Positions 1 through 53,022 of a DNA stretch of 53,022 nt are shown here, in pieces; the first letter of the stretch is position 1; the number at the start of each line of letters is the position of its first letter. The translations under genes and the position numbers were made by a program. Source of the stretch: Myxococcales bacterium (GTDB taxonomy: Bacteria > Myxococcota > B64-G9); the NCBI GenBank assembly GCA_012798435.1, contig JAAZNF010000097.1:1-53022 (forward strand). Direction: 5' to 3'. The notes below the pieces were generated by a model. It searched no databases and had not been told where the DNA came from. It was given only the letters and a program-made list of their open reading frames with translations.

Positions 1-1329
<1,329 letters not shown>

Positions 1330-1649
1330 CGATAAGCTCCCGCTCCAGGGTGCCGGGCCGCGCTCGTTGCGGCCTTCCAGAATCGAAGAAGTATAAGGAT
1401 CGTTGCCCTCTTCCGTCAAGGAAGGATTTTACGCCCGTCCGCGCTGGCTTGTTGGGCCCCGCCGTCGGTCGCTCTCAGAAACACCCGCCCATCGTGTAAT
1501 CTACCTACGATCGGAGAATCCCAAACGCCCCGCGACATGTGGTTTCCGTCACGGACTTGGCAGAAGCAGCATCCGCAAACGCAAAAGGTCTTTCGGGCAG
1601 ACACGACACAGCCGCCCGCCGGATCTCCATCGGACCGCTTGGGCCGGCT
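1330..1649. other. Intergenic region between ftsH and the propeller gene
   Basis: This 320-base gap holds the ftsH promoter. No convincing gene, tRNA or T-tailed terminator was seen. A short GCCGG/CCGGC inverted pair lies just downstream of the propeller gene stop but lacks a T-run. Confidence 0.5.
1390..1419 (-). promoter_or_regulatory. Predicted sigma70-type promoter of ftsH
   Basis: On the minus strand TTGACG (1419-1414) and TATACT (1395-1390) are separated by 18 bases. Transcription would start near 1383, giving a leader of about 54 bases before the TTG start of ftsH. No heat-shock (sigma32) consensus was recognised. Confidence 0.6.
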
Positions 1650-3095
1650 TCAGGAGCGGCGGCGCAGCAGGAGCGCAAGGCCGGCGGGGAGCAGCAACAA
1701 CCCGAAGAAGAAAGCGCCCGTCTTGTGCGCCGCGCCGGGCACGGCAGCGCAGGAGATGATGATGGGCGTGTCGGCGGGCGGCGGCACCACCACCCGCAGC
1801 GAGAAGTAGCTCCCGGGCGCGCCGCGCAGCTGCACCCCCAGCGAGTTGAGGTCGCGCACGGCCACCGGGATCTCGAGCTTCTCCACCTCCTGGCCGAAGG
1901 CGTCGGGGCCGGCCAGCAACGTGCCGTTCATGGCCACCAGGGCGCTGGTGACGCGGTGCTCGCCGGCGTCGTCGCCATTGACGATACACAGGTAGCCATC
2001 GCCCGCCAGCCCCTGGGCGCCGAAGGCGTGCAGCTCGAAGAACGGCTTGCCGTTACCGCGCGCGAAGATCCGCGGCCCGAAGGCCGTGAACGCCCGCGGA
2101 TCGTCGCAACCGGTGCCGCCCGGCGGCGGGTCGTCGAAGATGAACTCGAACATGTAGATGTCCATGTTGCCGTTGCGCGTGTCGGTGTACACCAGGCGGT
2201 TGCCGGAGAGATCGTTGAGGTACTGGTCGCCCGTAGCGGTGCAGGCCGCCTCGGCGGCGTTGAGGGGGATGCTGAAGATCCAGATGTCCCCGCTGCCCGA
2301 TGCGTAGCTGTCGTAGGCGACGTACTGGCCGGCCACGGTGGGATTGTTCTCCAGCTCGGCGCTACTGGTGAGGGCGCGCGTCTCGCCGGTGGAGATGCGG
2401 TACAGGAAGATGTCTCCCAGGTTGGCACGGTTGCTGGTGAAGGCCACGAAGTCGCCGTCCACGCTGGGCGCCGTGTCCTGGGCCGGGTCGGTCGCGATCA
2501 GGGCCGTCGTCCCGGAAGCGATGTTGTAGAGAGCGATGTCGGCGTTTCCGGCGCGGTAGTCCTCCCAGACCACCCATTCGGCCGAGATGGCGGGCTTGCG
2601 CTGGTTGGCGGGATCGTCGGTGAGCCGGGTCTCGATGTTGTCCTTGAGGTTGTACAGGTAGACGTCCCAGTCGCCGTTGCGGTCGTCCTCGTACACCACC
2701 AGGTCACCGCGGATGGCCGGGCGGCGTTGGTTGGCCGGGTTGTCGGTGACGCGAAAACGGGTGTTGCTCGCCACGTCGTACACCCAGATGTCGCCGTCCC
2801 CGGTGCCGTAGTCGGTGTACACCACGCGGGTGCCGTCGATGTCGTTGAAGAGCTGGTCGCCGCCGCCCGAGGCGATGGGGAGCTCGGCGCGGGTCTCCAC
2901 GTCGTACATGTACACGTCGGCGTCGCCGTTGCGCCGGTCGGTGTACACCACGTACGCCCCCGAGATGGCCGGATCGTACTGGTCGGCCGGGTTGTCGGTG
3001 AGGCGGGTCTCGACCCCTTCGAAGCGGTACGCGGCCGCCGACGCCGGGATGAGGAGCGAAAGAGCCAGCACCAGAACGATGTTCGTCTTGCGCAT
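1650..3095 (-). CDS. Exported seven-blade beta-propeller protein with C-terminal sorting-like tail
   Basis: Predicted secreted protein of 481 aa. A signal peptide (MRKTNIVLVLALSLL, ending SAAA) is followed by seven repeats of about 40 residues. Each carries TDxPANQ, PAI, VVYxDxRNG and DIxxYxx elements, typical of TolB/WD40-like propellers. A domain of about 110 residues follows, with two cysteines. The C-terminus has a Cys, a hydrophobic stretch (FFFGLLLLPAGLALLL) and RRRS, the layout of a C-terminal sorting signal (MYXO-CTERM or PEP-CTERM-like); the exact class was not identified. I chose ATG 3095 because GGAAAGG lies 9 bases upstream; for ATG 3104 that site would abut the codon. The leader carries a c-di-GMP-type riboswitch and terminator, so expression should follow c-di-GMP level. 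The ligand of the propeller is unknown. Confidence 0.82.
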   Translation of the reverse strand: MRKTNIVLVLALSLLIPASAAAYRFEGVETRLTDNPADQYDPAISGAYVVYTDRRNGDADVYMYDVETRAELPIASGGGDQLFNDIDGTRVVYTDYGTGDGDIWVYDVASNTRFRVTDNPANQRRPAIRGDLVVYEDDRNGDWDVYLYNLKDNIETRLTDDPANQRKPAISAEWVVWEDYRAGNADIALYNIASGTTALIATDPAQDTAPSVDGDFVAFTSNRANLGDIFLYRISTGETRALTSSAELENNPTVAGQYVAYDSYASGSGDIWIFSIPLNAAEAACTATGDQYLNDLSGNRLVYTDTRNGNMDIYMFEFIFDDPPPGGTGCDDPRAFTAFGPRIFARGNGKPFFELHAFGAQGLAGDGYLCIVNGDDAGEHRVTSALVAMNGTLLAGPDAFGQEVEKLEIPVAVRDLNSLGVQLRGAPGSYFSLRVVVPPPADTPIIISCAAVPGAAHKTGAFFFGLLLLPAGLALLLRRRS

Positions 3096-3128
3096 GACTG
3101 CCATCCTTTCCAGGCCAGAACTGTAAAT

Positions 3129-3169
3129 AAAAAACCGGTGAATCACCCTTCATCCGGGCAATCCACCGG
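3129..3169 (-). terminator. Intrinsic terminator in the propeller-gene leader (riboswitch expression platform)
   Basis: On the minus strand a 14-bp stem (arms 3169-3156 and 3148-3135, three G-U pairs) closes a 7-base loop and is followed at once by six T (3134-3129). It lies 34 bases before the chosen start codon and upstream of the ribosome binding site, so it can only attenuate this gene. Its 5' arm contains 3165-3157, a perfect 9-base complement of aptamer positions 3251-3243. Confidence 0.85.
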
Positions 3170-3183
3170 GAGCGTACCGCTTC

Positions 3184-3263
3184 GCCATCTTCGGCAGCCG
3201 GTCTACCCTTTCGGGCTCACGGCTTTGCGCTCCAGGAAAACCTGGATTGCCTTTTCGGATGGC
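3184..3263 (-). promoter_or_regulatory. Cyclic-di-GMP-I (GEMM-I) type riboswitch aptamer
   Basis: On the minus strand the order is GCCATC (3263-3258), GGCAATCC, a CCAGG-TTTT-CCTGG hairpin, the hallmark GCGCAAAGCC, a GCCC-GAAA-GGGT hairpin, then CCGGCTGCCGAAG and GATGGC (3189-3184). The outer GCCATC/GATGGC and the GGCA/TGCC pairs close the element as in GEMM-I. The GGCAA...CGCAAAGCC...CCGG..GCCGA order is the family signature. The P2 loop is TTTT rather than the common GAAA tetraloop. It starts about 10 bases after the predicted transcription start and is followed by an intrinsic terminator. Whether it binds c-di-GMP or cGAMP (GEMM-Ib, known in Geobacter) cannot be settled by eye. Confidence 0.85.
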
Positions 3264-3280
3264 CTCCGTTTTCCAGCTTC

Positions 3281-3309
3281 AGAATACGGAAAAGAAGCGA
3301 GCCTGTCAA
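3281..3309 (-). promoter_or_regulatory. Sigma70-type promoter driving the riboswitch and propeller gene
   Basis: On the minus strand TTGACA (3309-3304) and TATTCT (3286-3281) are separated by exactly 17 bases. The predicted start near 3274 lies just upstream of the aptamer, which supports both calls. Confidence 0.8.
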
Positions 3310-3379
3310 TAACGCGTCGCGCTATGTCCGGAAACCTCGACAGGTCAAGAACAGCGAACAAACTTGTGCGATCCGGAGG

Positions 3380-3409
3380 TTGACAGGCGGAATGGTTTTG
3401 GCCGACAAT
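3380..3409 (+). promoter_or_regulatory. Predicted sigma70-type promoter of the VWA lipoprotein gene
   Basis: TTGACA (3380-3385), an 18-base spacer, then GACAAT (3404-3409). The leader to ATG 3437 would be about 20 bases and contains GGAGGGAGG. It is divergent from the riboswitch promoter about 70 bases away. Confidence 0.6.
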
Positions 3410-3436
3410 GACTGTGGTTTCGGAGGGAGGTCTCTT

Positions 3437-4933
3437 ATGGTGAGAACGCATTCTCTTCTGCTAACCTTCTGCACGACCTTCCTGCTCGTTGCCGGCTGCC
3501 AGGACTACGCCTACGAGGAGCAGCCGAACACCGTGGTGCGGGAGAAGCGCAAGACGTTCCACACCAGCGTGGCCCAGAAAGCCAACATCCTGTTCGTGGT
3601 CGACAACTCGGGCTCGATGGCCGGCGAGCAGGCCCAGCTCGGTCAGAGCTTCAGCGCCTTCCGGCAGGTCCTCGACGAGAAGTTCGGCCCCGGGAAATAC
3701 AAGATCGCGGTGATCACCACGGGGATGGAATCCGATGGTTGCCCCGCCTGCAGCACGTTGTCGCAGAAGCGCTCCTGCATCAACGACACGGGCGAAAACG
3801 GCCGGTTCCAGGATCTCAAGGGATGTATCTGGGAGGCCAATGCCTGTCAGCCCTCGACAGGCTCGGACCAACCTTCGTTTGATTTCCAGCCAGACCAGAC
3901 TTGTCGCGTGGTCACCTCCACCAACCAGAATTGCTTTTATGACTCATCCTCGTACCGCGGCACGGTAATGGTGGGCGTCACCGGCTGCGGATACGAGCGC
4001 GGCCTGGCGCCGATGCGAAAGGCGCTGGAGGGCAATCTGCTCGACAGTTACAACTCCGGGTTCCTGGACAGCGACGCCGTCCTGGCGGTGGCCATCATCT
4101 CCGACGAGGATGATTGTGGAGAGGTTGGCGACGTCGCAGAAAAGACGAGAACCCAGGCCAACATCTGCTACTACGCCTCCAAGGGCGTGGGTCCCATGGG
4201 CGAGAATGTCTACCCCGGCACGGACAAACCATACGCTCTTACCCCAGTGAAGGACTACTACGACTTTCTGATGGCCAAGAAAGGCAACAAAGAGGGTATG
4301 GTGAAGTTCGCAGCCATCGTGGGTGTGAAAGACAAGAATAATCCGGACACGACAGTCATAGAGTATGAGAGCAGCACCGACACCTCGCAAGCCAAGCCTG
4401 CCTGCACAACACCTCCACCCTGCTCCAGCGCGGCGGGATACTGCCACGCCTTTCCCGGCACCCGTTACATCGAGCTGTACAAGATGTTCGCCCAGACCGG
4501 CAACGGCTTCCTCGATACCATCTGCCAGAATGATTTCCACGAAACCCTGCTCCAGATCGCCACCTTCATCGCCTGCCCGGCGTTCTTCGGCCTGGACCAG
4601 CAGATCCTCGACCCGGCGCTGGCCAACCTCATCTTGAACGGCAATACCGTGCCCAAGTACACCTGCACCTCCAAGGAACCCATCATCGAGTGCCTGGGCC
4701 TCGACGACACCACCACTTGCCCGTCCGGAACGACGTGCGTCGAAACCTGGAAATACTGTCCGTACGGAACTCATGCACAGAAGAATGCCAACGGCCCGGT
4801 CACCTGTGAGTCCGGGTTGCCTTCCGGGCCCGACTACCCCGGCGGGACGTTGGCCTTCGCGAATCACTACGACCCCTGCACCTTCATCACCCAGGGGGCG
4901 ATCGACATCGAGCTGGTGTACGTTCCAGAGTGA
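3437..4933 (+). CDS. Lipoprotein with von Willebrand factor A-like domain
   Basis: Predicted lipoprotein of 498 aa. The signal peptide ends in the lipobox LVAGC with Cys21. A VWA-like fold starts near residue 50 with ILFVVDNSGSM; D56, S58 and S60 form the metal-ion-dependent adhesion (MIDAS) motif. A later IISDEDDC segment fits the fourth strand of such domains. Many Cys residues (for example CPACS, CSSAAGYC, CTSKEP) suggest disulfides outside the cytoplasm. I chose ATG 3437 because GGAGGGAGG lies 6 bases upstream and gives a clean signal peptide; an in-frame extension to 3380 would cover the promoter. Proteins of this layout are common in Myxococcota. Binding partner unknown. Confidence 0.85.
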   Translation: MVRTHSLLLTFCTTFLLVAGCQDYAYEEQPNTVVREKRKTFHTSVAQKANILFVVDNSGSMAGEQAQLGQSFSAFRQVLDEKFGPGKYKIAVITTGMESDGCPACSTLSQKRSCINDTGENGRFQDLKGCIWEANACQPSTGSDQPSFDFQPDQTCRVVTSTNQNCFYDSSSYRGTVMVGVTGCGYERGLAPMRKALEGNLLDSYNSGFLDSDAVLAVAIISDEDDCGEVGDVAEKTRTQANICYYASKGVGPMGENVYPGTDKPYALTPVKDYYDFLMAKKGNKEGMVKFAAIVGVKDKNNPDTTVIEYESSTDTSQAKPACTTPPPCSSAAGYCHAFPGTRYIELYKMFAQTGNGFLDTICQNDFHETLLQIATFIACPAFFGLDQQILDPALANLILNGNTVPKYTCTSKEPIIECLGLDDTTTCPSGTTCVETWKYCPYGTHAQKNANGPVTCESGLPSGPDYPGGTLAFANHYDPCTFITQGAIDIELVYVPE

Positions 4934-4980
4934 CCCGCTTCCAACCGGGCTGACGCCCAACCGCCGCCACCGTAAAATTC

Positions 4981-5009
4981 TTGATGGCCAGGGGTTTGCG
5001 TAGTATAGA
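4981..5009 (+). promoter_or_regulatory. Predicted sigma70-type promoter of the coiled-coil gene
   Basis: TTGATG (4981-4986), a 17-base spacer and TATAGA (5004-5009), with the start codon about 45 bases downstream of the expected transcription start. Confidence 0.65.
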
Positions 5010-5060
5010 CATATCCTACGTGCGGTCCGAACACCCCCGGGAGCGGGTACGGGCAACCCG

Positions 5061-7946
5061 ATGGAACCGAAACGAGTTCTGGTGATCGACAGTGACGCGG
5101 CCTTCGCCGGCGAGCTTTCAAAGGGGTTTGCTGCCGCGGGCATCGCCGCCGAGGTGGTGGCGGACGGCCAGGCCGGGATCGACGCCGCGGCCAATACGCT
5201 GCCCAGCCTCATCTTGCTGGCGGCGGAACTCCCCGGTATGAGCGGCTACTCGGTATGCAACCGCCTCAAGAAGCAAAAGGGCGGCGAGATCCCGGTGTTG
5301 ATCATGTCCACCGGCGACACCCCCGAGACCTTCGAGCAACACCAGAGCCACAAGAACCACGCCGACTGCTACATCCTCAAGCGCGAGGGCGCTGGTCCCG
5401 TGCTGGACCAGGCCATGAAGATCCTCGGGGCCGGCTCGACACCCGCGGCCGCGCCGGCCGCCTTCAGCGCACCCGGCGGCGGTCCCTCCGACGAGCTCGA
5501 CAACGTCTTTTCCGCCATCACCGAGCCGCCATCGGCCGCGCCGCCTCCCGCGACGGAGCCTTCGGACATCGCGCCCATCGAGGAGCTCGAGCCCATCGAG
5601 CTCGATCCGCTGCCGGCTGAATCCGCCCCGCCGCGGCCCGCCAGCGCTCCCCCGCCCCCGCCCGCCGGCCCGCCGGCACCGCCGCCGCTGCGCAAGAAGA
5701 AGACCGACATGTTCGAGCGGCCGAAGATCCCCGAGAAGTCCGAGCCTCCCGAGACGGAGGACGAGGGCTCGGAGGAGGAGGCCTTCGGGTTCGACGGCAA
5801 GCTCAACTTCCTTCGAAAGACGCTCAAGAAGCGCGAGCGCGAGCTGGAGACGGCGAGGCGCGACGCGGCCGCGGCCAAGGCGCGGTCCGACGAGCTGGAG
5901 CTCGCCCACAAGCGCATCTCGGACAAGGCCCGCACCCTCGAGCAGCAGGTGAAGAAACTCGAGTCCGAGCGCGCCCGGCTCTCCGGCGAGCTGGAGACGG
6001 CGCGCGCGGAGATGCAGCGCCTCGCCAAGGAGACCGAGGAGAACACCCGCCGGCTCGAGACCGAACGCTCCCAGCTCAAGGCCATCCTGGACGAGCAGAC
6101 CGGCAAGCAGAACGTGCTCCAGGAGACGCTCAAGCTGCTGACCCAGAAGAAGGCCGAGGAAGGCCAGTCCTACGAGGAGCAGCTCTCCGACGCCCGGCGC
6201 AAGCTGGAGATCCTGCAAGAGTCGCTCGACGAGATCACCCGGGAGAAGGAGTCCCGCGAGTCCGAGCTCTCCAACGAGCTGGAGGTCGAGCGCGGCCGGG
6301 CCGATCTGCTACAAGATTCACTGGACGCCACCGCCTCCGAGAAGGAAACCGCCGAGAAGAGGGTGCAAGAGCTGGAGAAGGCCCTGCAAGAGGCCGCGGC
6401 CATGTACGCCCAGCTCGAGAAGCATTCGCAGGAATCCCAGGCCGCCGCCGAGGAGGAGAAGGCCCGCTCCACTGCCGCTCACATGGAGGAGCTGGCCCAG
6501 CTTCGGCAGGCCTTCGAGCAGGAGCGCTCCTCTCTGGAGGCGCAGCTCGGCGAGCTGACCCGCACCGCCCAGACCCGCGAGGAGGAGCTCTCCGCCCGGG
6601 TCCAGGATCGCGAGCGCAACATCGCGCTGCTCCAGCAGGCGAGCGACAACCTGCGCAAGGAGCTCACCGAGAACATCGGCGACCTGAGCCGCGAGAAGGA
6701 GCGCCTGGAGAGCGCGCTGGCCGAGGCCGAGGAGCGCCTGAGCCAGGTGCAGGCCACGTTGCAGGCCGAGCGCGGCACCCTCGAGCAACAACTGGGTGAG
6801 ACCGGCCGGCGAGCCTCGGAACTCGAGCAGCAGCTCGCCCAGACGCGCCAGACGGCTGACCAGAAGATCGACGAGCTCCAGGTGGCGCTCCAGGAGGAGC
6901 GCGAGCGCTTCCAGGCGCTGCGAGCCTCCGCCGAGTCCGCCGCCGAGGAGCACGCCCGCATCGAGCAGGAACTCTCCGCCCGGCTGGAAGAGACCGAGAA
7001 GGCCCTGGCGGCGCTGCGCGAGGAGTCCGAGAAGAACAACAAGGAAAAGGCCCTCGCCGACGAGCGCTTCGACAAGGCCAAGAAGAAGATCAGCGCGCTC
7101 GAGGAGAAGATGGAGCAGGCCATCCTCAAGGCCTCGCGCCTGGAGCGCTCCCTCAACGAGAAGGCCGCGCAGCTTGGCGAGGAGAACAAAAAGACGCAGC
7201 AAGCCCTCGAGGAAGCCAACCGGCTTCTCGCCGCGCGACAGAAGGAGGCGGAGTCGCTGCGCCAGGAGCTGCAGCAGTACACCGCCCGCGAGAACCGGTT
7301 GCAGGACGAACTTCAGAACGTGATGGCGCAGCACGCCCGCGAGCAACGGGACTGGCAGGAAAAGCTACGGGAGCAGGAAGAAGCCGCCGCCGAACGCGAC
7401 GAGGACCTGGCATTGCTGCGCGGCCAGGTGGACGAGGCCCAGCAGCGGGCGGCCCATTTCGAGAAGGCCTTGCGCGAGTCGGAGCAACGCGCCGGGGATC
7501 TTACGGCCGAGGTGGAGCGCTTGCAGGGCGAGCTGGGCGAGCGCGAGGCCTCCCAGGGCAAGCTGCTCGCCTCTCAGCGGGAGGAGGCGGACAAGATCCG
7601 CCGCGATCGCGAGAAGGCCCTCAAGGAGCTGGAGGCGCAGAAGAACCAGGAGCTCGAGGCGCTGCGCCGCGAGCTGAAGGCCGCCACCGAGAAGGCCGAG
7701 CGCGAGAAGAACGACGCGGTCGAGAAGGCGCGCGCGGTCGAGGAGAAGAAGCTCGCCAAGTACCAGGAGGCGGTGGAGCAGGCCAAGGCCAAGCTCGCCG
7801 CTTTGCAGCAGAAGTTGGAGCTCTCCAAGAAGGAAGAAGAGCGCCTGCGCCTGCGGGAAAAGAAGGTCGTGCAGGCGCTTCAGCGCGCTCGCGAGGTCAT
7901 CGGTTCCATGAAGAAGGGCGGCGGGGCCGACATCCCAGAGGTGTAG
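5061..7946 (+). CDS. Pseudo-receiver/coiled-coil protein, AglZ/FrzS-like
   Basis: Large cytoplasmic scaffold-type protein, 961 aa. Residues 1-120 read as a response-regulator receiver (MEPKRVLVIDSDAAF, ELPGMSGYSVCNRLKK, VLIMSTGD, CYILKREG). The residue at the phosphoacceptor position is Ala54 (LILLAAELPG) instead of Asp, so it is predicted not to be phosphorylated. Residues 125-240 are a Pro/Glu-rich linker, and about 250-945 are almost continuous heptad coiled coil rich in Glu, Lys, Arg, Leu and Gln. This architecture matches the myxobacterial motility proteins AglZ and FrzS (family knowledge). The protein ends with a short Gly-rich tail. A promoter lies at 4981-5009; the ribosome binding site is weak. 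A polarity or motility role is inference, and other filament-forming receiver fusions remain possible. Confidence 0.85.
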   Translation: MEPKRVLVIDSDAAFAGELSKGFAAAGIAAEVVADGQAGIDAAANTLPSLILLAAELPGMSGYSVCNRLKKQKGGEIPVLIMSTGDTPETFEQHQSHKNHADCYILKREGAGPVLDQAMKILGAGSTPAAAPAAFSAPGGGPSDELDNVFSAITEPPSAAPPPATEPSDIAPIEELEPIELDPLPAESAPPRPASAPPPPPAGPPAPPPLRKKKTDMFERPKIPEKSEPPETEDEGSEEEAFGFDGKLNFLRKTLKKRERELETARRDAAAAKARSDELELAHKRISDKARTLEQQVKKLESERARLSGELETARAEMQRLAKETEENTRRLETERSQLKAILDEQTGKQNVLQETLKLLTQKKAEEGQSYEEQLSDARRKLEILQESLDEITREKESRESELSNELEVERGRADLLQDSLDATASEKETAEKRVQELEKALQEAAAMYAQLEKHSQESQAAAEEEKARSTAAHMEELAQLRQAFEQERSSLEAQLGELTRTAQTREEELSARVQDRERNIALLQQASDNLRKELTENIGDLSREKERLESALAEAEERLSQVQATLQAERGTLEQQLGETGRRASELEQQLAQTRQTADQKIDELQVALQEERERFQALRASAESAAEEHARIEQELSARLEETEKALAALREESEKNNKEKALADERFDKAKKKISALEEKMEQAILKASRLERSLNEKAAQLGEENKKTQQALEEANRLLAARQKEAESLRQELQQYTARENRLQDELQNVMAQHAREQRDWQEKLREQEEAAAERDEDLALLRGQVDEAQQRAAHFEKALRESEQRAGDLTAEVERLQGELGEREASQGKLLASQREEADKIRRDREKALKELEAQKNQELEALRRELKAATEKAEREKNDAVEKARAVEEKKLAKYQEAVEQAKAKLAALQQKLELSKKEEERLRLREKKVVQALQRAREVIGSMKKGGGADIPEV

Positions 7947-8008
7947 GCACCCGGCGCGCCCCGACTTTGAAACTGTTTTCCGGGTATTTCGAGAGCCTGG
8001 AGGAAAAG

Positions 8009-9496
8009 ATGAAAGCGAAGCTAGCGCGTCCCTATTGGCGTGTCCTTGGCGGGGTGTTGGGACTGGCCATCGGCCTGAGCGCCGGGCCGGCGGCGCGGAC
8101 AGCGGCCGCCCAGACCATCGTGGTGGCTCAGTTTCCGGACAAGACCGGCAAGGCCAAGCTGGGAAAGAGCGTCTTCGAGCTCGTGGTCGGCGCCGCCAAG
8201 GAGCGGGGCGCGACCGTCATCGCCTGGGATCAGTACCAGCGCACCGCCAAGAAGAACCGCATCGCTCCGGCCAAGGCCCTGCTGCCGCCGAACATCAAGA
8301 AACTGTGCGCGGCCCTCAAGCTCGACGGGGTGATCACCGGACGGGTGCAGCTACAAAAAAAGAAGTACGTCATCAAGCTGGACCTCGTCGGCGCCAACGG
8401 CAAGGTGTTGGCGCAGAAGGCCTACTCCCTCGGCGCGGCGGAGTTCCCGCCCGAGACCGCAGCGGAGGCTGTCGAGGCCCTGTTAAAGCCTCTGGAGAAA
8501 CAGTCCGTGGCCGCGACCCCTCCAGACGCTGGATCCACCGGGGGTTCCTCCGGGACGACGGGCGCCACTGGCACGACCGGCGCGACGGGCGGCGCTTCCG
8601 GCGGCGGTGACTCCGGGAGCGGCACCAGCGACGCCTTCCTGCCGCCGTGGGCGCGGGGCGGCTCCGAGACGGGCGGGACGGGCGCGGCCGGGGGCGGCGC
8701 CACCGGCGGCTCGACCACGACCACCACCACGGCCGCGACCACCGGGGACAGCGGCGGCACCTCCTCCGGCGGCACCTCCGGCGACGTCCGAAAAGCAGCC
8801 GAGCCCAAGAGCAAGCGCTCGACCGGCGCCGTGGCCGACGTGCTTCTGGATGCAGCCTTCTCCCTCAACCACCGCTCCGGCCTGAGCCCCCAGCACAAGG
8901 CCGGCGTGTACCCGGGCATCTGGGTGGACGGGCGGTTCTTCCTGGGCTCGTTCCTGGACGTGCCGGTGGTGCGCGACATCGGCTTCGGTGGCGCCTTCAA
9001 TATGTCGCTGGGGCTCGAGTACAAGCAGTCCGGCGCCACCGAGGCCTGGAGCGCCTCTCAGATGCAGTGGCGCGGGGAACTCATCTACCGGCTGGCCTTC
9101 AACAACGTGACGCTGGGCCCGGCGTTCCTGATCCGGGTCGGCTTCGGCAGCACCGGCACCACCATCGACGCTGGCACCGGCACCCAGGCCCGCTCGGCCG
9201 CCTTCACCTACCCCTACGCCAACCTGGACATCCGTCTGATGCTGATTCGGCCCTTGCTGCGCTTCTACCTCACGGGGGGCTTCTTGTTCACCGTCATGAC
9301 CGCCAAGGACGTGGACGGATCCGGCCAGGGCTTCAACGTGGGCGCGGGGCTCGACCTGGTGCTCTTCGACATGCTGGCCGTCGGCCTCGGCTGGGAGATG
9401 CTCGAGGTGAGCGGTTTCCACATGGACGGCCAGACCGACGAGACCTCGGACCAGTACCACAACTTCCTCGTCAAGGTCGGCTGGAACTGGCGCTGA
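8009..9496 (+). CDS. Exported protein with Gly/Thr linker and barrel-like C-terminal half
   Basis: Unrecognised exported protein, 495 aa. A long signal peptide ends at AAAQ near residue 34. An alpha/beta domain (about 35-175) starts TIVVAQFPDKTGKAKLG and recalls the N-terminal fold of TolB or CsgG-like periplasmic proteins. A low-complexity Gly/Ser/Thr segment (about 180-285) is followed by a region of alternating hydrophobic strands with Gly/aromatic residues ending VKVGWNWR, as in small outer-membrane barrels. I chose ATG 8009 because GGAGG lies upstream; the in-frame start at 7967 would put 14 odd residues before the signal peptide. It lies 62 bases after the coiled-coil gene and may be co-transcribed. 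Its last 26 bases overlap the convergent miaA. Confidence 0.7.
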   Translation: MKAKLARPYWRVLGGVLGLAIGLSAGPAARTAAAQTIVVAQFPDKTGKAKLGKSVFELVVGAAKERGATVIAWDQYQRTAKKNRIAPAKALLPPNIKKLCAALKLDGVITGRVQLQKKKYVIKLDLVGANGKVLAQKAYSLGAAEFPPETAAEAVEALLKPLEKQSVAATPPDAGSTGGSSGTTGATGTTGATGGASGGGDSGSGTSDAFLPPWARGGSETGGTGAAGGGATGGSTTTTTTAATTGDSGGTSSGGTSGDVRKAAEPKSKRSTGAVADVLLDAAFSLNHRSGLSPQHKAGVYPGIWVDGRFFLGSFLDVPVVRDIGFGGAFNMSLGLEYKQSGATEAWSASQMQWRGELIYRLAFNNVTLGPAFLIRVGFGSTGTTIDAGTGTQARSAAFTYPYANLDIRLMLIRPLLRFYLTGGFLFTVMTAKDVDGSGQGFNVGAGLDLVLFDMLAVGLGWEMLEVSGFHMDGQTDETSDQYHNFLVKVGWNWR

Positions 9497-10424
9497 GCGG
9501 TTCCGCAAGGAATTCGCGGGCGCGCCGTTCGATGACTTCGAGATCGGGTGGCGCCGCCACCCACTCGATCCAGGGCTCGGCGCGGAACCAGGCCAGCTGC
9601 CGGCGGGCGTAGCGTCGGTGGGCCCGCTGGACCTCCTCCACCGCCCGCTCGAGCGTCCACTCCCCGGAAAGGTGCCGGACCAGCTCCCGGTAGCCGAGCG
9701 TCTTGAGGACGCGGCGCTCGGGCCCTCGGAGCATCTCGTTCAGCGAGCGCACCTCGTCGAGCCAGCCGCGCTCCATCATCCGCCGCACCCGCGAATCCAG
9801 CCGCTGGTAGAGCGCCTCGCGCGGCCAGTCGATGGCCAGCGCGAAAAATGGCTCCCGCGGCCTGGAGAACCCGTGCTCGCGCTGAAGTTCCGACATGCGC
9901 CGCCCGCTCTTCTCGAACACCTCCAGGGCCCGCACCAGCCGGACGCGATCCGTGGGCGCGAGGCGCGCGGCGCAGTCCGGGTCCACCTGCCGCAGGCGGC
10001 GATGGAGCCATCCCGGCTCGGCGTCCTCCTCGGCTTCCAGGCGCCGGCGCAGCTCCTCGTCGCGGGGCGGGGTATCGATGATGCCGAAAAGCAGCGAGCG
10101 GATGAAGAGCCCCGTTCCGCCGACCACGATAGGCGTCTTCTTCCGGGCATGGATGGCCGTGATCGCCTCGTCGGCGAGCTCTACGTAGCGGGCCGCCGAG
10201 AACACCTCGCCGGGCCGGCACACGTCGAGCAGGTGAAAGGCGCAAGCCTCGTCCGCGCCGCGGGCGGGCTTGGCGGTACCGATGTCCAACCCCAAGATCA
10301 CCTTGCGCGAGTCGGCAAAGACGAGTTCGCCGTCGAGGCGCCGGGCCAGCTCACGGGCCAGCTCCCCCTTGCCCGAGCCGGTGGCCCCGGCCACCACGAG
10401 CAGCGGCCGCGCCGCATCCCTCAC
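9471..10424 (-). CDS. miaA: tRNA dimethylallyltransferase MiaA
   Basis: Transfers dimethylallyl from DMAPP to N6 of A37 in tRNAs reading UNN codons. At 317 aa it has normal length. Motifs: P-loop GATGSGKG near the N-terminus, DSRKVILGLDIGTAKP (usual form DSxQVYxGxDIGTAKP, so the common Gln is Lys), FHLLDVCRPGEVFSAARY, VVGGTGLFIRSLL, and the C-terminal YARRQLAWFR. The GTG at 10424 overlaps the mutL stop as GTGA, implying translational coupling. An upstream in-frame extension exists but only shadows mutL. The mutL-miaA order is also found in E. coli. The 3' end overlaps the convergent gene at 9471-9496. Confidence 0.95.
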   Translation of the reverse strand: MRDAARPLLVVAGATGSGKGELARELARRLDGELVFADSRKVILGLDIGTAKPARGADEACAFHLLDVCRPGEVFSAARYVELADEAITAIHARKKTPIVVGGTGLFIRSLLFGIIDTPPRDEELRRRLEAEEDAEPGWLHRRLRQVDPDCAARLAPTDRVRLVRALEVFEKSGRRMSELQREHGFSRPREPFFALAIDWPREALYQRLDSRVRRMMERGWLDEVRSLNEMLRGPERRVLKTLGYRELVRHLSGEWTLERAVEEVQRAHRRYARRQLAWFRAEPWIEWVAAPPDLEVIERRAREFLAEPLSASSSRP

Positions 10425-12205
10425 CTGCGCAAAAACCACTTCTCGACCTCGGAGCGGGAAAGCCGGGTGAGGACCGGCCGGCCGTGCGGGCAACGGCTGG
10501 CGAAGTCGGTGCGCCGCATCTCGGCGAGCAGGGCGTTCACCTCGGAAAGCGAGAGCGTCTGGCCGGCGCGCACCGAGGCGTGGCAGGCCAGGCGGGCCAG
10601 GATCCCGTCCCGGGCCTCCTCCCAGGCCGCCGTTTGACCCAGGTCGGCCAGCTCGCCGAGCACCTCGACGAACACCGCCCGGGCGGCCAACGGGTCGATC
10701 CCGGCGGGCGCGGCGGTGATGCGCAGCACCCTCTCGCCGAAGGGCGCGGCCTCGAAACCCAGCTCGAAGAGCCGCCGCTCGTGCTCCGCGAACGAGGCCA
10801 TGAGGGCCGCGTTCGGCTCGACCTCCAGCGGCAATAGCAGCCGCTGGGCCAGCACGCCCCCCGCGCGGGCCTGAGTCCGCAGGCGCTCGAAGGTGATGCG
10901 CTCGTGCAGGGCGTGCTGATCGACCAGCACCAGCTCCTCCCCGTCCTCGAAGACCAGGTAGGTCTGCCACAGCGCGCCCAGGAAGCGGCCGAGGTCCGTC
11001 TCGCGCCCGGGCTCCGCCGGCGCCAGCGGGGCCGCAGCCGGCGGCCCTGCCTTCTCGAGTGAACGCGGCAGGGGCGCGCCGCGCGAGCGCTCGGCGAGCG
11101 AGAGGTAGCGCTGCACCTCCTCCCGCACCTCGGAAACTGCCGCGGCGGCGGCCGGGGGCCCGCCTGCGGGTTCCGACCGTCGCAGCACGTAGCTTCGCCC
11201 GCGCGAGAGCCAGGGGGAGCCCGCCAGGGCCTGGGCCACGCTTCCCGAGAGCAGGCGGTGCACCCGGTCCCCCTCGGCGAAGCGCACCTCGAGTTTCTGC
11301 GGGTGGACGTTCACGTCCACTTGCTCCGGCGGCAGCTCGAGCCGTGCCACCACCACCGGGTAGCGGCCCGGCGGCAGCAGGCTACGGTAGCCCGCCAGGG
11401 CGGCGTGCTGCAATACCCGGTCGCGCACGAAGCGCCCGTTGACGAAGACGTACACGTCCCGCGGCGATGTGCGCACGAGGTCCGGGTCGCCGATCATGCC
11501 CGAGACGGCATAGTCGCCGTCGCGGCCCGAGAACGGGTGCAGGTGCTCGAAGACCTCGCGCCCCAGCACCACCGCCACGCGCTGGGCGAAGTCCGCGGCC
11601 ACCGGCGCGTCGAGCAGCAGGCGCTTGCCGTGGCGAAGCGCAAGGCGCACCCCGGGCGCCATGAGCGCCAGGCGCACCATCCAGGCCTGGGCGTTCGAGA
11701 GCTCGGTGGCGGCGGAGCGCAGGAACTTGCGCCGCGCCGGCGTGTTGAAGAAGAGATCCGCCACCTCCACCAGGGTGCCTGGGGCCGCGCCGATCTCCCG
11801 CAGGCGCGAGCGCTCCCCGCCCTCGCAGGTGAGCTCCCAGCCCGTGTCGTCCTCGCGCCGCCGGCTCACCATGCGCAGCCGCGACACCGCCGCCAGGCTG
11901 GCCAGGGCCTCGCCGCGAAATCCCAACGAGCGTATGGCGTCGAGATCGGCGGGCTCCTTGAGCTTGGAGGTGGCGTGGCGCACCACCGAGAGCTCGAGGT
12001 CTTCGCGGGACATCCCCTCGCCGTCGTCGCTCACCCGGATGAGGGTGCGCCCCCCGTCCTCGAGCTGGCACTCGATGCTGCGGGCCCCGGCGTCCAGGCT
12101 GTTCTCGAGGAGTTCCTTGAGGGCGGAGGCCGGCCGCTCCACCACCTCGCCGGCGGCGATGCGGTCGATGAGCTCCGAGGAGAGCACATGGATCTTCCCG
12201 GCCAT
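10421..12205 (-). CDS. mutL: DNA mismatch repair protein MutL
   Basis: Mismatch-repair ATPase and nicking endonuclease, 594 aa. The GHKL N-domain shows ELLENSLDAG (E34, N35), the DDGEGM box near 61 and GFRGEAL near 95. The C-terminal domain keeps the endonuclease motif DQHALHERITFE, the ACHASVRAG-type motif and CPHGRP, so this should be a nicking MutL as in most bacteria lacking MutH. No MutH candidate is present here. I preferred ATG 12205 (MAGKIHVL) to ATG 12217 because MutL proteins begin close to IxxL and the upstream ATG lies inside a promoter-like -10. No ribosome binding site is evident. The gene is translationally coupled to miaA. Confidence 0.95.
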   Translation of the reverse strand: MAGKIHVLSSELIDRIAAGEVVERPASALKELLENSLDAGARSIECQLEDGGRTLIRVSDDGEGMSREDLELSVVRHATSKLKEPADLDAIRSLGFRGEALASLAAVSRLRMVSRRREDDTGWELTCEGGERSRLREIGAAPGTLVEVADLFFNTPARRKFLRSAATELSNAQAWMVRLALMAPGVRLALRHGKRLLLDAPVAADFAQRVAVVLGREVFEHLHPFSGRDGDYAVSGMIGDPDLVRTSPRDVYVFVNGRFVRDRVLQHAALAGYRSLLPPGRYPVVVARLELPPEQVDVNVHPQKLEVRFAEGDRVHRLLSGSVAQALAGSPWLSRGRSYVLRRSEPAGGPPAAAAAVSEVREEVQRYLSLAERSRGAPLPRSLEKAGPPAAAPLAPAEPGRETDLGRFLGALWQTYLVFEDGEELVLVDQHALHERITFERLRTQARAGGVLAQRLLLPLEVEPNAALMASFAEHERRLFELGFEAAPFGERVLRITAAPAGIDPLAARAVFVEVLGELADLGQTAAWEEARDGILARLACHASVRAGQTLSLSEVNALLAEMRRTDFASRCPHGRPVLTRLSRSEVEKWFLRR

Positions 12206-12212
12206 GCCGTGC

Positions 12213-12240
12213 ACCATACCACAGACAGGTTCGCGGCCAA
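12213..12240 (-). promoter_or_regulatory. Possible mutL promoter overlapping the first ATG
   Basis: On the minus strand TTGGCC (12240-12235), a 16-base spacer and TATGGT (12218-12213). The -10 includes the ATG at 12217. Transcription would begin close to ATG 12205, giving a nearly leaderless mRNA, which fits the missing ribosome binding site. The match is modest. Confidence 0.35.
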
Positions 12241-12602
12241 AAAACTGCTAATATGGAAAACTGCGAAGAACCAGTTGCCATGAGAAATCCTCGCACGGGG
12301 GCTCTGTCCCCGTGAACCCCCGAGAAAGAATTCCATAAGACCTGCTGATATGGAAAACCCCAGAGGGAAACTCGGAAAAAGGCTTCTGCTAAGGAAAAGC
12401 AGACAAAAACCTGCAACCAAGGAAAATCGCAGAAAAAAACAACATACCCTCTTCAATGAAGAGGAGCATGCTTGCATGCTCTCTATATCAGCAGATCCAG
12501 CCGAAGCCCGACCGCTGTCAATGGCGAGCGCCGCGATTGCTACGCGCGGCGCGCCGGCGCAACTTGTTGACTCGCCGGGCGGCTTGCCGTACAGAAGGCC
12601 TG
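12218..12602. repeat. AT-rich intergenic region with short repeats and three perfect hairpins
   Basis: No gene was found in this 385-base gap. Near-identical 17-base words occur at 12245-12261 and 12342-12358 (CTGCTRATATGGAAAAC), and the inverse ATATCAGCAG at 12485-12494. Perfect stems: CACGGGG/CCCCGTG at 12294-12314, CCTCTTCA/TGAAGAGG at 12448-12464, and AGCATGC/GCATGCT at 12465-12480. The last two abut. The stretch 12355-12450 is rich in GGAAAA and AGAAAA words, unlike the GC-rich genes on both sides. Confidence 0.6.
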
Positions 12603-13607
12603 ATGGCATCGCAGGAGCAACCGGGCCGCGTGGTGGCGCTCACCGGGGCGGCGGAGTTCTTGGGCCGGGAGCTGGGCAACCGCCTGCTCCACGACCCCCG
12701 CTGCCGCCGCGTGGTGGTGATCGACGTGCGTGAGCCGAACCTTTCGGGCGCGGGCCTCGAGTACGTCCAGCTCGACCTCACCTCCCCCAACGCCGGGCGG
12801 GAACTCGAGGCGGTCTTCGCCCGGCACCGGGTCGACACCCTGGTGCACCAGGCCTTTTTGTCCCACCCCATCCACGATCTCGACTACGCCCACGAGCTAC
12901 AGGTCATCGGCACCCTGCACCTGCTCCACGCCGCCGACAGCGCCGGCCTGCGCAAGGTGATCATGGAAGGCAGCACCATGGTGTACGGCGCGCGGCCGGA
13001 CAACCCCAACTTCATCCGCGAGGACGCGCCGCTGCGGGGCGTCTCGAACTGCCCGCAGGTGGCCGACTTGATCGCTGCCGAGCAAGCGCTGTGGGAGTTC
13101 GCCGCCCGCTCGCCCGACACCACGGTGACCTGCCTGCGGCTCGCCTCCATGTTGGGCCAGCACTCCGACGGCTTCATGATCCAGCTGCTGTCGCGGCCGC
13201 TGGTGCCCACGGTCATGGGCTTCGACCCCCTCTTCCAGTTCGTGCACGAGTCCGACGCGCTGGAGGCGCTGTGGCTGGCGTGGGAGCGGGATTGCCCCGG
13301 CGCCTTCAACGTGGCCGGGGACGGCGTGGTACCGCTCTCGGTGGCCATCCGCTCCGCCGGCCGCTTGCCGCTTCCCATCCCCCACCTGCTCAGCGAGCGG
13401 CTGGGAGGCTTCTTGTGGGCCTGCCAGCTCTCGGACACCCCGGTCGCGTTCTTCGATTACCTGCGCTACCTGTGGGTGGCGGACACCACCCGCGCGCGGC
13501 GTGAGCTCGGCTTTCGGCCGCGCTTCTCCTCGCACCAGGCGCTACAGAACTTCACCCTGCTCCACCGCATGCTGCCCAAGGTCCCCAGCGCCGGAGGCCG
13601 CCCATGA
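12603..13607 (+). CDS. NAD-dependent epimerase/dehydratase-type SDR protein
   Basis: Extended short-chain dehydrogenase/reductase-like protein, 334 aa. The N-terminal Rossmann motif reads VVALTGAAEFLGREL, a variant of TGxxGFxG, followed by acidic VVVIDVREP for NAD(H) ribose. The VYG segment after the EGSTM strand is present. The catalytic YxxxK is not visible at its usual place (VSNCPQVADLIAAEQ), so it may bind nucleotide without classical epimerase chemistry. I chose ATG 12603 because MASQEQPGRVVALTG gives a normal SDR start; the in-frame extension upstream runs through the hairpin region. The stop overlaps the next ATG (ATGA), so it is coupled to the acyltransferase. Substrate unknown; a lipid-linked role is inferred from the partner. 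Confidence 0.82.
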   Translation: MASQEQPGRVVALTGAAEFLGRELGNRLLHDPRCRRVVVIDVREPNLSGAGLEYVQLDLTSPNAGRELEAVFARHRVDTLVHQAFLSHPIHDLDYAHELQVIGTLHLLHAADSAGLRKVIMEGSTMVYGARPDNPNFIREDAPLRGVSNCPQVADLIAAEQALWEFAARSPDTTVTCLRLASMLGQHSDGFMIQLLSRPLVPTVMGFDPLFQFVHESDALEALWLAWERDCPGAFNVAGDGVVPLSVAIRSAGRLPLPIPHLLSERLGGFLWACQLSDTPVAFFDYLRYLWVADTTRARRELGFRPRFSSHQALQNFTLLHRMLPKVPSAGGRP

Positions 13608-14707
13608 GCCGCTCCGTCCTGGGCCGGGATCCGTTCACCCGCGCCCCCGCCACCCCGGCGGCCGCCGACAAGAGCCCTCCCGCGAAGACGCCCGCTCGGA
13701 AAGCGCGAAAGAGGCGGGCGGCCCGGCCGGCGGTCGCGCCCGAAAAGAGCCCACCCGCCCCGGCCCCCGAGTTCGCGGCGGAACCCCTCGTCGAGAAGGA
13801 GCTTCCGCCCCGGCCGGTCGATCGCCGCGAGCTGGTGGACGAGACCGAGGAGCTGTCTAGCGACACCGTCGGGATGCCGCTCGCGCCCGAGACCATCATC
13901 GGGCGCCTGGCCGCCTGGTCGCTCTCCTGCCGCGGGCTGGAGGTGGACGAGTTCGGCTTCGACCCGGTGTCGTGGGAAAAGGCAAAGCCGCTGCTGCGCT
14001 GGCTGGCCGACCGCTACTGGCGCATCCAGGTGCGGGGGCTCGATCACCTGCCGGCAGATGGGCCCTTTTTGGTGGTCGCCAACCACGGCGGGGTCCTGCC
14101 CTGGGATGCCCTCATGCTCAAGCTGGCCGTGGAGCGCGCGCGCGGCGAGGATATCCCGGTGCGGTTTCTGATGGAGGACTTCGTCTTCCACTTCCCCTTC
14201 CTGGGGCCGCTGCTCACCCGCCTGGGCGGCGCGCGGGCCCACCCGGACAACGCGAGAAGGCTCCTGCATCGGGGAGCGCCGCTGCTGGTGTTCCCGGAGG
14301 GCGACAAGGGCCTGGGCAAGCTCTACCGCAACCGTCACCAGCTCCAGCGTTTCGGGCGTGGCGGCTTCCTCAAGCTCGCCATCCGCGAAGGCGTCCCGCT
14401 ACTGCCGGCCGCCTTGGTGGGCCCGGACGAGATCCACCCGGTGGTGGCCCGCCTGCGCTGGCTGGCGCGGCCGCTGGGCCTGCCCTACCTGCCGGTGACC
14501 TTCACCTTCCCCGTGCTGGGCCCGCTGGGACTGCTGCCGCTCCCCGCCCGCTGGCGCATCGCCTTCGGCGAGCCGCTGCGCTGGGAGCGGCAGGCCATCG
14601 ACCCCGACGACTCCGTGCGCGTGGCCAGCGAGGCTGAGCGGGTGCGCGAACGAGTGCAGCAGATGGTCAATGACCTGCTCGACGAGCGTTCCCGCGCTGC
14701 CACCTGA
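13604..14707 (+). CDS. PlsC-type (lyso)phospholipid acyltransferase family protein
   Basis: Acyltransferase of the 1-acylglycerol-3-phosphate type, 367 aa. The first 75 residues are a Pro/Ala/Lys-rich low-complexity tail. The catalytic block is NHGGVLPWD (near 162-170), with six residues between His and Asp instead of the four of classic HxxxxD, as in some TMEM68/DGAT-like members. The second block is FPEGDKGLGKLYRNR. Hydrophobic segments near FLMEDFVFHFPFLG and the Pro/Leu-rich part near 300 would touch the membrane. It begins on the ATGA overlap with the SDR gene, so both products are likely needed together. Acyl donor and acceptor unknown. Confidence 0.85.
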   Translation: MSRSVLGRDPFTRAPATPAAADKSPPAKTPARKARKRRAARPAVAPEKSPPAPAPEFAAEPLVEKELPPRPVDRRELVDETEELSSDTVGMPLAPETIIGRLAAWSLSCRGLEVDEFGFDPVSWEKAKPLLRWLADRYWRIQVRGLDHLPADGPFLVVANHGGVLPWDALMLKLAVERARGEDIPVRFLMEDFVFHFPFLGPLLTRLGGARAHPDNARRLLHRGAPLLVFPEGDKGLGKLYRNRHQLQRFGRGGFLKLAIREGVPLLPAALVGPDEIHPVVARLRWLARPLGLPYLPVTFTFPVLGPLGLLPLPARWRIAFGEPLRWERQAIDPDDSVRVASEAERVRERVQQMVNDLLDERSRAAT

Positions 14708-14795
14708 AGCCGGGCGCCCCCGAGCCTCTCCGCCCCGGCGGGCCTTCTTCCGCCTCCACCGAAGATTTCTGCAAGCGAAATTCGACACCCCGCCG

Positions 14796-15674
14796 TCAAC
14801 CGTCGACCCGGTTTCGTCCCGCTTCTTTGGCCGCGTACAGGTGGCGGTCGGCCAGCTTGATGAAGTCCAGCCCCTCGGAGACCGAGTCGTCCAGCGTGGC
14901 CACCCCCACCGAGACGGTCACCGGGATGGCGGTGCCCTCGAAGTTGAAGACGTGCTCCTGCACCATTTTGCGCACCTTCTCGCCCATCATCATGGCCCGG
15001 GCGTGGTCGATCTCCGGCAGGATGATGGCGAACTCCTCGCCCCCGTAGCGCGCCAGGAAGTCCTCGCGCCGGATGTGAACCTTGACCACCTCCGACATGC
15101 CCTTGAGGATGTAGTCGCCGGCCAGGTGACCGAAGCTGTCGTTGATGTTTTTGAAGTGATCGATGTCGTAGATCATCAGGCTGAGGTCGCGCCCGTAGCG
15201 CCGGCTGCGGGAGATCTCCCGCTCCAGCGTCTCCATGAAGTAGCGCTTGTTGTACACCTGGGTGAGCCCGTCCACGGTGGTGAGGCGGTAGATCTCCTCG
15301 TGGTAGGCGTTCTCGATGTTGCCCCCCGAGAGGAACTTGAAGATGGTCCGGCCGATCTTGATGAAGTCCCCGTCGCGCAGGATCTTCTCCTCCACCGGCT
15401 CGTCGTTGACGTAGGTGCCGTTGGTGCTGCCCAGGTCGCGGATGAGGACCTTCTGCCCGTCGTTGGTGATCTTGGCGTGGCTGCGGGAAACCGACTCCTG
15501 GTCCACCTGGATGTCGGACTTGGCCGAGCGGCCGATGATGACCGTGGCCTTGTCCAGGCTGTACTTCTTGCCCAGGTCGAGGCCGTAGATCATCACCAGG
15601 CAGGCGGGGGTGCCGGCCGGGCGCTGTCCGATCTTGGAGATGACCGTGATGACCGTCTTGCTCTTGGGCGGCAC
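14796..15674 (-). CDS. FHA-domain diguanylate cyclase
   Basis: Makes cyclic di-GMP from two GTP, 292 aa. Residues 25-115 are a forkhead-associated domain with [17 protein letters not shown] and STNGTYVND, which bind phosphothreonine. Residues 130-290 are a GGDEF domain with active-site GGEEF (211-215) and metal-ligand Asp in MIYDIDHFK. The inhibitory I-site RxxD (R202-D205) lies exactly five residues before GGEEF, so product inhibition is expected. The start is GTG 15674 with GGGAGGAG 3 bases upstream. The FHA domain suggests control by Ser/Thr kinase signalling, common in Myxococcota. A c-di-GMP-type riboswitch lies 11 kb away. Confidence 0.95.
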
Positions 15675-15791
15675 GCACTCCTCCCGCGGCTCTCAATGGA
15701 AGCGATGGTAACAAACCCCGCCCAGGCTGTCCAGAAAGCAGCCCCGCCGGCCCCGATTGACCTGCCCGAGCTGCCCCGTTACCATCGGCGC

Positions 15792-16688
15792 ATGACGTGG
15801 AGCTGCTTTCTCCTGTCCTTCCTCGCGGTGCTGCCGGGACCGGGCCCGGCGCCAAGCACGCCCGCGCCGCTGGATGTCTTCGAAAAGCTCCCCGAGAAGC
15901 TGGAGGGCTACCGGCGGGTGCCGGCGTCCGAGCGGTTCGACCACGAGACACTGTATCAACACATCGACGGGCACGCCGAGTTGTATTTGTCCTTCGGCTT
16001 TCGAGAGCTTCTGGTCCTTCGCTATGATCGTGACGGCGAGGCTCCCATCGAGGTCGAGATCTACGACATGGGCCGCTCCCAGGACGCCTTCGGGGTCTTC
16101 GCGCACGGCATGGAACGCGCCGAGCGAGAGGTCGGCCAGGACTCGCAGTACCTTTCGGGCATGCTCACCTTCTGGAAGGACCGCTTCGTCGTCACCGTCA
16201 CCGCCTACCCCGAGACGGAGCCGCGCCGCCGAGCGGTCTACGCGCTGGCCCGGACCATCGCCGGGCTCATCAAAAAAGACGGCGCGCTGCCCGGGGTCGT
16301 CCGGCGCTTGCCGAGGGAGGGCCTCGCCGCCGAAAGCGTGCGCTACTTCCGCCACCCGGTGTGGCTGAACAGCGCCTACCAGATAAGCGACGGAAATCCG
16401 CTGGCCCTCGGGCCGGACACGGACGCGGCGCTGGCGCGCTACAAGACGGGCGACAACCGGCACCTCCTGGTCCTGGTCGAGTACCCCGACGAGCGACGGG
16501 CCGCGGCGGCCGAGCAAAGCGCGCGCAAGGAGATCCTGGGAGATCAACCGGGGCCGGTGCGCCGGCCGGACGGGCGATACGCCGCTCTGTGCCGCAAGAA
16601 AAACCGGCTCGCGCTGGTTTTTTATGCGCCGGACGAGAAGACCGCTCGCGCCGCGCTGGAGCGCGCCGCGGAGAGGGAGGCCAGATGA
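15792..16688 (+). CDS. Secreted protein, DUF6599-like
   Basis: Predicted exported protein, 298 aa. A signal peptide (MTWSCFLLSFLAVLPG) is followed by a soluble domain: DVFEKLPEKLEGYRR, YQHIDGHAELYLSFGF, EIYDMGRSQDAFGVFAHG, FWKDRFVVTVTAYPE, and a second similar half with LLVLVEYPDE and GRYAALCRKKNRLALVF. I believe this is the DUF6599 family (recognised by eye, not checked). The stop overlaps the next ATG (ATGA), tying it to a Tat-exported DUF362 protein, a pairing that suggests a joint extracytoplasmic redox or metal role. The long in-frame extension upstream shadows the diguanylate cyclase and was discarded. Confidence 0.72.
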   Translation: MTWSCFLLSFLAVLPGPGPAPSTPAPLDVFEKLPEKLEGYRRVPASERFDHETLYQHIDGHAELYLSFGFRELLVLRYDRDGEAPIEVEIYDMGRSQDAFGVFAHGMERAEREVGQDSQYLSGMLTFWKDRFVVTVTAYPETEPRRRAVYALARTIAGLIKKDGALPGVVRRLPREGLAAESVRYFRHPVWLNSAYQISDGNPLALGPDTDAALARYKTGDNRHLLVLVEYPDERRAAAAEQSARKEILGDQPGPVRRPDGRYAALCRKKNRLALVFYAPDEKTARAALERAAEREAR

Positions 16689-17611
16689 AGACGTTCTCGC
16701 GCCGAAAGTTCCTCGCCACGGCCACGGCCGCGGCCACCGGAGGATGGCTCCTTGGCGGCGAGTCCAAGGGAAAAACACCGGCTGCACCGATAAAGCCGCC
16801 CCCCACCCCGGAGAAGGCGGCCTCGCTCGACAAGAGCCGGGTGATCCTCATCCGGAACAAAAGCGCCGTCGGCCCGGACGGCAAGGCGAACCCCGAGGTC
16901 GTCTCGCGCATGCTCGACGAGGCCGCCTGCGCGCTCACCGGAGAAAAAAAGCCTCTCGATGCCTTCGGCGCGCTCATCCGGCCCGATGACGTGGTGGGCA
17001 TCAAGTCGAACGTGTGGAAGTTCCTCCCCACTCCGCCCGAGGTCGAGCAGGCATTGAAGATCCGCATCGCCGAGCTGGGGGTAGCCGAGGACCGGATCGG
17101 CATCGACGACCGGGGCGTGCTCCAGAACCCGGTCTTTCAGCGCGCCACGGCGCTCGTCAACACCCGGCCCATGCGGACCCACCACTGGTCGGGGGTGGGC
17201 TCGCTCATCAAGAACTACATCATGTTCGTGCCCGACCCGTACAACCACCACGCCGATTCCTGCGCCGACCTGGCCGCCATCTGGAACTTGCCGCACCTCA
17301 AGGGAAAGACCCGGCTGAACCTGCTTATCATGCTCACTCCGCTCTTTCACAGCGTCGGCCCGCACGGGTTCAACCCGGAGCACGTCTTCACCTATGGCGG
17401 GCTCATCCTGAGCCGGGACCCGGTGGCGGCGGACGCGGTGGGCCTGCGGATCATCGAGGCCAAGCGGCGCGCCTTCTTCGGCGACGAGCGGCCGCTCAAC
17501 CCGCCGGCAAAGCACATCGCGCTCGCCGACACCCGCTACCACCTGGGCAACGCCGACCCGGCCCACATCGAGCTTGTCCGGCTCGGAGACGACAAGGACG
17601 CCCTGATCTGA
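16685..17611 (+). CDS. Tat-exported DUF362 family protein
   Basis: Exported DUF362 protein, 308 aa. A twin-arginine signal (SRRKFLATATAAATGG) means it is folded, probably with cofactor, before export. The domain follows: VILIRNKSAVG, DDVVGIKSNVWKF, GIDDRGVL, VNTRPMRTHHWSGVGSLIKN, NLLIMLTPLF, and YGGLILSRDPVAADAVGLRI. DUF362 proteins are sometimes fused to ferredoxin domains; here no CxxCxxC motif is present, so any cofactor is unknown. The ATG overlaps the preceding stop (ATGA). Function not established. Confidence 0.85.
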   Translation: MKTFSRRKFLATATAAATGGWLLGGESKGKTPAAPIKPPPTPEKAASLDKSRVILIRNKSAVGPDGKANPEVVSRMLDEAACALTGEKKPLDAFGALIRPDDVVGIKSNVWKFLPTPPEVEQALKIRIAELGVAEDRIGIDDRGVLQNPVFQRATALVNTRPMRTHHWSGVGSLIKNYIMFVPDPYNHHADSCADLAAIWNLPHLKGKTRLNLLIMLTPLFHSVGPHGFNPEHVFTYGGLILSRDPVAADAVGLRIIEAKRRAFFGDERPLNPPAKHIALADTRYHLGNADPAHIELVRLGDDKDALI

Positions 17612-17893
17612 CCTCCTTGGGCTTCGGCTTCATGTCCTCGATAATAAAAGAAAAAGCATGGGGACAGGCCCCGGATTTTTGCCTTTTTTTTTCTTCTATT
17701 GATAGCGCCTTTTCGGGGTTTTTCTTGTCAGCCAAACCGGGGTGCCTGGCACCGGCATGACCGGCATGAGCATGACCGGCATGACCTCGGCCTGACCACC
17801 TGAGCAGCCGGGGCCAGCCGGATTGATTTTGATTATCCGATCTGAGGTTATCGTCTTGAGAGCGTCTTGAAAAACTCGAAAGGAGAACCTCTG
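17612..17893. repeat. Intergenic region with G4-ACAGG-C4 motif, palindrome and 9-base tandem repeat
   Basis: No gene in this 282-base gap. GGGGACAGGCCCC at 17660-17672 is flanked by an A-rich left side and a T-rich right side (AAAAGAAAAAGC ... ATTTTTGCC then nine T), so it could act as a weak terminator for the DUF362 operon. GGTGCCTGGCACC at 17741-17753 is a perfect 6+1+6 palindrome. It overlaps a run of ACCGGCATG units (17751-17759, 17760-17768, 17775-17783) with one AGCATG spacer. Confidence 0.6.
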
Positions 17894-19012
17894 ATGAATC
17901 CCACGAGTCGCTGGCTGGCAGGCTTTACCGTCGCGTTCCTCGCGGTCTTCGCCTTGAACACGAGCGCTTCCGGGGTCGAGCTTCGCTACCGCTGGAAGAA
18001 GGGCGCCAACTACCGCTTCCAGGTCGTCTCCAACGATTCGTTCTCCATGTCCGGCATGGGCGTGGGCATGAGCGGAAAGTTCAAGACCGACTCGGTGTTC
18101 TCGCTGGCCATCGACAGGGTGTTGCCGGACGGCTCGGCCGAGGCCACCCTGAACATCGAGTCCTTCGACCTTTGGGATCAGTCCGGCCGCAAACTCTCGG
18201 GGCTCAAGGGGCTCCCTGCGCGCGCGCTCAAGAACCCGGTGAAGATCGACGAAAAGGGCAACTTCACCTTCCAGGAGATCGTGTACCTCATCGTGGAGGA
18301 GAGCGGCGCGAGCAGCCTGGTGTCCGGCAGGGTGTCCCCCACCGGGGTCTCAGCCACCGGCCAGGCCGGCGACGAACAGGTGAGCTGCTACGCCGAGTTC
18401 GATCCCAGGACCGGTGCGCTGAAGGCCGGCTACTCCGTAAAGACCGTGGGCAAGAAGAAGCAAAAGAAGATCGCCGTGAAACAGAACGCCCAGAAGGTCG
18501 ACCTGGTGCCGCGGCAGTTCCTCGAGCTGTTGCGTCTGCCCGAGGGGGACCTCTCCGCCGGTCAGGCCTTCGAGACCACCCTGGCCAGCTACAAAATCTC
18601 CACCGAGGTCGAGGAAATCACCGATAAAGAGGCCCGGCTCAAGGTGTCCGTGAGCACGAGCGTCGCGGGTTCGGGCCAGGGCGGCGGCGCGCCCGGCGCG
18701 GGAACCATGCCGGGGATGCCGGGGGGAATGCCGGGCATGCCCAATGTGCCGGGGATGCCGGCCATGCCGAGCATGGGAGACGAGGGAGACGAGGGTGGCG
18801 CGGAGGATGACGACGGCGCCGCCAGCCCGACGCTACCCACGGGCGCCGCCATGCCGTCGCTATCCATCGACGGGGACTTCCGGCTGACCTTCGATCTCAC
18901 GGAGAACATGTTCAGCCGCCTGGATGGCACGCTTACGACCAAGGCCGGCATGGGCGGCATGGCCAGCATGGACTCCGAGTCCGCGGTGCAGATGACGCGG
19001 ATCAAGAAGTAA
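17894..19012 (+). CDS. Exported protein with Met/Pro/Gly-rich insert, unknown function
   Basis: Unrecognised exported protein, 372 aa. The signal peptide ends near ASG (residue 28). A beta-rich domain follows: LRYRWKKGANYRFQVVSND, SLAIDRVLPDGSAEATL, ALKNPVKIDEKGNFTFQE, and LRLPEGDLSAGQAFETTLASYKI. Residues about 270-300 form a low-complexity repeat of GMPGM type, followed by an acidic stretch. The C-terminal part (LSIDGDFRLTFDLTENMFSRLDGTLTT) resembles the first domain, consistent with a surface or periplasmic beta protein. I chose ATG 17894 because AGGAG lies about 8 bases upstream and the signal peptide then starts normally. Confidence 0.65.
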   Translation: MNPTSRWLAGFTVAFLAVFALNTSASGVELRYRWKKGANYRFQVVSNDSFSMSGMGVGMSGKFKTDSVFSLAIDRVLPDGSAEATLNIESFDLWDQSGRKLSGLKGLPARALKNPVKIDEKGNFTFQEIVYLIVEESGASSLVSGRVSPTGVSATGQAGDEQVSCYAEFDPRTGALKAGYSVKTVGKKKQKKIAVKQNAQKVDLVPRQFLELLRLPEGDLSAGQAFETTLASYKISTEVEEITDKEARLKVSVSTSVAGSGQGGGAPGAGTMPGMPGGMPGMPNVPGMPAMPSMGDEGDEGGAEDDDGAASPTLPTGAAMPSLSIDGDFRLTFDLTENMFSRLDGTLTTKAGMGGMASMDSESAVQMTRIKK

Positions 19013-19066
19013 CCGGCGGGGACCCGGAAGTTGCCAAGAACCGCTCCCTCGCGTTACAACCAGGAT

Positions 19067-19726
19067 ATGCGCAGCGACGGCAGCGCAAGGCTCCTTGCCG
19101 GGTGGCTCATATTCGCCGTGGCCGCGGCCTTGCTGGGCGGGACGCGAACAGGCCGCGCCGGCGAGCTCTACCGCTGGGTGGACAAGCAGGGCACGGTCCA
19201 CTTCACCGACCGACCGGAGGACCTCCCCGAGCCCATGCGCAGCAAGGTCCTCGAGGAGATCCAGCGCCGGGAAGAAGCCGCCCAGAAGAAGCAGAATGCC
19301 TCGCCATCGAGCGGAACAGCGACCCCATCCCCTCCCCCGGGCGAGACCGAGCGCCTGCCGATTGCGCCGGCGCCACCCATCCAGGACACCCCGCCCCCGA
19401 CGCCATCTCTGCCACCGGCTGCCCAGGCCGAACCCGGAGAGCCGGATCGCGCCGCTCTGCGCGAACAGTGGAAAAAGCTGGCCGACGAGGCGCGGGCGAC
19501 GATTCAGAATCTGGAAGCGGACTGCCGACGCCTGGAGGCCGAGAAGGACGCCGCCTGGAACTCCTTTCAGGTGCTGGTACGGCCCATGGATCGCCAGAAC
19601 GCCGAGAAGGCCGAGGCCGCCCTCGCCCGCTGCAAGGAGGACCTGGCCCGCGCCCGGCGCTACCTCGACGAGGAGCTTCCCAGAAAGGCCCGCCAGGCCA
19701 ACGTCCCCCTCTACTGGCTGCGGTAG
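19067..19726 (+). CDS. DUF4124 domain exported protein
   Basis: Predicted exported protein, 219 aa. After a signal peptide (LLAGWLIFAVAAALLGG) comes ELYRWVDKQGTVHFTDRPEDLP, the signature of DUF4124, a small domain frequent in the envelope of Proteobacteria and Myxococcota. A Pro-rich linker follows (residues 80-130), then a charged helical, coiled-coil-like tail to the C-terminus. A TTG at 19031 is an alternative in-frame start. It lies 54 bases after the previous gene. Role unknown. Confidence 0.75.
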   Translation: MRSDGSARLLAGWLIFAVAAALLGGTRTGRAGELYRWVDKQGTVHFTDRPEDLPEPMRSKVLEEIQRREEAAQKKQNASPSSGTATPSPPPGETERLPIAPAPPIQDTPPPTPSLPPAAQAEPGEPDRAALREQWKKLADEARATIQNLEADCRRLEAEKDAAWNSFQVLVRPMDRQNAEKAEAALARCKEDLARARRYLDEELPRKARQANVPLYWLR

Positions 19727-20121
19727 CATCGATCGAAAAAGAGAGCTCAGCCCAACGGATCTGCAAATCAATCAGGAAAACCCGCTGACAAGGTAAGATT
19801 CAAAGAAAACCTGCAAATAGTGGAAGACGCCAAGTACCCAGTCATGGGTGCCCGGAAGGAGACCGGGTCCTGTCGCTAGGCTCCCCGTCTCTCTCCCGCC
19901 AGATCGTTCGACGGGGCCAGCGTAGCGCCACCCGGTCACAAGATTCGCTTTTTCTGAGCAGATTGGATGATGGTCTGAGCGCGATATCGAGCGTTCTTCT
20001 GCCTTCATCCTGTTAGCAGGTTTTTTCTGGGATGTTTTCTGGGGGTCAAGGTGGACAAGGTTCCCTTGCCCAAGCTCGCAGAACTCGGAACCTGGAAACT
20101 GGAACCTGAAATGGATCTTCG
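19727..20121. other. Intergenic region with structured segment and repeats
   Basis: No gene in 395 bases. The middle (about 19830-19945) has several short perfect stems in a row: CCCA-gtca-TGGG, CCCGG-aaggaga-CCGGG, and CGT-tcg-ACG flanked by GCCA/GGCCAGC. This suggests a folded RNA or the relic of a mobile element; I do not recognise a family. AT-rich words flank it (19750-19820 and 19980-20040). At 20087-20112 lies a direct repeat, GGAACCTGGAAACT then GGAACCTGAAAT; GGTTCC at 20059-20064 is inverse to the GGAACC at 20087. Confidence 0.45.
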
Positions 20122-21066
20122 TCAGAACGTCCCGTCGGCCCAGGAGCGATCCTTCTCCTCTAGCTCGTAGGCGTTGGCCGCCTCGACCGCGATGACGTAC
20201 AGCCGCCGCACCGCCTCGTCGAAGGACGCCTGCACCTTGTCCTTCTTGTCGGCCGTCTTGAAGTCCGGCCGGTCGCCGCGCTTGCCCAGGCCGATGAACT
20301 TCTCCAGCCGGGTGTTGAGCTCGTTGGCCTTGCCGGGGTCGCCGCCGGCTGCGACCAGCCGGGTGATGGTGAAGTTCGGATCCAGCGCCAGCCCCACCGG
20401 GATGCGCGCGCCGCGCGGGTCGACGAAGTCCATGAAGAACACGTACCCCAGCTTGTTGTCCTTGGTCAGCTCGGCCAAGCGGCGCGGCTCCTGCGGCACC
20501 AGCTCGGGGCTGGGCCGACGCGGGTCGGCGCGGAACAAGGTGAAGGCGGTCTGCTGCAGATCCTTGGGATCCACCTTGCCGGCGAACTTCTGGATGCGCT
20601 CGAGCTGCCCCTCCCGGAACTCGTCCGGGCCGAGCTGGCCGATGGTGTAGCGCTTGACCAGGTATTGATCTACCAGCGAGAAAAACGACTGCAAAGGCAA
20701 GTGCAGCGAGCGCAGGAAGGAGACCAGGTCCCAGGTCTCGAGCGTGTCGAGGTCGGCGAAGGCCGGCATGGTGGCGGCGCAGCCCGCGGCGCGGCATCCC
20801 TCGCGGATGCGGGCGAACAGCAGCCGGTCGTCGAGCGAGTTCATCACCGAGCCATCGCGGTGATCGGCCGGGCGGGTCTTGCCCAGCACCTTGGCGGCCG
20901 GGCCCTGGCCCGAACCGTCGTAGCCATGGCACACGGCGCAGTTGGCGCGGTAGAGCTTGCCGCCGTTCACCACGTCGCCGATGAGCGGCGGCGCGGTCTC
21001 CTCGTCGGCCCAGGCGGCGGCGCCGAGGAGCAGGCATGCCAGGACGAAAAGCGATGTGGTTCTCAT
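20122..21066 (-). CDS. Exported monoheme c-type cytochrome
   Basis: Periplasmic electron carrier or sensor, 314 aa. The signal peptide ends AAAWA near residue 20. A class I cytochrome c domain (about 30-125) carries the single heme motif CAVCH after NGGKLYRAN, and a Met near TMPAFADLDTLETWD as likely sixth ligand. The C-terminal 180 residues contain no further heme motif and were not recognised; FMDFVDPRGARIPVGLALDP looks beta-rich. The gene follows the upstream cytochrome-like gene by 20 bases, so they form an operon. No oxidase or photosystem gene is adjacent, so the partner is open. Confidence 0.85.
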   Translation of the reverse strand: MRTTSLFVLACLLLGAAAWADEETAPPLIGDVVNGGKLYRANCAVCHGYDGSGQGPAAKVLGKTRPADHRDGSVMNSLDDRLLFARIREGCRAAGCAATMPAFADLDTLETWDLVSFLRSLHLPLQSFFSLVDQYLVKRYTIGQLGPDEFREGQLERIQKFAGKVDPKDLQQTAFTLFRADPRRPSPELVPQEPRRLAELTKDNKLGYVFFMDFVDPRGARIPVGLALDPNFTITRLVAAGGDPGKANELNTRLEKFIGLGKRGDRPDFKTADKKDKVQASFDEAVRRLYVIAVEAANAYELEEKDRSWADGTF

Positions 21067-21086
21067 CTTGGTCTCCTTTTCGCCCT

Positions 21087-22121
21087 TCAGGGCAAGGCCC
21101 CGGGGAACTTGAGCACGTCGTCGATGATGCGCCAGCGCCCCTTGAAGTGGCAGCGGGTGCAGTGGTGCACGCCGACCCGCTCGAAGGCCTCCAGCGCCTC
21201 CCGCTCCTTGCCGGCCTTGGCCGCGCGCTCGAAGTCACCGATGGCCTGCGCCGTGTGCTGCATGAGGTCGGCGAACTCGCCGGAGCCCAAACCGGCCGTC
21301 TTCTCCGCCAAGGCGCGGAACGGCTCGGCCAAGAAAGCCGCCTGCTTGAGGTCGGGCTTTCTTCCCGCGTACATGGCGGCCATGCCGTCGGCCCAGGCCT
21401 GGCCCAGGGCGCGCATGGCGAGCTTCATGGGAGACGCCGCCTGCAGCGGCGAGCGCACCGAGGGCGCCGCGCTGGGGGTGGCCGGCTGCGACGGCCCCTT
21501 CATCCCGGCGGGCACGGCCGGCAGCCGTCCCGAATCCGCCACCGGGGCCTCCTCCTTGACGCGGCCCTTCTCGTCCACGTTGGCAAACGGCCAGATCCCC
21601 ACCGGCACGCGTGTCCCCGCCTCGTAGCGGCCGGTCTTGTGCTTTCCCTTGAGCGTGAGCCGGTAGTTGTCCTTCCGCGCCGGGGTGAAGTGCATGCCGT
21701 AGCTGCCGGCGTCCTGGAGCGGGTGCACCTGATAGGCGGTGGTGTAGCCGGCGCCGTCGGCGTCGGTGACCTCGACCGTGATCTGGGCGTCCTTGACGGG
21801 GATCTGCTCGCCGTACACCGGGTCGGGCACCGGCGGCACCTCGTTCATCTCGATGAACACCTCGACCACTTGCCCGGGATCGGGCGCGCCCGGGCGTAGC
21901 CGCACGTTGAAGAGCAGGCCCTTGTCCTTGATCTGGACGACCCGGCTCTCGGGCTTGGGCGGGACGGGCTTCGGTGGTTCGGGCTTGGCGGGCTCCCCGG
22001 CTTTTTTGTCTGCCGCTCCCGCCGCGGCCGCGGGTTGCGCGGGTTTGGCAGGCTGGGCGGGGGTCTGGGACCACAGGCCGGCCGGCAGCAGCCACACACC
22101 CAACAGGACGAACGCTCGCAT
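21087..22121 (-). CDS. Exported protein with FixH/YtkA-like domain and C-terminal heme-binding motif
   Basis: Predicted exported protein, 344 aa. A signal peptide (MRAFVLLGVWLLPAGLWSQ) is followed by an Ala/Pro/Lys-rich linker. A beta-sandwich segment comes next (VVQIKDKGLLFNVRLRPG, VEVFIEMNEVPP, YQVHPLQDAGSYGMHFTPARKDNYRL), of the kind seen in FixH/YtkA-like proteins. Two helical segments follow with one CTRCH motif near the C-terminus and His residues before it (MQHTAQ, VHHC), as in cytochrome c' or c556-like four-helix proteins. I chose ATG 22121 because AGGAGG lies 5 bases upstream. First gene of a two-gene operon with the monoheme cytochrome. Confidence 0.75.
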   Translation of the reverse strand: MRAFVLLGVWLLPAGLWSQTPAQPAKPAQPAAAAGAADKKAGEPAKPEPPKPVPPKPESRVVQIKDKGLLFNVRLRPGAPDPGQVVEVFIEMNEVPPVPDPVYGEQIPVKDAQITVEVTDADGAGYTTAYQVHPLQDAGSYGMHFTPARKDNYRLTLKGKHKTGRYEAGTRVPVGIWPFANVDEKGRVKEEAPVADSGRLPAVPAGMKGPSQPATPSAAPSVRSPLQAASPMKLAMRALGQAWADGMAAMYAGRKPDLKQAAFLAEPFRALAEKTAGLGSGEFADLMQHTAQAIGDFERAAKAGKEREALEAFERVGVHHCTRCHFKGRWRIIDDVLKFPGALP

Positions 22122-22351
22122 GGCACCTCCTGGGCTTTCTCCCCGGTCAAGGTTCGTTGGAAATCTAGTACACCCGCCGCGCCGATGGCAAGCTCGCCAG
22201 CGACCGCCCAGGCTCGCCGTTCGCCGGCGCAAAACCGCCACTCGTCGAATTTGGGGTGCGCGCTCTCCCGCCGGTCGGTATGCTCCCGCCCGTGGGCCGG
22301 AAAACCGCGCCCCCGGAGGGAATGGAAATGGAATCGACCAAGGAGCAGACC

Positions 22352-22837
22352 ATGGAAGGCCGAGGAAGGCTGGTGCGGAGCAAGAGCAACCGGATCATCA
22401 GCGGCGTGTGCGGCGGGCTGGCGCAGCACTTCGACGTGGACGCCACCTGGGTGCGCATCGGTTTTTTGATCCTGGGGCTGGCGAGCGGTGTCGGCGTGGT
22501 GCTGTACCTCTTGCTTTCGGTGCTCATCCCGGCCGAGGGCCGCGAGGCCGAGTCGCCCGCCCAGACGGTCCAGGACGGCGCCCGCGAGCTGGCCGAGAAG
22601 GCGCAGCGGGTGGGCAGCCGGGTGGCGGCCGGCGTGCAGCAGGTCGGGAGCGGCGCGCGCCAACACGGGGCCTTCGTGCTGGGGTGCATCTTGATGACGC
22701 TGGGCGCCTGGGCCTTGCTGCACAACCTCGACATCGACTGGCCCTGGTTCCTGCGCGCCCGCGTGTGGTGGCCGGTGGTGCTGATCCTGGCGGGTGGCCT
22801 CCTGTTCTGGCGCCACCTTCGCGGAGGCCGGTCATGA
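22352..22837 (+). CDS. PspC-domain membrane protein
   Basis: Inner-membrane protein, 161 aa, of the phage-shock PspC family, which senses or relays membrane stress. The PspC domain is at the N-terminus: SNRIISGVCGGLAQHFDVD, then WVRIGFLILGL and a membrane helix ending in SVLIP. A helical linker and two more membrane helices follow (LGCILMTLGAWALL, WWPVVLILAGGLLF), the latter pair of LiaI type. I chose ATG 22352 because AAGGAG lies 6 bases upstream; 22322 and 22328 are alternatives. It overlaps the next gene as ATGA and starts a five-gene operon. Confidence 0.88.
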   Translation: MEGRGRLVRSKSNRIISGVCGGLAQHFDVDATWVRIGFLILGLASGVGVVLYLLLSVLIPAEGREAESPAQTVQDGARELAEKAQRVGSRVAAGVQQVGSGARQHGAFVLGCILMTLGAWALLHNLDIDWPWFLRARVWWPVVLILAGGLLFWRHLRGGRS

Positions 22838-23847
22838 TCGTCGCCGCCTGCATCCTCGGTTTGGGGATCATCTTGCTGCTCTCGAACCTGGGTGTCTGGC
22901 CCTGGGGGATCGGCGAGAGCCTGTGGCGGCTGTGGCCGGTGCTGCTCATCGCCCTGGGGCTCGATCTGGTGGTGGGAAAGCAGCGGCGCTGGCTCTCCGG
23001 CCTCCTGGTGACCGCGCTGCTCCTTTGCATGGCCGCGCTGGCGATCGGCTTTCCGGAAAGCTCGGCGGACATGCGGAATGAGACTGTCGTGGTGGCCGCC
23101 CCCGGGGCCGGGCGGGCGCGCGTCGAGCTCTCGCCGCGCATCGCCCGCCTTCACCTTTCGGCGGCCCCGGACGACGGGCTGATGCTTTCCGGCACCGTGC
23201 GCCTGCGCGAGCGGGAGCGCCTACTACGCGACGAGCGGCGCGAGGGCGACCGGGCGGTGGTGAAGCTTACGCAGCGCCGCCGCGGCTGGCTGGGACACTT
23301 GGTGTCATCGGAAGAGCCGAGCTGGGACCTCAAGCTCTCGCCGGCGGTTCCGATCGATCTGCGGGTGGACGCCGGCGTGGGAGAGAACCGGCTCGATCTG
23401 CGGCGGTTGTCGATCGAGCGCTTGTGGATCGATTCCGGTGTCGGCCTGACCGAGGTCACCCTGCCCTCCCGCGGGCGGCTGCGGGCCGAGGTCCACGGCG
23501 GGGTGGGCGCCATCGTGATCCACGTCCCGGCGGGGCTGGCCGCGCGCATCCAGACCTCGGTGGGGCTCGGAAAGTTGGAAGTGAACGGCGACTTCGAGTG
23601 GCGAGGCGACGACTACCGCTCTCCCGGGTTCGAAACCGCCGCCGATCGGGTGGACCTCGTCGTCCACGGCGGAGTGGGCGCCATCGAGATCACTCAAGAG
23701 AAGCCCACCGCGGCACCCCAACCGCTCACGCCAAAGCCGTCCGTGCCTCCGGCCGAGGCGCCCGCGCCCGGAACGAGCACGGCACCGACGGTCGAGGCCC
23801 CGGCCGTGCCCGGGGTGGCTCTACCCGTGGAGAAACAAGACCCTTGA
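22834..23847 (+). CDS. LiaI/LiaF-type membrane anchor with toastrack (DUF4097-like) domain
   Basis: Membrane protein, 337 aa. Helices at 3-20 and 32-70 (GLGIILLLSNLGVWPWG, LWRLWPVLLIALGLDLV) match the LiaI-LiaF membrane module. An outer right-handed beta-helix type region follows (about 80-300) with repeated GVGENRLDLRRL, GVGLTEVTLP, GVGAIVIHVP, GLGKLEVNG and GVGAIEIT segments, the toastrack pattern. A Pro/Ala tail ends the protein. It starts on the ATGA overlap with PspC. In known envelope-stress systems such proteins interact with PspC and a sensor kinase. Confidence 0.82.
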   Translation: MIVAACILGLGIILLLSNLGVWPWGIGESLWRLWPVLLIALGLDLVVGKQRRWLSGLLVTALLLCMAALAIGFPESSADMRNETVVVAAPGAGRARVELSPRIARLHLSAAPDDGLMLSGTVRLRERERLLRDERREGDRAVVKLTQRRRGWLGHLVSSEEPSWDLKLSPAVPIDLRVDAGVGENRLDLRRLSIERLWIDSGVGLTEVTLPSRGRLRAEVHGGVGAIVIHVPAGLAARIQTSVGLGKLEVNGDFEWRGDDYRSPGFETAADRVDLVVHGGVGAIEITQEKPTAAPQPLTPKPSVPPAEAPAPGTSTAPTVEAPAVPGVALPVEKQDP

Positions 23848-23878
23848 TGCGCCGGGTCTTTTGGAGATCAATGAGGTG

Positions 23879-24685
23879 ATGTCCGTGAGAAACCATCCGA
23901 AGGGTGTATTCCGGGTCTGGCTGGGGCTTACGCTGGTGTTCGTGGGAGCGGCCTTCTTGCTGGAGGCCTTCGAGATCGGCGACGCCGAGTGGGTGCTCAG
24001 GCTGTGGCCGACGCTGGTCGCCCTGCTCCTGCTGGCCCATGCTTTCCGCCCAGGGAGGAGGCCCGGTCTGCTGTGGCCGGTGGTCATCATCGTCGCGGGC
24101 GTCCTTGTGCAACTCCACACCCTGGGATGGCTGCACCTGCGGGGAAAGATCGTCTGGCCCCTTTTGCTCATCCTGGCCGGCCTGCACCTGTTCCGCTCGT
24201 CTCTCAAAGCCCGCCCCTCCCCCGCCAGATCCCCGGGCGACGGCGAGCCGGCACCATCGACCACCGCGGAGCCATCGCCCTCTTTCCATTGCGTACCGGC
24301 TCCTGCGGGCGCCACCGGCGCCAAGACCGATGAGGCCCCCCGCGACGCCAGTGTGCCACTCGAGGAACTGGTTTTCTTCTCGGGGCGAGACCGACGGCTG
24401 ACCGGCCCCGGGTTTCGAGGTGGCACGGTGACAGCCATCTTCGGAGGCTACAACCTGGATCTGCGCCAGGCCGAGCTTCCCGCGAGCACGGTGGAGCTGC
24501 AGGCCACCGCCGTCTTCGGCGGCGTCGAGATCCGCGTCCCCGAATCGTGGAACGTCCAGGCCGACGGCGCGGCCCTGCTGGGCTCGATCGAGAACAAGAC
24601 CCGCCCCCCCATCGAGGAGGCCGCCCCGATCCGCCTGGTGGTCCGGGGCACCGCCCTGTTCGGCGGCGTGGAGATCAAGAACTGA
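23879..24685 (+). CDS. LiaF-like envelope-stress protein
   Basis: Membrane protein, 268 aa. Four hydrophobic segments at the N-terminus (VWLGLTLVFVGAAFLLEAF, LRLWPTLVALLLLAHAF and others) form the LiaI-LiaF module. After a Pro/Ser linker (about 110-165) comes a C-terminal domain with repeated FGG turns (TAIFGGYNLDLRQAELP, TAVFGGVEIRVPESWNV, TALFGGVEIKN), diagnostic of LiaF. LiaF proteins restrain a cognate kinase in Firmicutes, and here a LytS-type kinase follows directly. The start is uncertain: ATG 23879 is used, GTG 23885 has better spacing to GAGG. The stop overlaps the next ATG by one base. Confidence 0.85.
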   Translation: MSVRNHPKGVFRVWLGLTLVFVGAAFLLEAFEIGDAEWVLRLWPTLVALLLLAHAFRPGRRPGLLWPVVIIVAGVLVQLHTLGWLHLRGKIVWPLLLILAGLHLFRSSLKARPSPARSPGDGEPAPSTTAEPSPSFHCVPAPAGATGAKTDEAPRDASVPLEELVFFSGRDRRLTGPGFRGGTVTAIFGGYNLDLRQAELPASTVELQATAVFGGVEIRVPESWNVQADGAALLGSIENKTRPPIEEAAPIRLVVRGTALFGGVEIKN

Positions 24686-25725
24686 TGGAGGACCGCTGGC
24701 TCCAGCGAGCGCGGCGCGGCTTCTTCCTGGCCTGGATCCCGGCCAGCGCCGGTCTGTGGGTGGCGCTCTCGTTGGCGGGCGGGCGAGGGTTCTTGCAGAG
24801 CGCGCCCTGGGTGCTCGGGTTGTGCCTGCTGTACGCCTGGCTGTGCTACTCGGCGCGTTACCTGTGCCGGGTGCTGCCGCTTAGGCGGGAGCGGCTCTCT
24901 CGCTGGTTGCTCACGCATATCCTGGCGGCGCTGCTGGTGAGCGCCCTGTGGACGGCGGTGGCCTGGCTCCTCGACGAGGGCTGGAACACGCCGGCGCGGG
25001 ACTGGCTGGGCGTGGGGCTGGTGTGGTTCGGCAGCGGCGTGCTCCTGTACCTGGTGTCGGTGGGGTTTCACTACCTCCTGCTTTCGCTGGAAGAGACCCG
25101 CCTGGCCGAGCAGGCCGCCCACCGGAGCGCCCTGCTCCAACGCGACGCCGAGGTGCGCGCCCTGCGCGCCCAGCTCAACCCCCACTTCCTGTTCAACTCG
25201 CTGACCGCCCTGGCCTCGCTGCTGGAGGAGGACCCGGCGCGGGCCCGCGACATGTGCATCCTCCTGGCCGAGTTCCTGCGCTCGGCGCTCCAGCACGGGG
25301 GGCGAGCGGCGGTGAGCCTCGAGGAGGAGATGGCGCTGGCGCACCAGTACCTGGCCATCGAGAAGATCCGCTTCGGCGAGCGGCTCGCGGTCGAGGAGGA
25401 CATCCCCGCAGAGTGCCGCGCCGCCCGCCTGCCGCCGCTCTTGCTGCAACCGCTCGTGGAAAACGCCATCAAGCACGGCGTCTCCCAGCTCCTGGAGGGC
25501 GGGTTCGTGAAACTGGCCGCCCGGCGGGAGCAGGGCGGGTTGTCGCTTTCGGTGGAGAACCGCTTCGACCCGGAGGCCGCGCCCTCCCGGCCCGCCGGGA
25601 TGGGGCTCCGGCTCACCGAGCAGCGCTTGCGGGCCTTCGCCGGCGACGAGGCCTGGCTGCGCGTGACCGCCCGGGGCGACCGCTTCACATCCTCGCTGTG
25701 GCTTCCCGACACGGAGGGCGCATGA
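24685..25725 (+). CDS. LytS-type sensor histidine kinase
   Basis: Inner-membrane histidine kinase, 346 aa. Four membrane helices fill residues 10-135. The His-kinase box is RAQLNPHFLFNSLTAL with His167, and the ATPase N-box is LVENAIKHG near 255, followed by a degenerate G-box (GMGLRLTEQRLRAF). This short LytS/YehU layout has no extracytoplasmic sensor domain, so input probably comes from the PspC and LiaF-like membrane proteins encoded just upstream. It begins on a TGATG overlap and is coupled to the regulator by ATGA. Confidence 0.93.
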   Translation: MEDRWLQRARRGFFLAWIPASAGLWVALSLAGGRGFLQSAPWVLGLCLLYAWLCYSARYLCRVLPLRRERLSRWLLTHILAALLVSALWTAVAWLLDEGWNTPARDWLGVGLVWFGSGVLLYLVSVGFHYLLLSLEETRLAEQAAHRSALLQRDAEVRALRAQLNPHFLFNSLTALASLLEEDPARARDMCILLAEFLRSALQHGGRAAVSLEEEMALAHQYLAIEKIRFGERLAVEEDIPAECRAARLPPLLLQPLVENAIKHGVSQLLEGGFVKLAARREQGGLSLSVENRFDPEAAPSRPAGMGLRLTEQRLRAFAGDEAWLRVTARGDRFTSSLWLPDTEGA

Positions 25726-26501
25726 GTGCGAACGCGACACCGCTGCGCGTGCTGATCGTCGACGACGAGGAGCCGGCGCGTGCCTTCCTGCGCCGCCGGC
25801 TCGCCGAGGTCGGTGGGGTGGAGATCATCAGCGAATGCCCCAACGGCTTCGCGGCCGTGAAGGCGGCCGCCGAGCACAAGCCCGACCTGGTGTTTCTCGA
25901 CATCCAGATGCCCAGGCTCGACGGGTTCGAGGTGTGCGAGCTGCTCGGGCCCGGAGTGCCGGTGATCTTCGTGACCGCCCACGACGAGCACGCGCTGCGG
26001 GCCTTCGAGGTCGCGGCGGTGGACTACCTGCTGAAACCCTTCTCGGCCGAGCGGCTGCGAAAGGCCCTGGAGCGCGCCCGCACCCGCATCGGCCGGCCCG
26101 CTCCGGAGATCCTCTCCATCGCGGCGCGGGCCAAGCCGGGTGGGTACCTGGAGCGGCTGGTGGTGAAGGACGGGCCGGACATCGTCCTGGTCCCCTGCGA
26201 AAAGATCGACTTCATCGAGGCCCAGCAGGACTTCGTGGCGCTGCACACCCAGGGGAAGGTCCTCCTCAAGAACCAGACCATCGCCAGCCTGGAGGCGGCG
26301 CTCGATCCCCGGCACTTCGTGCGCATCCACCGCGGGAGCATCGTGGCGCTGAGCCGCATCGCGCAGATCCACCCCTACAGCAAGGACGACAAGATGGCCG
26401 TGCTCAAGGACGGCACGCGCCTGCCCGTGAGCCGCGCCGGCTACAAAAAGCTACGCGCGCTGTGGGAGGAGGGCGCGCCGGCACCCGAAACCGGCGGATA
26501 G
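25722..26501 (+). CDS. LytTR-family response regulator
   Basis: DNA-binding response regulator, 259 aa, partner of the adjacent LytS-type kinase. The receiver has acidic DDEE (14-17), phosphoacceptor D60 in LVFLDIQMP, T85 and K105 (YLLKPF). The C-terminal LytTR domain (about 150-250) shows LVVKDGPDIVLVPCEKIDFIE, LKNQTIASLEAALDP, FVRIHRGSIV and LPVSRAGYKKL. Its direct-repeat binding sites were not identified. It starts on ATGA with the kinase and ends the five-gene operon. Confidence 0.95.
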   Translation: MSANATPLRVLIVDDEEPARAFLRRRLAEVGGVEIISECPNGFAAVKAAAEHKPDLVFLDIQMPRLDGFEVCELLGPGVPVIFVTAHDEHALRAFEVAAVDYLLKPFSAERLRKALERARTRIGRPAPEILSIAARAKPGGYLERLVVKDGPDIVLVPCEKIDFIEAQQDFVALHTQGKVLLKNQTIASLEAALDPRHFVRIHRGSIVALSRIAQIHPYSKDDKMAVLKDGTRLPVSRAGYKKLRALWEEGAPAPETGG

Positions 26502-26511
26502 GTCGACTCGG

Positions 26512-27219
26512 ATGACAAATCTCCCTCTACTGCTCGCCCTGCCCCACGCCGGGCTCGAGATCCCGCCCGAGGTCCGCGCCATCTGCCGGCTCGGCCGCGA
26601 GGAGATCGCCGCCGACAGCGACGAGGACGCGTCGGAGATCTACTCGCTGGATGACCGCGTGGCGGCGCTGGTGCGCTGCCCGGTGGCGCGCTGCATCGTG
26701 GATGTGAACCGCGCCGAGGACGATCTCGGCCCCGACGGCGCGCTCAAGCTGGTCACCCGCCGCAAGGGCGTGCCTATCTACCAGGGCGGGCTTCCCGAGC
26801 GGATCTGCGAACGGCTTCTCGAGCGATACCACCGGCCCTACCACGCCATGCTCACGGAGCTTTCGGGGCCCGCCATCCTGGGCATCGACTGCCACTCCAT
26901 GTCCGAGCGCACACCCGAAAAGCGCGGCCAGCCACCCAAGACCTCCCGGTTGCGCCCGCGCATCTGCCTCTCGGACGCGGGATCGGCCTGCCCGGCGGAG
27001 ACCTTCTCGGCACTGCGTCGCTGTCTGGAGCAGGCCTTCGGCTTTCCGGTGGCGAAGAACGACCCCTTTCGCGGCGGCTACACCATCCGCCGGCACGCTC
27101 GCGAACTCCCCTGGGTCCAGCTCGAGCTGTCGCGCGAACCGTACGCCACCCCGTCGGAAAAACGCGCCATGCTGCTCTCGGCGCTCGAGGCATTTTGCTC
27201 CTCGCCTCTCAAAGGATGA
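26512..27219 (+). CDS. N-formylglutamate amidohydrolase family protein
   Basis: Zinc hydrolase family (PF05013 type), 235 aa; members hydrolyse N-formylglutamate or related N-acyl amino acids. Motifs: LALPHAGLEIPPEV, DDRVAALV, CIVDVNRAEDD, RYHRPYHAML, ILGIDCHSM, RPRICLSDA, NDPFRGGYTIRRHA and VQLELSREPY. His, Asp and Glu in these blocks are the expected metal ligands. There is no histidine-utilisation operon nearby, so the true substrate is open. It begins 10 bases after the LytTR gene and its stop overlaps a possible start of the next gene. Confidence 0.85.
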   Translation: MTNLPLLLALPHAGLEIPPEVRAICRLGREEIAADSDEDASEIYSLDDRVAALVRCPVARCIVDVNRAEDDLGPDGALKLVTRRKGVPIYQGGLPERICERLLERYHRPYHAMLTELSGPAILGIDCHSMSERTPEKRGQPPKTSRLRPRICLSDAGSACPAETFSALRRCLEQAFGFPVAKNDPFRGGYTIRRHARELPWVQLELSREPYATPSEKRAMLLSALEAFCSSPLKG

Positions 27220-27224
27220 CCGGC

Positions 27225-27989
27225 ATGGAAAAAGAACTTCGCCTGCGGCCCATCGGCATCATCCGCTCGCCCTATAAAGAGCCGAAGGGAACGCCTGTGC
27301 AGCCAGGATTCGCCAAGAAAGAGCGCGGCGAGGTCATACTCGACGAGGCCTACACCGAGGCCCTGGACGACATCGAGGGCTTCGACCGGATCTGGCTCGT
27401 CTTCTGGGTCCACCGCGCCCGGCCCTGGCGCCCGAAGGTCGTACCCTACCGCGACGTGGTCGAACGTGGTCTGTTCGCCACGCGCTCTCCCTCCCGTCCC
27501 AACCCCATCGGGCTTTCGGCAGTGAGGCTGGTATCGAGAGAGAGAAACCGCCTGGTGGTCGAGGGCCTCGACATCATCGATGGCACGCCGCTCCTCGACA
27601 TCAAGCCCTACATCCCCCGGGCGGACGCCTTCCCCGACGCCAGATCCGGCTGGTTCGACAAGACCAAGAACGCCCGCGAGGTGGCCGACGACCGTTTCTA
27701 CCTTTCCGAAACTGTTAGGCTTTCTCGAGATGAAGTAGTGCTACGGCTCGGGCTCCACGGTTGCATCGAGAATACCGCGCGCCATGTCCACAGGAGGCTC
27801 GCCGAGGAGCTGATACAGGAAAAGGAACCCAACCCCGCCGCGGAAGGGGTCATCGAACTCCTCGGGGAATTTCTGCAAGCGACCGACTTTCGCGCCTTGC
27901 GGGCAGCGGACGAGGACCTGGCCGGCCAGAAAGAAGTCAGCGTGAGGATCTACCGGACCCAGGATGGGGTCCGATGGGAGAAACTGTAA
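27225..27989 (+). CDS. trmO: TrmO-type tRNA t6A37 N6-methyltransferase with extra C-terminal segment
   Basis: TsaA/YaeB family enzyme that methylates N6-threonylcarbamoyladenosine 37 in tRNA using SAM, 254 aa. The beta-barrel domain (1-150) shows LRPIGIIRSPYKEP, GFDRIWLVFWVHRA, ATRSPSRPNPIGLSAVRLV and LDIKPYIPRADAF. The last ~105 residues (ETVRLSRDEVVLRLGLHGCIEN to the end) do not look like the E. coli TrmO C-domain. I chose ATG 27225 (AAAGG 9 bases upstream); ATG 27216 overlapping the previous stop as ATGA is equally possible. Confidence 0.87.
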   Translation: MEKELRLRPIGIIRSPYKEPKGTPVQPGFAKKERGEVILDEAYTEALDDIEGFDRIWLVFWVHRARPWRPKVVPYRDVVERGLFATRSPSRPNPIGLSAVRLVSRERNRLVVEGLDIIDGTPLLDIKPYIPRADAFPDARSGWFDKTKNAREVADDRFYLSETVRLSRDEVVLRLGLHGCIENTARHVHRRLAEELIQEKEPNPAAEGVIELLGEFLQATDFRALRAADEDLAGQKEVSVRIYRTQDGVRWEKL

Positions 27990-28077
27990 GGGACCAATAC
28001 CCGGAAAAACCGCAACTAGATAGAGAAAACTCGGGGATAAATCCTCGGGGTTTCACCTTGAAGTATAAAGCTTTTTC

Positions 28078-28093
28078 ATGGGGACAGGCCCAG
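28078..28093 (+). repeat. G4-ACAGG-C3 motif in the trmO downstream gap
   Basis: CATGGGGACAGGCCCAGG lies in the 169-base gap between trmO and the next gene. As at 17660, it follows an AT-rich tract (AAAGCTTTTT). It is shortened by one C relative to the family form. The same gap has a GGAT-aa-ATCC mini-hairpin at about 28034-28043. Confidence 0.6.
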
Positions 28094-28158
28094 GAGAATC
28101 CTACGCACCGACCCTTTCCGTATGTAATGCTACGTCCTCCGTAGCCTTGGAGGTGCCG

Positions 28159-28872
28159 ATGGACCGACTGCGACGGCTGTTTACACGCCACTGGTTCGCC
28201 GGTGTATTCGTGATCATCGGTATCGTGTGGCTGCTCACCACCATCGCCTACTTCTCGGGCGCGCAGAGCATCACCTTCCCCAACCGGTACGGCAAACGGC
28301 CCACCATCGACTTCAGCCGCAAGTACGATTTTCCTGTGGTGGATCTCGGCCGTGACGTCGGCCTGATGATCGACAACGGCGGCCAGCAACTTCAAGGAAG
28401 CATCCTGAAGCTCAAGGAGGGTGTCCCGATCCTGTGCTGGTTGTGCGGAGAAAGGCGGAATGCGGGCCATATCGGCCGCGCCGCCTTCCGCAAGGACGAC
28501 TGGTTCTTCCGCGCGCCAAGGGACGAGTCCCGCAACACCGAGGCCCGCCGAGGGCGACCCGAGTCGCGCGATTTCATCCTCACCATCGCCTACAACCGCG
28601 CCACCGGCGAGCGCCTGCGTGTGGAAGTCGACCAGTCGGTCGAGGAGCAGGCGAGGCTCCTCGCGGACAAGGGTCTTTTCGCCACCGAGGACACCATGCT
28701 CACACAGGAGTCACTCGCCGATCTTCCGCCGGTCTCGATGCTGCGGGAGGGCTGCGCCGTGGTGCAGCTGGCTTTCGCCGCCTGCTCCATCCTGTGGTTC
28801 GTCCTGGGTGGACTCATGTGGTCGCTCGTAAAAGTTTTCAAGCGCCGCCGGGAAAGTCAAAAAGCGACTTGA
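28159..28872 (+). CDS. Membrane protein of unknown function
   Basis: Unrecognised protein, 237 aa. A membrane helix near residues 15-38 (WFAGVFVIIGIVWLLTTIAYF), a soluble part with GERRNAGHIGRAAFRKDDWFF, ILTIAYNRATGERLRVEVD and many charged residues, and a second helix near 205-228 followed by a basic tail. The central part would lie between the two helices, probably outside the cytoplasm. I chose ATG 28159 because GGAGG lies 5 bases upstream; the longer in-frame start would include the G4 motif. No family was recognised. Confidence 0.6.
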   Translation: MDRLRRLFTRHWFAGVFVIIGIVWLLTTIAYFSGAQSITFPNRYGKRPTIDFSRKYDFPVVDLGRDVGLMIDNGGQQLQGSILKLKEGVPILCWLCGERRNAGHIGRAAFRKDDWFFRAPRDESRNTEARRGRPESRDFILTIAYNRATGERLRVEVDQSVEEQARLLADKGLFATEDTMLTQESLADLPPVSMLREGCAVVQLAFAACSILWFVLGGLMWSLVKVFKRRRESQKAT

Positions 28873-28904
28873 ATTCGCGATCCCAGGAATCCTGTTTCTC
28901 GGGG

Positions 28905-28934
28905 CCCCTCCTGGCCTCCCGATGGAAGGAGGGG
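28905..28934 (+). terminator. Perfect hairpin after the membrane protein gene, possible terminator
   Basis: CCCCTCCT (28905-28912) and AGGAGGGG (28927-28934) form a perfect 8-bp stem with a 14-base loop. No T-run follows, so an intrinsic terminator is only possible, not certain. Confidence 0.35.
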
Positions 28935-28991
28935 TGAGCTAACGGGCTTTCTCCTTGCGGGGACCGGGCGATTCTGGTAGCTGGTTCGCCC

Positions 28992-29882
28992 GTGAACTTG
29001 TCCTTCGGCCTCGGCGAGCTTTCGTCCATCCTGTGCGCCCTGTTCTGGGCCGTGGCCGTCATCCTGTTTCGCAAGAGCGGCGCCACCACCCCGCCGCTCA
29101 TCCTCAACCTGTGGAAGAACCTCTTCGGCCTCCTGCTGTTCGGCGCGACTTTGCTGCTTTTGGGAATTTCCTGGACCGGCCAGGCCAGCGAGGCCGATCT
29201 TTCGCGGTTGATCGTTTCGGGCGCCATCGGCATCGGCATCTCCGACACCATATTCTTTGCCAGTCTCAACCGGCTGGGCGCGAGCCGCTTCGCCGTGGTG
29301 GACTGCCTGTACGCGCCGCTTGTCGCGTTGTGCTCGTTTCTGTTTCTTGCGGAACCCGTCAAGGCCACGTTGCTTTTTGCCCTGATGCTGGTGGTTCCGG
29401 CCGTGTGGCTGGGCGCCTGGGAGCCCAGGCGGGAGCCGATCGAACGCGGCCAACTGCTCTCGGGGATCGCGCTCGGCGCGCTGGCCCTCCTGCTCGCCGC
29501 CATCGGCATCGTGCTCGCCAAGCCCGCGCTCGACCGCGTGGACCCCTGGTGGGCGGCCGCGGTGCGGCTCCTGGCCGGCACGGCGCTGGTGATCCCGCAG
29601 GCGCTGTGGCCCTCGCAGCGGACGGCCCTGCGCCGCGCCTTCACGCCTGGGCGGCACTGGCTCCTGCTCGGCGCCGCGGCCTTCATGGGGACCTACGTGG
29701 CCATGTTCTTCTGGATCCTGGGGGTAAAACACACCTACGCCACCATCGCCTCGTTGCTCAACCAGCTCTCCGTCATCTTCATGGTGCTGCTGGCCGCGGC
29801 CTTCCTCCGCGAGCGGCTGCACTGGCGCCGCACCTTGGCGGTCGGCCTCGGGGTGGCCGGGGCCGTGCTGGCCATGCTGTAA
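28992..29882 (+). CDS. EamA/DMT-family transporter
   Basis: Inner-membrane transporter of the drug/metabolite superfamily, 296 aa, with about ten membrane helices in two EamA repeats. The first half includes LCALFWAVAVILFRKSG and IGIGISDTIFFASLNRLG; the second includes GIALGALALLLAAIGIVLAKPAL and FMGTYVAMFFWILGVKHT. The start is GTG 28992, with no clear ribosome binding site. It lies 54 bases upstream of a sodium:alanine symporter and may be co-transcribed. Substrate unknown. Confidence 0.88.
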   Translation: MNLSFGLGELSSILCALFWAVAVILFRKSGATTPPLILNLWKNLFGLLLFGATLLLLGISWTGQASEADLSRLIVSGAIGIGISDTIFFASLNRLGASRFAVVDCLYAPLVALCSFLFLAEPVKATLLFALMLVVPAVWLGAWEPRREPIERGQLLSGIALGALALLLAAIGIVLAKPALDRVDPWWAAAVRLLAGTALVIPQALWPSQRTALRRAFTPGRHWLLLGAAAFMGTYVAMFFWILGVKHTYATIASLLNQLSVIFMVLLAAAFLRERLHWRRTLAVGLGVAGAVLAML

Positions 29883-29936
29883 CCCTTGAACAGTCCTGGG
29901 ATTTCGATAAGCTCAGACCGCGCGGGAGGTCTAAGC

Positions 29937-31310
29937 ATGGAGCAGCTCGAGAAGGTGCTCTCGTCGATCGGCGATTTCATCTGGGGCGTGCCCATGATCG
30001 TGCTGCTCTTCGGCACGCACCTGTTCCTCACCGTGCGCCTGCGTTTCATCCAGCGCTACCTCGGCAAGGCCATCCGCCTCTCCTTCTCGCGCGGCCCGGA
30101 GGGCAAGGGCGACGTGTCGCACTTCGGGGCCCTCATGACCGCGCTGGCCGCCACCATCGGCACCGGCAACATCGTGGGGGTGGCCACCGCCATCGGCTTC
30201 GGCGGCCCCGGGGCGGTCTTGTGGATGTGGCTGACCGGGGTGTTCGGCATCGCCACCAAGTACGCCGAGGCGGTGTTGGCGGTGAAGTACCGGGTGCAGA
30301 ATTCGCGGGGCGAGATGGCCGGCGGGCCCATGTACGCGCTCGAGCGAGGCCTGGGGCAACGCTGGCTGGGCGTGCTGTTCGCGGTATTCACCGCCATCGC
30401 GGCCTTCGGCATCGGCAACATGGTCCAGGCCCACTCGGTGAGCGACATGCTGAGCCAGGAGGTCTCGCTGCCCCCGGTCGCCTGCGGCGCCGTGCTGGCC
30501 GTGCTCACCGGGGTGGTGATCCTGGGCGGCATCCGCTGGATCGCCCGGGCCTGCGCCTGGCTGGTGCCCATCATGGCGGTGGGATACCTGCTGTGCTGCC
30601 TGGTCCTGCTGGCAAGCGATCTTTCGGCCATCCCGCGCGCGCTCGAGCTCATCGTCACGTCCGCCTTCTCGGGCCAGGCCGCCATCGGGGGCTTCGCCGG
30701 CGCGGGGGTAAAGGAGGCGGTGCGCTTCGGCATCGCCCGCGGGCTCTTCTCCAACGAGTCGGGGCTGGGCTCCGCCCCCATCGTGGCCGCGGCGGCCCAA
30801 ACCAAGAACCCGGTGCGCCAGGCGCTGGTGTCCTCCACCGGAACCTTCTGGGACACCGTGGTGGTATGCCTGGTGACCGGGCTCGTGCTGGTGAGCTCCG
30901 GCGAGTGGGAGAAGGGCCTGGCCGGCGCCGAGCTCACCCGCGCGGCCTTCGTGCACCTGCATTTCCTGGGGCCGCTCGGGCTCACCTTCGCCCTGCTCAC
31001 CTTCGTGTTCTCCACCATCCTGGGCTGGGAGTACTACGGCGAGAAGGCCGCGGAGTACCTGTTCGGCGTTCGCGCCATCCTGCCCTACCGGCTTCTGTGG
31101 GTGGCGGCGGTGTTCGTGGGCTCGCTCGGGACCCTCAAGGCGGTGTGGGCCTTCGCCGACATCGCCAACGCCTTCATGGCCCTGCCCAACCTGGTCGCGC
31201 TGTTGCTCCTCAGCGGCGTGGTGGTCCACGAGACGAAAAAGTACCTGTGGGAGGGCGGCCTCGACCGCGGTGAGGACGACCCGCTGGACGGGTCAAAGAC
31301 GGTTCGGTAG
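29937..31310 (+). CDS. Alanine or glycine:cation symporter (AGCS family)
   Basis: Sodium-coupled uptake of alanine or glycine, 457 aa, inner membrane, about eleven helices. Family motifs: HFGALMTALAATIGTGNIVGVATAI, GPGAVLWMWLTGVFGIATKYAE, GGPMYALERGLG, and FSNESGLGSAPIVAAAAQTKNPVRQ. The start is ATG 29937 with GGGAGG 7 bases upstream. The reading frame continues without shift after the TAG stop into a zinc-ribbon segment (31311-31535). Confidence 0.95.
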   Translation: MEQLEKVLSSIGDFIWGVPMIVLLFGTHLFLTVRLRFIQRYLGKAIRLSFSRGPEGKGDVSHFGALMTALAATIGTGNIVGVATAIGFGGPGAVLWMWLTGVFGIATKYAEAVLAVKYRVQNSRGEMAGGPMYALERGLGQRWLGVLFAVFTAIAAFGIGNMVQAHSVSDMLSQEVSLPPVACGAVLAVLTGVVILGGIRWIARACAWLVPIMAVGYLLCCLVLLASDLSAIPRALELIVTSAFSGQAAIGGFAGAGVKEAVRFGIARGLFSNESGLGSAPIVAAAAQTKNPVRQALVSSTGTFWDTVVVCLVTGLVLVSSGEWEKGLAGAELTRAAFVHLHFLGPLGLTFALLTFVFSTILGWEYYGEKAAEYLFGVRAILPYRLLWVAAVFVGSLGTLKAVWAFADIANAFMALPNLVALLLLSGVVVHETKKYLWEGGLDRGEDDPLDGSKTVR

Positions 31311-31535
31311 AATTTCAAGTGGAAGCCGCCGGCCTGCGAGAAGGACTTCCCGCTCGCCAAGTGGCGCCCGGCCGCCAAGGCCATCTCCGAGGCGGTCTCT
31401 CAGGCCGAGGCACCGGACTTCTGCCCCCACTGCGGCATGCGGCTGTTCGAAAAGTGCGTCCGCTGCGGTGAGCGTGGCTTCGCCCACTTCTCGTTCTGTT
31501 CCGGCTGTGGGCATCCGACCTCCACCACGCGTTGA
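31311..31535 (+). pseudogene. Orphan double zinc-ribbon reading frame without a start codon
   Basis: Directly after the symporter TAG and in the same frame, 74 codons run open to TGA at 31533. They encode NFKWKPPACEKDF, a helical segment, then FCPHCG, CVRCG and FCSGCG. The spacing CxxC-x11-12-CxxC-x11-12-CxxC is that of zinc ribbons. No ATG, GTG or TTG precedes the Cys cluster in frame. It may be the 3' remnant of a zinc-ribbon gene, a product from a rare start codon, or an extension made by TAG readthrough. The Cys pattern is too regular for chance. Confidence 0.55.
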
Positions 31536-31568
31536 GCGCCGTCCAACCCTCCCCGGCCACCGATTTGC

Positions 31569-31597
31569 TTGACAGCTCCGGGGGCCGGGTTTATATT
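31569..31597 (+). promoter_or_regulatory. Consensus sigma70-type promoter of the FmdB-like gene
   Basis: TTGACA (31569-31574), a 17-base spacer and TATATT (31592-31597). The leader of about 25 bases contains GGGAGG. This is among the best promoter matches in the window. Confidence 0.85.
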
Positions 31598-31627
31598 CCG
31601 CCAGCCAAGACCGGGAGGTTGGATTCC

Positions 31628-31909
31628 ATGCCGATCTACGAGTACCACTGCGACGCCTGCGGACACGAATTCGAGCTCATCCAGTCTTTCTCCGACAAAC
31701 CCCAGAAGAAGTGCCTCAAGTGCGGCAAGCCGGTGCGAAAGCTGATCTCGCAATCGAGCTTCCACCTCAAGGGGACCGGCTGGTACGTCACCGACTATGC
31801 CCACGGTGGGAAGCGACCGGGCTCTGCCAATACGAAGCCCGCCAAGGAAGCCGACACCGCCAAGCCCGCCGCTCCGGCCACAACCACCGACAAAACCGAC
31901 AAGAAGTAG
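31628..31909 (+). CDS. FmdB-family zinc-ribbon protein
   Basis: Small zinc-binding protein, 93 aa. [19 protein letters not shown] and [19 protein letters not shown] form the CxxC...CxxC ribbon typical of FmdB (putative regulatory protein family). The middle [13 protein letters not shown] is also standard. The last ~30 residues are a Lys/Ala/Thr-rich disordered tail. The start ATG 31628 has GGGAGG 9 bases upstream and its own strong promoter. The gene lies 30 bases before the histidine kinase, so both may be transcribed together. Confidence 0.92.
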
Positions 31910-31939
31910 CGCCCGGGGCCTGAAACGCTCGGGGGAGGC

Positions 31940-33835
31940 ATGCCCGGCCCGTTCTCATCCTTGAGCCGCCGGGCAGTGCGGATTTTACCGCTGCCTTTGG
32001 AGCAAGAGCTGGTAGACCGGGTGGCCTGGCTGGTGCGGCTTCGCTGGGTCGCCGCCGGCGCGGTGCTGCTGCTCACGCTGCTGGCCCGGCCGGTGCTTTC
32101 CCTGGATTTTCCGACGGGCGTGCTGCTCGGGATCGGCGTCGCCATCCTCGCCTACAACGCCGTGTTCTTCGCCGTGCTGCGGGTGCTGCGCCAACGTATC
32201 TCCGCGCCCCCCGTTGTCTTCGGTCGCTTCGCCACCTTGCAGATCCTGACCGATCTCGTCTCGCTCACCCTGATCGTGTACTTCACGGGCGGCCTTGAGA
32301 GCCCGGCGCTTTTTTTCTTTCTGTTCCATGTCATCATCGCCAGCATCCTGCTCAAGAGCGGCTTCGCCTTCTTGCAGGTCGCGGTCAGCATCGGGTTGGT
32401 CAGCCTGATGGCCCTGCTGGAACACGCCGGCGTCTTTCCCCACCAGGGCATCGAGATCGTGGGGGATCCCGCCGACGCCTCCTGGCTCAACCTCATGATC
32501 CTGCTGGGATCCTTCACCGCCACCGTGCTGGTGGCGGCCTTTCTGGCCACGGCCATCACCCGGCAGCTCGCCCGCCGCACCCGCGAGCTGGCTTACCTCC
32601 GGCAAAGGCAGGAGCGGGATTTCGAGAAGATGCGCATCCTGAACGAGGTGGCCCAGGCGGTGTCCTCATCCATCGACCTCGAACGGGTGCTCTCCACGAT
32701 CACACACCAGGCCACCGAGGTCATGAACGCCAAGGGATGTTCGGTGCGCCTGCTGGACGAGAGTTCGCGGCAGCTTCGCATGGAAGCGTCGTTCGGCCTC
32801 TCCCCCGCATACCTGAACAAAGGCCCCATCGACGCCGGGCGCGGGCTGGACCGGCGGGTGCTGTCCGGCGAGGCGGTGTGCATCCGCGATGCCGCCACCG
32901 ACAGCGACCTGCAATACCCCGAGGAGGCCAAACGCGAGGGCATCCGCTCCATCCTCAGCGTACCCCTGCGCGCCCAGGAGCAGGTCATCGGCGTGCTGCG
33001 CCTGTACTCCGCCGAGGAGCGCTGCTTCTCCGACGAGGAGGTGGATTTCCTCATGGCCCTGGCGGCCCAAGGCGCGGTGGCCATCCGCAACGCCCGGACC
33101 TTCAAGGAGCTCGAACTCCTGGAGCGAGCCAAGTCTCGCTTCATCTTCACCGTGAGCCACGACCTCAAGGCGCCGCTGGCGGCCATCCAGTCGCAGCTCT
33201 CCCTGCTCACCCAGGGCTACGCCGGTGACCTCAACGAGCAGCAACACCACGTGCTGCAGCGGACCGTCCTCCGCGCCGAGTCGCTGCAGGCGCTGATCCG
33301 CGACCTGTTGGCCCTGGGCGCCATCCAAAACCGTCTGCCCGAGAAGAACGCCGCGCCGGTGGACCTGGGAGCGCTGCTCGAACGCCTGCGGGAGATCCAC
33401 CAACCGGGTGCCCGGACGCGTGGCATCCGCATCGACCTTTCGCTGGGCGCGCCCGGGGTGCGGGTGAAGGCCTTGCCGGAGGACATGGAGCGGCTGTTTG
33501 GCAACCTCCTCGAGAACGCGGTCAAATACTGCCGCGTGGACGGGGCGGTGATGGTGCGCCTCGAGCGCTTTGTAGACAAGGCTCGGGTGGTGGTGGCCGA
33601 CACCGGCATCGGTATCCCGCCCGAGGCGCTACCTCGGATCTTCGAGGAGTTCTACCGGGCGCCGAACGCCAAGGAGCTGCGCACCGAGGGCACCGGCCTG
33701 GGCCTGGCCCTGTGCAAGCGCATCGTCGATCTGTACGGCGGTGAGATCCGGGCCGAGAGCGTGCTCGACCAGGGCAGCACCTTCACCGTGCTGCTGCCAG
33801 CGCTGCCACCCGAGGCAGCCGCCGAGGCGAAATAG
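31940..33835 (+). CDS. Membrane histidine kinase with GAF domain
   Basis: Sensor kinase, 631 aa. About six membrane helices fill residues 30-210 (WVAAGAVLLLTLLARPVLSL, ALFFFLFHVIIASILL and others). A GAF domain follows (about 235-390; LERVLSTITHQATEVMNAKGCSVRLLDE, IRSILSVPL). The HisKA box is FIFTVSHDLKAPLAAIQSQL, and the ATPase domain has NLLENAVKYC, DTGIGIP and GTGLGLALCKRIV. No response regulator is adjacent, so it is an orphan kinase here. The start ATG 31940 follows GGGGGAGG closely. Confidence 0.93.
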   Translation: MPGPFSSLSRRAVRILPLPLEQELVDRVAWLVRLRWVAAGAVLLLTLLARPVLSLDFPTGVLLGIGVAILAYNAVFFAVLRVLRQRISAPPVVFGRFATLQILTDLVSLTLIVYFTGGLESPALFFFLFHVIIASILLKSGFAFLQVAVSIGLVSLMALLEHAGVFPHQGIEIVGDPADASWLNLMILLGSFTATVLVAAFLATAITRQLARRTRELAYLRQRQERDFEKMRILNEVAQAVSSSIDLERVLSTITHQATEVMNAKGCSVRLLDESSRQLRMEASFGLSPAYLNKGPIDAGRGLDRRVLSGEAVCIRDAATDSDLQYPEEAKREGIRSILSVPLRAQEQVIGVLRLYSAEERCFSDEEVDFLMALAAQGAVAIRNARTFKELELLERAKSRFIFTVSHDLKAPLAAIQSQLSLLTQGYAGDLNEQQHHVLQRTVLRAESLQALIRDLLALGAIQNRLPEKNAAPVDLGALLERLREIHQPGARTRGIRIDLSLGAPGVRVKALPEDMERLFGNLLENAVKYCRVDGAVMVRLERFVDKARVVVADTGIGIPPEALPRIFEEFYRAPNAKELRTEGTGLGLALCKRIVDLYGGEIRAESVLDQGSTFTVLLPALPPEAAAEAK

Positions 33836-33961
33836 CCGCAACCCATATCAAGAAAATTCCGCCTGGACAGAGACGTCTGCACTGGATAAATCTGCTTGAA
33901 ATTGCATATTTTTTTACAGGGGACGGGCCCCGAGGTTCCCGAGGGCCTCCGTTCACTCCGG
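33836..33961. repeat. Gap with AAATTCCGCC repeat word and G4-ACGGG-C4 motif
   Basis: This short AT-rich gap between convergent genes holds two repeat elements. Positions 33854-33873 match 51139-51158 at 17 of 20 bases (both begin AAATTCCGCC). GGGGACGGGCCCC at 33919-33931 follows a run of seven T and is a one-base variant of the G4-ACAGG-C4 family. Confidence 0.6.
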
Positions 33962-34288
33962 TCACTCGTCGATCACGTCGATGGCCCGCCGCTGCTCCCG
34001 GAACGCCTGGATCACGAGGAGCACGTACAAGACCAACGACACCGCAAAGAAAAAGTCGAGTGCCGGCTGGGTCGAGAGGGGTCGAGAAGTCTTGCTGCGA
34101 AGCAGGTGGCCGTACAGCACGAACGCTCCGAAGCCTTCGACCCCGAGCGCGGCCAGACTGCCGAAGAAGGCGGTGACCCAGCTCGTCGCTCGGCGACGGA
34201 TGACGTTGACCAGCATCAAGTAGACACCGATCACCAACATCAGCAACCCGATGTCCCCGAGGTCCTGCTTGTTTTCCCGGTCGTTCAT
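33962..34288 (-). CDS. Small membrane protein, unknown
   Basis: Unrecognised protein, 108 aa, with three predicted helices: GLLMLVIGVYLMLVNVI, FFGSLAALGVEGFGAFVLYG and FFFAVSLVLYVLLVIQAF. The N-terminus is charged (MNDRENKQD) and the C-terminus acidic. The ribosome binding site AAAGGAG is 7 bases before ATG 34288. It lies 22 bases after the next upstream small gene, so the two form an operon. Function unknown. Confidence 0.65.
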   Translation of the reverse strand: MNDRENKQDLGDIGLLMLVIGVYLMLVNVIRRRATSWVTAFFGSLAALGVEGFGAFVLYGHLLRSKTSRPLSTQPALDFFFAVSLVLYVLLVIQAFREQRRAIDVIDE

Positions 34289-34310
34289 TCGATGGCTCCT
34301 TTCGGACCTG

Positions 34311-34610
34311 TCATGCCGTTCCGCCGTTGCGGCATTTTTGGCTGACCGTTTTCACCCCGTCCTCGATCTGCCGGATGGCCCGCCGGATGTCGGCCATGGC
34401 GCCGTGAATCTGGATCCAGGCCACCGAGAACGAATCCAGCTTCTCGAGCTTGCGCAGCTCGTCTCCGACCGCCTCCGCGGCCTTCTCCAGCTTGTGGAAC
34501 AGACGCAAAAGGTAGGCGACGATCTCCCCGGAGGTACGGTCGGGGCGGGCGGCGTCCCGCTCGAGCAAGTATTCGAAATCGATATCTTCGGTGAGCCTGT
34601 AGAGGGACAT
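34311..34610 (-). CDS. Small helical protein, unknown
   Basis: Unrecognised cytoplasmic protein, 99 aa, predicted mostly helical and charged: LTEDIDFEYLLERDAARPD, then IVAYLLRLFHKLEKAAEAV and IQIHGAMADIRRAIRQIEDG. No cofactor motif. The ribosome binding site AAAGGAGG is 5 bases before ATG 34610. Its leader carries two perfect tandem hairpins that end 5 bases before that site. First gene of a two-gene operon with the small membrane protein. Confidence 0.65.
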   Translation of the reverse strand: MSLYRLTEDIDFEYLLERDAARPDRTSGEIVAYLLRLFHKLEKAAEAVGDELRKLEKLDSFSVAWIQIHGAMADIRRAIRQIEDGVKTVSQKCRNGGTA

Positions 34611-34624
34611 GTCAACCTCCTTTC

Positions 34625-34673
34625 AGCGTCGAGGACTCTCCAGCTCGACGCTCCGGCAGCTTTGCAAGCTGCC
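34625..34673 (-). promoter_or_regulatory. Tandem perfect hairpins in the leader of the 99-aa gene
   Basis: Read on the minus strand, GGCAGCTT-gca-AAGCTGCC (34673-34655) is followed two bases later by AGCGTCGAG-ctggagagtc-CTCGACGCT (34652-34625). The second stem ends next to GAAAGGAGG, so refolding or protein binding there could control translation. A T-run lies upstream of the stems, not after, so they are not terminators for this strand. Confidence 0.55.
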
Positions 34674-34936
34674 TTCAAAAAAGAATTATTCAGAAGACAG
34701 CAAGGACGATGCCATGTATCGTTCGAGCGATTGCGTTCTGCTCAGTGGGCCGAACTTGCGGAAGTTTCCACGCCGAAAGGCGACAGAGGTGCCGGCGCAT
34801 CGGGCGCAAGGGAGATCCCACGACGCTTCAGAAAATGCCGGCGCGGGTGCAAAAAATGAGGTGCCGCCCGGGACCGCCGCCGAGAGCGTGCAGGATCGAC
34901 GTAAAATCGGCCCCATCGCCGCAGAGGCCTGGCGCG

Positions 34937-34966
34937 TTGACACCCCCGCGCGGGCGGTGCTAGGGT
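34937..34966 (+). promoter_or_regulatory. Predicted promoter of alaS
   Basis: TTGACA (34937-34942), an 18-base spacer and TAGGGT (34961-34966), about 45 bases before ATG 35011. Confidence 0.6.
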
Positions 34967-35010
34967 TCGCCGCCGTGCGGGCTCCGGCCCGCATCATTTC
35001 TGGAGCCACC

Positions 35011-37728
<2,718 letters not shown>

Positions 37729-37743
37729 GCGGGACCCACCGGC

Positions 37744-40020
37744 GTGCGGCGCGTCGTCCAAGACCTGGGGTTCGCGGGGGCGGGGTGCCTCACCACCGCC
37801 TGCCAGATCCACCTCACGCGCGAGTGCCTGACGCTCTTTTCCGGAAACGAGCTGTGCCTGGGCGCAGCCCTGGGGAGCTGGCTGTGCGGCATCGCCCTCG
37901 GCTCCTCCGTCGGCGCCTGGCTGGCGCGGCGCTCGACGTCGCCGGGCACCAGCCTGGCCGTCGCGCTGGTTTTGCTTTCGGCCTCGTGCATGACGCTGCT
38001 GCGGCTGTTCCGCTCCCTGGCCGGCGTGGGCCCTGGCGAGCTGCCGGGCGCCCTCTCGCTGCTTCTGGCCGGCGCGGTCCTGGTGCTCCCCGGCGCGGTC
38101 ATCGCCGGGGCGCTGTTTCCCTTGCTGTGCGCCGATTCGGGCGCAAGCGGCGATCCCCAGCCGGTGGGCCGGGTGTACGCTATCGAATCCCTGGGGGCCG
38201 CCGCCGGTGGAGCCTTCGTCTCGGTGTGGGCCGCTGGCACGCTTTCGCCTTTCATGAGCCTGGCGTTGTGCGCGCTGCCGGCTCTCCTCTTCCTGCCGCT
38301 GGCCCGGATTCCTTCGAGCGCGTGGGCCGTACGCCGCGCCGCCGGACTGCTGCCCGCCATCCTGCTCCTTGGCGCCGCCGCCAGCGGGCTGCCCTCCCGG
38401 CTCGACGAGTGGAGCGCCAGGCTGCGCTTCGAGCAGCTTACGACCGGAGAGCGCTTGAAGGCCTCGGCCGACACCCCCTACCAGCGCCTGGACCTGGCCG
38501 AGCGGGAAGACCAGTTCTCCCTGTACGCCGACGGCAAGCTGCTCTCGACCTTCCCCGATCCCTGGCGCGAGCTGCCCCGGGCCCACCTCGTCTTGACCCA
38601 GCACCCCGCCCCGCGCCGGGTCTTGTGGCTCGGCTCGAGCGGCCTCTTGGCCGCGCCGGCGGCGCTGCGTCACGGGGTGCAACACCTCGTCATCGTCGAC
38701 ATGGATCCCGGCATCGGCGCGCTCATCGTCCCACGCCTCGACGAGGGCGCGCGAGCGGCCCTGGCGGATGAACGGGTCCGGCGCGTCTCCGGTGACGGGC
38801 GGCGCTTCTTGCGCGAGACGGAGGAACGGTACGACGTCATCTTCTCGGACGCGCCTGATCCGCTCACCGCGGCCCAGAGCCGCTATTTCAGCCTGGAGTT
38901 CTTCCGCCTCGCCCGGGAGCGCCTGGCCGACGGCGGCTTGCTGGCGCTGCGGCTCGGGGGCAGTTTCAACGTGGCCGATCCCTTCACCGCGCGGCGCCTG
39001 CTGTCCACCCTGGCCACCTTGCGCCAGGTGTTCCCCGGGGCCCGGGCCCTGCCCGGCGCGGGGACCTTTTTGCTGGGAGCGACGGACCCCGACTCGCTCC
39101 TGCTCTCGGCCGAGGCGCTCCGGCGTCGCTTCCAGGAACGGGACGTGCGGGATCCCCAGTTCCACCCGGCGCAGTTCGCCGCCGCTTTCGAGACCGCGCA
39201 GGTCGGGCAACTCGAGGCCGCGCTCGAGAACGGGCCGGCGCCGTCCCTCAACCTGGATGGTAGACCGACGGTGATGCTCTCCGGCATCCTGCGCGAGAGC
39301 CTGATCGAGTCGCCGACGAGCGTCGCGTGGTTGGAGCGCCTGCTAGCGGTCCCGGCTTGGTGGTGGATTCTGCTGTGCCTGCTCCCCGGCCTCGCGCTGA
39401 TGGCCTGGGTGGCGTTCGGCCGCAAGGCGAACGAGCGCCGGCGCACAGCGGTCGTGGCGTTCGCGGTGACGGTCGCCGGGGCCACCGGTCTCGGCCTGGA
39501 GATTTCTCTGTCGCTCGCCTACCAGACCCTGGCCGGCAGCCTCTACCGCGAGCTGGGCTTTTTGCTCGCGAGTTTCATGCTGGGGCTGGCCGCGGCCGGC
39601 GCGCCGTTACGCGCCTACCTGATGCGCCGCCTCGCCACCGAGCGGATGTTGGCCGCCTGGATGCTCCTCTTTGCCGGCTTCTGCGCCGGGGTGCCCGCGC
39701 TGCTGTGGGCGGCGGAGGGCCTCCTGCCCTTCGGGGCCGGCCGGGCCGTGCTGCTCGCGCTGGTCTTCCTCTCTGGAGCCGGCACCGGCGTCACCTTCCC
39801 GCTGGCGGCCCGGTTGTCACAACCCGTCGGCGCCGGAGCCGCCGCGGCCCGGATCAACCGCGCCGATCACATGGGCGCCGCCGCGGGCGCGCTGTTGGTC
39901 GGCCTGCTCGTCCTCCCCGTCCTGGGTTGGACCGGTGCCTGCTTGCTGTTCGCGATCCTGCTCTTCCAGGCCGCCGGGCTGTTGTGGGTGGCCGGCGCAC
40001 CCTCTGCGAGCCCGAATTGA
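37744..40020 (+). CDS. Polytopic membrane protein with embedded spermidine-synthase-like domain
   Basis: Fused membrane/spermidine-synthase-like protein, 758 aa. About six helices (residues 30-215; LCLGAALGSWLCGIALGSS, GALSLLLAGAVLVLPGAVI) precede a soluble Rossmann domain (about 225-500), and about seven helices follow (533 to the end). The domain keeps YQRLDLAEREDQFSLYADGK, HLVIVDMDP and YDVIFSDAPDP, as in spermidine synthases. The SAM-type loop is VLWLGSSGLLA instead of GGGDG, and the catalytic Asp region is altered, so polyamine synthesis is doubtful. The start is GTG 37744. Such fusions are common and uncharacterised; transport or sensing is possible. Confidence 0.8.
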   Translation: MRRVVQDLGFAGAGCLTTACQIHLTRECLTLFSGNELCLGAALGSWLCGIALGSSVGAWLARRSTSPGTSLAVALVLLSASCMTLLRLFRSLAGVGPGELPGALSLLLAGAVLVLPGAVIAGALFPLLCADSGASGDPQPVGRVYAIESLGAAAGGAFVSVWAAGTLSPFMSLALCALPALLFLPLARIPSSAWAVRRAAGLLPAILLLGAAASGLPSRLDEWSARLRFEQLTTGERLKASADTPYQRLDLAEREDQFSLYADGKLLSTFPDPWRELPRAHLVLTQHPAPRRVLWLGSSGLLAAPAALRHGVQHLVIVDMDPGIGALIVPRLDEGARAALADERVRRVSGDGRRFLRETEERYDVIFSDAPDPLTAAQSRYFSLEFFRLARERLADGGLLALRLGGSFNVADPFTARRLLSTLATLRQVFPGARALPGAGTFLLGATDPDSLLLSAEALRRRFQERDVRDPQFHPAQFAAAFETAQVGQLEAALENGPAPSLNLDGRPTVMLSGILRESLIESPTSVAWLERLLAVPAWWWILLCLLPGLALMAWVAFGRKANERRRTAVVAFAVTVAGATGLGLEISLSLAYQTLAGSLYRELGFLLASFMLGLAAAGAPLRAYLMRRLATERMLAAWMLLFAGFCAGVPALLWAAEGLLPFGAGRAVLLALVFLSGAGTGVTFPLAARLSQPVGAGAAAARINRADHMGAAAGALLVGLLVLPVLGWTGACLLFAILLFQAAGLLWVAGAPSASPN

Positions 40021-40066
40021 TCGCCGGCCTCGGCTGCGCTATGGTGACGGTCGGGAGGAGACCGCG

Positions 40067-40366
40067 GTGGATATAACCAAGAAAATCCTGTACTGCTACA
40101 ACTGCAACGCCCCCATCGTGCTCATCGACAAGGTGGTGCGCGAGGACACCTGCTTCACCTGCAACCGGGACGTGCGTTGCTGCAAGAACTGCCGCTTCTG
40201 GGATCCGGGCGCCCACAACCAGTGCCGCGAGAATCTGACCGAGTACGTGCCGGACCGGGAGCGGGCGAACTTCTGCGCTTCCTTCGAGCCGCGGGTGGGC
40301 CTGCTGTCGTCCTCGTCGGACACCGCCTCGGCCAAGGCCAAGCTGGAGGCGCTGTTTAGAAAGTAA
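40067..40366 (+). CDS. Small cysteine-rich protein, likely metal-binding
   Basis: Protein of 99 aa with nine cysteines in the first 70 residues: CYNC (10-13), CFTC (29-32), CC..C (38-42), C53, C70 and H50. The pattern suggests two or more zinc sites; no named family was recognised. The C-terminal 28 residues are Ser/Ala-rich and helical. The start is GTG 40067 with GGGAGGAG upstream, and the gene lies 3 bases before the sulfatase start, so the two are probably co-translated. Confidence 0.75.
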   Translation: MDITKKILYCYNCNAPIVLIDKVVREDTCFTCNRDVRCCKNCRFWDPGAHNQCRENLTEYVPDRERANFCASFEPRVGLLSSSSDTASAKAKLEALFRK

Positions 40367-40369
40367 CGG

Positions 40370-42295
40370 ATGGTCGTTCGTGCGCTGATGGCGCTGAAGG
40401 ATGCGCTGGATCTGGGTTTCTACCGGCGCAGCGTCGCCTTCATGGCGGTCTGGGCGCTCCAGGCGCTGTGTATCACGCACTTGCATTTCGGCACGGCGGT
40501 CACCTTCGTCTTCGACCAGCGTGGGGTGCTCACGATCCTGCTGGGGTTCGCGACCAGCGCGGCGTGGATCCACCTGCTCGATCTGCTGTGCGGCCGGCGC
40601 CGGGGCGCCCGCATCGCCATCAACGTCCTCATCCCCGTTTTGTATTTTCTGCTCGTCGAGTTCCATATCGTCACCAAGAGCAGCCTGGATTTCGATCTGA
40701 TCCGGGACAACTTTCGCGAGATCGCCTTCAACCCTGCTCTGGAAGGCGTGCTGGGCCTTCTGTTCAATCCCCTGACCCTGGCACCCTTACTGGGGTGGCT
40801 GCTCCTGGCTGCGCCGTTGGAGAAACGCTTCCACCTGCTTTCCCGTTACCATCCTCCAGCCCGTCCCCTGGCCAGCCGGATCCTGTACGCCGGCTTGACC
40901 GCCGTGGGATTGCTACTGCCAATACCCACCTTCGACGAGGTCAATTTTCTGTTCCAGTCGGCGTTGAGCCCGCTCTTCGCCCGCGCCCGATTCGACGCCG
41001 AGGCCTTGCCCGCGGGAGAGGTGCCCGGGTATCCCTATGTGGTCCGCATGGAGCGAAAGGCTCCCCCGCCCGAGGAACTCCCCCACGTGGTGCTGCTCTT
41101 CCAGGAGTCGCTCAACCATCGCTACCTCGAGCGGCGGGCGCCGAACGGACAATGGTACACGCCGGTTCTGAATGAGCTGATTTCGCATTCGCTCTACGCT
41201 GAGCGGTTCTACGCCAACGGCAACCAGACCGCTCATGGCTGGGTGGCCACCCTGTGCTCCATCCTGCCGGGGTACCGGGGCAAGATCGTGAGCGCTTACC
41301 CCGAGCTGCGGCTGCGCTGCCTGCCGCAGATCCTGCGAGACGCCGGCTACCGCACCGTGTTCATGTCGGCATTGTCCACGCTCGAGTTTGAACGCACGGG
41401 CGAATTCATGCGCCGCATCGGCTTCGAGGAGACCTACGCCATGCGGCCCGAATCCCTCTCGTCCGAAGAGCGGCGGGCCGTCTGGGGCTGGGGGTTGCAG
41501 GACGACTTCTTCTACCGGCGAGCCTTTTCGCTGCTTTCCCCAGCCGGCGCCCCCCCCGATCCGCGACCGATATTCCTGGTGCTGGCGAACGCCTCCAACC
41601 ACTTCTGGTTCAACAAGCTGCCGCGTTCCGAATGGCTCATGGCCCCCGAGGCGAAGTACATCAACGAAGCCTACACCAACACCCTTCACTTCGCGGACCG
41701 GTGCCTGGGGACGCTGCTGCGCCTGATCGAGGAGTTCTCGTCTCCTGCGGGAGTGCTGACCGTGATCGTGGGCGATCACGGATATCCCACCGGCGAGCAC
41801 GGCTATGACTACCCCGAGATGGGGTTCCACGAGGAGATCTACCGCACCGGGCTGTGGATCCGCTGGCCCGGCCGCCTGCCGCCGCGCCGCCTCCCGCAAG
41901 ACGAGGTCTATTCCCAGCTCGACGTTGCCCCCACCCTGCTCGACCTCTTGGGCATCCAGGGCGATCACCACTTCCAGGGCGTCTCGCTGCTGCCGCCCGG
42001 CGCCGGCCGGGACCGCACCGCGGTTCAGATCATGCCCTACGACGGGAAGTACATCGGCCTGGTGCGCTACCCCTACAAGTTCGTGCACCACATGCGCTTC
42101 AACCGCGACATCCTCTTCCGTCTGGACCGCGATCCTGATGAAGAGTGGAACCTGCTGGACACGCCAGAAGCCGACGCGGTCCTACCCGAATTCCACAACG
42201 GCCTCCGGGCGGTGTACTCGCACCAGTACCTGCTGGATCACAACCGCATCTGGCCCCCCGGCGAGGTGAGCGCCGCACCGGCACCGGCCCCCTGA
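40370..42295 (+). CDS. LTA-synthase-like membrane sulfatase/phosphoglycerol transferase
   Basis: Inner-membrane alkaline-phosphatase-superfamily enzyme, 641 aa. About five helices fill the first 190 residues, then an outer sulfatase domain (about 230-600). Motifs: HVVLLFQESLNHRYL with the metal-ligand Glu, NGNQTAHGWVATLCSI with Thr at the usual nucleophile site, GDHGYPTGEHG as metal ligands, and QLDVAPTLLDLLGIQG. In Gram-negative relatives these enzymes add phosphoglycerol or phosphoethanolamine to glycans or lipids; the acceptor here is unknown. The C-terminal Pro/Ala tail is short. It follows the Cys-rich gene by 3 bases. Confidence 0.87.
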   Translation: MVVRALMALKDALDLGFYRRSVAFMAVWALQALCITHLHFGTAVTFVFDQRGVLTILLGFATSAAWIHLLDLLCGRRRGARIAINVLIPVLYFLLVEFHIVTKSSLDFDLIRDNFREIAFNPALEGVLGLLFNPLTLAPLLGWLLLAAPLEKRFHLLSRYHPPARPLASRILYAGLTAVGLLLPIPTFDEVNFLFQSALSPLFARARFDAEALPAGEVPGYPYVVRMERKAPPPEELPHVVLLFQESLNHRYLERRAPNGQWYTPVLNELISHSLYAERFYANGNQTAHGWVATLCSILPGYRGKIVSAYPELRLRCLPQILRDAGYRTVFMSALSTLEFERTGEFMRRIGFEETYAMRPESLSSEERRAVWGWGLQDDFFYRRAFSLLSPAGAPPDPRPIFLVLANASNHFWFNKLPRSEWLMAPEAKYINEAYTNTLHFADRCLGTLLRLIEEFSSPAGVLTVIVGDHGYPTGEHGYDYPEMGFHEEIYRTGLWIRWPGRLPPRRLPQDEVYSQLDVAPTLLDLLGIQGDHHFQGVSLLPPGAGRDRTAVQIMPYDGKYIGLVRYPYKFVHHMRFNRDILFRLDRDPDEEWNLLDTPEADAVLPEFHNGLRAVYSHQYLLDHNRIWPPGEVSAAPAPAP

Positions 42296-42337
42296 GCGGC
42301 TCGGGGAAGCGGATCCCGGCGAAGGATCTGGTGCGGG

Positions 42338-42931
42338 TTACGGCGCCTTGGGAAGATCGAAGGCCGCCTGGAGCAGCCCGAAGGGGGCCTTGGTGGTCCG
42401 GTCGGAGATGCTCTCGAAGACATCGAAGAGCAGGAATTTCTGATCCTGGCTGAACCCGGCGAAGCGCGCCACCGGGCAGGGGACCCAGGTGTACACGAAG
42501 TTGGAGCCTTCGGGGCCGTGGCCTTCTTTCTTTTCCCAGTGGTACACCATGAGCCGGATGTCGGCCGGTTCCCCGGGGAGCTCCTTGTCCAGCGGCACCC
42601 ACAGCCGCACCGCACCGGGCGCGAAGGTCAGCCGCGGGCCCAGGCGCACCGCCGGTCCCACGAAGTCCTTTCCCGAGAGGTCGAAGGTGGGCGTCTCGCG
42701 GCGCAGGATCAAGGTGACCTCTTCCTGGAGAAGCCCGGCGGGCACCTCCACGCGCAAGCCGCCCTCGAGTTCCAGCAAGCCGCCGGCCTTCCCTACCAGG
42801 CCCTTGACCTCGTCCGCCTTCGCCGCCCCCTGGTGTTTCACGGGGGCCTGTCCCCCGCCGGACCGGCTGCAGGCCGCGAGCGACAAGCTCGCCGCGAGCA
42901 GGATGCTCCACCGACGTGCAAGGCGAATCAT
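42338..42931 (-). CDS. Lipoprotein, unknown; contains the dispersed G-rich motif
   Basis: Predicted lipoprotein, 197 aa. The signal ends LAAC with Cys21. A short linker SRSGGGQAPVKHQG is partly encoded by the dispersed motif (42839-42856), which reads in frame here. The rest is a beta-rich domain: LLELEGGLRVEVPAGLLQEE, RLGPRLTFAPGAVRLWVPLD, IRLMVYHWEKKEG and FVYTWVPCPVARFAGFSQ, resembling ZU5-like or Ig-like folds. GGGAGGG lies 4 bases before ATG 42931. It begins 25 bases after the 1143-aa oxidoreductase gene and may close that operon. Confidence 0.78.
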   Translation of the reverse strand: MIRLARRWSILLAASLSLAACSRSGGGQAPVKHQGAAKADEVKGLVGKAGGLLELEGGLRVEVPAGLLQEEVTLILRRETPTFDLSGKDFVGPAVRLGPRLTFAPGAVRLWVPLDKELPGEPADIRLMVYHWEKKEGHGPEGSNFVYTWVPCPVARFAGFSQDQKFLLFDVFESISDRTTKAPFGLLQAAFDLPKAP

Positions 42932-42956
42932 GATACCCTCCCTTCCCGTTTTCCTC

Positions 42957-45900
42957 TCATCCGCACGCGTGGCCGCTCTCCCGTGCCTCTGCGGGCCTTG
43001 GCCGAAGCTTCTCTAGCTCCGGCCGCCGGGACAGCGCCTCTCGCCACACGCTCTCGGCGGAGCCGAGACGGACGAGCCCCGAAAACTGCGCGGAGAGTTC
43101 GTCCAGCGCATCGAGCAGCGCCTTTCCTCCCGCCGGAGCGAAGGCCGCCGTGGTCTCGACCGCGGTGCCGACCACGGAGAAGAGGCTGCCGCTCTCCTCC
43201 ACCAACGCCGTCGCCGGCAAGGCCACGTCCGCCCGGCGGGCCCAGGGGCCCGCCACGACGTCGAAGGCTACCACGAACACGTCGCGGTGCACGTCCTTCG
43301 GCGCCAGCGCGCCGCCCAGCGGGTCGGTGTTCACCAGGAGCAGCGCTCCCAGCTCACCGCGCCGAAGCGCCTGGCGGATGCCGCTCATGTCCAAGTTGTT
43401 CGGGCCGATGCCGTCTCCCGGCATAAGACCCAGTTCCTCCCGACCCACCGCGTTTCCTCCACGGCGCAGCAGGAGGATGCGCTCTCGTCCACAGGTCTTG
43501 TGGGCGATCTCCCCCAGCGCCGCGAGTGCCGTGGCTGGCAGATCGTCGCTTGCGATGATCACGGGCCGTTTGGCCGAGCGCAGCGCCTCCATCACCTCTA
43601 CCAGGTGAGCCTCTTTCACTCCCGCCTGTGCGACGAGCTGCGAAAGACCGCCATCCGCTCGAGCCAGCGCCTCCACCACGCCACCCAGCAAGGAGGCCGG
43701 AACCCGGCAGGTGCGGGCTGAAAGCTCGTCCAGGCGGGTGGCCGCGGACGACAGGACCCACAACGGCACACCCCCCAGGGCCGCCCGGCGGATCTCGATC
43801 CCCGCCACCGGGGCATGCTCGAACGGATCGCGTCCGACGACCCACATGGCATCGGCGCGACCGATCTCGGCGAAGGACAAGGTCGCCGGTCCCAGCGCCT
43901 CGCGCATCCGCCTGGGTTCGTCAGGGCCATCCAGGATACCCAGATGCGGCGTCTTCAGGCCCTCCCGAGCCAGTCGCTGGAGCAAGAAGGCGCACTCGTT
44001 GGTGAGCGGCCCCGAGGACAGCACCGCCACGCCTCGACCCACACGCTTCTTGAGCCCGTCGGCGGCGGCTGAAAGCGCCCGTTCCCAGTCGGCGCGCGCC
44101 GCCTTTCCTGCGGACCTCACCCGGGGCTCTTTGAGCCGCGGCAGCGTCTCCAGGAAGCGGTGCCCGAAGCTCCCGTCCACACACAGGTTGCCGCGGTTGT
44201 GGCCGATGCCGGGCTGGGAGAGCGCCCGCAGATAGTGGCCACGCACCGATTCGATCTTGAGCCGGCAGGCGACGCCACAGAAGCCGCAGGCCACCTCGTG
44301 ACATGTGGGCTGGAAGGGGCCGGGCTTGGGCAGCACCGGCTTCACCTCCAACGCCCCGGTGGGGCAGGTGCCGAGGCACTGCCCGCAGGCATCGCAGTCG
44401 GTGGAGAGCAGCGGTTGTCCCAGGGTGGGCTGGATCTGCGTTTCGAAGCCGCGCCGCACGAACCCCAGCGCCCCCGTCCCCTGCTGCTCGAGGCAGATGC
44501 GAACGCAGCGCCCACACATGATGCACTTGTTGGGATCGTAGCGGATGAAGGGATGGTCCTCCAGCACGGGCAGGAAGGTGTGATCGCTCTTGAAGCGGTC
44601 CGGCCGCGCCTCGTACTCCTCGCACAGGTTGCGGAACTGGCAGGTGTCCACCGCGGTGCAGCCGCATTCCAGGCAACGGGCCGACTCCGCCAGGGCCTGG
44701 GCGGCGCTGATGCCCAGCTCCACCTCCTTGAAGCTCTTGAGCCGCCGCTCCACCGGCATCTCCCGCCCCTTGGCCCGCGCTTGCTTTTCCACGCCCTGGA
44801 AGATGTCCTCGGGCACGTCCTCGAGCCGACCGATGGAGTCCGAGAAGGGCTTGCCGATGGGCAGCGGCCGAAGCCCGCGCAGGAAGCGGTCGATGGAGAT
44901 GGCCGCCTTGCGCCCGCCGGCGATGGCCTCGATGGCGGTGGCGGCACCGGTGAGACAATCGCCCGCGGTGAAGATCCACTCCACCTCGCTCTGGTACGTC
45001 TTCTCGTCGGCCTTCACCGTGGCCCACTTGGTGGCCGCCGGCCCGCCGGGCTCGCCCCACGCCGTAAGATCCGGTTTCTGCCCGATGGCCGCGATGACCG
45101 CGCTGGCCGGGATGTCGAACTCCGAGCCCGGGACCGGCACCGGCCGGCGCCGTCCCGAGGCGTCCGGCTCGCCCAGCTCCATGCGGATGGAACGGATGCC
45201 GCTCACCTTGCCGCTCTTGCCCAGGACCTCGACCGGCGCGGCCAAGAAGTGCATCTTGACGCCCTCGCGCTCGGCCTCCTCGACCTCGAAGGTCTCGGCC
45301 GGCATCTCCTTGCGAGTGCGCCGGTAGAGCAGCGTCACCTCGGCGCCCATGCGCCGCGCGGTGCGGGCGGCGTCGATGGCGGTATTGCCCCCGCCCACCA
45401 CGATCACCTGCTTGCCGATCTTGGGCTTGCGGCCGTGCGCGGACTCGAACAGGTAGCCGATACCGGGGAACACGCCGGCCAGATCTTCACCCGGGACATC
45501 CATCTTCTGCGACACCCAGGCACCCACCGCCAGGAACACCGCCCCGAAGCCCTGCTCGCGCAGCGACTTCAAAGTAAAGTCTCGTCCCAGTTTCTGTCCG
45601 CAGCGGAGTTCGACCCCCAGGTCGGTGATGTGAGCGATCTCAGCGTCTAGCACGTCGTGCGGCAGGCGGTAGCGCGGGATGCCGTAGCGCAACATTCCGC
45701 CAGCCTTTTCGTTCATCTCGAACACCACCACCGCGTGACCCTTCTGGCGCAGGTAATAGGCCGCGGTGAGTCCCGCTGGGCCGCCGCCGATCACCGCCAC
45801 CTTGAACCCGGTGTCGGGGGCCACCGGCGGCCGGTACGGTGCCTTGGACTCGCGGTCGAGATCGGCCACAAAGCGCTTGAGCGGGTTGATGGCCACCGGC

Positions 45901-46388
45901 TCGTCTACCCGGTTGCGCCGGCACTGAAGCTCGCAGGTGTGCGGGCACACCCGGCCGCACACCGAGGGGAAGGGGTTGGTGCGCTTGATCACCTGGAGCG
46001 CCTCGCCGAACTCCCCGGCCGCGATGGCGGCGATGTACGTCTGGATGTCGATGTTGTCCGGGCACTGCAAGCGGCAAGGCGCCACGCAGTCGCCCGCGTG
46101 CGCCGACATCAAAAGTTCCAGCGCCATGCGCCGCGCCTCGCGTACCGCCGGCGTGTCGGTTTGGATCTTGAGGCCCGGAGCGACCTTGGTGCCGCATGAC
46201 GGCACGAAGCCGGGCCGGCCCTCCTGCTCCACCAGGCACACAAAGCACGAGGTGAACGGCTCGAGCCGCGGATCGTGGCACAGGGTGGGGATGCGCTTGC
46301 CGTGCCGCCGCGCCACCTCGAGGATGGTCTCGCCGGGCTGCGCCTCGACCTCTTGCCCATCGAGGAAGAATTTGATCTCGTTCGCCAT
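42957..46388 (-). CDS. Four-module oxidoreductase: 2Fe-2S, GltD-type FAD/NADPH, ferredoxin, NuoG-like MopB
   Basis: Soluble iron-sulfur flavoprotein, 1143 aa. Modules in order: a [2Fe-2S] domain with C37, C48, C51, C65; a GltD-like N-domain with Cys clusters 101-109 and 144-156; an FAD domain (VAVIGGGPAGLTAAYYL near 197); an NADPH domain (VIVVGGGNTAIDAAR, then LLYRRTRKEMPA); FTAGDCLTGAATAIEAI; a two-cluster ferredoxin (CIMCGRCVRIC, CDACGQCLGTC); and a MopB domain with CGFCGVAC that keeps GHNRGNLCVDG. The catalytic Cys/Sec loop of formate dehydrogenase is absent, so the MopB part looks non-catalytic, as in NuoG. Resembles an SfrA/SfrB (Geobacter) or NuoG-GltD fusion. AGGAGG lies before ATG 46388. 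It follows nuoF by 9 bases. Confidence 0.9.
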   Translation of the reverse strand: MANEIKFFLDGQEVEAQPGETILEVARRHGKRIPTLCHDPRLEPFTSCFVCLVEQEGRPGFVPSCGTKVAPGLKIQTDTPAVREARRMALELLMSAHAGDCVAPCRLQCPDNIDIQTYIAAIAAGEFGEALQVIKRTNPFPSVCGRVCPHTCELQCRRNRVDEPVAINPLKRFVADLDRESKAPYRPPVAPDTGFKVAVIGGGPAGLTAAYYLRQKGHAVVVFEMNEKAGGMLRYGIPRYRLPHDVLDAEIAHITDLGVELRCGQKLGRDFTLKSLREQGFGAVFLAVGAWVSQKMDVPGEDLAGVFPGIGYLFESAHGRKPKIGKQVIVVGGGNTAIDAARTARRMGAEVTLLYRRTRKEMPAETFEVEEAEREGVKMHFLAAPVEVLGKSGKVSGIRSIRMELGEPDASGRRRPVPVPGSEFDIPASAVIAAIGQKPDLTAWGEPGGPAATKWATVKADEKTYQSEVEWIFTAGDCLTGAATAIEAIAGGRKAAISIDRFLRGLRPLPIGKPFSDSIGRLEDVPEDIFQGVEKQARAKGREMPVERRLKSFKEVELGISAAQALAESARCLECGCTAVDTCQFRNLCEEYEARPDRFKSDHTFLPVLEDHPFIRYDPNKCIMCGRCVRICLEQQGTGALGFVRRGFETQIQPTLGQPLLSTDCDACGQCLGTCPTGALEVKPVLPKPGPFQPTCHEVACGFCGVACRLKIESVRGHYLRALSQPGIGHNRGNLCVDGSFGHRFLETLPRLKEPRVRSAGKAARADWERALSAAADGLKKRVGRGVAVLSSGPLTNECAFLLQRLAREGLKTPHLGILDGPDEPRRMREALGPATLSFAEIGRADAMWVVGRDPFEHAPVAGIEIRRAALGGVPLWVLSSAATRLDELSARTCRVPASLLGGVVEALARADGGLSQLVAQAGVKEAHLVEVMEALRSAKRPVIIASDDLPATALAALGEIAHKTCGRERILLLRRGGNAVGREELGLMPGDGIGPNNLDMSGIRQALRRGELGALLLVNTDPLGGALAPKDVHRDVFVVAFDVVAGPWARRADVALPATALVEESGSLFSVVGTAVETTAAFAPAGGKALLDALDELSAQFSGLVRLGSAESVWREALSRRPELEKLRPRPAEARESGHACG

Positions 46389-46397
46389 GGCCGCCTC

Positions 46398-48185
46398 CTA
46401 GATGATCTCGATGGCCTTGAGCTTGCACTTGTCCATGCACAGCCCGCAGCGGGTGCAGATGGCCGGGTCGATGACGTGGGGTACCTTCTTGTCGCCGCGG
46501 ATGGCCTTCACCGGGCACACCTTGAGACATACTCCGCAGCCCGGACACTTCTCCGCGATCACCCGATAGGTAATGAGCTTGCGACAGGCCTTGGCCGGGC
46601 AGCGTTTCTCCTTGATGTGGGCCTCGTACTCATCGCGGAAGTAGCGGATGGTGGTGAGCACCGGGTTGGGGGCGGTCTGCCCCAGGCCGCACAGCGAGCC
46701 GCGCTTGATGTTCTTGGCCAGCGCCTCCAGCGTCTCGATGTCGCCCTCGCGGCCCTGGCCCTCAGTGATGCGCTGCAGGATCTCCAGCATGCGGCGGGTG
46801 CCCACGCGGCAGAAGGTGCACTTGCCGCAGCTCTCTTTCTGGGTGAAGTCCAGGAAGAAGCGCGCCACGTCCACCATGCACGTCGAATCGTCGATGACCA
46901 CCATGCCGCCCGAGCCCATGATGGCGCCGGTCTTGGTGATGGAGTCGTAGTCGATGGGGGTGTCGGCCAGGCTCTCGGGGATGCAGCCGCCCGACGGCCC
47001 GCCCATCTGCACGCCCTTGAGCTTGCGCCCGCCCAGGATACCGCCGCCCACCTCCTCCACCACCTGCCGCAGGGTCATACCCATGGGGACTTCCACCAGG
47101 CCGCCGCGGCGCACCTTGCCGGCCAGGGCGAACACCTTGGTCCCCTTGCTCTTCTCGGTGCCCATGGCGGCGTAGGCCGCGCCGCCGTTCGTGATGATCC
47201 AGGGCACGTTGGCGAAGGTCTCGACGTTGTTGATGTTGGTGGGCTTCTTCCACAGGCCGGAGATGGCCGGGAAGGGCGGCCGCAGGCGTGGCATGCCACG
47301 CTTGCCCTCGATGCTGGCCATGAGCGCGGTCTCCTCGCCGCACACGAAGGCCCCGGCGCCTTCCTTGATGGTGATGTGGAAGGAGAAGTCCTTGCCCAGA
47401 ATGCGCTCGCCCAGGTAGCCCTTCTTCTCGGCCTGGGCGATGGCGATGTTCAGGCGGTGGATGGCGATGGGGTACTCGGCGCGGCAGTAGATGTAGCCGT
47501 GGTTGGAGCCGATGGCGTAGCCGGCGATGACCATGCCCTCCAGCACCGAGTGCGGGTCCGACTCCAGCACCGAGCGGTCCATGAAGGCCCCGGGGTCGCC
47601 CTCGTCGGCGTTGCAGATGATGTACTTCTCGGTCCCGGGCGCCTTGGCGCAGAACTCCCACTTCTGCCCGGTGGGGAAGCCCGCCCCGCCGCGGCCGCGC
47701 AGCCCCGAGCGTTTCACTTCCTCGATCACCTGCTCCCGCGACATGCCGGAGAGGACCTTCCGCAAGGCCTGGTAGCCGCCGGCGGCCAGGTACTCGTCGA
47801 TCTCCTCGGGGTTGATGTGCCCGCAGTTGCGCAGCACGATGCGCTTTTGCCGGGCCAAAAACGCCTGCTCCGAACCGCCGCCATCGTCGCCGGTGGCCAC
47901 CCATTCCTGGATGAGCTGGCCCTTGGCCACCGCCTCATCGAGAAGCCGTGGCACGCGCTCGGGCAAGATCTCCATGTAGACCACTCCGGGTTTACCGGGG
48001 GCGCGAACCTCGACCAGAGGTTCGCGGTAGCACATGCCCATGCAGCCGGTGATGGAAAGGTCGACGTCGAGCGCGCGGGCGGCGATGGCTTCTTCCAACG
48101 CGGATAGGGTCTTCTGGGCCCCGGCGGCGATACCGCAGGCACCGAGCCCGACCGAGATCCGGATCTTTTGGCTTACCTGTGCCAT
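46398..48185 (-). CDS. NuoF/HydB-like NADH-binding flavoprotein with extra ferredoxin domains
   Basis: NAD(H)-binding subunit, 595 aa. The N-terminal 2Fe-2S thioredoxin-like domain (GLGACGIAAGAQ, CMGMCYREP) is followed by the NuoF core: RSGLRGRGGAGFPTGQKWEF, CNADEGDPGAFMDRSVLE, GEETALMASIEGKRGMPRLR, then the 4Fe-4S motif ESCGKCTFCRVGTRRM. The C-terminus has two 4Fe-4S ferredoxin motifs (CPGCGVCLKVCP, CTRCGLCMDKC), as in HydB/HndC subunits of bifurcating hydrogenases. No H-cluster hydrogenase gene is adjacent. The gene starts 8 bases after nuoE and ends 9 bases before the fusion protein. Confidence 0.94.
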   Translation of the reverse strand: MAQVSQKIRISVGLGACGIAAGAQKTLSALEEAIAARALDVDLSITGCMGMCYREPLVEVRAPGKPGVVYMEILPERVPRLLDEAVAKGQLIQEWVATGDDGGGSEQAFLARQKRIVLRNCGHINPEEIDEYLAAGGYQALRKVLSGMSREQVIEEVKRSGLRGRGGAGFPTGQKWEFCAKAPGTEKYIICNADEGDPGAFMDRSVLESDPHSVLEGMVIAGYAIGSNHGYIYCRAEYPIAIHRLNIAIAQAEKKGYLGERILGKDFSFHITIKEGAGAFVCGEETALMASIEGKRGMPRLRPPFPAISGLWKKPTNINNVETFANVPWIITNGGAAYAAMGTEKSKGTKVFALAGKVRRGGLVEVPMGMTLRQVVEEVGGGILGGRKLKGVQMGGPSGGCIPESLADTPIDYDSITKTGAIMGSGGMVVIDDSTCMVDVARFFLDFTQKESCGKCTFCRVGTRRMLEILQRITEGQGREGDIETLEALAKNIKRGSLCGLGQTAPNPVLTTIRYFRDEYEAHIKEKRCPAKACRKLITYRVIAEKCPGCGVCLKVCPVKAIRGDKKVPHVIDPAICTRCGLCMDKCKLKAIEII

Positions 48186-48193
48186 GACGCCCT

Positions 48194-48706
48194 CTACTTT
48201 CCACCGTCGGCCTTGCGGTACTCGGCCAGCACCTTGGCCACTTTGTCGCCGGTGAGTCGCCCGTGGGCTTCCTTCTGGACCATGGCCACCGGGGCCAGCG
48301 AGCAGCAGCCGAGACAGGCCACCGACTCCAGGGTGAACATCCGGTCCGCGGTGGTCTCGCCGTCCTTCACCGAAAGCTCCCGTTCGAAGGCCTCGGTGAT
48401 CTTGGTGGCGCCGGCCACGTGGCAAGCGGTGCCGTGGCACACCTTGATGATGTACTTGCCCACCGGCTTGAGACGGAACTGGGCGTAGAAGGTGGCCACG
48501 CCGTAGACGTTGCTGGCAGGGACTCGCAGCCCCGCGGCGATGCGATCCATGGCCGCCTTGGGCAGCCACCCCAACGCGTCCTGCACCTTCTGCAGCACCG
48601 GGATGAGCGCGCCCGAGTCCGAGCCGTGGGCGGCGATGACCTTGTCCACCTGAGTCAGATCCACGTCCTGCGCGAGAAGGCGCTGCGCGCACGCGCACTC
48701 GGTCAT
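48194..48706 (-). CDS. NuoE/HydC-like 2Fe-2S subunit
   Basis: Thioredoxin-like [2Fe-2S] subunit that pairs with NuoF, 170 aa. Cluster ligands lie in VCHGTACHVAG and VACLGCCSLAP. LIPVLQKVQDALGWLP and VYGVATFYAQF are family hallmarks. AAGGAG lies 6 bases before ATG 48706. It stands between the RAM-domain gene and nuoF with 8-10 base gaps, clearly one operon. Confidence 0.95.
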   Translation of the reverse strand: MTECACAQRLLAQDVDLTQVDKVIAAHGSDSGALIPVLQKVQDALGWLPKAAMDRIAAGLRVPASNVYGVATFYAQFRLKPVGKYIIKVCHGTACHVAGATKITEAFERELSVKDGETTADRMFTLESVACLGCCSLAPVAMVQKEAHGRLTGDKVAKVLAEYRKADGGK

Positions 48707-48716
48707 GACGGTCTCC

Positions 48717-49007
48717 TTAGGGCTTGAGGGGGATCTTCTCGATGTTTCGGTGCATGCGCTCGCGGGGAGGCACCGGATTTGCCTTGAGCGGCACCAGGTT
48801 GCACAACGGTTTCACCTCGGCAAGGCGCTTCACCACCGTCTCCAGTGGCTTCTGGGTGTCGAGGGTGATGAGCATGTCGAACTGCCCGACCAGCGGCTCG
48901 GCGAAGGCCACGTCGTCGATGGCCAGAAGCTGCTCGACGAGACGCGCGAGATCCGCGCGATCCGGACTGCCCTCGATGCCCGCCAAGACGTAGGAACGCT
49001 GTGCCAT
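48717..49007 (-). CDS. Stand-alone Lrp/AsnC ligand-binding (RAM) domain protein
   Basis: Small protein, 96 aa, consisting only of the alpha/beta RAM fold of Lrp/AsnC regulators: SYVLAGIEGSPDRADLARLV, VAFAEPLVGQFDMLITLD and VVKRLAEVKPLCNLVPLKA. The DNA-binding helix-turn-helix is missing, so it may bind an amino acid or act as an oligomerisation or adaptor protein. AGGAG lies 6 bases before ATG 49007. First gene of the NuoE/NuoF/fusion operon. Such free RAM proteins are known, but their role next to NuoEF is unclear. Confidence 0.75.
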   Translation of the reverse strand: MAQRSYVLAGIEGSPDRADLARLVEQLLAIDDVAFAEPLVGQFDMLITLDTQKPLETVVKRLAEVKPLCNLVPLKANPVPPRERMHRNIEKIPLKP

Positions 49008-49030
49008 TTCACTCTCCTTGTGATCTTGTG

Positions 49031-49095
49031 CCGCCCGCTAAATTCGGGCGGGCCGAAACACCGGTCTTGTATTCGCTGCGGCCCGGCTTTGTCAA
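49031..49095 (-). promoter_or_regulatory. Predicted promoter and leader hairpin of the RAM-nuoEF operon
   Basis: On the minus strand TTGACA (49095-49090) is followed after 17 bases by ATACAA (49072-49067), a modest -10. The leader then has a perfect 7-bp stem CCGCCCG/CGGGCGG (49051-49031) with a 7-base AT loop, 23 bases before the ATG. No T-run follows on this strand. Confidence 0.5.
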
Positions 49096-49134
49096 GCCGC
49101 TCGCCTGCACACAACCTATCGAAATAGCGACGGT

Positions 49135-50115
49135 TTAGCGTGTGGGCGGCTTTTTCCTGGGAGCGGCCAGCCACTTCTTGGCCGGCGCGAAGGCAGGATC
49201 GAGCGCCAGGGCCTTCTTCATCGAGGACTCGGCCTCACGGAGCGCGCCACGGGCCTCGAGACAGGTCCCCAGGAGGAAGTAGGCCCTGGGATCGGACGGG
49301 AGCAGCCGAATGGCCTCGGCGAGGCTTTCTTCGGCCAGGGGAAGCCGACCGCCCCGGATCCGGGCCAGTGCAAGCTGCAGGAATGCCTCGCCGTCGGCGG
49401 GCGAGAGCCGCGTCAGGGCGAGGTACGCGTCCTCGGCGCAGGTAAAATCGGAGGCCGCCAGGCACGCCTTGCCCAGGTTGCGCGCGAGGTCCGGATCCTT
49501 TGCGTCGAGGTTCCGCGCCCTTCGCAGGGCCTCCGCCGCGCCCTGCGGGTCCGCGGCCACGAGCAGGGCGTACCCCAGGTCGCCGGCGATACCGGCGTCC
49601 CGTCCCCCCGCCACCTGGTCGGCCCGGGACAGGAACTCGACCCCCTGCTTGATCTCGTTCTGCATCATCCGGGTCATTCCCATCTGATGCAACAGCCGAG
49701 GATCCTCTGGATGCCTCTCCAGCGCCGCCTGGTAGACCGCGGCGGCCTCCTGGAACCGCTGGGCCATGTCGAAAGTCATCCCCAGCAGCAAGGCGGCGTC
49801 GGCGTGGGCCGGATCGAGACGCAGGCATTCGGAGAGTGCCTTGGCCGCCTCGTCCAGGCGCTCGAGCCGCGAGAGCGCGAGCCCACGCTCGAAGTGGGCC
49901 TCGACGAGAGAAGGGTCGAGCGCCAGCGCCTGCGAAAGCGCGTCGAGCGCCTTCTCGCTCTCCCCGCGCCCATTGTAGGCCTTGCCCGCGCCGAGCAGAT
50001 CGGTGGCCGAGAGCTGCGGCGTCGCCGGCGGCGAAGAAGGTCGCGGCGCCGGACCGGAGGCGCAGGCGGCGTCACAAAACACGGCGACAACGATCAGTGT
50101 TCGCAGACGAGTCAT
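49135..50115 (-). CDS. TPR-repeat protein, probably exported
   Basis: Protein of 326 aa built from about seven tetratricopeptide repeats from residue 40 to 310 (AGKAYNGRGESEKALDALSQALALDP, LVEAHFERGLALSRLERLDEAAKAL and so on). The N-terminus is hydrophobic (LRTLIVVAVFCDAACASG), probably a signal or lipoprotein signal, though the lipobox is poor. It begins on the ATGA overlap with the panC stop, so it is coupled to panC; a link to pantothenate synthesis is not expected. TPR proteins are protein-protein adaptors. Basic C-terminus (APRKKPPTR). Confidence 0.83.
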   Translation of the reverse strand: MTRLRTLIVVAVFCDAACASGPAPRPSSPPATPQLSATDLLGAGKAYNGRGESEKALDALSQALALDPSLVEAHFERGLALSRLERLDEAAKALSECLRLDPAHADAALLLGMTFDMAQRFQEAAAVYQAALERHPEDPRLLHQMGMTRMMQNEIKQGVEFLSRADQVAGGRDAGIAGDLGYALLVAADPQGAAEALRRARNLDAKDPDLARNLGKACLAASDFTCAEDAYLALTRLSPADGEAFLQLALARIRGGRLPLAEESLAEAIRLLPSDPRAYFLLGTCLEARGALREAESSMKKALALDPAFAPAKKWLAAPRKKPPTR

Positions 50116-51062
50116 CGCCGACCGGTCCCCTTGAGCCGCGCGTTGTCGATGAGGCGGGTCTTTCCCACCCGGGCGGCCACCAGGATCACCGCCTCCCTGT
50201 CGATGGCCGGAAGCCGCTCCAGGGTCTCGGGGTGGCACACCGTCACGTACTCCACCTCGAGCCCGCTCTGGTTGCGCAAGATGTCCAGCACCGCCGCGGT
50301 GAGCTCCGAGGAGTCCCGCTCGCCGGCCGAGAAGAGCCGGCGCGCCTTCTGCAGGCCGCGGGAGATGGCCAGCGCCTGACCTCGCTCCTCCGGTGAGAGG
50401 TACACGTTGCGAGAGCTCATGGCCAGGCCGTCCGTCTCGCGCACCGTGGGCAGGCCCACGATCTGCACAGGGAGGTTGAGGTCTTGCGCAAGACGCCGCA
50501 CGCACTGGAGCTGCTGGTAGTCCTTCTCGCCGAATAGCGCCACGTCCGGCTGTACGATGTTGAAAAGCTTTGTCACCACCGTGGCCACGCCGCGAAAGTG
50601 CCCCGGCCGGGCCGCGCCGCACAAGTCGCGGGTGACGTGAGTGACATCGACGAAGGTCTGGAACCCCTCCGGGTACATCTCGGCAGCCTCCGGCATGAAG
50701 ATCACGTCCCCGCCGGCCGCGGCCACCTTGCGCCGATCGCCCGGTAGGTCCCGGGGGTAGCGATCCAGATCCTCACCCGGCAGGAACTGGGTGGGGTTTA
50801 CGAAGATCGACACCACCACCAACTTTGCCCGGCGCCGCGCCTCCCGTATCAGCGACAGGTGCCCCTCGTGCAAGAAGCCCATGGTGGGCACGAGCGCGAT
50901 GCTCCGCTTGCGCAAGCGCACCTCGCGGACCAGGGCGCGCATGTTGTCGATGGTGCGGATGATTCTGACTGCGCTGGCCGGTCGCGAACCCCTCTTGACC
51001 ACAGTTTTTTCACGAGGGGGCTTCTTGGGGGAGGGCTTCTTTCTGCTCTTTTTGCTGGTCAT
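50112..51062 (-). CDS. panC: Pantothenate synthetase PanC with basic N-terminal extension
   Basis: Condenses pantoate and beta-alanine with ATP to pantothenate, 316 aa. Motifs: VPTMGFLHEGHLSL with the HxxH pair H65 and H68, SIFVNPTQF, LFGEKDYQQLQCVRRL and MSSRNVYLSPEER. About 35 extra residues precede the catalytic core, very rich in Lys and Arg (SKKSRKKPSPKKPPREK). The start ATG 51062 has AAGGGG upstream; a longer start at 51107 is possible but has no site. A later start would trim the tail, but no better ribosome binding site was seen. TTGACC at 51127-51122 may be its -35. It is followed by the TPR gene. Confidence 0.94.
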   Translation of the reverse strand: MTSKKSRKKPSPKKPPREKTVVKRGSRPASAVRIIRTIDNMRALVREVRLRKRSIALVPTMGFLHEGHLSLIREARRRAKLVVVSIFVNPTQFLPGEDLDRYPRDLPGDRRKVAAAGGDVIFMPEAAEMYPEGFQTFVDVTHVTRDLCGAARPGHFRGVATVVTKLFNIVQPDVALFGEKDYQQLQCVRRLAQDLNLPVQIVGLPTVRETDGLAMSSRNVYLSPEERGQALAISRGLQKARRLFSAGERDSSELTAAVLDILRNQSGLEVEYVTVCHPETLERLPAIDREAVILVAARVGKTRLIDNARLKGTGRR

Positions 51063-51358
51063 GAACGACCCCTTGATACCTCGGTTTGAAGGCTGTACCC
51101 TTAACAAAGAAACACTCTAAAGGTCAAGCAAATAAAACAAATTCCGCCCTGACAAAGATGGCCGGCCTGTGTATCTTGAAAGATACAAAAAAGTCATAAA
51201 TTTTCCTGCAAGGATACACTTCAACAGTCCCCAAACACCTCATAATATTATAACTAATTGTATTAAAAGTTTTTTTTCCAAAAACAAAACTATAAAAGTG
51301 GCATCGTTATTGCTCAGGTCGCCACCACGAAGCGTACTTGCCAAACCAAGGAGCGAAA
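51063..51358. other. AT-rich divergent intergenic region
   Basis: No gene in these 296 bases. Positions 51139-51158 match 33854-33873 at 17 of 20 bases. TGTATCTT-ga-AAGATACA at 51170-51187 is a perfect 8-bp inverted repeat flanked by A/T runs. The stretch 51170-51310 is strongly AT-rich for this chromosome. TATAAA near 51291 is a possible -10 for the plus-strand gene, with no clear -35. Confidence 0.5.
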
Positions 51359-52933
51359 ATGTCAGCCATCAGCATCACCCCGAGAAAGACCGTCGCTCGC
51401 ATCCGGAAGTTGTCCTCCATGATGCGGCTCGTTTTGCTGGTCATCGTCAACGGTTGCGGCGGAATGCCTCCCGAGCAGGCGACTCCGGCCGAGGCGCCCA
51501 ATTACCTGGGCAAGGCTGATGGAACCTCCGATAGCGCCGACTACAGTTGCATGGTGGTCCTGCGAAGCGTCGGCAGGGTACCCAACAACATGGGCGGATA
51601 CATGGACACCTGCCAGGCGGGAATTTCGTCCTCGGATTGTCGCTACTTCTGGGAGGGCTTCATCGACGTTTCCGAGGAGCAGATCGAGCGCTTCGAAAGC
51701 TTTGGAGTTCTATTCAGGACCGGAACGACCCAGGGCCAGTGGTATTCGACTCCCGCCGAACGCGTGGCCGACGTAGAGCCGGGGTTTGCCAGATTCCGCT
51801 TTCGGATCAGTGAGTTCACCCCTTCGCCAGGGATGAGTTACTCGAGCCTCAACCGCACCTCCATCGACTTCGTCCCTTACGGCGTGTGGACCGATGGCGG
51901 GCGGTTGTTCGACCACAACCGCTTGATCGATCCCCTGGGCAGCTATGAGCTGCGCCTCGAGAACGGTTGGTCGATCAGCCAGGACGCCGCCTGCCCGCCC
52001 CAGCTCCAGCAGCCCGAGTACCGGCTCACCTACCCCGATTTCAACGAGACGCTGTTGGGCGGCCCGGTGGAGGCCGGCGGAAAACTCAAGATCGTCTACG
52101 ACGGCCGGCGGCTACGCGCCACCCAGGGATGCATGGGCGGCCACAACGCGGTCTCGGCCACCACCTTGATGGTGGCCTGGATGTTCGACGGCGATTCGAC
52201 GATCCGCACCGCCGAGGTGGAGTTCTACCGCGAGTCCTACGGCTATGCCTGCCAGGGGCAGTCGCCCTGCATCGAGGACCGGGTGTCCACGCCGATCATC
52301 GACGTCCCCGAGCGGGCGAACCTCGTCAGCATGTGGTTCTACTGCGTGCCGATGGGCTCGGGCGACCCCGCCGGGTACGACTCCGACGAGGGCCGGAATT
52401 ATTCCCTGCCCATCCGCGCCAAGGATCTCCCGTGGGTGGGCAACTTCACCAAGAACATCTCCCGCTCGGCCAGCGACCCGTGCGAGGGTGGAGTGGAGCT
52501 GGGCCAGGGGTTCTCGTTCGACACCTGGGCCCGCCAGCGGGCCACCGTGGCCAACGTGTGCTTCGAGATCTACCAGGCCGGCGTCACCGACTGGGACAAC
52601 CCGGACATGTGGCGGCAGCTCGACGTGAAGGTGTTCTACTCGTACAACCACGCGGCCTTCCTCGACCGCTATGTGAACATGGTCTACCGCGCCGGGAACA
52701 ACGCCCGCTATGCCATCGAGCTTCGGACGCTGGATCCTTTCGCGCCTTACACCTGCCCCGGCGGCCCGGTCAGCACGGTGTACCAGGGTAGCGAGCCCTA
52801 CGTGCAGCTCGAGATGGAGTTTCTGGTGACGGTCAACGGGGAGGAGATCCGGCCGAACGGCCCCGGAACGACCTTCAAGGGTCTCTTCACCGACTACGCC
52901 AACAACCCCTGGCGCGACGAGAACTGCAACTGA
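51359..52933 (+). CDS. Large secreted protein, DUF6209-like
   Basis: Predicted exported or lipoprotein, 524 aa. The N-terminus has a basic stretch, then a hydrophobic segment (MMRLVLLVIVNGCGG) with a poor lipobox. The rest is beta-rich with paired Cys and Trp/Tyr-rich strands. A central block (GGKLKIVYDGRRLRATQGC, LMVAWMFDGDSTIRTAEVEF) recalls the DUF6209 family of Myxococcota, recognised by eye only. The start ATG 51359 has AAGGAG 5 bases upstream. Coding ends with Asn at a TGA (52931). Partners unknown. Confidence 0.7.
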   Translation: MSAISITPRKTVARIRKLSSMMRLVLLVIVNGCGGMPPEQATPAEAPNYLGKADGTSDSADYSCMVVLRSVGRVPNNMGGYMDTCQAGISSSDCRYFWEGFIDVSEEQIERFESFGVLFRTGTTQGQWYSTPAERVADVEPGFARFRFRISEFTPSPGMSYSSLNRTSIDFVPYGVWTDGGRLFDHNRLIDPLGSYELRLENGWSISQDAACPPQLQQPEYRLTYPDFNETLLGGPVEAGGKLKIVYDGRRLRATQGCMGGHNAVSATTLMVAWMFDGDSTIRTAEVEFYRESYGYACQGQSPCIEDRVSTPIIDVPERANLVSMWFYCVPMGSGDPAGYDSDEGRNYSLPIRAKDLPWVGNFTKNISRSASDPCEGGVELGQGFSFDTWARQRATVANVCFEIYQAGVTDWDNPDMWRQLDVKVFYSYNHAAFLDRYVNMVYRAGNNARYAIELRTLDPFAPYTCPGGPVSTVYQGSEPYVQLEMEFLVTVNGEEIRPNGPGTTFKGLFTDYANNPWRDENCN

Positions 52934-52972
52934 CCTCACCCGCTGCCCATCTATCACTCTGTAATAATTGCA

Positions 52973-53022
52973 CATTCGCTGGGGACAGGCCCCATGAGCT
53001 TCGCTGGGCATTCGCTGGGGAC
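52973..53022 (+). repeat. G4-ACAGG-C4 motif with tandem TTCGCTGGG, cut by window end
   Basis: Downstream of the secreted protein gene, an AT-rich tract leads into ATTCGCTGGGGACAGGCCCC. TTCGCTGGG recurs twice more, the last copy running off the window end. This is another member of the dispersed family, here in tandem. Confidence 0.65.

Follow-up and report, generated by a model that had tools for sequence, protein, structure and literature searches.

A c-di-GMP-I-class riboswitch with a predicted OFF design ahead of an exported propeller gene in Myxococcota

On the minus strand of a 53,022-nucleotide stretch of Myxococcales DNA (hereafter the window), the leader of a single gene combines an aptamer-like element with a terminator, which raises the question of what ligand the leader senses, in which direction it switches the gene and how far the arrangement is kept in relatives. 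Myxobacteria serve as model organisms for the control of development and motility by c-di-GMP. The Myxococcus xanthus c-di-GMP papers searched mention riboswitches solely as one general kind of effector. Our preferred reading, which we consider probable, is that the leader of this propeller gene contains a c-di-GMP-I riboswitch, most likely acting as a co-transcriptional OFF switch.

A preliminary description of the locus, made from the letters alone, had listed a promoter, a GEMM-I aptamer, a 14-bp terminator with six T and a ribosome binding site, and all of these parts were located in that order on the minus strand, at exactly the coordinates given, leading into the gene for an exported propeller of 481 amino acids (3095-1650; Table 1). 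The promoter (TTGACA-17-TATTCT) matches the consensus at 10 of 12 positions, with about 0.1 promoter-like sites expected per 500-base region, and comparable -35 and -10 boxes, matching at 9 to 11 of 12 positions, lie upstream of the aptamer in relatives G001, G006, G007 and G008. Two features on the plus strand point away from the riboswitch. One is a divergent promoter-like site (3380-3409), which matches at 10 of 12 positions; the other is a lipoprotein-like gene (3440-4933) whose product carries a DNSGSM motif of von Willebrand type.

Table 1 Features of the riboswitch leader and its gene, in window coordinates
Feature	Position	Strand	Details
Sigma-70-type promoter	3309-3281	minus	-35 TTGACA 3309-3304; 17-base spacer; -10 TATTCT 3286-3281
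c-di-GMP-I (GEMM-I) class aptamer	3264-3184	minus	RF01051 34.0 bits; RF03167 31.6 bits; eight-homologue alignment
Aptamer helix P1	3263-3258/3189-3184	minus	
Aptamer helix P2	3246-3231	minus	UUUU loop 3240-3237
Aptamer helix P3	about 3224-3196	minus	Loop GAAA
G, taken as equivalent to Vc2 G20	3251	minus	Family alignment; c-di-GMP (G) versus cGAMP (A) discriminator
A, taken as equivalent to Vc2 A47	3226	minus	Alignment; c-di-GMP-I-GGC consensus has G
C, taken as equivalent to Vc2 C92	3194	minus	Alignment; Watson-Crick partner of the ligand
Aptamer 5' strand of antiterminator	3261-3243	minus	CATCCG 3261-3256 (P1 5' strand) and GGCAATCCA 3251-3243
Antiterminator 3' strand	3165-3151	minus	TGGATTGCC 3165-3157 and CGGATG 3156-3151; in terminator 5' arm and loop
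Intrinsic terminator	3169-3129	minus	14-bp stem: 5' arm 3169-3156, loop 3155-3149 (7 nt), 3' arm 3148-3135
Terminator T6 tail	3134-3129	minus	TTTTTTATTT, 3' of the stem
Ribosome binding site, plausible	3111-3105	minus	GGAAAGG, ahead of the start codon
Start codon of propeller gene	3095	minus	ATG
Exported protein, 481 aa	1650-3095	minus	Signal peptide; propeller ~24-321; C-terminal beta-sandwich ~336-437; tail of Cys, hydrophobic stretch and RRRS

An Rfam scan of the whole window at gathering thresholds returned no match at the aptamer or anywhere else. In a whole-genome search the aptamer scored 34.0 bits against RF01051 (c-di-GMP-I; E = 1.3e-4), and the match to this covariance model that had been proposed as a check was therefore narrowly missed at Rfam's own cut-off of 35 bits. 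Copies above this cut-off are found in genomes of the same family (L006-L009, L015 and L022). When eight aptamers of the family were aligned, 94.3% of cells were paired over 24 pairs, with compensatory changes on both sides in 8 of the 24; none of 500 shuffles matched this pairing, and controls in which the structure was slid along the alignment reached at most 45.8%. The predicted P1, P2 and P3 three-helix junction of GEMM-I is supported by this covariation. We also built a lineage covariance model (R1) from the same eight aptamers, under which the window aptamer scores 93.2 bits, a value that is not independent because the window sequence was in the model; searching with R1 found a single aptamer copy in the window's genome. 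The contact positions G20, A47 and C92 in Vc2 numbering, which we take to be 3251, 3226 and 3194, are of the c-di-GMP type. Together, Rfam scores, family covariation and these contacts uphold the proposed GEMM-I, c-di-GMP-type class.

RF03167 (c-di-GMP-I-GGC) was the top Rfam family in a permissive local scan (31.6 bits, E = 1.6e-5); we dropped this identity on the A at position 47 and on a score far below the cut-off of 59 bits. The other weak Rfam matches at the locus (BASRCI408, Cupriavidus-1, M23, GHRLOS and sR60) fall far below their cut-offs and were taken as chance.

The predicted sign of the switch depends on a second pairing, which the preliminary description had given as a perfect nine-base complement between 3251-3243 and 3165-3157. 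This complement is exact, and it is part of a larger pairing in which CATCCG and CGGATG (3261-3256 / 3156-3151) extend it to 15 bp (duplex-energy shuffle test, p = 0.0125); when the downstream region was shuffled 500 times with its dinucleotide content kept, no shuffle gave as much pairing between aptamer and platform. When the RNA stops short of the terminator 3' arm, folding energies favour the antiterminator (-55.3 kcal/mol) over the P1-folded form (-47.5 kcal/mol). Adding the pre-terminator tail lowers the probability of P1 from 0.92, its value in the isolated aptamer, to 0.0000; a drop is frequent with shuffled tails too, and 3.4% of them give a value as low as that of the window or lower. 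By transcript length, equilibrium folding passes from the aptamer (92-106 nt) to the antiterminator (120-136 nt) and then to the terminator (from 138 nt). Folding of the pre-terminator RNA and the length scan thus bear out the claim that aptamer and antiterminator are mutually exclusive. In the minimum free energy structure of the full-length leader, aptamer and terminator coexist without overlap, and at equilibrium the terminator forms with or without ligand. All of these are equilibrium energies, and because the terminator wins at equilibrium, switching must be kinetic.

In the window, the predicted antiterminator shares sequence with the aptamer on one side and with the terminator on the other, and these two can themselves coexist, which is the arrangement of an OFF riboswitch of the Cd1 type. 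The Cd1 aptamer and terminator can be present together, and each is in competition with an antiterminator whose stability is only transient (PMC9262584). We infer the same OFF sign for the window, together with kinetic control. After about 92-106 nt have been transcribed, the aptamer could fold and bind c-di-GMP. Without ligand, TGGATTGCC and CGGATG of the terminator 5' arm and loop would, once transcribed, invade the aptamer by pairing with GGCAATCCA and CATCCG in its 5' strand, and this antiterminator pairing would block the terminator, so that polymerase reads into the propeller gene. With ligand bound, the 5' strand would be locked in P1 and P2, the terminator would form and the gene would be off. 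The propeller would then be produced at low c-di-GMP.

The same aptamer could also act with the opposite sign, ligand turning the gene on, for example through an effect on the P1 3' strand or through slowed formation of the terminator. Many terminator-based GEMM-I switches are ON switches, among them the Geobacter cGAMP (PMC6456294) and pilM (PMC9262584) examples, and the terminator is the default at equilibrium. The pilM terminator, however, consumes a strand of the aptamer itself, whereas aptamer and terminator coexist without overlap in the window, where it is the antiterminator that consumes the aptamer 5' strand, as it also does in G007, G008 and G003c. We therefore regard an ON switch as unlikely.

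Recurrence of the pairing was assessed in nine family leaders including that of the window, each compared between aptamer 5' strand and expression platform in a duplex test with 2,000 shuffles. Pairing was significant in the window (p = 0.0125), G008 (0.006), G007 (0.0035) and G003c (0.0015) and was not significant in G001, G006, G003a, G003b and G005; the Fisher combined p value over the nine leaders was 1.1e-5 (7.8e-5 without the window). Antiterminator registers and sequences differ between leaders, G007 pairing CATCCGAAAAG with CTTTTCGGATG and G003c pairing GCCATCCGA with TCGGGTGGC. For G008 (L007) the duplex test was significant, but a test based on folding of the pre-terminator RNA was not. 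Among 19 more distant loci, nine had p < 0.05, many of them close relatives of one another rather than independent events, and ten did not reach this level. The clearest distant case is L148 (p = 0.001), in which the downstream CGGGATTGCCCTTG matches CAAGGGCAATCCC; terminators are less clear in the more distant family f8. The ligand-induced OFF logic predicted in the preliminary description is supported by folding and recurs in some relatives, while in others tested the pairing did not reach significance. Support for the predicted OFF logic is thus good in the window and in part of its relatives, but it does not extend to every one of them.

As for the ligand, nucleotide 20 sets the choice between c-di-GMP and cGAMP, and an A20G change gave a cGAMP switch of Geobacter selectivity for c-di-GMP (PMC6456294). 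GEMM-Ib (cGAMP) riboswitches carry A20; the window has G at this position, as do all other aligned copies in its family (f1). A c-di-GMP signal should be available in the window's genome because 18 GGDEF domains are encoded there. From these sequence features, c-di-GMP is most likely the ligand of the window aptamer rather than cGAMP, which we set aside as an identity on the basis of G20 and kept as a rival.

In that rival, the ligand would be 3',3'-cGAMP, or both dinucleotides, and not c-di-GMP alone. The GGDEF motif is readable in 12 of the 18 domains, and one of these (L078, G000:C21:9114-9578) has a Hypr-like GHxxGS motif in the form GHLCGS. A Hypr-type serine marks cGAMP-making enzymes (PMC6456294), and because of this one protein cGAMP may also be present in the cell. 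A cGAMP-type A at position 20 (GAGC), where the window and most other aptamers have G, is found, too, in aptamers ahead of the propeller in family f31 (L106, about 2900-2994 of its record, G189; L108, about 2579-2665, G188), and A20 aptamers precede another gene in G149 (L102 and L105). Against this reading stand the G20 of the window and of the other aligned f1 copies and the effect of the A20G change noted above (PMC6456294), and we consider it improbable. Within the window, the minus strand at 14796-15674, about 12 kb from the riboswitch, encodes a GGDEF protein whose N-terminal part looks FHA-like by eye.

One structural feature of GEMM-I, a GNRA tetraloop on P2 that docks into P3, differs in the window: most relatives have GNRA at this loop, and the window has UUUU, which the preliminary description had not noted. 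In Cd1, mutation of the P2 tetraloop to U abolished c-di-GMP binding (PMC9262584), and given the UUUU loop and this comparable, binding-incompetent mutant, our confidence in tight c-di-GMP binding by the window aptamer is lower. Some close relatives also lack a GNRA loop in P2 while keeping the rest of the motif, so in this lineage GNRA is no absolute hallmark. By analogy with Cd1, the window aptamer may bind with poor affinity, or it may rely on a different tertiary contact; a swapped contact through the GAAA loop of P3 is speculation. That the leader has decayed into a fixed, constitutively terminated attenuator that binds no ligand, as the lost GNRA loop, the Cd1 mutant and the RF01051 score under the cut-off might suggest, is very unlikely given that the contact positions, all three helices and the antiterminator complement are intact, that the helices covary across relatives, that several relatives with non-GNRA loops retain the remaining motif and that P3 could, speculatively, offer the swapped contact.

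The gene behind the leader encodes what the preliminary description had called an exported seven-blade propeller, and this assignment is supported by a TIGR04275 match with seven repeats (256.3 bits against a cut-off of 85, E = 6.1e-78) and by an AlphaFold model (mean pLDDT 79.8, only four sequences). In the model, 28 strands at residues 24-321 form seven blades of four, followed by a beta-sandwich and a disordered tail, and the top structural matches are TolB and other propellers; the propeller also matches PF07676 (PD40). The claim of a sorting-like tail is supported in part: its shape of Cys, hydrophobic stretch and Arg residues also occurs in each of three orthologues compared (G001, G007 and G008), and relatives such as L122 have a MYXO-CTERM tail (TIGR03382, 17.8 bits versus a cut-off of 15.85). 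The tail of the window protein itself falls under the cut-off of every sorting model, with no MYXO-CTERM match, and orthologue G001 scores 7.8 bits versus a MYXO-CTERM cut-off of 20. Export of the propeller to the surface is likely from these sequence signals; for the part suggested for it in attachment or motility no evidence was found, and that suggestion is conjecture.

Within family f1, five genomes have a full propeller orthologue (profile E below 1e-230 in all five), and the aptamer lies ahead of it in all five; the named records are JAKLGA010000006 (Myxococcota RA.bin29), JAFDKH010000102, JAFCZJ010000005 and JAFGRB010000480. The window propeller is 52-55% identical to three other aligned f1 orthologues, and a scan of genome contigs found no f1 locus beyond those of the whole-genome search set. 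Across the phylum, 90 of 195 genomes have a propeller match. The R1 model placed an aptamer directly upstream of the propeller homologue at 50 of 72 Myxococcota loci, and the core motif was found there at 52 of the 72. This link holds for all f1 and f31 loci with a strong match and for most of f8, and no aptamer was found upstream of the propeller at the f13, f15, f21 and f25 loci among the 72. The Rfam c-di-GMP-I cut-off was passed by 2 of the 20 propeller-locus records scanned.

Aptamers of these lineages also occur ahead of other genes. Other f1 aptamers precede other secreted proteins or lipoproteins. At one of these loci (L015, G002:C280), the family riboswitch lies ahead of a lipoprotein-like protein that resembles, by eye, only the C-terminal beta-sandwich of the propeller; a profile match to residues 335-444, the C-terminal domain, lies on the same contig. 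This resemblance suggests that the beta-sandwich may be a shared module of the regulon. In family f13, closely similar copies of a single c-di-GMP-I aptamer (L010, L016 and L017) precede a gene for a twin-arginine-like exported protein (SRRGFLKAGG), a target other than the propeller. In G149, the two A20-type aptamers lie ahead of genes for related exported proteins in which a Cys lies close to the signal peptide end, again other than the propeller, and the same genome carries a G20-type aptamer (L093).

We searched the literature for links between this riboswitch class and TolB-like propellers or Myxococcus, and the titles, abstracts and passages retrieved contain no description of the pairing. 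The locus is a known riboswitch class in a setting for which no earlier description was found, with a coherent and partly conserved predicted OFF mechanism. New here is the conserved aptamer-propeller link in dozens of Myxococcota genomes, absent from the literature searched. This link, together with an apparent change of ligand type in family f31, judged from nucleotide 20, is what merits follow-up: a riboswitch conserved before one surface propeller in dozens of genomes offers a single, directly testable c-di-GMP output gene, and the G20/A20 difference at the same gene between families offers a natural test of a change in dinucleotide signal. We rate as about as likely as not a broader proposal, that a branch of c-di-GMP-I riboswitches mostly missed by Rfam controls an exported seven-bladed propeller with a sorting tail throughout Myxococcota, using an antiterminator drawn from the aptamer 5' strand, and that, given the A20 of f31, control of this gene there may have passed from c-di-GMP to cGAMP.

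Compared with known systems, the window shares with RF01051 the three-helix architecture, the conserved core and the G20/A47/C92 contacts, and differs in scoring one bit under the curated cut-off and in its P2 loop, which is UUUU instead of GNRA. RF03167 and the window both carry the AAAAGGCAA and GGCUGCCGAAG stretches, whereas the RF03167 consensus has G at position 47 and the window A. The window protein resembles TIGR04275 beta-propeller repeat proteins in its seven propeller repeats, and TolB is its best fold match; unlike TolB, the window protein is without the N-terminal domain and adds the C-terminal beta-sandwich and the Cys-hydrophobic-Arg tail. With the GEMM-Ib cGAMP riboswitches of Geobacter, the window has in common the fold and terminator-based transcriptional control, but those are ON switches with A20 and the window has G20 and a predicted OFF design. 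The transcriptional OFF switch Cd1 of the Clostridioides difficile flagellar operon has a c-di-GMP-I aptamer like that of the window and an OFF arrangement like the one predicted there. Its antiterminator, however, is formed with the 3' strand that stabilises the aptamer (A with T and H) where the window would use the 5' strand, it needs the P2 tetraloop contact where the window has no GNRA loop, and its target is flagella where that of the window is one exported propeller.
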